From the NCBI GenBank assembly GCA_020832415.1, contig JAFIES010000067.1, forward strand, positions 1 to 32,941: a stretch of DNA of 32,941 nucleotides, read 5' to 3'. This document shows positions 1 through 32,941 of this stretch, in pieces (within the stretch, counting starts at the first letter, position 1; each line of letters starts with the position of its first letter). The position numbers and the translations under genes are program-made. The stretch comes from Balneolaceae bacterium (GTDB lineage: Bacteria; Bacteroidota; Rhodothermia; Balneolales; Balneolaceae). The notes beneath the pieces are model-generated. The model worked only from the letters and a program-made list of their open reading frames with translations. It was not told where the DNA came from and did no database searches.

Positions 1-98
1 CGTATATCGATCAAAAATTAAACATCGCAGACACTGGTAAGCTACGAGTTGAAGTCGATAAAAAATTTAACAGTACTTATTTATATGTACCACAATGA
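1..98 (+). CDS. C-terminal fragment of an unidentified protein, cut by the window edge
   Basis: One plus-strand frame is open from nucleotide 3 to a TGA at 96-98, giving 31 residues that end in NSTYLYVPQ. It is convergent with the GH5 gene at 211-2955, and the hairpin at 154-183 lies between the two. The peptide is too short to assign a family. The mix of charged and aromatic residues fits the end of a folded domain, but chance openness of the frame cannot be excluded. Confidence 0.45.
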   Translation, partial: YIDQKLNIADTGKLRVEVDKKFNSTYLYVPQ

Positions 99-153
99 TT
101 TACAAGAAATTAAAATTGTCTTAATTGGACACTACTGATAAAACATATAAAAT

Positions 154-183
154 AAGCCGAGCCCGAACTAACGGACTCGGCTT
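154..183 (-). terminator. Rho-independent terminator of the FN3-GH5 gene
   Basis: AAGCCGAG (154-161) pairs perfectly with CTCGGCTT (176-183). Read on the minus strand, the stem is followed by TATTTTATATG, a U-rich tail. It lies about 28 bases past the stop of the minus-strand gene at 211. The plus-strand side has no clear U-tract, so it mainly serves the minus strand. Confidence 0.8.
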
Positions 184-210
184 GTAATGCCTCTGAAGAG
201 TTTTATAAAC

Positions 211-2955
211 CTACTTCAGATTCTTCATGTTGGTTACATGATTTTTGAACTTGTTGTACAGATCGGTGTCTGCTCGTCCGCCGGGATGACAAATATTTCC
301 GCCAAACTCCCAGCACTTTGTACCATCGGCAACAAGCTGCCATAGTAAATTACCATCGAGTTTTATCTCTTCTGCATGCTTATAGAGTGCATCGTACATT
401 TCATGTACACGGGCGTCTCCCCAACCGGCCAGGCCAAATTCACCGATATAAAACGGTTTGCCCACATTTTGAGCTATCTTTTGATGGTCACTCAGCCATG
501 CACGCTGTGCCTTCAGCATATCTTCATTTACAGTGGAACCAAATCCAAATTCACCGGGATACCAGTGCGCACTTCCAAAATCAATTTCGGGAATAGAGGT
601 ATTGGCTATGTAGCTTGTTCCTTCGTTGGCCCGAAGTGCATAGGTATTACTGTATTGATCAACTGAGTACTGCGATGGTGTGCCTTCATCAAACCCTTCT
701 TCACCGGTTGAGACCAGGTGGTTTGGATCAATGGACTTGATGTGTTGTGCAATATCCTGGTACCAGTCTCGCAGTACATTTTGATGCTGGCCACGGTTTC
801 TGGCTTCGTTCATTATTTGCCATGCAAAAATAGCAGGTTCATCTTTGTAGGCTACGCCGGTTACCGTATTCACACGGTTCAGCAGCATAGAGATGTAATC
901 TTTAAACCATTTTTGTGTCTGGCTGTTGTTTATGAAGAAGTCCATATTTGTGGATGGATTGGAGGCTCCGGCCCAAGTATTGTACTGGCAAACACCACCA
1001 AGTTCATCCCAGAAATTAATGAAAGGTATGATAAACTTGATGCCTCTGTCTTTACCTTTGGCAATCACATTGTCCAGGTCGCGCAGGGCGGATTCACTAT
1101 ACACTCCGGGCGAGGTTTGGATCACATTTTCGCTGGAATCATTCTTGCTGTAACCACAATCATAGCCGTCATAGAATCCCCACATGCGAACCACGGTGAT
1201 ACCGGTATCTTGAAAAAGATCAAGTGCACGATCTACTACGGCTGAATTCAGTTTTTCATAATTCGGCAGGTAGTATGCGTTGGTTCCTGCAAAGCGAAGA
1301 ATTTCACCATTCAGAACAAAATTGGCATTATGAGTGCTCACAAATGAACCGGATGATGGTGGCGGGGGCGGAGGTGGTGTATATGCTTCAGATTCGGTCT
1401 CGAAACTGTATACAGTTGACCATGTTGAGCCTGCAACATCCGCTTTGACTCTCCAGTAGTACGTTTTATCATAGTTCAGAGCATCAGACTTGTATGTTGC
1501 TCCCAATACGATCTCTTCATCAGTTAAGGAACCAAACGAACTGTTTTCAGAAAGCTGAAACAGATATTGTGTAATCCCTGATACTTTATTCCAGCTAAAC
1601 TCAACATCTCTTGCAACATCAGAGGAGTTATTTTGCGGAGAAATCAGTGAAACTGGAGTACTCGTATCACCATCATCACCACCGCCATTTTCACCCTCGG
1701 TGCCGGTAGTAAATGTCCAAATCTCAGACCAGTCGTTACCATCACCGGCTGCTTTTACACGCCAGTGGTATTTTTTCTGATGAACCAGTCCATCGGGTGA
1801 GTATTTGGTGCCGGCAACTGTTTTTTTCTGAAGAACAGAGCTGAACGAGCTATTGTCAGAAAGCTGATACTCATATTCACTTACGCCATTTAATGCTTTC
1901 CAGGAAAATTCCAGGTTCGTGGAAACTTTATCAGCATTATGAACGGGTGCAATCAGTGTTACTACCGAAGTGGTTTCGTCATCACTTTTCGTGCCGGTTG
2001 TAAATGTCCGAACTTCAGACCAGTCATTTCCATCACCAGCCACTTTTACACGCCAGTGGTATTTTTTCTGATGAACCAGGCCATCGGGTGAGTACGAGGT
2101 GCCTGCAACCGTTTTCTTCTGAAGAACAGAACTGAACGAGCTGTTATCGGAAAGCTGGTATTCATACTCACTCACACCTGATAAAGCTTCCCAGGTAAAT
2201 TCCAGGTTCGTGGATACTTTATCTGCATTTTGAACAGGAGAAAGAAGTGTTACTACTGAAATGATCTCTTCATCATCTGCTTCTGTTCCGGTTGTAAACG
2301 TCCATACTTCAGACCAGTCGTTACCATCACCGGCACCTTTTACTCGCCAGTGATATTTTTTCTGGTATTCAAGAATATCAGGTATATAGGATGTACCCTT
2401 TACCTCTGTCTCAAGAATAACTGAACTGAATGTACTGTTATCAGATAGCTGATACACATACTCACTGGTGTTTTGCAGTTCCTTCCAGCTAAACTTCAGA
2501 ATGGAGGACACTTTGTCGGCATTATTTTTCGGCGAAAGCAGCGTCATTTCAGTTGTTACTGCTGATTCACTCTGACCCGTTGTAAAGCTCCAGACTTTAG
2601 ACCAGGGGCCGGAATTTTTGTTTTTTATTGGAAATACCTTCCAATAATAAGTTGTATTTGAGGAAAGGGAGCGGGCTGTAAATGAAGTGCCATTCACAGT
2701 TGTATCAGTAACTGCCTTATCAAATGACTTTGATTTGGAAATTACTATTTGATACGATTGAGCACCTTTTATTTGTTTCCATTGCAGTTCGGTATCTACC
2801 GACTGTTCGACTGAGCTATTGAGAGGTGAAGTAAGCTCTGTTATTAATTCCGGATCAGATTGGGTAACATCCGAAGAAACGGAATCGCATTGAGTTAAAA
2901 TTGCAAGCAGAAGAACTACTGGCAATACCAATTTCATTGATTTCATATTGACCAT
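211..2955 (-). CDS. Lipoprotein with five FN3-like modules and a GH5 beta-mannanase domain
   Basis: Predicted secreted endo-beta-1,4-mannanase. The N-terminus has a hydrophobic stretch ending in LTQC (Cys23), a relaxed lipobox, so outer-membrane anchoring is likely. Five fibronectin-III-like modules follow (about residues 36-127, 135-224, 232-322, 329-419 and 433-521), then a polyproline linker (527-533) and a GH5 TIM barrel (about 537-914). The barrel reads like subfamily 7 mannanases: LNGEILRFAGTNAYYLPNY, VVRMWGFYDG and TGVAYKDEPAIFAWQIMNE. Glu717 in the IMNE motif should be the acid/base and Glu839 in YIGEFG the nucleophile; both are intact. Met4 is an alternative start. It is monocistronic, with its own terminator, and is a paralogue of the FN3-less GH5 at 3537-4796. 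Substrate assignment rests on family resemblance. Confidence 0.88.
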   Translation of the reverse strand: MVNMKSMKLVLPVVLLLAILTQCDSVSSDVTQSDPELITELTSPLNSSVEQSVDTELQWKQIKGAQSYQIVISKSKSFDKAVTDTTVNGTSFTARSLSSNTTYYWKVFPIKNKNSGPWSKVWSFTTGQSESAVTTEMTLLSPKNNADKVSSILKFSWKELQNTSEYVYQLSDNSTFSSVILETEVKGTSYIPDILEYQKKYHWRVKGAGDGNDWSEVWTFTTGTEADDEEIISVVTLLSPVQNADKVSTNLEFTWEALSGVSEYEYQLSDNSSFSSVLQKKTVAGTSYSPDGLVHQKKYHWRVKVAGDGNDWSEVRTFTTGTKSDDETTSVVTLIAPVHNADKVSTNLEFSWKALNGVSEYEYQLSDNSSFSSVLQKKTVAGTKYSPDGLVHQKKYHWRVKAAGDGNDWSEIWTFTTGTEGENGGGDDGDTSTPVSLISPQNNSSDVARDVEFSWNKVSGITQYLFQLSENSSFGSLTDEEIVLGATYKSDALNYDKTYYWRVKADVAGSTWSTVYSFETESEAYTPPPPPPPSSGSFVSTHNANFVLNGEILRFAGTNAYYLPNYEKLNSAVVDRALDLFQDTGITVVRMWGFYDGYDCGYSKNDSSENVIQTSPGVYSESALRDLDNVIAKGKDRGIKFIIPFINFWDELGGVCQYNTWAGASNPSTNMDFFINNSQTQKWFKDYISMLLNRVNTVTGVAYKDEPAIFAWQIMNEARNRGQHQNVLRDWYQDIAQHIKSIDPNHLVSTGEEGFDEGTPSQYSVDQYSNTYALRANEGTSYIANTSIPEIDFGSAHWYPGEFGFGSTVNEDMLKAQRAWLSDHQKIAQNVGKPFYIGEFGLAGWGDARVHEMYDALYKHAEEIKLDGNLLWQLVADGTKCWEFGGNICHPGGRADTDLYNKFKNHVTNMKNLK
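1696..2262 (-). repeat. Near-identical tandem FN3 modules 3 and 4
   Basis: Two adjacent FN3-like modules of the GH5 lipoprotein repeat with a 97-residue (291-bp) period. Most of their protein sequence is identical (QLSDNSSFSSVLQKKTVAGT occurs in both), and long stretches match at DNA level, such as the segments around 1757-1795 and 2047-2085. Modules 1, 2 and 5 are clearly more diverged. This points to recent duplication or gene conversion inside the stalk. Confidence 0.85.
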
Positions 2956-2957
2956 TC

Positions 2958-3063
2958 TTAGAGTTGAGCTCTCTAAAATCAGTTTTTCTAAGATTGGCCA
3001 TAATTAGATTTGAGCTTTCTAATATAGAACTTGCCTTAGAATCCGATGTTTTTAGATTTGAGC
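2958..3063 (-). repeat. Three direct repeats upstream of the FN3-GH5 gene
   Basis: TTAGAGTTGAGC (2958-2969), TTAGATTTGAGC (3004-3015) and TTAGATTTGAGC (3052-3063) recur at 46- and 48-bp spacing. Each core is followed by further similar sequence (TCTCTAA, TTTCTAA, then a degenerate copy), so the units look like diverged tandem repeats of about 47 bp. The first copy ends 3 bases upstream of the start codon. They could be regulator sites or a decayed duplication of the leader. Confidence 0.7.
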
Positions 3064-3215
3064 GTTTTTAAAGTTTATAAAGGCGTGCGTACTGTAAGCG
3101 GGGTTTAAAGGTGATTATTTTGATGAATTAGTAATATTGAAATCCATTTATTACAAATAATGCAATCATAAATGGTTTCTAGAAAAAACTTATTAAAAAT
3201 TAATAATAAATAGTA

Positions 3216-3267
3216 TTACATAAGTTTTGGATTAAAAAAATATACATTGTTACATAATTTTTGGATT
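3216..3267. repeat. 18-bp direct repeat pair in the AT-rich spacer
   Basis: TTACATAAGTTTTGGATT (3216-3233) and TTACATAATTTTTGGATT (3250-3267) differ at one position and begin 34 bp apart. They lie about 260-310 bp upstream of the FN3-GH5 start. The composition is AT-rich, which raises the chance of coincidence, but a 17/18 match at close spacing is more than expected. Confidence 0.55.
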
Positions 3268-3487
3268 TATTAAATAAATTATAATGAACGAAGAGTTGTA
3301 TCGTAGAGGCGGGATAAAAATAAAAGTTCCGGTTTATTTTAAACTGAGACCAAAATTTTCGAGTCTGACAAGCCGAAATAATTGTTAGTTATCTATTTGA
3401 TGAGGAGAAAAATATTTTAATAAATCTAAAGACTCAGCGCTTTAGAAAGATTCCACCATATGGATAAGTAAATAATGGTGGAAAAAT

Positions 3488-3526
3488 AAAAAGCCGGCTC
3501 CCTTCCGAGAACCGGCCTTGCTTTTT
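3488..3526 (-). terminator. Rho-independent terminator of the seven-gene minus-strand operon
   Basis: GCCGG (3493-3497) pairs with CCGGC (3512-3516), with further partial pairing inside around a short loop. The outer AAAAA and TTTTT also pair. On the minus strand the hairpin is followed by TTTTTATTTTT. It begins about 10 bases past the stop of the GH5 gene that ends at 3537, as expected for the end of the operon. Confidence 0.85.
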
Positions 3527-3536
3527 AGGGGGTCAA

Positions 3537-4796
3537 TTATTTTTGCTGAATATTTGAAATGTGCTTAATAAACATTTTGAAAAGTTCGGTGTCTTCCCTG
3601 CCGCCCGGCCAGCAAATATTACCACCATATTCTGTACACTTTGCATAGTCGGAAGTAAGCTGCCAGAGTAAGCTGCCATCCAACTCAATATATTCGGCTT
3701 TACTCCAAAGTGAAGAGTACATTGCGCTAACACGCTCATCTCCCCAGCCCGGGAAACCATATTCCCCAAGTATAAATGGCTTTCCTTCCATCTTGGCAAT
3801 TCGGTTATGATCGGATAACCAGGCATTTTGAGCTGTTAGCAGATCTTCTGTGATGGTATAACCAAATCCGAATTCAGTTGGGTACCAGTGTGCATTTCCA
3901 TAATCAATTTCAGGGATAGAGGTGTTCAGGATATAACTCGTACCCTCATCGGCCCTGAGTACGTAGGTATTACTATATTTATCAACTGAATAGTTGGATG
4001 GTGTGCCATTATCAAAACCTTCTTCCCCGGTACCCACCAGCTGATTGGGTGCAATGGATTTTATGTATTGGGCAATTTCCTGATACCAATCCCGAAGAAT
4101 TTCAGGATTCTTCCCTTTATTTCGTCCCTCGTTCATAATTTGCCAGGACATGATTGCCGGCTCATCCTTATAGGCAACGCCCGTAAAGACATTTACCCGG
4201 TTTAGTAGCATAGAAATATAGTCCCGGTACCATGTTTGAGTCTGTTCATTATTCAGAAAAAATTCCATATTTACAGAAGGGTTCTCTGCACCGGCCCATG
4301 TATTGTATTGGCAAATTCCACCGAGTTCATCCCAGTAATTAATAAATGGCAGTATAAACCGTAGTCCTCTCTGTTTACCTTTTGCAATAACCAGATCCAG
4401 ATTTTGCAGTGCTTCTTCGTTATACACCCCCGGTAGTGTTTGGATCACATCTTCATTAGGGTCAATCGAACTATAACCACAATCGTAACCATCGTAAAAA
4501 GCCCACATTCTTACTACTGAAATATCGGCTGCTTTAAATGCATTTAGTGTGCTTTCAACAACATGTGGACCTATTTTTTCATAGTTTGGAAGGTAGTAAG
4601 CATTTGTACCCGCAAATCTGAACTCTTCACCATCAAGTATAAATTTTCCATCTTTTACCTGCACAAAAGGTGAATCAGGATCATAGGTATCTACTACACT
4701 AATTGCTGTCATGATCAGGTGATCTGAATCTTTTGTACAATTCAACCCTATAAAAAGAGTGAAGGTTATCAGAATAAAATTCCCTTTAAGGCTCAT
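3537..4796 (-). CDS. GH5 beta-mannanase-like lipoprotein
   Basis: Predicted surface or periplasmic endo-beta-1,4-mannanase. A short signal peptide ends in IGLNC (Cys20), a lipobox. The GH5 barrel starts near residue 44 with VKDGKFILDGEEFRFAGTNA and fills the rest of the protein, with no FN3 modules. The subfamily-7-like motifs VVRMWAFYDG and GVAYKDEPAIMSWQIMNE are present. Glu223 (acid/base) and Glu345 in ILGEYG (nucleophile) are intact. It is strongly similar along its full length to the catalytic domain of the 914-residue protein next door, so the two are paralogues. Its ATG overlaps the stop of the GNAT gene by one base (TAATG), indicating translational coupling; it is the last gene of the minus-strand EPS operon. 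Confidence 0.88.
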   Translation of the reverse strand: MSLKGNFILITFTLFIGLNCTKDSDHLIMTAISVVDTYDPDSPFVQVKDGKFILDGEEFRFAGTNAYYLPNYEKIGPHVVESTLNAFKAADISVVRMWAFYDGYDCGYSSIDPNEDVIQTLPGVYNEEALQNLDLVIAKGKQRGLRFILPFINYWDELGGICQYNTWAGAENPSVNMEFFLNNEQTQTWYRDYISMLLNRVNVFTGVAYKDEPAIMSWQIMNEGRNKGKNPEILRDWYQEIAQYIKSIAPNQLVGTGEEGFDNGTPSNYSVDKYSNTYVLRADEGTSYILNTSIPEIDYGNAHWYPTEFGFGYTITEDLLTAQNAWLSDHNRIAKMEGKPFILGEYGFPGWGDERVSAMYSSLWSKAEYIELDGSLLWQLTSDYAKCTEYGGNICWPGGREDTELFKMFIKHISNIQQK

Positions 4797-5569
4797 TATA
4801 TTTCCAGCGTTTGTGGTTTTAATTGATTATTAACATCAAGGCCATTTAATGATTTACCGGACTTTTCAGCTGTATTGATTAAGTAGTCAGCAATCAGATT
4901 TTCCGGCAGGGGATGAAATGAAACAGACAGGTTAAACAGTACCCACTTCTCTTTTCTCAATACATAAGGTTCAAATCCGGAACGCCGGCAGCCTTTTAAT
5001 GATGCAATATTTGTGATGTCTACAAATGTATTTACCCATCTCACATTTGTCAGAGAAGCTTTTTCCGCAATTTTGGCCATAGCTGCCGGCATAATTCCGA
5101 GTCCACGGAATTCAGGATTGCCATATGCACCTTCAAGAAGAGCTTCCTGAGGTTTTAGAGTGGGGAAAATGTTTTTAAAGTGAGATTTTATCTTGTCATT
5201 ATCTTTGTTACCAATCAGCCATTGCATGTAGCAAGCTGTATTGCTGGCGGTAACGGCAACATAACAGGTTGGTATCTTTGCTTCTAAAATTGCCCGCTGG
5301 CTTGCAATAATTCTTGGGTTAACCAAGCCGGAATCTTCCAAAATAATATCAATATCCTCATCTTTTATGGGCCTGATTTTAAGGGTAATTTTGGCTGATG
5401 GTGCTTCAAAAGGTTTGCTAAGGTCTCTTTGCAGCCCAAATGAAAAAGACTCTGAATAGAGCCGATTCTTAAACTCTTTGAAAAAAACCGAATAGTATCC
5501 ATCCTGCAGCAAATTAAATGCATTCTTCAAACTGGCCATGAAATAGTTCGATGAGGCTTTTGTTGACAT
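4796..5569 (-). CDS. GNAT-family N-acyltransferase-like protein
   Basis: Cytosolic protein of 257 residues with a GNAT fold in its central part. The acetyl-CoA-binding motif A region reads GNPEFRGLGIMPAAMAKIAEKA (about residues 151-172), and a later segment, NIASLKGCRRSGFEPY, matches the C-terminal half of GNAT domains. The first 70 residues and the last 45 have no family I recognise. It lies between the GH18-like and GH5 lipoprotein genes with overlaps or gaps of only a few bases, so a role in acylating a sugar precursor or a lipid-linked intermediate is plausible. The acceptor is unknown. Confidence 0.7.
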   Translation of the reverse strand: MSTKASSNYFMASLKNAFNLLQDGYYSVFFKEFKNRLYSESFSFGLQRDLSKPFEAPSAKITLKIRPIKDEDIDIILEDSGLVNPRIIASQRAILEAKIPTCYVAVTASNTACYMQWLIGNKDNDKIKSHFKNIFPTLKPQEALLEGAYGNPEFRGLGIMPAAMAKIAEKASLTNVRWVNTFVDITNIASLKGCRRSGFEPYVLRKEKWVLFNLSVSFHPLPENLIADYLINTAEKSGKSLNGLDVNNQLKPQTLEI

Positions 5570-5575
5570 GGTTTT

Positions 5576-6766
5576 CTAATTATTAAGATGAGATTTTACC
5601 GCTTTCAGAAGCGGATCTTTAGGTGTGGTATTTTGAGAAAAACCGGCACTAATGTCCCAAATCATCACTCCACCGAGCCGGTTTGTCTTCGCATAGATCA
5701 TCTTTTCTGATATGGATCTTTCATTATCAAAACTGACAAAAACCCTCGGTTGGGATAAGTTTAAATATGGAACTCCGGCTTTTTCATCCCATTGGTAATC
5801 ATCCAGATTGTATCTCCTGTTTAAGACAGAATAGGGTTGTACGCTGAAGAAAGAAGTCTCTTCAGTGGGCCAGGTTGGCCATTTTCCAAGAAACCGCTGT
5901 TCCTGCCAAACAGAACCATAAAAGTTTATGGCAATTCCAAGCTTTCTTCTCTCTACACCGGCATCCACCCATTCGTTTATTTTTTGATCTATAGAGGGTA
6001 GAAGAATAGTTGGTTCTTCCTCGAATGTAACTTCTTTATTGAAAAGTGCCGAATTATGCCAGGCTATCCATCCGCGCCATGGTTGGGCCATATCATAGGT
6101 TAAGATATTGATCTGATCGAAGTGCTGCTGCAAGTCTTCGAAAAGTAAACTGACTCCAGGTGATTTCGTAGCCCCTGCAGTTAACAGTGGCCTCTTATTC
6201 TGGTTCGTTTCCACATTGTCGAATGCTGCACTCAGCTGACGTACAAAAATTCTGTAGTTTATAAAATCACGGGTTTCGATAGGGCTCATGTTCAGGCTTA
6301 TTCCATCGAATCCGAACTCGGTTATCATATTTGAAATAGTTTGAACAAACTGAGTACGGCTTGAATCAATGGCACCGCTAAATCCCTCATAATTGGTTCC
6401 ACCGCCAACACTTAAAAGTATTTTTGTGTCATTAGCGTGTGCGGCGGTTACGATTGACTGGATTCGATCGGTGTTTAAATTATTTCTAAATGAGGGATCC
6501 AGGCTTAAAGAGGGAAGGCCATCTTCACCAATAGCAAGTGAGAAATAGGTGAGGTGGGTCATGGCGTCCCAATCAATTTCATCTGTTTTTAGTATCCCGG
6601 AATTTATCAATTGGGTTTCGGGATTGTGCTGCCACGAAACCAGATATGCATTTACCCAAATATCTTCGTTTGAGGGCATTCCTGAATCGTTCTCAAAAAT
6701 GTTACAGGAGATTAGTAAAATGGATGCAAAGAGAGATAGCGCGATACCTGCGAATGATGTTTTCAT
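5576..6766 (-). CDS. GH18-like lipoprotein lacking the catalytic residues
   Basis: GH18 (chitinase-like) TIM barrel on a lipoprotein signal (LLISC, Cys22). I chose the ATG at 6766, not the longer frame from 6820: it gives a clean signal peptide and starts 4 bases after the stop of the preceding gene. Conserved scaffold motifs are visible, KILLSVGGG (strand 3) and INILTYDM (strand 6). However, the catalytic DxxDxDxE motif of strand 4 reads D154-G-I-S157-L-N159-M-S161: the general-acid Glu is Ser, and two of the three Asp are lost. The family's substrate-assisted hydrolysis should be impossible, so a sugar-binding or scaffold role is likelier. A second start or sequencing artefact would not explain three separate replacements. 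Confidence 0.85.
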   Translation of the reverse strand: MKTSFAGIALSLFASILLISCNIFENDSGMPSNEDIWVNAYLVSWQHNPETQLINSGILKTDEIDWDAMTHLTYFSLAIGEDGLPSLSLDPSFRNNLNTDRIQSIVTAAHANDTKILLSVGGGTNYEGFSGAIDSSRTQFVQTISNMITEFGFDGISLNMSPIETRDFINYRIFVRQLSAAFDNVETNQNKRPLLTAGATKSPGVSLLFEDLQQHFDQINILTYDMAQPWRGWIAWHNSALFNKEVTFEEEPTILLPSIDQKINEWVDAGVERRKLGIAINFYGSVWQEQRFLGKWPTWPTEETSFFSVQPYSVLNRRYNLDDYQWDEKAGVPYLNLSQPRVFVSFDNERSISEKMIYAKTNRLGGVMIWDISAGFSQNTTPKDPLLKAVKSHLNN

Positions 6767-6770
6767 AAAT

Positions 6771-8735
6771 TTAATCCGGATGTAGAATGTTAGATTTACT
6801 AAATGAGGTGACAGATTCATCAGGCTTCCTGTTTTTTGGTGTGATGTTTTTCTTCTCTTTAGTTTCGATGTCTTGGAAGCTCATTTGCACTTTTTTAATA
6901 GAGATGCCTTTTTGATGAGCTGTGGATTTTAACCTGTTGAGATTTTCATTTTTAATATTTTCATCACAGAGATAGACTGAATCTACTTTATGATTCAGAT
7001 AGGCTTTTGCCAGCTCCCAGTGCCCGCCAAAAATTGGAAATCCATTAATCAGTTTTCCTTTAAGTGCTGTGTTATCATCCAAAAACCCTACAACTTTTAT
7101 GTTGTTATTGGAGGAATCAATAAGGGAATGGAGCAATGAAACGCCGCTATGGCCGGCTCCGTAAATCAGTACATTTTTTCCGGATGGTTTATCGCGGTTG
7201 TACCAAAAACTTAACGCCTGATATGTCATCCTGAACCCAAGAATGAATGTTAACAGGAAGTAGAAATCTAAAATGAGAAATTGAACGGCTGCTACTAACG
7301 GTAATACTTCCATTATCGCAAAAACCACGGCTGTTAATCCTACTGCATAAGCAATGGATGCGGAAATATTCAAAAAATTACCTATCCCAAAAGGATTCAA
7401 CTTTTCACGATACAGTCCGGTTAGCCACATTACTGTTAGCTGTAGCGGCAAAATCCAGAGTATTGTGTTTTCAAAAGGCAGCTGATCCATTGCTACAGGA
7501 CTTACACTATTCAGCATCAGATAGCTGAGAAAGAATGCAGCCGCTATAAAACAGACGTCGATCAGTTTGACAAACGACAGCCGGTTTAATATCCATTTTT
7601 CATAAAAAGGCATCATCAAACCATTGTTGAAGATGGCAATTTCGTAGTAGCGCAATTTTTTAATGAACAGAACAAGTATAATTCCAAGCATTACGGCTAT
7701 TGTTACAGATCGTGCTGTAGTATCAATTTGTATGAACAGGAAGGCGCTGAAAGCAAAAAAGATGGATACGAAGTAGAGAACCAGAACGGTGTTTCGATGG
7801 CTTAAACCGAGTGAAAGAAGCCGGTGATGGATATGGGATTTATCAGGAGTAAACATACCATAGAGCCGGCGTAGCGACGAACGGGACAAACCATCGGGGT
7901 TTCGCTCAAGATAACTGCCTAAAAGGCGGCGTATCATTGAAACTAACGTATCTGTAATGGGAAGTACCAGTACAAGAATTGGAAAAAGAAGGGCGAATCC
8001 GGTTGAAATTTTTGCAGTGCTTTGTATAGATAACAGGGCAAGAGAAAATCCAATCAGTAAGCTGCCCGAATCTCCCATGAAAATTTTTGCGGGATTAAAA
8101 TTGAATCGTAAAAATCCAATAAGTGCCCCGGCAATTATAAGTGAGATGATTGCGGTTTCCACTTGCCCGGCGATCGCCGAAACCATAAAAATGGATATGC
8201 TTGCTATTACAGCTACACCGGCAGCAAGGCCATCCAGCCCGTCGATGAGGTTAAATGCATTGGTGATGCCTACAATCCAGATGATTGTAAGAGGGAAATC
8301 AAGAATGCCAACATCCAGAATACCCGCACCCAGTGGATTTGTAATATTTGATATTTTAAATCCGGCGAAGTAGATGAGTGTGGCAAGAAGAAGCTGTACT
8401 CCAAACTTAACTTCCGGTGAGAGTGGTTTAAGGTCGTCCCAGAATCCAAGTGCAAACAGGGCTACGAAACAAAAGATAAGTGTTGCAGCCGTTGTGCCAT
8501 TTTCCGACACCTGTGTGAATACATCCGGAAACAGCAAGAAAATGGTGAGAATTGAGATGCCGGCGCTGAGAAATATGGCAAGTCCTCCAATTCTCGGCAT
8601 CATCGTGGAGTGCACTTTTCGCTCTCCTGGTGCATCTGTGGCACCAATTTTTTTCGCAAACCGGATTACCCACGGTGTAATCAAGAGTGATAGTAAAATT
8701 GGCAGAATAATCGAATAGATATATGCGATTGTCAT
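6771..8735 (-). CDS. WecA/TagO-type polyprenyl-phosphate sugar-1-phosphate transferase fused to a membrane Rossmann domain
   Basis: Predicted initiating enzyme of EPS repeat-unit assembly. It would transfer a (HexNAc) sugar phosphate from UDP-sugar to undecaprenyl phosphate in the inner membrane. Residues 1-360 are a complete MraY/WecA-family domain with many membrane helices: D99-D100 in FWDDL, NAFNLIDGLDGL (159-170), the MGDSG loop (220-224) and the WecA-type HIHH (301-304). Residues about 385-510 add four more helices. Residues 519-620 form a Rossmann-like domain (NVLIYGAGHSGVSLLHSL, then VVGFLDD), as in the N-terminal half of WbaP/CapD-type proteins, but without a following sugar transferase or epimerase domain. 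WecA is usually about 350 residues, so this is a fusion. Confidence 0.85.
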   Translation of the reverse strand: MTIAYIYSIILPILLSLLITPWVIRFAKKIGATDAPGERKVHSTMMPRIGGLAIFLSAGISILTIFLLFPDVFTQVSENGTTAATLIFCFVALFALGFWDDLKPLSPEVKFGVQLLLATLIYFAGFKISNITNPLGAGILDVGILDFPLTIIWIVGITNAFNLIDGLDGLAAGVAVIASISIFMVSAIAGQVETAIISLIIAGALIGFLRFNFNPAKIFMGDSGSLLIGFSLALLSIQSTAKISTGFALLFPILVLVLPITDTLVSMIRRLLGSYLERNPDGLSRSSLRRLYGMFTPDKSHIHHRLLSLGLSHRNTVLVLYFVSIFFAFSAFLFIQIDTTARSVTIAVMLGIILVLFIKKLRYYEIAIFNNGLMMPFYEKWILNRLSFVKLIDVCFIAAAFFLSYLMLNSVSPVAMDQLPFENTILWILPLQLTVMWLTGLYREKLNPFGIGNFLNISASIAYAVGLTAVVFAIMEVLPLVAAVQFLILDFYFLLTFILGFRMTYQALSFWYNRDKPSGKNVLIYGAGHSGVSLLHSLIDSSNNNIKVVGFLDDNTALKGKLINGFPIFGGHWELAKAYLNHKVDSVYLCDENIKNENLNRLKSTAHQKGISIKKVQMSFQDIETKEKKNITPKNRKPDESVTSFSKSNILHPD

Positions 8736-8781
8736 TTTATGATAGCCTGTAAGTCTATAATCCGGGTTTGTGTTTTGATTA

Positions 8782-9600
8782 TCATTTGTAGGGCAGTTTC
8801 CAGTTCATAGAAAATGGCAGATGGTGGCTTTCAATCGTACTGCCATGAGAGAGTACCGATCCCTGAAGTATGGCATTTTTAAGTTGCCTCACATTACCCG
8901 GCCACGCATAGATTTTGCATTCATTCACAGCTTCAGGTGTTATTGCAAGATTTTGCCAGGAGGGTTCAGAAGATTTTGCCTCAGCCAGAAACGTTTTTAT
9001 TAATGCGGGAATGTCTTCTTTTCTTTCCCGTAAGGGAGGGAGCATTATGGAAATTGGATTGAGTATTTTCAGCAGTTCTCCCCAAACTTTTGTTTTTGCT
9101 AATTTTTGAAACGAATCCTGGCTGATTGATAGAATTAGCCGCGGGAACATCGAGATATTGTACTTAAACAATTGGTTACAACCGCGGATGTATGAATTCA
9201 CAATATTAAGCATATACTCTCCCGAGAGCTCTGAAAATTGATCCAGGTAGAGAATGCCGCCACCGGCTTTTTCCAGTGCTTCATATTTAATTTGCAGATG
9301 CTCATTTTCAAAATGGATATGCTCCCAAAACGCTTCTTTAAATTTGGCTTCCGTAACATCAATGCAGTAAAATGTGTGGAATGGCCCATTCTCTCTCAGG
9401 CTGCATCTATGAATAATTTGAGCAAGCCTTTTTTTGCCAACGCCAATCTCCCCAATCAAAACAATATGCTGTTCGAGAAGTGCAATGCTTTTCACTTTTG
9501 TGAAAATATCTCTCATTAATATACTTTCGGTTCCTAAGCCATTCTCTTCTGATAAATAATCGGTTAAACCTGGTGTATTATTGACGGATGAAGGTGTCAT
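8782..9600 (-). CDS. Degenerate sigma-54-activator-type AAA+ protein
   Basis: A stand-alone AAA+ domain of the NtrC type, 272 residues, with neither receiver domain nor DNA-binding helix-turn-helix. Visible motifs are Walker A GEIGVGKK (50-57), a Walker B-like GGGILYLDQ (113-121), LPPLRERKEDIPALI (187-201) and the sensor-II region WPGNVRQLKNAI (233-244). Key parts are missing. The GAFTGA loop that contacts sigma-54 is replaced by HIHFENEHLQIKY, the Walker B DE is DQ (120-121), and the usual arginine-finger segment is WGELLKIL. It is unlikely to remodel sigma-54 holoenzyme; a nucleotide-sensing or inhibitory role is possible. It sits between the PorV-like gene (2-base gap) and wecA-like gene (46-base gap). 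Confidence 0.8.
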   Translation of the reverse strand: MTPSSVNNTPGLTDYLSEENGLGTESILMRDIFTKVKSIALLEQHIVLIGEIGVGKKRLAQIIHRCSLRENGPFHTFYCIDVTEAKFKEAFWEHIHFENEHLQIKYEALEKAGGGILYLDQFSELSGEYMLNIVNSYIRGCNQLFKYNISMFPRLILSISQDSFQKLAKTKVWGELLKILNPISIMLPPLRERKEDIPALIKTFLAEAKSSEPSWQNLAITPEAVNECKIYAWPGNVRQLKNAILQGSVLSHGSTIESHHLPFSMNWKLPYK

Positions 9601-9602
9601 AG

Positions 9603-10574
9603 TTATAGTTGAATGGTTAATCCTATCTGATGGAAATATTCGCCATCCATATTTTTTGGTGAAGCCATATAATTGAGGCTTCCATATTTAAAGTTCAAGC
9701 CAATACCGGCCCTTGGAATAAATTTTGACTGGCCTACATGAAATATGGCACCCCCTCTCAATGCAAGAATTGAATTTGGCATCAGTTCGAGTCCGCCTTT
9801 ATACCATATTCCGCTTTCACCAAATCGCTTTTCGTTGGCAAACGAAATGGACATATAGGTTCTCTCTTCTATTGGGAACCGGAATGTTGCACCCAGTTCA
9901 AGCGATTGCTGCATTAAATTACTGCCCAGAGTTGTGACTCCGGTTTCAATAATTTCATAGTTTGATTCATGCCCTAATCCGCGAAATACCATTCCGTAGG
10001 AAATATTTTTAGCGGGTGCATATAGAATTCCAATATCAGCAAAGTATGTCCAATACCTGGCGTCCTGATTAAAGGAGTATGTTACACTTTGGAGCACACC
10101 CAGGCTAAATACATCGGTTATTGAATATGCATAGGCAGCCTGAGCGTGATACAGTTTTACATCAGGTTCCGGAAGCCGGGAGTTACCAAAGAAATCAAGT
10201 TCTTCAAAACCCTGATTTACCATTCCAACCCGAACTGTAAAATGGTGATTGTCTATCGACAGGGTTGGTAATGTGAGGCTATGCTGTATCAAATTTGTAT
10301 TCCAGATGTGATTGGAGTTTGCCTGGAGTACGAAGTTATTCTGATATAATCCGGAAAGTGCCGGGTTTATACCGAAAGATGCTCTCCCATAAAGATCAGA
10401 AACCGTGGCGCTTCCCAGGGCTAACGAGCGTGTGTCGAATTGCTGGATTGTGAGTACTCCTTTATACTCATCAGGTGTAACGATTTGTGCCTTCACTACT
10501 GCTTGAAAACTCAAGCTGATAGCACACAGAAGAACAACTGTAACATGTATTTTATATAGAAATCTTTTCCTCAT
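9603..10574 (-). CDS. PorV/PorQ-like outer-membrane beta-barrel protein
   Basis: A 323-residue protein with a signal peptide (hydrophobic residues about 12-29, cleavage near VVKAQ) and then alternating amphipathic strands typical of outer-membrane barrels. The opening segment QFDTRSLALGSATVSDLYGRASFGINPA resembles the start of PorV/PorQ (UPF0164-like) barrels, which often carry an alternating Gly/Ala-rich first hairpin and an early NPA motif. It ends in a strand closing with an aliphatic-aromatic pattern (HQIGLTIQL). It starts one base after the stop of the Wza-like gene. In this context it may form or assist a surface exit or attachment site for the polymer; that is inference. Confidence 0.7.
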   Translation of the reverse strand: MRKRFLYKIHVTVVLLCAISLSFQAVVKAQIVTPDEYKGVLTIQQFDTRSLALGSATVSDLYGRASFGINPALSGLYQNNFVLQANSNHIWNTNLIQHSLTLPTLSIDNHHFTVRVGMVNQGFEELDFFGNSRLPEPDVKLYHAQAAYAYSITDVFSLGVLQSVTYSFNQDARYWTYFADIGILYAPAKNISYGMVFRGLGHESNYEIIETGVTTLGSNLMQQSLELGATFRFPIEERTYMSISFANEKRFGESGIWYKGGLELMPNSILALRGGAIFHVGQSKFIPRAGIGLNFKYGSLNYMASPKNMDGEYFHQIGLTIQL

Positions 10575-10575
10575 G

Positions 10576-11292
10576 TTACCCGAATACTCTAAAGATTCCG
10601 AAGAGGACTACGATATCCCTCAAAAATTCTGACATTTCTCTAACCACATTCTCTTTCTTCGGTACATAAACAATATCACCCGGCCGCACGATGAGAGGCG
10701 CTGAGTTCATCTGTCCGCTGTCCAGATATTCAAGCAGATCGAGTTTTACGTAATTTTCGGGTGATGCTTGCCTGTATAGCTTTACTTTACTCAAATCTGC
10801 AAGCTCAGTGTGCCCTCCCGCCGTGGCAATTAACCTGAAAATGGATGTTTGGTCAGCAACCGAATAGTTATCAGGCCGTTCAACCATTCCTATGATGGAT
10901 ACAATCATTGTATCCGTGTTACGGATTGATACCGTCAAGTTCAGATCTCCTCTTATATACTCCATCAATTTGAGTTCGAGAGATCGTTTCAGTTGTTCTT
11001 GTGTATAACCGGTTACAGATATTTCACCAACCAATGGAATAGCTATCGTTCCCACTCTTGATACAGTAGTAAGTGTGTTAAAGCTGGGTTGCTCCCAAAC
11101 AAGGATCTCAATCTCATCACCGGGCCGTATTTGATATGTTGTATCAGAAATTTGAACCTCTGATGCAGCTCGATTCAAAATTTCCACGTTCCTGTCATCA
11201 CTGATCGTACGGGTTGATGTGCAAGCCTGGAGAATCCCCAGGAAACAGATAAGCAGAAGTGTGGGATAATGAAAACGACGTGTATTTCTCAT
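10576..11292 (-). CDS. Wza-type polysaccharide export lipoprotein
   Basis: Predicted outer-membrane export channel subunit for EPS. I chose the ATG at 11292; a TTG at 11301 would add three residues. With this start the lipobox is ILQAC (Cys24). The poly-export domain begins at about residue 54 (YQIRPGDEIEILVWEQPSF), with the typical VGTIAIPLVGEISVTGYT, and is followed by one SLBB-like domain (MIVSIIGMVERPDNYSV through VRPGDIVYVPKK). The end, FLRDIVVLFGIFRVFG, is a hydrophobic or amphipathic helix like that used by Wza to span the outer membrane. At about 240 residues it is shorter than Wza (about 380), as is common for Bacteroidota-type homologues. First gene of its operon. Confidence 0.88.
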   Translation of the reverse strand: MRNTRRFHYPTLLLICFLGILQACTSTRTISDDRNVEILNRAASEVQISDTTYQIRPGDEIEILVWEQPSFNTLTTVSRVGTIAIPLVGEISVTGYTQEQLKRSLELKLMEYIRGDLNLTVSIRNTDTMIVSIIGMVERPDNYSVADQTSIFRLIATAGGHTELADLSKVKLYRQASPENYVKLDLLEYLDSGQMNSAPLIVRPGDIVYVPKKENVVREMSEFLRDIVVLFGIFRVFG

Positions 11293-11342
11293 GATATTCA
11301 ATACAATCTAAATTTGGTGATGTGATGCTGTGCCTCTTTATA

Positions 11343-11358
11343 GACAACAACAGTGCCA
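11343..11358 (-). promoter_or_regulatory. Candidate sigma-54 promoter of the Wza-like operon
   Basis: On the minus strand the sequence is TGGCACTGTTGTTGTC. The -24 block TGGCAC is exact and the spacing is right, but the -12 block is TTGTC where TTGCA/T is expected, so the otherwise invariant GC is GT. It lies about 50 bp upstream of the ATG at 11292. The position is good and the -12 mismatch lowers confidence. Confidence 0.4.
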
Positions 11359-11633
11359 AACTATTAAACATCATTTTTGAAAGTAGTCTAAGTGTTTGAT
11401 AATCAATATTTAAATTCACTTATAAACTATGGGCAACGTCTATATTTCAGAAAGATCAAACAGGTGTAGGGAAGTAATTGCACACATCAGCTGCTGAATC
11501 TGGGTAAATACGAATCAGATTTGATTTTGAGTGATTGCACAAAACGATGAGCTGAAAAAAGAATCCGTTCAAAACCCGCACCAGATAGTAATAAAGCCCC
11601 TTTTATTCTGCACCAGGCTAAAGTTCCCCACTT

Positions 11634-11649
11634 TGGCATAACAATTGCA
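11634..11649 (+). promoter_or_regulatory. Sigma-54 (-24/-12) promoter of the chain-length/Wzy/Wzx operon
   Basis: TGGCATAACAATTGCA fits the sigma-54 consensus TGGCAY-R-N4-TTGCW completely, with GG and GC separated by exactly 10 bases. A transcript would start near 11660, leaving a leader of about 45 bases before the ATG at 11708. Transcription would need a sigma-54 activator with an intact GAFTGA loop, which this window does not encode. Confidence 0.8.
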
Positions 11650-11707
11650 AACAGATAGCTGACGATAATCGTCATCAGGTCAAGACTGTATATAATCATC
11701 AAATTCC

Positions 11708-13036
11708 ATGTACGAGATTAAAGATGTTTCCCAGGATATTAAATCAGCTGCAAAACGGCGATGGGTGTTGTTAATATTCACACCCATCCTTTTTGTATTA
11801 GCAGCAATTACGGCCCTCTATTTTATTGAGCCGAATTACAAATCCTCTACCACAATTTTGGTACAGCAGGATGAAACTCTGAATCCCCTTGTACTTTACG
11901 AAATAGCAGTTCACATCGCTTCAGAAGACAGGCTGCAATCACTTAATGAAATTATCTACAGCAGATCTACAATGGAGGTATTAATAGATAGTCTTCAGCT
12001 GGAGAGAGGCATACGGACAGAGGCGGAAAAGCAGCTCCTAATTGAGAAAACCCAAAAAAATATTGAGACCCGATCAAGAGCATCCGATTCATTTGAAATC
12101 AGTTTTTATGATACCAACCCTGTTCGTGCCCGGGATGGTGCTGAACTTCTTGCCAACTATTTTATCAGTTCAAAACTTCGCATGGAAACCCGACGGCACG
12201 AAGAAACCGTGCAATTCTTCACTGTAAAGTTACAAGAGCTGGAAGAGATTGTTAGAAATCAGAGAGATCAGTCAGTTTCAACAACATCAGACCGTATGAG
12301 AGATCTGCCAAGCAGTGCCGAAAGCCTTCAGGATCGATTGCAGGTAATTAACACACAATTAGATGGAATTGAATGGCAGCTTGTACGGGAAGAGGATAAA
12401 CTAGCGATTATCACAGCCTATCAAACAGAGACCAATCAAACCGAGGCCATTATGCATCTTTACAGGCTTCCAATCTCAGAAATTCAATTTGGCGGTGAGC
12501 TATCGGATCTGTTAAATGAGTATGATACACTTCAGCAGCAATACACAGAAAGTTATCCAAGGCTTCGGGCTCTGTCAGAGCAGATAAGGGTTGTCGCAAA
12601 CCGGATTCCTTCTACATTTGAATCGAATATACAGCGTTTAAATTCACAGAAGCGCGATTTAACCCAGCAAAAACAACGGGTTATCAGTGATATGCAGCAA
12701 TATTTTGTTGCCACCCAGAGAGTTAGTTCGCAACAATCAGATTTTAGCATTTATGAGGGATTACTGAATGAAATGAGAGTGAAACTTGAGCAGGCAAGAA
12801 TGACCCGCGATATAGGCCAGCGTGCAGGTGACCAATTTGTTGTTCTTGATGCTGCAAATATCCCCGAGAAACCTGCATCTCCAAACAAACGGCTTGTTAT
12901 TGGTATTGGCTTAATCATAGGAATCATAATGGGCGTTGCAGCAAGCTCAGTGGCGGAAGTGATGGACACCACTCTGCGTGATGAACGAGATATACCCTAT
13001 CAAAAACCTATAATTGCATACCTAACCAGTGGATAA
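11708..13036 (+). CDS. Wzz/GumC-type polysaccharide chain-length determinant (no kinase domain)
   Basis: Inner-membrane polysaccharide co-polymerase of 442 residues. It has an N-terminal membrane helix (about 19-40) followed by EPNYKSSTTILVQ, typical of Wzz domains. A long periplasmic region with extensive coiled-coil character follows (about 165-370). The C-terminal helix is preceded by a proline-containing segment (PEKPASPNKRLVIGIGLIIG, about 387-406). The tyrosine-kinase-like ATPase that many GumC/Wzc proteins carry at the C-terminus is absent; it is encoded by the next gene. The layout resembles chain-length proteins of exosortase-associated EPS loci. It would set polymer length with the Wzy-like protein. 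First gene after the sigma-54 promoter. Confidence 0.85.
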   Translation: MYEIKDVSQDIKSAAKRRWVLLIFTPILFVLAAITALYFIEPNYKSSTTILVQQDETLNPLVLYEIAVHIASEDRLQSLNEIIYSRSTMEVLIDSLQLERGIRTEAEKQLLIEKTQKNIETRSRASDSFEISFYDTNPVRARDGAELLANYFISSKLRMETRRHEETVQFFTVKLQELEEIVRNQRDQSVSTTSDRMRDLPSSAESLQDRLQVINTQLDGIEWQLVREEDKLAIITAYQTETNQTEAIMHLYRLPISEIQFGGELSDLLNEYDTLQQQYTESYPRLRALSEQIRVVANRIPSTFESNIQRLNSQKRDLTQQKQRVISDMQQYFVATQRVSSQQSDFSIYEGLLNEMRVKLEQARMTRDIGQRAGDQFVVLDAANIPEKPASPNKRLVIGIGLIIGIIMGVAASSVAEVMDTTLRDERDIPYQKPIIAYLTSG

Positions 13037-13052
13037 GATTACAGGCAAACCC

Positions 13053-13775
13053 ATGAGCAAAGAAAATGTATTTAACAATAAAGACATAGATTCTATTGAG
13101 GTTGTTGAAGATAATTTAGTAGCACAAGAAGCGAATAAACTACCCGTACTTTTTTTACCCGAAACTGAAAACCAGGTAGATTATAAATGTATTTCAAAGA
13201 AATATTACAACAGCTTCAACTTTTCTAAACTTGCTTCAGCGTTCAACGGCTCAAAAATGACGATAGGAGTTACCAGTGCCGGAAGGAGAGATGGGAAAAC
13301 CCTGGTGGCAGCAAATATGGCCGTTTCGCTTGCCTCCGGGTATAATCAAAAGACTGTGCTGGTGGATATGAATTTTCTAAATCCCGATATGCACCGTGTA
13401 TTTGGCACGGATTTGCGGCCCGGATTATCCGATGCCATTGCCAGTGAAAAAATAAGAGTTGTGCCTACAGGGATTGCAAATCTGTATTTAATGACAGCAG
13501 GAAGCAGCACAAGTTTAACACCCGGAATTGAACACACGCTGGTTCTTCGAAAAATTCTTTTTGCCTTAAAGAGCAAATTTGATTTCGTGATCATCGATAT
13601 GGGCTCCATTCTTCCCATCGAAAAATTTCCAATTCATTTTATAAATGAAATAGATGGACTTGTTGGCGTAATAGACAGCAAGAAAACAAAAAAGGGAGAA
13701 TTCAATAAGATCTTTAAACACCTCGATGAGAGTCAGTTTATCGGTTATGTTTTCAACCGGGCAGAGAACTCATGA
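13053..13775 (+). CDS. CpsD/Wzc-type ATPase, probably degenerate as a tyrosine kinase
   Basis: Cytosolic P-loop ATPase of the MinD/BY-kinase superfamily, 240 residues from the ATG at 13053; a GTG at 13029 overlapping the previous stop would add eight. Visible motifs are Walker A TSAGRRDGKT (74-83, Lys82), Walker A' VLVDMNFLNPDMHRVF (Asp105) and Walker B FVIIDMG (Asp182). In BY-kinases Walker A' reads DxDxR; here it is D-M-N-F-L, so the second Asp and the Arg are lost. There is no C-terminal tyrosine cluster (the end is FNRAENS). It probably partners the Wzz-like protein as an ATPase, with kinase activity doubtful. The first 55 residues appear unstructured. Confidence 0.82.
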   Translation: MSKENVFNNKDIDSIEVVEDNLVAQEANKLPVLFLPETENQVDYKCISKKYYNSFNFSKLASAFNGSKMTIGVTSAGRRDGKTLVAANMAVSLASGYNQKTVLVDMNFLNPDMHRVFGTDLRPGLSDAIASEKIRVVPTGIANLYLMTAGSSTSLTPGIEHTLVLRKILFALKSKFDFVIIDMGSILPIEKFPIHFINEIDGLVGVIDSKKTKKGEFNKIFKHLDESQFIGYVFNRAENS

Positions 13776-13936
13776 AAATTTTAATGGGGATTATTTTTTT
13801 CCACATGTTGATTTTATACAGAGCCAAGTTTTCCATTGATGGTGGCATACCCATTCTGTCAACCTTTTTTTTAACCGTACTGCTGGTCATCTACGTCGTA
13901 ATCATGATGTTTATCATGCCTGTACCCGAATCATAA
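13772..13936 (+). CDS. Small two-helix membrane protein (54 residues)
   Basis: A short gene whose ATG overlaps the stop of the ATPase gene (ATGA at 13772-13775) and ends at a TAA 10 bases before the Wzy-like gene. The product starts MKILMGIIFFHMLILYRAKF, then has a polar turn (SIDGGIP) and a second hydrophobic stretch of about 24 residues ending MFIMPVPES. It could span the inner membrane once or twice. The coupled start, tight spacing on both sides and membrane-protein composition argue that it is real. I recognise no family. By position it may be an accessory of the Wzz/CpsD/Wzy assembly. Confidence 0.65.
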   Translation: MKILMGIIFFHMLILYRAKFSIDGGIPILSTFFLTVLLVIYVVIMMFIMPVPES

Positions 13937-13946
13937 GTGTTGAAAA

Positions 13947-15503
13947 ATGAATACAGTAAGCGATTTCATTTCCGGCTCGTTTAACCAAAAGACACTTCTC
14001 TCGGGGTTAGGTTTAGATCGCGAAAACTCATTTGTATTATGGTTACTCATTTTTTTTGCAGCACTGCTTGGAGGCGGGTTATACCTGTTTGATGGAAATG
14101 TTCCGCTGGTTGCCGGCATCATCTACTTATCGTTTGTGCTGATTCTGAGTGTACTTCGCTTAGATCTCAGTTTATACCTGTTCATGTTTACGGTCATATT
14201 ATTTGACCAATATGCCATTCCGGGGTTTACTTCATTTACGTTCGATGTTCGGTTTTTTCATAACATTAAAGAGATCCCATATGTGCCCTACATCCACAGT
14301 GGGGTTGTCAGCCCTTTTGAAATACATCTGCTTTTTATAACAGTGGCCTTGCTGATGCATGCCAGCATCAGGCATTCGTTCTCTTTTAAACCAATCCCGG
14401 TTTGGGGTGCCTTTCTGTTTTTCGCCGGCCTGCTCATTTTCTCATTTGTAAATGGCATGCGGGGCGGCGGCGATATAATGGTTGCATTATGGGAGGTTAG
14501 AGCGCTGTTTTATCTCTGCCTGATGTATGTAATAGTGCCTCAAATCCTGGATACAAGGGAGCAGATAACCGCACTTTTTTGGGTTTTTATCATAGGTATC
14601 ACCATAAAAGCATTACAAGGCGTGGCAAAATTTGTAGCCCTGGGTTTTACCACAGGTGGCTTCGATGTACTCACAAATCATGAAGATCCCGTTTTCATGA
14701 TTACAATTTTTATACTTCTTCTGGGCTTTCTTGTTTTCCATACAGGCGGGAAACAGAGAGCATGGCTGCTCATCTCGTTGTTCATTCTGTTTTTGGGCTT
14801 CTATGTAGCTCAGCGAAGAGCAACCTACGCTTCGTTGATGGTATCCATTTCTGCATTTATCGTGCTTCTGCCAACAATCAGGCGCATTCAGTTTTTAAAA
14901 TATTTTCTGCCGGTTTTATTTGTACTTCTGCTCTACGGCGCGGCTTTCTGGAATAACGACGGTACATATGGAAGGCCTGTACAAATGATTAAATCAGGAT
15001 TTGTAGAACCCGATAAGGAGACCAATTTCAGAGACTATTCTTCAAACCTCTATCGTGATAATGAAAATTATAACCTGGCCCGTACTGTGGTTAACAATCC
15101 CGTTCTCGGCACAGGTTTCGGGGTGAAATATGATCAACCCATACCATTAGTTACTATCCGGTTTACGCTTAGCGAATATATTCCCCATAACCAGATTTAC
15201 TGGATCCTGGTAAAAATGGGAGCTGTGGGTTTTTTCGCCTTTTGGTTCTTTTTTAACTGTTTTGCCGCCAAAGGAACACAGCTGTTTATGAGGCTGAAAG
15301 ATCCATTTCTGAAAGCCGTAACACTTGTCGTCATCATTGCAGTAATCAATCAACTGGTTGTCTCCTTTTTTGATCTGCAGCTTACCTACTACAGAAGCAT
15401 GCTTTACCTGGGATGTTTAATGGGCTTGCTTCCAGTGATTAGTCACATCGAATCAGAAGAAAAATCGAGAGAAGATATCGATAACGACGGCTTAGATGAA
15501 TAA
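13947..15503 (+). CDS. Wzy/WaaL-like O-antigen polymerase or ligase
   Basis: Inner-membrane protein of 518 residues with about ten to twelve hydrophobic helices. A large extracytoplasmic loop sits between late helices (about residues 345-415), as in Wzy and WaaL proteins. Near its end are NPVLGTGFG (about 384-392) and PHNQIYWILVKMGAVGFFAF (about 413-432), resembling the conserved HN-x-Y/W region of the Wzy_C/O-antigen ligase family. In this operon, next to Wzx, Wzz-like and Wza-like genes, polymerisation of lipid-linked repeat units is the most likely job; ligation cannot be excluded. Its end overlaps the flippase gene start by 8 bases. Confidence 0.82.
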   Translation: MNTVSDFISGSFNQKTLLSGLGLDRENSFVLWLLIFFAALLGGGLYLFDGNVPLVAGIIYLSFVLILSVLRLDLSLYLFMFTVILFDQYAIPGFTSFTFDVRFFHNIKEIPYVPYIHSGVVSPFEIHLLFITVALLMHASIRHSFSFKPIPVWGAFLFFAGLLIFSFVNGMRGGGDIMVALWEVRALFYLCLMYVIVPQILDTREQITALFWVFIIGITIKALQGVAKFVALGFTTGGFDVLTNHEDPVFMITIFILLLGFLVFHTGGKQRAWLLISLFILFLGFYVAQRRATYASLMVSISAFIVLLPTIRRIQFLKYFLPVLFVLLLYGAAFWNNDGTYGRPVQMIKSGFVEPDKETNFRDYSSNLYRDNENYNLARTVVNNPVLGTGFGVKYDQPIPLVTIRFTLSEYIPHNQIYWILVKMGAVGFFAFWFFFNCFAAKGTQLFMRLKDPFLKAVTLVVIIAVINQLVVSFFDLQLTYYRSMLYLGCLMGLLPVISHIESEEKSREDIDNDGLDE

Positions 15504-16998
15504 GCAGAATACAAATAGCAGCATTGGACAATCCGTTGCGAATAATGTATCAGTTATGTTTGGTGCACAGGTTATTACCTGGGCTTCGAGCTTTCTGCTG
15601 CTTTACTTTTTGCCCAGGTATCTTGGCCCGGAAGATTTTGGGCGGCTCTATCTTGCTCTCTCCATAAAAATGATACTCGGACTGCTCATCGATTTTGGCG
15701 GGAATTATCTCATTCCCAAAGAAGTAGCACGGTCTGAAAGCAAAGGGGCACAGATTTTAAGCAGTTACATCTTATTGCGAATTGCACTTTGGATACTATC
15801 AATCGGGCTTATTCTTCTGATATCGAACCTTCTTGGTTACTCCCGGCATGTTCATCTGCTTATTCTCATACTTATCATAGCCAAACTCTGGGAGGGTGGA
15901 ACTACCGCTTTCAGTGCCTATTTCCAGGGAATTGAAAAGATGAAATACCCCTCAATGGGAACAATTGTTGAAAAAATGTTTGTGGCAATTGTTGCTGTAG
16001 GGGCACTGCTTATGGGTGCCGATTCCATAGGGGTAGCAATTGTGATGACAGTTGGAGCATTTCTGAACCTGGTTGTTATCTATTGGTTTTCCAGAAGGGT
16101 TGTGCGTGTAAGCTACAAATTCGACCCCAAAATTTTCTCACTCCTTCGGTCTGGCATGCCCTTCTTTCTGTTTTCGCTCTTTTCAGTAATCTACTACCGA
16201 ATTGATGCGGTTATGCTTGCTTCAATGACTACGGAAGAAGTTACAGGCTGGTACGGCGGCGCATTTCGATTTTTTGACATTGTAATGGTACTGCCACTAA
16301 TCTATAAAACAGCAATTTTCCCGGTTTTCTCAAGATTATGGGATAATAAAGAGGGGGTTTTAGAGAATACGGTTGGCCAGAGTTTAAGGCTCATGATAGT
16401 ACTCGGTATTCCAACAGCTGCTGTAATTTTTCTGTTTTCAGAATCCATAATTCACTTTTTCATGGGTCTCGCAGAATATGGCCCGTCCGTTATTGTGCTG
16501 AAAATATTTGCCCTCAGCATTCCTGTAATTTTTATCGACATTATTTTGGGAAGTGCATTGATGGGCGCTGCAAACAGGCAACGGGCTTGGGCAGTGATTG
16601 GGCTTTGTGCCATATTCGTCAATGTAACTGCCAACTATATCCTCATTCCTTACGCGCAGTCAATGTTTGCAAATGGAGGGATAGGAGCTGCCATTGCTAC
16701 ACTTATCACTGAGCTCTTTGTAATGGGATTCGCTTTCTTTCTGCTTCCTAAGGGCTATCTGCAATCATTTAAGAGCAGCTACATTTTCAAGCCGGCATTT
16801 GCAACCGTAATTATGATAATTCCGGTACTGACCCTGTTTTTGTTTACAGGTTTGTATTGGATGCTAACCCTTATGCTTGCAGCTGTTTTTTATATCTCTG
16901 CACTACTTCTTTTGAAAACATTTAACCACGAAGAATTGAATTTGATCAAGAGTTTTATTTCAACAAACCAAGAAAAATTAACCCTTTATTTCAGGTGA
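15496..16998 (+). CDS. Wzx-type oligosaccharide flippase
   Basis: Inner-membrane protein of 500 residues with about fourteen hydrophobic helices across its length, of the polysaccharide biosynthesis (MOP/MATE-like) family. The opening NVSVMFGAQVITWASSFLLLYFLPRYLGPEDFGRLYLALS is a typical Wzx first-helix pair with LGPEDFG. Later segments such as YRIDAVMLASMTTEEVTGWYGGAFRFFD (about 233-260) and GMPFFLFSLFSVIYYRID fit the same family. It would flip undecaprenyl-linked repeat units to the periplasm. Translationally coupled to the Wzy-like gene (the ATG lies inside the end of that gene); followed 7 bases later by a GT4 gene. Confidence 0.9.
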   Translation: MNKQNTNSSIGQSVANNVSVMFGAQVITWASSFLLLYFLPRYLGPEDFGRLYLALSIKMILGLLIDFGGNYLIPKEVARSESKGAQILSSYILLRIALWILSIGLILLISNLLGYSRHVHLLILILIIAKLWEGGTTAFSAYFQGIEKMKYPSMGTIVEKMFVAIVAVGALLMGADSIGVAIVMTVGAFLNLVVIYWFSRRVVRVSYKFDPKIFSLLRSGMPFFLFSLFSVIYYRIDAVMLASMTTEEVTGWYGGAFRFFDIVMVLPLIYKTAIFPVFSRLWDNKEGVLENTVGQSLRLMIVLGIPTAAVIFLFSESIIHFFMGLAEYGPSVIVLKIFALSIPVIFIDIILGSALMGAANRQRAWAVIGLCAIFVNVTANYILIPYAQSMFANGGIGAAIATLITELFVMGFAFFLLPKGYLQSFKSSYIFKPAFATVIMIIPVLTLFLFTGLYWMLTLMLAAVFYISALLLLKTFNHEELNLIKSFISTNQEKLTLYFR

Positions 16999-17005
16999 AG
17001 TCCCC

Positions 17006-18253
17006 ATGAAAGTTCTATATTTTATTCCATACAGTCCTGCAAATCCCACCTTTGGCGGATCTTTACGTATCTATCATATTCTGGACCATTTGTGCAGCAA
17101 CCACGATGTTACCGTTGCGGGCTTTAGCACACCCGATGAGGAAAGAGAGTTATTAAAAAACTTTCCTGTATTAGAGGGGAAAACCCACTTCGTGCAGGAC
17201 CCCTATATGAACTCTTCCAGATATCGAATCCTACTCAAATCGATCTTTAGTTCTCATAGCCTTTGGTACCAGTGTACAAGGTCAGCAGAGCTTCAGCAGA
17301 TATTAGATCGCTTATTAGAAAACGACACCTACGATGTAATCCAGTCTGAATTTCCGGTAATGGGAATGTACCGGTTCAATAGCACCGCTGTTAAAATTAT
17401 TGATTCACACAATGTTGAGTATGACAATTTTAAGCGTATGGCAAAGGTTAAAAATCCTCTGAAAAAACTGTTCTACCATCTGGAATCGTACAAATTTTAT
17501 AAGGAGGAGACAGCCGCATGCCGGGAACAGAGTGCACTATTTGTATGCAGCGAAAGAGACATCTCAATACTTGATAAATCGGTTCCAGGAGTACCCAAAT
17601 ACCTGATTCCGAACGGGGTTGATGAAGAGTATTTTTACCCGACCAAAACTACTCCTAAGCCGCATTCACTGGTATTTGTAGGTATGATGAAATATGTACC
17701 CAATTACGATGGAATAAATTTTTTCCTGGATGAGATCTTCCCCAAAATTTTAGCTCTTTTTCCCGAAACAACAATAACCATTGTAGGCAAGAATGCACCA
17801 TCTTCTATAACGCGAAGAGCAAATAAAAATATCATCATAACGGGATTTGTGGATGATACCCGTCCATATATGCATGAAGCTTCTGTGTATGTGGTGCCAT
17901 TGCGAATGGGCGGAGGAACCCGGCTCAAAATTATGGAAACCCTTGCATCAAAAATTCCGCTGGTAACAACAAGTATTGGTTGCGAAGGCATTGATGTTGA
18001 ACATAGAAAACATGCTTTAATAGCCGATACACCGGAAGATTTTGCTAACGCTGTTTTAGAACTGTTTGTAAATAATGAGCTTTGCAAAAAACTCACAGAA
18101 GCGGGCTATGACCTGGTGATGGAAAAGTACCGCTGGAAAAGTATAGGGAAAGAGATGGATCGTGCTTATAAAGAATTGACCGGCTCAAAAACTGATGGAG
18201 CCACTGATGATGCAGACCGGATGAAGTATGAAGCCAACGGAATTTATAAATAA
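17006..18253 (+). CDS. GT4-family glycosyltransferase
   Basis: Cytosolic GT-B-fold glycosyltransferase of 415 residues, preceded by an AGGTGA Shine-Dalgarno at about 16993-16998. The N-terminal half has IPYSPANPTFGGSLRIYHIL and the DSHNVEYDNF motif (about 131-140). The C-terminal half carries GVDEEYFYP, LVFVGMMKYVPNYDGINFF and a nucleotide-sugar-binding segment, MGGGTRLKIMETLASKIPLV (about 302-321) with the conserved Glu. The layout resembles the stp1-like sugar transferases of exosortase/EpsH-type EPS clusters. Donor and acceptor are unknown. The last 25 residues are polar and probably disordered. Confidence 0.87.
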   Translation: MKVLYFIPYSPANPTFGGSLRIYHILDHLCSNHDVTVAGFSTPDEERELLKNFPVLEGKTHFVQDPYMNSSRYRILLKSIFSSHSLWYQCTRSAELQQILDRLLENDTYDVIQSEFPVMGMYRFNSTAVKIIDSHNVEYDNFKRMAKVKNPLKKLFYHLESYKFYKEETAACREQSALFVCSERDISILDKSVPGVPKYLIPNGVDEEYFYPTKTTPKPHSLVFVGMMKYVPNYDGINFFLDEIFPKILALFPETTITIVGKNAPSSITRRANKNIIITGFVDDTRPYMHEASVYVVPLRMGGGTRLKIMETLASKIPLVTTSIGCEGIDVEHRKHALIADTPEDFANAVLELFVNNELCKKLTEAGYDLVMEKYRWKSIGKEMDRAYKELTGSKTDGATDDADRMKYEANGIYK

Positions 18254-18277
18254 AAAAGTAAACCAGATGGTGCTAAA

Positions 18278-19600
18278 ATGCACAATGAATCGGAGATACT
18301 ATTTACGAAAGATGAAGTTTTAGAACAGAACACACAAAAAAAGGCACTCTTTACAACCCGCATATTCAGGCAACCCGGTGCATTAAACCAGTTGTATTGG
18401 GATTGGAATGAACTGGCTGAAAAGTCGGGTCAGCTTATGTATATGTCGCCGGATTGGGCTGGTAGCTGGTGGAAGCACTTTGGGCAGAATAAAAAGCGTT
18501 CACTGTTCATAATTACCGCGCATGATAACGGAAAACTGGTGGCGATTTTTCCATTTTTTAAAGGTGTTACCACAATCGCCGGAAAAATTATTGAGCAACG
18601 GCTTCAACTCATCGGCAGCGGCGGTAACCGGAATGAACAGTGGGGTTTTTCAGATAATTACGGAATCAGTGATTTTCTTGATTTTATTGTTGACCCTGAT
18701 TACAGCGAGCAGATTGCTGAGCTTTTTACATCGCTGCTAAGTAATTCTGAACTCTCCGGCTATCGCATTATTCTCAACGAGGCACGAGAGGATAGTTATA
18801 TCAAAAAGTTCATTTATCCAATATTGGTAAAGCAAAAATGGCCGATTGATACAGAGAAAACGGATATCTGCCCATTTATTGATCTCACACAGGCGGACAA
18901 TCTCCTCACTTTTGTTGATCAGTGCAAGTCTAACGCGAGGCGAAGATTCAGGCAGATTTTCAGAGCTGAGGGGCCTGAAAAAGAATATCTGTTTCAGGAA
19001 GCCAGGACAGTAGCTGAGGTTGAAGTGATGACTGATAGCCTTATGGAATTGCACCAAAAACGATGGAATGATGTTGGTTTCCCCGGGGCATTTCACGATA
19101 AAAGGTTCAGGAATTTTTTCAAAGAAATTGTGTTAAGCGCACATAAAAAAAACCAGCTATGGCTTAAACAGGCAAATGATAGTAAGGGTGTTTGTGCGGT
19201 GAGAGCTCTGCTGTTACATAATGGAAGATATTATGATTTCATGAGTGGTTATGATGATGATAGCCCATCCGCAAAATTTCGACCTGGAATTGCCTTGCTG
19301 TTAAATCTTATCAATGAATCATTTAGTAAAAATGTAACTACAATAGAGCTTTTGAGAGGAGAAGAAGGGTATAAATATGACTTCACCCAAAAAGAAATAA
19401 CTAACTGGAAAATTACCATTCCTGCACAGCCTAAGAACAGATCAGATATCATTTTATCTATGATGATTCATTTTTACTCAATTTTGTACAAGTACTACCA
19501 ACGTGAAGTTACTCTGTTGAAAGTACAACAGAACAAAGAAGGTTTTTTTAAAATGATTTGGGGATACCTGAATTTTCGGATAAAGAGTATTAGAAATTAG
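18278..19600 (+). CDS. CelD/BcsL-type (Acetyltransf_6) GNAT acyltransferase
   Basis: Cytosolic protein of 440 residues with the double GNAT-like architecture of the CelD/FemAB-related family found in cellulose and EPS loci. Typical segments are MYMSPDWAGSWWKHFG (about 48-63), SNARRRFRQIFR (about 213-224), MELHQKRWNDVGFPGAFHDKRF (about 256-277) and the C-terminal LLRGEEGYKYDF (about 364-375). The family is thought to transfer acyl or aminoacyl groups to sugar precursors or lipid-linked sugars. It is a paralogue of the 423-residue protein at 31503-32774, sharing LHQ...W...GFPG and the final RG-E-YK motif. Last gene before a 227-bp spacer with a second sigma-54 promoter; I see no clear terminator after it. 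Confidence 0.82.
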   Translation: MHNESEILFTKDEVLEQNTQKKALFTTRIFRQPGALNQLYWDWNELAEKSGQLMYMSPDWAGSWWKHFGQNKKRSLFIITAHDNGKLVAIFPFFKGVTTIAGKIIEQRLQLIGSGGNRNEQWGFSDNYGISDFLDFIVDPDYSEQIAELFTSLLSNSELSGYRIILNEAREDSYIKKFIYPILVKQKWPIDTEKTDICPFIDLTQADNLLTFVDQCKSNARRRFRQIFRAEGPEKEYLFQEARTVAEVEVMTDSLMELHQKRWNDVGFPGAFHDKRFRNFFKEIVLSAHKKNQLWLKQANDSKGVCAVRALLLHNGRYYDFMSGYDDDSPSAKFRPGIALLLNLINESFSKNVTTIELLRGEEGYKYDFTQKEITNWKITIPAQPKNRSDIILSMMIHFYSILYKYYQREVTLLKVQQNKEGFFKMIWGYLNFRIKSIRN

Positions 19601-19763
19601 CCTTAGAAGGAAGAATCAAATCGTAAAAAAATTACACGAATTCATTTAAGGAGGGATTTTTTGCCACAATTGTGAATCAGAATTTCACCGGGATAATTAA
19701 ATAAAGCCCTTCTGATTAAAGAGATCTGCATAAAACGGTTTAACAAGAGAAAATTACCGAAGG

Positions 19764-19779
19764 TGGCACACTTGTTGCA
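19764..19779 (+). promoter_or_regulatory. Sigma-54 (-24/-12) promoter of the deacetylase-GT4-GH9-GT2 genes
   Basis: TGGCACACTTGTTGCA matches the sigma-54 consensus TGGCAC-R-N4-TTGCA completely, with GG and GC spaced by 10 bases. It lies 48 bp upstream of the GTG at 19828, in a 227-bp spacer. About 90 bp further upstream is a 10-bp palindrome, CACAATTGTG (19665-19674), in the usual range for an activator site; that role is a guess. Confidence 0.82.
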
Positions 19780-19827
19780 ATCATACTATTAACCAACAGA
19801 GACAGAGAATACATTTAATAGCATGAT

Positions 19828-20697
19828 GTGAGAGAAAAAGAAAAAACATATAAAATTAAAGTGCTGATGTATCACCGGATTGTTCAGGAGTTACCGGAAA
19901 AATACAACCACTGGCACTACGTAACCGTCGCTGAATTTCGGAAACAATTAAAACTGATTGACAGCCTTGGGTATACGCCCATAACATTTACAGATTACCA
20001 GCTATACAAAGAGGACAAACTAACACTTCCTTCTAAACCAATTATTCTGACATTTGATGATGGCTACATGGATACCTTCGAAAATGCCATTCCGATAATG
20101 AAAGAGATGGGTATGAAGGGTGTGGTATTCGTAATAGGTAACAGAAAATTAAAGAGAGCTAAATGGGATGAAAGAGATGAAGAAGACATATGCCCCTTAA
20201 TGACGGACAAGCAGATACAGATCGCCAAAAAACTGGGATTTGAAATTGGCTCTCACACTATGCGGCATGTTGCACTTTCTGAACTCTCTGATCTTGAAGC
20301 AAGTTACACCATCCGAAAATCGAAAGAAGTGATTGAATCTGTTTTACAAGAGCCCATCCACAGTTTTGCATATCCATATGGCAAATTCGATAAACGAATA
20401 GAGCAAATTGTTTCTGAATCAGGCTATTTATTTGCCTGCGGAGTATACACAGGTTCGCCAAAATTTGGGGAAACGATGTATGATTTCAGAAGGCTTGCGA
20501 TCAATCAACACACCAGTATTCAATCTTTCATGCTTAAACTGATCACCCCCTATCAATATGTAGAGTGGCTTTATCATCAAATAAAATCGTTCAAGAAAAA
20601 ATCGAATGATGAACACTCAATGATAGAGAGTCCCGTCAGTATGCGCAGAAATGGAGATAGTAAATACTCAAAGGAATTTCATGAACACAATGCATAA
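19828..20697 (+). CDS. NodB-type (CE4) polysaccharide deacetylase
   Basis: Metal-dependent deacetylase fold, 289 residues. NodB motifs are intact: LTFDDGY (74-80, Asp77 catalytic base and Asp78 metal ligand), SHTMRH (142-147, His143 and His147 metal ligands) and SFAYPYG (179-185). The start is a GTG; an in-frame TAG lies two codons upstream, so no earlier start is possible. No signal peptide or membrane helix is seen, so it may act in the cytoplasm on a lipid-linked sugar, unlike periplasmic PgaB. It resembles the deacetylases of exosortase-associated EPS loci. First gene after the second sigma-54 promoter. Confidence 0.88.
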   Translation: MREKEKTYKIKVLMYHRIVQELPEKYNHWHYVTVAEFRKQLKLIDSLGYTPITFTDYQLYKEDKLTLPSKPIILTFDDGYMDTFENAIPIMKEMGMKGVVFVIGNRKLKRAKWDERDEEDICPLMTDKQIQIAKKLGFEIGSHTMRHVALSELSDLEASYTIRKSKEVIESVLQEPIHSFAYPYGKFDKRIEQIVSESGYLFACGVYTGSPKFGETMYDFRRLAINQHTSIQSFMLKLITPYQYVEWLYHQIKSFKKKSNDEHSMIESPVSMRRNGDSKYSKEFHEHNA

Positions 20698-21865
20698 TGG
20701 AATTTCTAAGTCAAACATTGAAAAACCGGATACGTTGAAAACACTTTACATCATATCAAAAGGGATGAATAAGTTTTCAGATTTGAAAATGAAGCAACTG
20801 GAAGAAAACAATGAAATTCCAAGAGCCTCACTTCTTGATAACGCAATTACAGCCGAGCTTTTAGACGAACGATATTTACGGGAAAAATCTCCGGGTTTTC
20901 GAAAATTTTTATACAAGTTTCTGCCTGTAAGCTTATCACAACTGATTGAAGCGATCATCATATTAAAAAACTATGATGTGATTTTATCGCACAAGGAGAA
21001 AGTAGGCCTGCCCCTTGCTTTATGGATGAAGGTTTTCAAAATCAGTAAACCTCACATAATTATTATTTCCAGAATTACTTCTGTGGATGAAAAAAAATCC
21101 CGGCAAAAAATGTGGTTTTTTGAAAAGACAAAAGATTCCATTTCCAAGTTTATTATCTGGTCGTCTTCGCAGCGCAAAATTGCCATAAAAGAGCTTGGTA
21201 TACCCCCTGAAAAGATGATTCTTGTAAAGCGCGGAATTGACCAAAAGTTCTGGAAGGGTCAAAACAGGCAAACCGATATGATCTGCTCAGTAGGGATGGA
21301 GGCACGGGATTACCCAACTCTGATTGATGCATTGCGCCCACTCGAGATTCCATGCCACATTGCAGCAGGAGTAGCAAGAGGTGAAATATTCAACACCATA
21401 AAAAGGCTGCACAGTGTAAAGGATTTACCTGATTTCATAACCGTTGGCAAAAAAAAACCATCAGAATTGCGTGAACTGTATGCCCGTTCACGGTTTGTAG
21501 TGATTCCACTTCTTCCCTCTGATTCTGACAACGGGCTAACAACGATACTCGAATCGATGGCAATGGGCAAAACGGTTATTTGTACAAAAACGGATGGTCA
21601 GATCGATGTAATTCAGGATGGAGTTACCGGTATTTTAGTGCCCCAGGGCGATGTTAAGGCGATGCAGGCTGCCATTTTCGATCTGTGGAACGATCCCGAA
21701 CGTTGTGCAGAAATGGGCAGCAGAGCCCGTGTCTACATAGAAGAGACTCACAATATCGAACAGTTTGTGGAGAGTATTAAAAATGAAATTGAAACTACTT
21801 TAAATGGCAAACACTGGAATTTAAATGGTGTCTCTCATAAAAAGCTTTCAAAATTTAAAGCGTAA
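20681..21865 (+). CDS. GT4-family glycosyltransferase
   Basis: Cytosolic GT-B glycosyltransferase. I chose the ATG at 20681 (394 residues) because AAAGGAA sits just upstream; the frame is open back to an ATG at 20651. The gene overlaps the end of the deacetylase gene by 17 bases. The C-terminal domain holds CSVGMEARDYPTLIDAL, ELYARSRFVVIPLLPSDSDN and GLTTILESMAMGKTVICT, where the Glu of ILES is the expected donor-binding residue; then come TDGQIDVIQDGVTGILVPQGD. The N-terminal half is less conserved but includes DVILSHKEKVGLPLAL and a lysine-rich WSSSQRKIAIKELGIPPEKM. Donor and acceptor are unknown. Confidence 0.86.
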   Translation: MNTMHNGISKSNIEKPDTLKTLYIISKGMNKFSDLKMKQLEENNEIPRASLLDNAITAELLDERYLREKSPGFRKFLYKFLPVSLSQLIEAIIILKNYDVILSHKEKVGLPLALWMKVFKISKPHIIIISRITSVDEKKSRQKMWFFEKTKDSISKFIIWSSSQRKIAIKELGIPPEKMILVKRGIDQKFWKGQNRQTDMICSVGMEARDYPTLIDALRPLEIPCHIAAGVARGEIFNTIKRLHSVKDLPDFITVGKKKPSELRELYARSRFVVIPLLPSDSDNGLTTILESMAMGKTVICTKTDGQIDVIQDGVTGILVPQGDVKAMQAAIFDLWNDPERCAEMGSRARVYIEETHNIEQFVESIKNEIETTLNGKHWNLNGVSHKKLSKFKA

Positions 21866-21909
21866 TTCAAATAAGAAGTATTTAAAAATTATTTCATTAT
21901 GGTGATAGT

Positions 21910-23688
21910 TTGAGAGAGAAAAACCAACGAACCAGTATACGATCCTTAAAAATTTTACAATACACGCTCCGCCAACTATTCACATTCATCGTGATGATAT
22001 TTGTTTTACCGGGCTGTGCTCTTCTTCCTGAGGATCAGTTTATCGCCGTAAACCTTGTTGGTTACGAGGCTGACAGCCCAAAACAGTCCTTCGTCATAAA
22101 TACTGAATCAACAGATTTTAAAATCGTCCGGTTGCACAACTCTGAAGTTGTTCTTTCAGGCAGAGTAGAAGAGCTTGCTGAAGCGGATTCCATTTCAGGC
22201 GACAGGTTAGCCATCATCGATTTTTCCGGTCTAAATACTCCCGGAGAATATGTTATTAAAACATCAGGTGAACCGGACCTGATCTCTCACCCGTTTAAAA
22301 TAGAAGAGAATGTATACCATGATGCTTTAATCGCCATGGTTAAGAGTTATTACTACCACAGGTGCGGTACCGCCGTTGGTGACAAAACGGAATGGAGTTA
22401 CAACGTTTGCCATCTGGATGATGCTCCTTTTTTCAGGGATCCCGAAACATCGAAGCGGGTTACCGGAGGGTGGCACGACGCGGGCGATTATAACAAATTT
22501 TCCGGTAATACAGCATTAAGTGCGGGTCTGCTTTTATATGCTTACGATTTAGATCCCGCTGCCTTTACTGATCATCAACTGGATATACCTGAGTCCGGAA
22601 ATGGTATTCCTGATATTCTTGATGAAGTAAGCTGGGCATTAAAGTGGCTTTTAAAAATGCAGCGGGATGATGGAGCTGTGTATCATAAAGTTTCCCAGGA
22701 AAAGTGGATTGGAGAGTTTTTACCTGATCAGGATCCTTCCATACGCTATATCTTTGATGTTAGCAGCGCCGCAACAGCATCATTTGCAGCCGCAACCGCA
22801 CTGGGTGCCCGTCATTTGGAGGAGTTCAATCCATCTTTCTCCCTCGAATTATATAGTGCCGCCCAGAAAGCGTGGGATTTTTTGGAAAACAATCCCGGTA
22901 ACGAACCTGAAGGCGGGTTTAAAAATCCACCCGGAGTTACCGGTGGTGAGTACGGAGATCCTTCAGATCTGGATGAACGGCTTTGGGCATCGGCAGAATT
23001 ATTTAATCTGACAGATTCGGAAGTTTATCTCGATTTTTTCATACAGAACTACAACAGGTTGAGCTTATCAAATATTCCGCCCATTAGCTGGCGCGATGCG
23101 GAGAGTCTGGCTTTGCGTGCATTTCTTTCATCCAACATTCCGGATAGGTATTCAAATGAAAGAGAGGTTATAAAAACCCACATTATAAACCATGCAGACT
23201 CCATTTTGGAAGTTCAAAAGGCCAATAATTATAAAAATCTGCTTCAGAAAGATCAATATTACTGGGGTTCGAACAGTGTGGGTTTGGCGTACGCTTTTGA
23301 TCTGATCCATGCCTTTGAAATTTCAGGAGAGTTAGAATACAGGCTTGCAGCGCTTGATCAGCTCCACTTCATATTGGGAAGAAATCCATTGAACCTGTCG
23401 ATGGTAACCGGTGTGGGTTCGGTATCGGTAAAGAATCCATATCACCAGCTTTCTGAAATGGGCGGATTTTCTGCACCGGTACCGGGTATGCTGGTTGGCG
23501 GGCCAAATAATCATCTTTTACTGAATGACAGGAATATTTCCACCCGGCCTGCAAAAAATTACGAAGATACATTTAAAAACTACCTGGTGAATGAACCGGC
23601 AATCAATTTCACAGCCATTCTTGTATTTGTAACAACTGCTTTCTCAACATCAACAAAGAAATCAGATATAGCCACAACATCTAAATAG
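21910..23688 (+). CDS. GH9 endoglucanase-like lipoprotein
   Basis: Predicted exported inverting beta-1,4-glycanase of family 9. The start is a TTG at 21910 with GGTGAT upstream; no ATG gives a complete signal peptide. The hydrophobic segment ends in LPGC (Cys36), a lipobox. A CelD_N-type immunoglobulin-like domain follows (about 44-132), then the (alpha/alpha)6 barrel (about 135-580). The catalytic motif GGWHDAGDYNKF (186-197) keeps Asp190 and Asp193, ILGRNPLNLSMVTG is typical of the family, and Glu562 in VNEPAINFTA is the expected general acid. It should be active, probably on a beta-1,4-glucan or mixed glucan. Lying between a GT4 and a GT2 gene, it is more likely a polymer-processing enzyme than a food-degrading one. 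Confidence 0.88.
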   Translation: MREKNQRTSIRSLKILQYTLRQLFTFIVMIFVLPGCALLPEDQFIAVNLVGYEADSPKQSFVINTESTDFKIVRLHNSEVVLSGRVEELAEADSISGDRLAIIDFSGLNTPGEYVIKTSGEPDLISHPFKIEENVYHDALIAMVKSYYYHRCGTAVGDKTEWSYNVCHLDDAPFFRDPETSKRVTGGWHDAGDYNKFSGNTALSAGLLLYAYDLDPAAFTDHQLDIPESGNGIPDILDEVSWALKWLLKMQRDDGAVYHKVSQEKWIGEFLPDQDPSIRYIFDVSSAATASFAAATALGARHLEEFNPSFSLELYSAAQKAWDFLENNPGNEPEGGFKNPPGVTGGEYGDPSDLDERLWASAELFNLTDSEVYLDFFIQNYNRLSLSNIPPISWRDAESLALRAFLSSNIPDRYSNEREVIKTHIINHADSILEVQKANNYKNLLQKDQYYWGSNSVGLAYAFDLIHAFEISGELEYRLAALDQLHFILGRNPLNLSMVTGVGSVSVKNPYHQLSEMGGFSAPVPGMLVGGPNNHLLLNDRNISTRPAKNYEDTFKNYLVNEPAINFTAILVFVTTAFSTSTKKSDIATTSK

Positions 23689-23703
23689 GAGATATCTATC
23701 TCA

Positions 23704-24900
23704 ATGAACCTGCCTGAAATTTTATTTTTAACACTTTTTGTCACCCTTGCCCCGCTGGTAGGTTACCAACTCGTATTGAGTTTACTTGCATTGAATGCTA
23801 AGCTGCATGCCCGATTCGAGTCAAACAGCAATAGAAAATTTGCAATAGTTGTACCCGCGCACAACGAAGAGAAAATTATTTCGAAAACAATTTACAGCTT
23901 GTCCGGACTGATCTATCCCAAAAGTAATTACGACATCTTTGTGATAGCCGATAATTGTACCGATAACACGGCAGAACTTGCACGTTCTTTAGGTGTGATT
24001 GTTTTAGAGAGAGCCAACACTCAAAAAAAGGGTAAAGGGTACGCCCTGAGATGGGCTTTTGATCAAATTTTAGGCTATCAGAAAGGGTATGATGCTATTA
24101 TTGTTGTTGATGCAGACAGCCTCATATCAGGGAATTACCTGGAGGTGATGAATTTTTACCTGGACAACGGCAGCCGGGTAATCCAAAGCAGTGATCTGGT
24201 TTTACCCGAACCGGGAAACTGGAGTATTGAGGCTACCCGAATCGGCTTTTTACTGCATAACTATGTAAAACCACTGGGACGGAAAGTGCTCAACTTAAAC
24301 ATGGGCCTCCGGGGAAATGGGATGTGTTTCAGCACAGAAGTTTTAAGAGAAGTGCCCTGGAAAGCCTGGTCACTAACTGAAGATCTTGAATATGGATTGA
24401 ATCTGATATTAAGTGGTATAAAAATTGATTTTGCACCGGAAGCCACAGTATTTGCCCAGATGCCTGTTGAAGCCAAGAATGCTGAATCACAACGATCCAG
24501 GTGGGAGCTTGGACGGCTTCAGATCATCAGAATGTACACGGCTAAATTTCTTATCAGGGCTTTCAAAAAACGCTCTGCATCCTATTTTGATGTTTTCATT
24601 GATCTGGTAACTCCTCCGTTTGTTAATATGATGCTTTTAGTGATGATCTCGCTTATGGCAATTTTTGGATTATGGATTTTTGAGATAGTTGCAACGTATC
24701 ATCTGTTTATGTGGGCACTGCTGGCACTTACTGGCATTGTGTACTTTTTTATAGGCATGTATGTATCGGGTGCAGACAAAAATCTATATAAATCTCTTCT
24801 CCATTTACCGGTGTATATTTTTTGGAAAATTAAGGTCTACATAAACGCTTACCGAAAGGGAAAAGAAATAGACTGGATCAGAACAGAAAGGGATAACTGA
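23704..24900 (+). CDS. GT2-family membrane glycosyltransferase
   Basis: Inner-membrane GT-A glycosyltransferase of 398 residues. It starts 15 bases after the GH9 stop, with AGGAGA between them. One N-terminal helix (about 5-28) precedes the GT2 domain: VVPAHNEE (49-56), ADNCTDNT, VVDADS (metal-binding DxD, about 143-148), TEDLEYG (catalytic Asp region) and QRSRW (about 260-264), the QxxRW motif of processive GT2 enzymes. Three or so helices follow (about 305-365). The architecture suggests a beta-glycosyltransferase that could be processive, as in hyaluronan or cellulose synthases, though it lacks PilZ or other accessory domains. Confidence 0.86.
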   Translation: MNLPEILFLTLFVTLAPLVGYQLVLSLLALNAKLHARFESNSNRKFAIVVPAHNEEKIISKTIYSLSGLIYPKSNYDIFVIADNCTDNTAELARSLGVIVLERANTQKKGKGYALRWAFDQILGYQKGYDAIIVVDADSLISGNYLEVMNFYLDNGSRVIQSSDLVLPEPGNWSIEATRIGFLLHNYVKPLGRKVLNLNMGLRGNGMCFSTEVLREVPWKAWSLTEDLEYGLNLILSGIKIDFAPEATVFAQMPVEAKNAESQRSRWELGRLQIIRMYTAKFLIRAFKKRSASYFDVFIDLVTPPFVNMMLLVMISLMAIFGLWIFEIVATYHLFMWALLALTGIVYFFIGMYVSGADKNLYKSLLHLPVYIFWKIKVYINAYRKGKEIDWIRTERDN

Positions 24901-24904
24901 ATAT

Positions 24905-25042
24905 TAGAGTAACGTGAGTTCGATATAACATATAGATAGAATCGTCAGTTAGAGCGCAGTCCCGATTGAACTGCATCGGGATGTGCTCAATATGACGGGT
25001 TCAGTCATATTGTTCATTTTATATCGAACTCACGTTAGAGTA
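24905..25042. mobile_element. MITE-like element of about 124 bp with terminal inverted repeats and 7-bp target duplication
   Basis: ACGTGAGTTCGATATAA (24912-24928) is perfectly repeated in inverse as TTATATCGAACTCACGT (25019-25035). The element is bounded on both sides by TAGAGTA (24905-24911 and 25036-25042), a 7-bp direct repeat (8 bp if the shared T is counted). The interior is largely palindromic, with two perfect hairpins: TCCCGAT/ATCGGGA at 24960-24981 and AATATGAC/GTCATATT at 24989-25011. There is no coding capacity. Removing the insert and one repeat restores ATTAGAGTATCTAAT, a small hairpin between the convergent genes. This looks like a non-autonomous transposon that may now act as a bidirectional terminator. 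The parent IS family is not identified. Confidence 0.82.
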
Positions 25043-25055
25043 TCTAATTCTTTTA

Positions 25056-28000
25056 TCAATTATCCACCAAAGGGGTATTTAATCTCGTGATAGTAGTGGC
25101 AATTGATTTATTGTTAGTTACGGTAAGCAGCAGTTTAAAATAGTCGTAGTTTTTGGGGATCTTCAGTTCTAAAACCGGACCTTCATGAATATCTCTTATA
25201 GCGAGGTGATTTCCATGCTCATCCTGTTTTACCAGCGACCATTCAAAAGAGTAACCTTCAGCCATCTGACCATCTACCCATCCCTTTTCATCTTTATAGA
25301 TCATTGAGTAGAAATGGTAAACGTCACTTTCATATAAACGTCTGGCAGGCTTCAGTATACGGACAGTATTATTCTCGTTGACGTTATTCGTTTCACTCAG
25401 GTGATGTTGTAGTTGAAAATATTCATTTTTTGGGCGGCCCTTTCGGTCTGTGATGCCATCGAAAGTAAGTTTATTACTCTCATGTTCATCTTGCCAGGAA
25501 GTCACGAAAAAGATATGATTAGAACCCCAAATTTGAGAATGAATTAAATTCTCTGTATTAATTTCGCTGAAGATAAATTGCGTTTCGATTTCCTCAAAAT
25601 AGGCCATTACTGAGTGCAGATGTTGATCGTCTTTCACTGTTAAACCAACGTAATCGATATCACTCACATTTTTAGCAATTAAATCTGCATGATATATCGA
25701 TAGTAAATTGACCTCAAGATCCACAATCACTGGTCGGGTAGAATCCATCTCTTTTATTCCTGAAACCAGATTACTCAGCCAGATTAAATAGGCGCGATTC
25801 TGGTACAGCAACTCCGGTTTATGGAAAAAATCTTTCTGATTATATAGGACATCATTTTGGATATTCCATGAGGAGATATGCCCGTTATTTTTATGCTTTT
25901 TAACCTCATTAAGAATCGATTCATGCAATTGAACTGCTTTCAGAGTGTCATTCATAAAATCAATTGACTCTGAAACCCTGAAACCAAATGAAACATCAAG
26001 TTCCAGCTCCCGGGAAATATTCAAAATGTTATATACATAAACTGAATTTCCCGTGATTTTAATAGAATCAAATCCAAGATTTTTAATTCGATCAAAATCA
26101 GACAGTAGTTTTCTCCGGTTCAATACATGATAGTTTTTCCGCCACTCATTACCGTATTTCAGGTTGATTCCTTTTGTCCCTTCTAATCTTGGTACTTCTG
26201 AGTTTGAATTGGAATTCAGTTCTCTGTTCGATTCAGAGACACTGTTTTCTAAAACTGGAAATGGCGTGAAAACGTAGTGCGGTACTTCCTTGTTCCTAAA
26301 TGAAGATTTTATGACCCGGTTTTCGGGGATGGTCCAGTCGAGATAGCCGTCAGGTTCCATGCCATCGGGCCAGTTTTTATCCACGCTGCTGTTAAAGTAG
26401 ATTACCGACTTAATCTCTGAATAGTTATTTTCAATTACTGTAAACGCGTTTTCAATCCATTCGTTTTGATTTCCGCCATCTTGTAACGTCCCAAATTCTG
26501 CAATGACGACGGGTGTTAGTGGCAGTTTCCTTAGTTCTTTGTGAAATGGACTATACAGGCTCTCAAAATCATACCACTGCCCGCCCTCACTAAACTCACC
26601 GTAATCCAGAATGTTAATACCAATCCAATCCACATATTCCCGGCCGGGATAGAATGCCGCTACGTTTTCCGGTTTCCAGGGGTTCCAAATCCAGATTACG
26701 TTATGGGCATCTCTGTTTTTGAAAATTTCATATGTATGAATCCATGCGCCTTTAAATGAAGATGCGGCCTGATCTCCAGACATATACCATGGATAAAACG
26801 GGTTGTCGAATTCATGCGCAAACCTCAAAAATATCGGCTTATCGAGATCTTTGAGTATATCTGCGAATTCCGAGATATATAAATCGAAAAAGCCGTTTAT
26901 GATCAGATCATAGAGATGATCTTCGCTGCTTATTTCATCCTCAAATGTGTTTAGCCACGGTTCCCACGTAATCATTGGGATAGACTGATTCAAATACACT
27001 GAATCAATCATCGCGTCGGGGAAACTTGACTCTATATCCTTATCCCACGCCAGGTAATGAGAAATAATGTCGAAATTTTCCTCTATCTGGTCAGATATAT
27101 CTCTTACAAGATCCATACCGGTAATTCCATCATCAAACCGGGGGGCAAAAATACCGACGTAGTTTATGACATTTTTCTCCTGCACTTCGGCTTGAACGCC
27201 TTCCCACTTTATATACTCCGTATGGTAAAAGTAACCACCTGATAACAGCGCAATGATAACCACCAGAGGGAGGGCTGCTTTTTGCCACGTGCTAAAGAAG
27301 AGATATTTCCCGGAGTTGAAAAAAGATTTCCTCGGAACAGCAAACTCAAAAGTAGCCTTTACCGGCTTCGGCTTTTCAAAAGCAAACACCAGTGTGTAAA
27401 ACATGAATGAGGCGTTTACCAATGCAAAACCCGACATAAAAACTGAAAAAGGGGTGAAATCTGCACTTAAGCCATAGATTACGGCAATAACCGAAATCAC
27501 TCCAACAGCGAGGTTAGGAACCAGTATTTTCCAGCTGGTGCGTTCATTGTCCTCTTTTGGAGTAGGCAAGTATGGGATTTTTTTTCGAGTTATCGTGTAA
27601 ACAAGCCCAATAATGTTAATCCACCACGTACACGCCTGAAGCAGCCCGCCCAGGAAATGAGTCCCCCACTCACTTTTATCCATCACCCACCGCTGCACAA
27701 ATAGCCTGATGCCCAAAACTGATGCCAAAACAGGGGCTACAATCAAACCAAAATTAATGATATTACCTTTCCACGGTGTAGCAGATGCAAATAGAGAAAT
27801 GATTGGGATTAAGAAACAGATCAGAAAAACCAAACCTGAAAGGTAGTGAAGTGGTAAGATTCCAAAATGTATTTTTTGCCGCCAGGTAAGCTTGTTATAA
27901 AGTTTCGGAAAAACAGAGACCAGCAGTTCCAGGGTGCCTCGAGACCATTTTAACTGCTGTTTGTAGTATGAGGTAAGCGATCCGGGCACAAGCCCTTTTG

Positions 28001-28847
28001 TAAAAACTTTCGGAACATAAATCGACTTCCACCCTTTTGCGTAAAGCTGCATTGCGGTATGCATATCTTCCGATAAACCCGCTGCATGACCACCGATTGA
28101 ATCAAGTGCTTTTCGCCTGAAAACGCAGTTTGCCCCTATGGCATTTACCGTTCCGTAGGTGTTCATTGACATCATCACAGGACCATAAAAATGAAAGGTC
28201 TGTTCGGCCGCAGCTTTGGCAACCAGTGATTCATCAACATTGTAATAGGCTTGAACAGATTGGACAAACCCGATGTTTTTATCTTCGAAATAGGGAATAA
28301 TCTCATCGAGGAAATCCTCTTTTGGCACATGGTCCGGATCGAGTATCAGGCATATGTCTCCCGTTGCCTGCTTGAGCGCATTGTTGATGTTACCTGCCTT
28401 GGCATCTATACGGTTATCTCTTGTGACATGCTTTATTCCGTTCTTCTCACAAAACTCCTTCAGATGCGCGTCATTTGCCTCATCACACAGGTAGGTAGTA
28501 TGCGGATATTTCATCTTTTGAATGGCAAGAAGAGTGCCTTTAATCATGTCATAGGGTTCACCGGGGAAATAGGTAGTAAAGACATCAACCGAAAGAATTT
28601 TGGTAAGCACCGGCTTCTCAGGAACAGAAATATCCCAGTAGTGATACCATATATAAATAACCCGAAAGCTGTCGAATGATAATAGGCCCATCAACATCCA
28701 GTAGAGTAATTTATGATCGATGAACTCGGGTGTAAGAAACCAATAGAAAAAATTAACGATACTCAGCAGCCCGAGAACGATTAAGATTCTCAGTGTCAGC
28801 TTCTCATTTGCTGTAGGCTCTTTTATGATTTTGTTATTTGAGCTCAC
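25056..28847 (-). CDS. Cellulose-synthase-like GT2 fused to a GH26-like domain and a degenerate TIM barrel
   Basis: A 1263-residue inner-membrane protein. The GTG start overlaps the preceding gene's stop (GTGA, 28844-28847), so translation is coupled. Residues 1-70: two helices. Residues about 84-310: GT2 domain with LDPDH (Asp170, Asp172), SEDMH (Asp261) and QQLKW (297-301), in which Lys replaces the Arg of QxxRW. Several helices follow to about 490; there is no PilZ domain. A last helix (about 523-540) leads to a GH26-like domain (about 560-850) with RFAHE (Glu679, acid/base) and VVIAEFG (Glu784, nucleophile), both intact. A second clan-A-like barrel (about 888-1145) has SWNIQND where a WNxGNE motif is expected (Asp999), with Glu1095 a possible nucleophile. 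A beta-rich domain ends the protein. It probably makes and trims a beta-glycan such as mannan or glucan. Confidence 0.85.
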   Translation of the reverse strand: MSSNNKIIKEPTANEKLTLRILIVLGLLSIVNFFYWFLTPEFIDHKLLYWMLMGLLSFDSFRVIYIWYHYWDISVPEKPVLTKILSVDVFTTYFPGEPYDMIKGTLLAIQKMKYPHTTYLCDEANDAHLKEFCEKNGIKHVTRDNRIDAKAGNINNALKQATGDICLILDPDHVPKEDFLDEIIPYFEDKNIGFVQSVQAYYNVDESLVAKAAAEQTFHFYGPVMMSMNTYGTVNAIGANCVFRRKALDSIGGHAAGLSEDMHTAMQLYAKGWKSIYVPKVFTKGLVPGSLTSYYKQQLKWSRGTLELLVSVFPKLYNKLTWRQKIHFGILPLHYLSGLVFLICFLIPIISLFASATPWKGNIINFGLIVAPVLASVLGIRLFVQRWVMDKSEWGTHFLGGLLQACTWWINIIGLVYTITRKKIPYLPTPKEDNERTSWKILVPNLAVGVISVIAVIYGLSADFTPFSVFMSGFALVNASFMFYTLVFAFEKPKPVKATFEFAVPRKSFFNSGKYLFFSTWQKAALPLVVIIALLSGGYFYHTEYIKWEGVQAEVQEKNVINYVGIFAPRFDDGITGMDLVRDISDQIEENFDIISHYLAWDKDIESSFPDAMIDSVYLNQSIPMITWEPWLNTFEDEISSEDHLYDLIINGFFDLYISEFADILKDLDKPIFLRFAHEFDNPFYPWYMSGDQAASSFKGAWIHTYEIFKNRDAHNVIWIWNPWKPENVAAFYPGREYVDWIGINILDYGEFSEGGQWYDFESLYSPFHKELRKLPLTPVVIAEFGTLQDGGNQNEWIENAFTVIENNYSEIKSVIYFNSSVDKNWPDGMEPDGYLDWTIPENRVIKSSFRNKEVPHYVFTPFPVLENSVSESNRELNSNSNSEVPRLEGTKGINLKYGNEWRKNYHVLNRRKLLSDFDRIKNLGFDSIKITGNSVYVYNILNISRELELDVSFGFRVSESIDFMNDTLKAVQLHESILNEVKKHKNNGHISSWNIQNDVLYNQKDFFHKPELLYQNRAYLIWLSNLVSGIKEMDSTRPVIVDLEVNLLSIYHADLIAKNVSDIDYVGLTVKDDQHLHSVMAYFEEIETQFIFSEINTENLIHSQIWGSNHIFFVTSWQDEHESNKLTFDGITDRKGRPKNEYFQLQHHLSETNNVNENNTVRILKPARRLYESDVYHFYSMIYKDEKGWVDGQMAEGYSFEWSLVKQDEHGNHLAIRDIHEGPVLELKIPKNYDYFKLLLTVTNNKSIATTITRLNTPLVDN

Positions 28848-30172
28848 TGGTTATTTAAAACATAAAATGGAGTATTAGTGGTGGCGTAGGTGCCATCATG
28901 ATTGTATATGTAGGCGAATATTCTGTAGGGCCCCTCTTTTAGAGGAGCACGGAAGGTTGTTTCGTTTTTATCAAAACTGTTGAAGGTATCAATTGGCTTA
29001 TAATTGCTGACCACGATCTCATCTCGATCGCTAAACCAGGCTTCCGGATATATTTCCCAATCAATACGCAGGCTGTCACTGTAATTATTGTCGAAAACTA
29101 TTTCGGCTTGGCTTAATTCACCCGGTACAAAAATGATATTCTCATAAGCCCTTTTACTGTTTACTGTCATGTATTTCATGTCGCTCATTTGAGGGGTGAT
29201 GTTCGATTCACTCCAGAGCGATTTTATGGCATTTATACTTTCTGATTTTTCCCCATCTCTGAAGAGGCTGAACCAGGTATGCGTACGCTCAAGCTTTGTG
29301 CCCCAATAGAAAAAAAGAGTTCCAAGACTTGCTGAATCTTCATTCCCCAAAAACATGCCACTTCTTGATTTGTATGAATCAGATTTTATGGAACTTACAG
29401 GCTCTATGGGTGCACCCCAGGAAGTAGTTTGTATTTCCCAGGGTCCGTCCGGACCAAGTTCACTAAATAGGTAAGGTCTGGAACCGAATAAAAGAGAGAC
29501 TTGAGCTAAGTGAGAGTTGACAAATTTTGTATTACCAAATGTGTTGAATGAAACAATGTCCAGATCAGGAGAATGTATGTAAATACTGCTCATTGTCTTT
29601 CGGCCGGCCCCAATAATTGACGTTGAAACCGGATGATCGGGGTCGACCTCCTGAATGATGGATACCAGCTCGTTGAATGTTCTGATGAAATCATTTTTTC
29701 TAAAAACAAGCGGATAATTAAGCTCGTTGCCCAGGTTCCAAATCAAAAGTGCCGGGTGATCTTTATACTGATAAACCAGGTCCCTTACATCTTGCTTTAG
29801 AAGCACATTTTCATCTTCGTCTGCGTATAAATTGTATGAAGTACTGTAGGGCGGTATATAGATATCAACAATTACTGCTAAACCGTAATTGTGTGCTTCA
29901 TCCAATTTAGCCTTCAAATCAGAGCTGTTGAACACTCTGATAGTGTTACCACCTATTTCTGCCAGCTCTTTGAAGTGAGAATCTCCACCAGCCCCCTGAA
30001 TGTGAAAAGGCTCACCATTTCGTATAAGCTGAAAACCTGATTCTGTTTTTTCTACATAAACCGTTCTGTTTTCATCAACAGGTTTTTCTTTGTGGAGTAC
30101 CCGTACAACATTCATCCCCGTCAAAGAGATAATGATAATTAGTACCAGGCCTGTGTAGATAAGTAATTTCAA
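28844..30172 (-). CDS. Membrane-anchored clan-A glycoside hydrolase (GH2/GH5-like TIM barrel)
   Basis: A 442-residue protein with one N-terminal helix (about 3-24) and no lipobox, so it is probably anchored in the inner membrane facing the periplasm. The start is a TTG at 30172 with a strong AAAGGGG five or so bases upstream. The TIM barrel (about 45-320) resembles the catalytic domain of GH2: GNTIRVFNSSD, LLIWNLGNELNYP (Glu150, acid/base) and YLFSELGPDGPWE (Glu238, nucleophile). A beta-sandwich (about 335-440) follows, similar in style to the C-terminal domain of the downstream synthase. Its stop overlaps the synthase start, so the two are made together and probably act on the same nascent polymer. 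Specificity is unknown. Confidence 0.8.
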   Translation of the reverse strand: MKLLIYTGLVLIIIISLTGMNVVRVLHKEKPVDENRTVYVEKTESGFQLIRNGEPFHIQGAGGDSHFKELAEIGGNTIRVFNSSDLKAKLDEAHNYGLAVIVDIYIPPYSTSYNLYADEDENVLLKQDVRDLVYQYKDHPALLIWNLGNELNYPLVFRKNDFIRTFNELVSIIQEVDPDHPVSTSIIGAGRKTMSSIYIHSPDLDIVSFNTFGNTKFVNSHLAQVSLLFGSRPYLFSELGPDGPWEIQTTSWGAPIEPVSSIKSDSYKSRSGMFLGNEDSASLGTLFFYWGTKLERTHTWFSLFRDGEKSESINAIKSLWSESNITPQMSDMKYMTVNSKRAYENIIFVPGELSQAEIVFDNNYSDSLRIDWEIYPEAWFSDRDEIVVSNYKPIDTFNSFDKNETTFRAPLKEGPYRIFAYIYNHDGTYATTNTPFYVLNNQ

Positions 30173-30287
30173 GTTTCCCCTTTATTGATTTAAAGATTGT
30201 CGGATAAATCACTTTCATATTGAAAACATTGTGATCTCAGTTATTTAAAAGCAATAGGAGCACGCAGATATAAGCGTTGAAAAATCT

Positions 30288-31463
30288 TTAGAATATCGAT
30301 TCTTCACTGCCGGCTTTGATTGAGTAGGTATCTATGATTTCCGGTATTTCTAAACTGTTCAAACAGTCAGCCATAATGTCCAGTTGAGCCTGATTGATAT
30401 GATGATGAATGGGCAGTTCGAGCAATCGCATCTGTAGTTGCTCTGTGCCCGGAAATCCTTCCAGCCCAAAAGGCGCTTCAGTCCAGCCGATATAGCAGAT
30501 AATTCCTTTACTCAGTAATTCTTGCTGGATAAAATTTCTGGAATATGGCGGGGTTAGAATAGGCAAGCTGAAAGGCACATACCCTTCAATTAACTGATAC
30601 TTTTTTTGATCCGAATTAGCAGAGGATGTTGTGTTATGGGCATCAATTTTTGTTTGAGATAACCGATCGAATCCTATAGGAGTGAATGATTCCAGGTCAT
30701 CGATATGGTTCCACAAGTAGCCGACATTTTCTCTTCGTTTCAGGGTTATTTTCTCTAAATCAATCGTAGGGTAAAGCCAGTTCAATAACCGATCCATCCG
30801 TTTTACGGTAACTGTTTGTTCCTCATCGTAATCGATATAACCGATTACCGGAATGGTCGTTTTTTGCAGTACATTTTTGCCACGATTATAGTGGTTCAGC
30901 TTATATTTTATCCTTGAACCCAGCAGATGATAACCGGTTAATAAGCTTTTCACTTTTTTAGTAGTTGATGGCTGAAAGGGCCATGGTTTATTATTCAGAA
31001 TCAAAAAACCACCACAATGAAATTGAAGCATTTTACGAATGCTGAAAATTGTGAAGTCGCCGGTTGTTCCAAGTGTTTTGCCATTCAGGTGACTGTCCAT
31101 TGTATGAGAGCAGTCTTCCATTAAAAAAACATCCAGTTCGCTGGTCAGGTTTTTCAGCGGTTCCATATCCACCGGTACTCCAAAAAAGTGGACTGCAAAA
31201 ACCATCTGGGTCTGATCATCAATCAGGCCACGAATCTCATCAACAGAGAAATCGAGCTGTGTGGATACATCATAAAACTTAGTTTCATAACCTGCTGCCA
31301 TCACAAACCGATAGAGCTTGCCCGGGATGTATGATGGCATAATGATATTCGGTTTCGATTTTGGACGGTTGGCCTGAACCCATTTCATAACATCATAAAA
31401 GGCGTGTCCGGCATTGCCATAGTTGATAGGTTCTGGCTGGAAATTTCTTAAAAATTTTTTCAT
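30288..31463 (-). CDS. DegT/DnrJ/EryC1/StrS-family PLP enzyme
   Basis: Fold-type-I PLP protein of 391 residues, preceded by an AGAGGGA Shine-Dalgarno. Family marks are MPSYIPG near the N-terminus, MEDCSHTMDS (115-124; Asp117 for the PLP ring nitrogen) and FSIRKMLQFHCGGFLIL (140-156; Lys144 as the Schiff-base lysine). Most sugar aminotransferases of this family read GDxxxFSFHPxKxxxxGEGG; this one has the RK-x-L and GG variant seen in a divergent branch often found beside CelD-type acyltransferases. A nucleotide-sugar aminotransferase role is possible but not certain. It lies between the CelD-type gene (39-base gap) and the membrane glycosidase gene (115-base gap). Confidence 0.78.
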   Translation of the reverse strand: MKKFLRNFQPEPINYGNAGHAFYDVMKWVQANRPKSKPNIIMPSYIPGKLYRFVMAAGYETKFYDVSTQLDFSVDEIRGLIDDQTQMVFAVHFFGVPVDMEPLKNLTSELDVFLMEDCSHTMDSHLNGKTLGTTGDFTIFSIRKMLQFHCGGFLILNNKPWPFQPSTTKKVKSLLTGYHLLGSRIKYKLNHYNRGKNVLQKTTIPVIGYIDYDEEQTVTVKRMDRLLNWLYPTIDLEKITLKRRENVGYLWNHIDDLESFTPIGFDRLSQTKIDAHNTTSSANSDQKKYQLIEGYVPFSLPILTPPYSRNFIQQELLSKGIICYIGWTEAPFGLEGFPGTEQLQMRLLELPIHHHINQAQLDIMADCLNSLEIPEIIDTYSIKAGSEESIF

Positions 31464-31502
31464 CGTATCCCTCTTGATTTGTCTTTCGATATTATTGGAT
31501 CA

Positions 31503-32774
31503 TCACGCTCTGTTTAGCTTATTTCCTATCCGACCGAACATGAATAAGGTATAGTGATACAACCCCGCAGCTACTGAATGGTTTTTTGTTACGATATCTT
31601 TTCTAATGCGTTCATTTGCAGATCTTTTTTTCAGTCTTTGTGTTGCATTTACAATCTTGTTTAACAGAACCAGACGAGCTGATCCTGTTGATATTTCAAT
31701 GGTACTATTCTGATTGATTTTGTTGGCCAATCGCTTTTTGTACACTTCGTTTCCACGAAGAAAGTCGAATGTAAAGTTCGCTTGCACAGCCTCCCTGATA
31801 ATGGCTGCATTCAAAATTTTTCCGGGGCCAATATGAATCAGCGGGGATGTCATATCCATACCACCATGTTGCAGATACATTTGGTTGTTATAGATAATTA
31901 CAATACCCATAGCTACTGAGCTTGCAATTTCACTTGCTTCTGCCGGTAACAGCGCATAGATCCGGATGGAATCTTTACTCTGTAATTTTTTGCACGTTTC
32001 CAGGAAGAAATTTTTCATGCTTTTTTGTGAAAATGTACCGGGGAACCCTTCTCTGTTCCATTGATCCTGATGCAATTCGATTAACTGATTTAGATGGAGT
32101 TCAAAATTCTCACTGCGATCTATCATCTCTATGCGGAATACATTGTCTTCAGTGCGTTCAATTTTTCTGAGACTTTTCTGTACATTTTTTCTCTCGTTAC
32201 CGGATAGTTTTTTTAAATACCCTCTCCATCCACTCTCTTCTGAAGTAATACGCGTTGTTTTTGAAGCATTTTTGATCTCTATTTTTAAACCTGATGAAGA
32301 AAAATCTTCTTTCAACAGTGCAAGAGTTGAACTTCGCTCAGGTATCTCTTCAAGGATCATCGAATCAAACAGCACTTCGTTCTTTATAAAAACCATCAGA
32401 TGTTCATAGAAAGAGACGATATACTTATCCAGTATCAAAAATTGCAGATAATCGGAGTACGCATTTGTGCCCAATAATGGCCCATCCCTGGTCTTTCCCA
32501 CATTAGAGCCAATCAAGCGAAGAGTTGTGTAGGATGTGATTCCAAACAGCGGGTACCTGTCTGAAAAAAGTGGGGCTATTCCTGCTATTTTATCTTCATC
32601 ATAGAGAACAAAAATTTGAAGCTTCCCATAATCACCGAAATATTTCCACCAGGTTCGGTTCCAGTCAAATGTTTGAAAAACATGAGAATTTGTTTGTTCG
32701 CATAACAGATTCCACTCTGTCTCCAAATTGTCAAACTCTGTATTTGTATTGATTACCGTATGTCTGATATTCAT
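31503..32774 (-). CDS. CelD/BcsL-type (Acetyltransf_6) GNAT acyltransferase
   Basis: A 423-residue cytosolic protein and paralogue of the one at 18278-19600. Shared features are FQTFDWNRTWWKYFGDYG (about 35-52), SGNERKNVQKSLRKIER, LIELHQDQWNREGFPGTFSQKSMKNFF and the C-terminal FDFLRGNEVYKKRLANK. The family joins two GNAT-like halves, as FemAB does, and is common in cellulose and EPS loci, where acylation of sugars or lipid-linked intermediates is suspected. It is the first complete gene of the minus-strand set leading to the GT2-GH26 synthase, and GGAA lies upstream of its ATG. The acyl donor and acceptor are unknown. Confidence 0.8.
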   Translation of the reverse strand: MNIRHTVINTNTEFDNLETEWNLLCEQTNSHVFQTFDWNRTWWKYFGDYGKLQIFVLYDEDKIAGIAPLFSDRYPLFGITSYTTLRLIGSNVGKTRDGPLLGTNAYSDYLQFLILDKYIVSFYEHLMVFIKNEVLFDSMILEEIPERSSTLALLKEDFSSSGLKIEIKNASKTTRITSEESGWRGYLKKLSGNERKNVQKSLRKIERTEDNVFRIEMIDRSENFELHLNQLIELHQDQWNREGFPGTFSQKSMKNFFLETCKKLQSKDSIRIYALLPAEASEIASSVAMGIVIIYNNQMYLQHGGMDMTSPLIHIGPGKILNAAIIREAVQANFTFDFLRGNEVYKKRLANKINQNSTIEISTGSARLVLLNKIVNATQRLKKRSANERIRKDIVTKNHSVAAGLYHYTLFMFGRIGNKLNRA

Positions 32775-32830
32775 ATTTCCGTTCCATTATACTGCTCAGG
32801 ATGAATTTACTCTCACGTAGTTTCTTATTT

Positions 32831-32941
32831 TCAAATGAGCCAAAGGTCGCCCTCGAGTCTTGTAAAAAAGGCTTTGCCTGTTTGGATGTCTAACATCAAA
32901 TCAGCATCCCTGCTGTGGAAAAGTGTCCACATTCTTGCCGG
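32831..32941 (-). CDS. Possible C-terminal fragment of an upstream gene, cut by the window edge
   Basis: On the minus strand one frame is open from the window end to a TGA at 32831-32833, giving 36 residues. It includes DADLMLDIQTGKAFFTRLEGDLWLI, faintly like the start of PqqD-type small proteins (a hydrophobic strand, then x-T-G-K-x-F). The frame runs the same way as the CelD-type gene and stops 56 bases before it. The fragment is too short to be sure that it is coding. Confidence 0.3.
   Translation of the reverse strand, partial: PARMWTLFHSRDADLMLDIQTGKAFFTRLEGDLWLI

Follow-up and report, generated by a model that had tools for sequence, protein, structure and literature searches.

The GH26 family includes mannanases and xylanases, and CtLic26A, the GH26 lichenase of Clostridium thermocellum, is a degradative enzyme. 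The joining of glucan synthesis and processing on one chain has been described for the GT2-GH17 ('Orphan'/NdvB) cyclic-beta-glucan synthases of pseudomonads, which according to the accessible part of the source combine a BcsA-like cytosolic GT2, a membrane channel and a periplasmic clan-A barrel, the GH17 barrel being N-terminal (PMC10237404). In the GH158 family, BuGH158 is reported to sit in a glucan utilisation locus (PMC7157763). RiGT2 (PMC10374906) and BgsA (PMC6821405) are also GT2 enzymes and are reported makers of beta-1,3;1,4-glucan, and no fused hydrolase is mentioned in the accessible parts of these two papers. Among the matches listed from the open-access PMC literature there was no GT2-GH26 fusion or GT2-GH158 cassette.

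Both are found in a contig of a Balneolaceae bacterium, of which the whole 32,941-nucleotide stretch that was analysed is called the window here.

25056..28847, minus strand: gene of the GT2-GH26-pseudoGH158 fusion (1263 aa; alignment made with 21 other full-length relatives)
28844..30172, minus strand: partner gene, which starts with TTG and encodes a 442-aa protein of the GH158 family (matches: 9oro, E 5.4e-53; 6pal, E 6.6e-45)
28844..28847, minus strand: 4-base overlap GTGA between the stop of the GH158 gene and the start of the fusion gene

We lean towards a reading in which the two genes belong together as a unit that synthesises and edits a beta-glucan at the inner membrane, facing the periplasm. 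By analogy with characterised enzymes, the product would probably be a beta-1,3-containing glucan and perhaps a 1,3;1,4-glucan.

The initial annotation had placed a synthase, a GH26-like domain and a degenerate barrel on one 1263-residue chain, and this was confirmed by profile, fold and conservation tests. A frame break separating the domains into different genes was looked for, and the frame is unbroken over 1263 aa on the minus strand, from the GTG start at 28847 to the stop at 25056. The three-domain protein is likewise a single gene in isolates (e.g. Arenibacter, Lutibacter, Pedobacter and Chitinophaga) and in MAGs; since this architecture recurs in isolates of several families, an assembly fusion or frame error was rejected. 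Two exceptions were seen, Gelidibacter sediminis (L035), where the fusion is split into two frames, and G133 (L092), with an in-frame TAA near the start of the fusion. Conservation was assessed in 22 full-length sequences, i.e. the window protein and 21 representatives from Bacteroidota/Balneolota, all of the same architecture. Loci were located by searching for six short patterns taken from the protein of the window, a scan whose range is close relatives only. A plasmid protein search gave 529 records, the best 30 of the 529 being at 28-29% identity and rhizobial glycosyltransferases where annotated; megablast of plasmids found nothing, and a promoter and terminator scan gave signals below or near shuffled expectation.

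The overlapping upstream GH158 neighbour, part of the same unit, had been missed in the earlier reading. It has an N-terminal hydrophobic segment (read by eye) and both catalytic glutamates:

29723..29725, minus strand: partner acid/base E150 (23/23; aligns with GNE of 6pal)
29459..29461, minus strand: partner nucleophile E238 (invariant, 23/23)

Both are also present in 10/10 further distinct sequences, and the partner appears from its sequence to be a working relative of the apparently dead third barrel. The scan found 29 loci, five of which are contig-end pieces; in each of the other 24 the partner is the gene immediately upstream, on the same strand; with mechanically chosen starts, the frames overlap in 21 and are 1 base apart in 3. 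Three of the contig-end loci carry the partner upstream and two begin inside the fusion gene. At L092 it is upstream on the same strand with the frames 159 bases apart. In a 395-genome sample, all 14 genomes with a type I-III synthase had GH158 hits. The 30 clustered loci represent 29 distinct ones, because L095 and L042 are one gene (100% over 1258 aa); L095 was omitted from the counts of further distinct sequences. The fusion synthase and its GH158 partner are the only genes common to all 30.

Lineages rearrange the same parts, and the trio is kept in the rearrangements. In two genomes GH158 is found with a GT2-pseudoGH158 that has lost the fused GH26, together with a tandem GH26 gene, while variant III, at 5 loci of 4 genomes, is a GT2-degenerate GH26 beside GH158, the third barrel being absent. 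In the alignment of this class neither catalytic position could be placed in L129 and one was unplaced in L130; L134 repeats part of L092. Clustering had put the tandem GH26 proteins into one group with the synthase; a separate count places them at 9/30 loci (7 + 2). Together with a gene for a sulfatase-fold membrane protein (6/30 loci) the tandem GH26 is the most widely shared gene besides the pair.

The genomic surroundings bear on the strongest alternative, in which the long beta-glucan made by the GT2 is exported to serve in a biofilm or capsule and misdirected chains are cleared by GH26 and GH158 acting as BcsZ-like editors. This would suit the window, where the cassette adjoins a polysaccharide cluster that has Wzx/Wzy/Wzz-type genes, GH9, GH5 and GH18 genes and a Poly_export gene (10576-11301), and a cognate endoglucanase, CcsZ, is known from a clostridial cellulose operon (PMC7710045, accessible part). 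However, in flanks of at most about 8 kb this cluster was not seen at the other loci, apart from two genes of L021, and clustering of the genes in those flanks gave no exporter-like gene shared by all loci. We regard this alternative as rather unlikely, and return to the synthesis-and-editing unit, starting from its synthase:

27378..28847, minus strand: BcsA-like GT2 synthase, residues 1-490 (profile, hydropathy/AlphaFold, Foldseek)
28332..28340, minus strand: DxD motif D170-P-D172 (both Asp 22/22)
28065..28067, minus strand: D261 of the ED motif (invariant, 22/22)
27945..27959, minus strand: QQLKW, residues 297-301 (Q297, K300 and W301 invariant, 22/22)
27582..27599, minus strand: diverged gating-loop-like motif, residues 417-422, to be compared with FxVTxK (Y417 and K422 22/22)
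27219..27323, minus strand: predicted membrane helix 509-543 (AlphaFold, hydropathy, loop charges)

The GT2 domain has a Pfam match over residues 167-363 (E 2.7e-24), and its best Foldseek match is E. coli cellulose synthase (E 7.7e-26). It also matches the NCBIfam CelA domain (E 7.7e-50), where it fails the curated cut-off, with 169.6 bits vs 699.1. The catalytic residues initially named, D170/D172, D261 and QxxKW, are indeed identical in 22/22 full-length sequences, as is D122, the first of the GT-A active-site aspartates (D, DxD, ED), and by analogy D261 would be the catalytic base. QxxRW is reported to be fully conserved in BcsA, CrdS and BgsA (PMC6821405, accessible part) and is absent here, where QxxKW stands in 22/22. 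The FxVTxK gating motif is not matched either, position 420 being Ile in 20 sequences, Thr in 1 and Phe in 1. Since all 22 have QxxKW and 20/22 have Ile for the gating Thr, sugar and linkage are unreadable from the GT2 sequence. Among Pfam matches of the fusion protein with E up to 1 there was neither PilZ nor GH17, GH26 being found instead of the latter.

Six helices in the GT2 part were read as membrane helices (13-37, 46-70, 337-354, 363-388, 439-462 and 466-490). Helix 509-543, which by prediction takes the chain across to the periplasm, sits between GT2 and GH26, where a membrane helix had been annotated. The annotated separation of cytosolic synthesis from periplasmic processing fits this predicted topology, given that 398-419 is read as an interface helix; a hydropathy scan flags 398-416 too as a membrane segment, and if this crossed the membrane, the helix count would rise to eight and GH26 would be cytosolic. 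The pTM of the AlphaFold model for GT2-GH26 is only 0.59.

The second domain had been annotated as GH26-like, and both profile and fold place it in GH26, with the lichenase CtLic26A as its closest relative:

26298..27170, minus strand: GH26 domain, residues about 560-850
26811..26813, minus strand: GH26 acid/base E679 (22/22; aligned to HE of CtLic26A)
26496..26498, minus strand: GH26 nucleophile E784 (22/22; aligned to the IAEF Glu of CtLic26A)

The match to PF02156 covers residues 646-760 (E 2.9e-9; 37.2 bits vs a gathering cut-off of 20.2), and the fold superimposes on that of CtLic26A (2bv9) with Z 27.7 and rmsd 2.9 over 271 residues; residues 560-850 thus do not fall outside GH26 or clan A. 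The presence of the annotated E679 and E784 was confirmed, and the fused GH26 is apparently working, as judged from these residues. In variant III the fused GH26 is without its glutamates, so its catalysis is dispensable in places. The GH26 domain also raises the possibility of a (gluco)mannan or other beta-1,4-glycan product, with GH26 as the matching mannanase: many beta-mannanases belong to the family, several of them among the profile matches, and the window carries a GH5 gene, which we take to resemble mannanases. The GH26 profile, however, clearly prefers CtLic26A (E 1.2e-38) over all other listed GH26 chains except its fusions (3.3e-12 or worse), with chains named mannanase at 5.1e-9 or worse and two better-scoring entries without an activity name, and the coupled partner is a GH158, of which the characterised member, BuGH158, is an endo-beta-1,3-glucanase (PMC7157763, accessible part). 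A mannan product is accordingly improbable, and a beta-glucan remains the preferred reading.

The third domain is a barrel for which the initial annotation had suggested GH2 or GH5 and an Asp at the acid/base site. The degenerate barrel and its Asp (D999) are real, and its identity is GH158-like:

25059..26195, minus strand: pseudo-GH158 barrel with C-terminal Ig-like domain, residues 885-1263 (hhalign, fold)
25851..25853, minus strand: D999 at the acid/base position, occupied by Glu in the partner (Asp in 19, Thr, Ala and Asn in 1 each; n=22)
25563..25565, minus strand: E1095 at the variable nucleophile position (Glu in 12, Asp in 5, Gly in 3, Ser and Lys in 1 each; n=22)

Comparison with the partner family by hhalign gave a probability of 98.5 (E 3e-15), and the model has the barrel plus Ig-like fold of GH158 (9p26: Z 27.3, rmsd 3.0, 331 residues), with Z 26.5-27.3 against five GH158 entries and 22.6 for the next listed family. 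A GH2/GH5 identity would be suggested by a weak beta-galactosidase match (4ypj, E 0.0034), and GH158 is closer by profile and fold; duplication of the fused GH26 is unsupported (hhalign probability 0.4). The acid/base Glu occurs in none of the 22 full-length and 5 further distinct sequences (0/27), while W994 and W1118 are kept in 22/22. In three pairs dN/dS was 0.219, 0.071 and 0.134 for the third barrel, 0.18, 0.143 and 0.161 for the partner, and a tighter 0.06-0.10 for GT2; two of the three ratios are rough because dS is 1.07 and 1.93 in those pairs. With this proviso, dN/dS of 0.07-0.22 argues against a barrel decaying without function, and the third barrel is a degenerate GH158, apparently dead as an enzyme and yet under purifying selection. 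A live barrel, in which Asp replaces the acid/base Glu in a slow enzyme or a transglycosylase, would suit the 19/22 sequences with this Asp and the 12/22 with the nucleophile Glu (the window protein has both), but is very improbable in view of T, A or N at the acid/base position in the other 3, D, G, S or K at the nucleophile position in 10/22, the loss of both glutamates in L042, L043, L045, L090, L091, L092 and L093, and the abolished activity reported for BuGH158 with Ala at N136, E137 or E220 (PMC7157763, accessible part).

In the synthesis-and-editing unit, the GT2 would polymerise a sugar nucleotide in the cytosol, most likely UDP-glucose, and, as its BcsA-like motifs and fold suggest, would thread the chain through its own channel. 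Beyond the seventh membrane helix, both GH26 and the third barrel would lie on the periplasmic side at the chain exit, where GH26 could cut or transglycosylate the nascent chain. The third barrel, with its cleft Trp residues kept and its acid/base Glu gone, may hold or guide the chain and/or dock the co-encoded GH158, which with both its glutamates would cut or join beta-1,3 bonds. The product would then be of defined size or cyclic. It is expected, from the preferences of CtLic26A and BuGH158 as the closest relatives that have been characterised, to contain beta-1,3 and probably beta-1,4 glucosyl bonds; against this reading, the kcat/Km of BuGH158 on mixed-linkage glucan is reported to be about two orders of magnitude below that on laminarin (PMC7157763, accessible part). 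More speculatively, and as a possibility that we hold only tentatively, the unit could correspond in Bacteroidota to the periplasmic-glucan systems known from Proteobacteria: its GH26 would work, its dead GH158 would scaffold or activate the co-encoded live one, and the three barrels would process the nascent chain into beta-1,3;1,4-glucans of set size or rings, decorated in some lineages by a neighbouring LtaS/OpgB-like transferase.

If our reading is true, it adds another way in which a single protein couples the making of a glycan to its editing, here with a dead and a live enzyme whose parts have been reshuffled between lineages; a synthase-borne dead glycosidase that docks its live relative would be an arrangement of a new kind. 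As the two-gene cassette occurs in cultured Flavobacteriaceae, Sphingobacteriaceae and Chitinophagaceae, periplasmic or mixed-linkage beta-glucans in Bacteroidota are testable in isolates. On the same condition, counts of GH26 and GH158 genes used to infer the degradation of plant or algal polysaccharides may include biosynthetic members.

Compared with BcsA, the fusion GT2 shares the D, DxD and ED motifs, the membrane core and the best Foldseek match, but it is without a PilZ match, has a diverged gating motif, scores far below the CelA cut-off, and has no BcsB/BcsC-like gene common to the loci, as judged by clustering of the genes in the flanks. Its QxxKW also sets it apart from RiGT2 and BgsA, in which QxxRW is present. 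The GH26 domain shares the fold and the catalytic glutamates of CtLic26A at 25-29% identity in structural alignments and, unlike that enzyme, is joined to a synthase. Like BuGH158 (6pal) and GH158(Pro) (9oro and related), the partner is a GH158 that has both glutamates, and the third barrel has the same barrel and Ig-like fold, but here GH158 is coupled to a synthase, to which a copy without the acid/base Glu is fused. The GT2-GH17 synthases share with the fusion the BcsA-like cytosolic GT2, the channel and a periplasmic clan-A barrel on one chain; here, however, the barrel is a C-terminal GH26 behind an extra membrane helix, a third barrel, the degenerate GH158, is present on the chain, and a separate GH158 gene precedes the fusion gene. 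Our best reading, by analogy, is that the unit works like the GT2-GH17 cyclic-glucan synthases and is built from other parts.

The two genes considered here are adjacent on the minus strand:

Window 25056-28847, minus strand: fusion gene, a single open frame of 1263 aa (GT2, GH26 and a third barrel, residues 885-1263)
Window 28844-30172, minus strand: partner gene, encoding a GH158 protein of 442 aa and sharing a 4-base overlap, GTGA, with the fusion start

The uninterrupted 1263-aa frame agrees with the initial annotation, which had described one polypeptide carrying the catalytic residues of a beta-glycan synthase and a GH26-like glycosidase. GT2 and GH26 domains were detected with Pfam, and a search against solved structures related residues 11-357 to BcsA (5ej1, E 2.1e-35) and residues 590-834 to CtLic26A ('endoglucanase H', E 8.9e-29). 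Across 22 aligned full-length sequences, the window's own and those of 21 relatives (82-39% identity), D122, D170, D172, E260, D261, Q297, K300, W301, E679 and E784 do not vary, so that the proposed GT2 residues (D170/D172, D261, QxxKW) and GH26-like glutamates do occur on one chain. The GH26 assignment was likewise borne out, by Pfam and by a 22-domain profile that matched CtLic26A at 1.2e-38 with both glutamates aligned. Apart from fusion constructs of CtLic26A, no other chain listed scored better than 3.3e-12; VIA-align superposed the domain on 2bv9 with Z 27.7 and rmsd 2.9 over 271 residues.

Residues 885-1263 gave no Pfam match at E up to 1, and a search of solved chains with their profile brought up nothing stronger than weak hits to beta-galactosidases. 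Profile-profile comparison with the partner family gave a probability of 98.5 (E 3e-15) over both the barrel and an Ig-like domain. When the structure of GH26 plus third barrel was predicted (mean pLDDT 82.0, pTM 0.80), five GH158 entries matched the third barrel with Z 26.5-27.3 over 326-334 residues at 15-17% identity, the next family listed having Z 22.6. The acid/base position is occupied by D in 19 of the 22 sequences and by T, A and N in one each, and the nucleophile position by E (12), D (5), G (3), S (1) and K (1); no acid/base Glu was found in 27 sequences (the 22 aligned and five further distinct ones). The earlier proposal of a second degenerate barrel with E-to-D at the acid/base site thus holds as to degeneracy, while profile and fold place the barrel in GH158 rather than GH2/GH5. 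W994 and W1118, counterparts of partner W145 and W290, are kept in 22/22, and dN/dS for three pairs was 0.219, 0.071 and 0.134 in the third barrel, against 0.18, 0.143 and 0.161 in the partner, 0.155, 0.11 and 0.084 in GH26 and 0.101, 0.058 and 0.061 in GT2. The third barrel is a maintained GH158 that is probably non-catalytic.

The partner product resembles 9oro (GH158(Pro), E 5.4e-53) and BuGH158 (6pal, E 6.6e-45). Its N149, E150 and E238, present in 23/23 sequences, are equivalent to N136, E137 and E220, which BuGH158 requires (PMC7157763). It has an N-terminal hydrophobic segment, which in three relatives (L042, L043, L045) ends with a lipobox-like Cys in the alignment read by eye. The gene lies directly upstream of the fusion on the same strand in all 24 loci of the neighbourhood examination and in 3 more, two further locus pieces starting within the fusion gene; the frames overlap by 1-53 bases in 21/24 loci and are separated by 1 base in 3/24. 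Neighbour clustering (flanks about 8 kb or less) found only partner and fusion to be common to all 30 loci (29 distinct); the next most widespread were a tandem GH26 gene, at 9 loci, and a membrane protein with a sulfatase fold, at 6. The domain identities, the degeneracy of the third barrel and the coupling to a GH158 partner are, taken jointly, very well supported, and we hold them with little doubt.

In L021, as in window 28844-32774, an acetyltransferase, a DegT-like aminotransferase, GH158 and the fusion gene follow one another in this order, an arrangement absent from the other 23 of 24 loci within the stretches examined. The sulfatase-fold protein (828-836 aa, several hydrophobic segments) is paired with a tandem GH26 protein (571-582 aa) at L024:498-4804, L025:861-5158, L032:11910-16135, L034:12134-16382, L044:186-4490 and L046:339-4624; the L024 protein has weak LtaS and phosphoglycerol transferase matches, far below cut-offs. 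The two proteins possibly decorate and edit one and the same glucan. Window 211-24900 is a large polysaccharide cluster with Wzx-, Wzy- and Wzz-type proteins, Poly_export, several GTs, a deacetylase and acetyltransferases; amid these synthesis genes lie the hydrolases GH9, GH18, GH5 and, by eye, a longer GH5-like protein.

Among ten neighbours of other GH158 genes, used as a contrast set, those compatible with degradation were a TonB receptor and SusD (L100), GH3 (L105) and GH30 (L104); the remainder, not of this kind, were an efflux pump, a mutase, NamZ, a two-component regulator and two without match. L100:2948-9275 (G000:C101), where a second GH158 gene of the window's own genome adjoins the SusD and TonB receptor genes, is a catabolic-type locus.

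Four architectures were distinguished (L, relatives' loci; G, genomes of a 395-genome phylum sample; pseudo-GH158, the third barrel without acid/base Glu):

Type I: window-type GT2-GH26-pseudoGH158 fusion
Type II (G304, G259): GH158, then GT2-pseudoGH158 without GH26 (967, 993 aa), then tandem GH26 (562, 559 aa)
Type III (G292, G407, G422, two G126 loci; L107:4385-8337, L128:4327-8196, L129:4357-8570, L130:4558-8728, L131:4790-8875): GT2-GH26 without third barrel, 821-867 aa, adjoined by GH158 on the opposite strand
Type IV (G240; L132:7299-10198): distant GT2, then separate GH26 with both glutamates

The type II tandem GH26 is related to that of type I (L090_5 vs L024_2, 48% identity), and such a gene lies near 7/24 type I loci and the 2 type II loci. 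In type III at least one glutamate of the fused GH26 is replaced in 4/5 loci, L129 being unalignable there, and the adjacent GH158 keeps both in 5/5. Loci with a fused pseudo-GH158 (I, II) have an intact GH158 immediately upstream in the same orientation, whereas in those without one (III) the adjacent intact GH158 is on the other strand. In the GT2 tree type II is nested inside type I (97/97) and type III forms a single clade (99/98), so the strand difference counts as one evolutionary contrast, not five. No GH158 was found in G240, either within the 16 kb fetched or in the genome-sample GH158 search, and type IV is perhaps an ancestral or parallel form. At L035:7998-11759, in Gelidibacter sediminis, the fusion gene is divided between frames of 385 aa and 866 aa, either because it is broken or through an error in sequencing; in G133 (L092:4646-9721) the fusion frame lies 159 bases behind the GH158 gene and has an in-frame TAA near its start.

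A pattern-based scan of genome contigs gave 29 loci, every title of Bacteroidota or Balneolota lineage. In the phylum sample the third-barrel profile matched 10/395 genomes (E up to 1e-10) and the GT2 profile 16/395 (E up to 1e-70), 14 with types I-III and two distant (G240, G309); GH158 occurs in 48/395 (E up to 1e-20), including all 14. The synthase system is rare and scattered. Balneolota sequences stand beside one Prolixibacteraceae sequence in the GT2 tree (92/95, branch not starred), which hints at horizontal transfer.

The GT2-GH26 model (pLDDT 79.1, pTM 0.59) has long helices at 13-37, 46-70, 337-354, 363-388, 439-462, 466-490 and 509-543, the last being the membrane helix proposed between the two domains, plus 398-419. 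By analogy with the helix order described for BcsA (PMC6821405), 398-419 may be read as the interface helix preceding the gating loop, which would give seven crossings with the N-terminus inside and GH26 outside. The loops read as inside (417-438, 491-508) average 4.9 and 3.9 K+R per sequence, those read as outside (38-45, 355-362, 462-466) 0.3, 0.9 and 0.1, and residues 544-556, directly past the last helix, 1.8. Against the seven-crossing reading, a hydropathy scan also flagged 398-416 as a candidate membrane segment, and with one extra crossing GH26 would be cytosolic. The suggested cytosolic synthesis and periplasmic processing fits the predicted model and is opposed by this candidate. We lean slightly towards a two-gene beta-glucan synthesis-and-editing unit, with the chain made in the cytosol and processed in the periplasm.

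Among the matches listed from open-access PMC, none described this architecture, in line with the view that it was not previously characterised. The fusion is not BcsA by the curated cut-off and, Pfam having found no GH17 in it, is not a GT2-GH17 family member. The NdvB-type analogy nevertheless stands, though without GH17: the GT2-GH17 proteins of pseudomonads, proposed to make cyclic beta-1,3-glucan (PMC10237404), are the nearest working analogue, and the present system follows the same plan with other parts.
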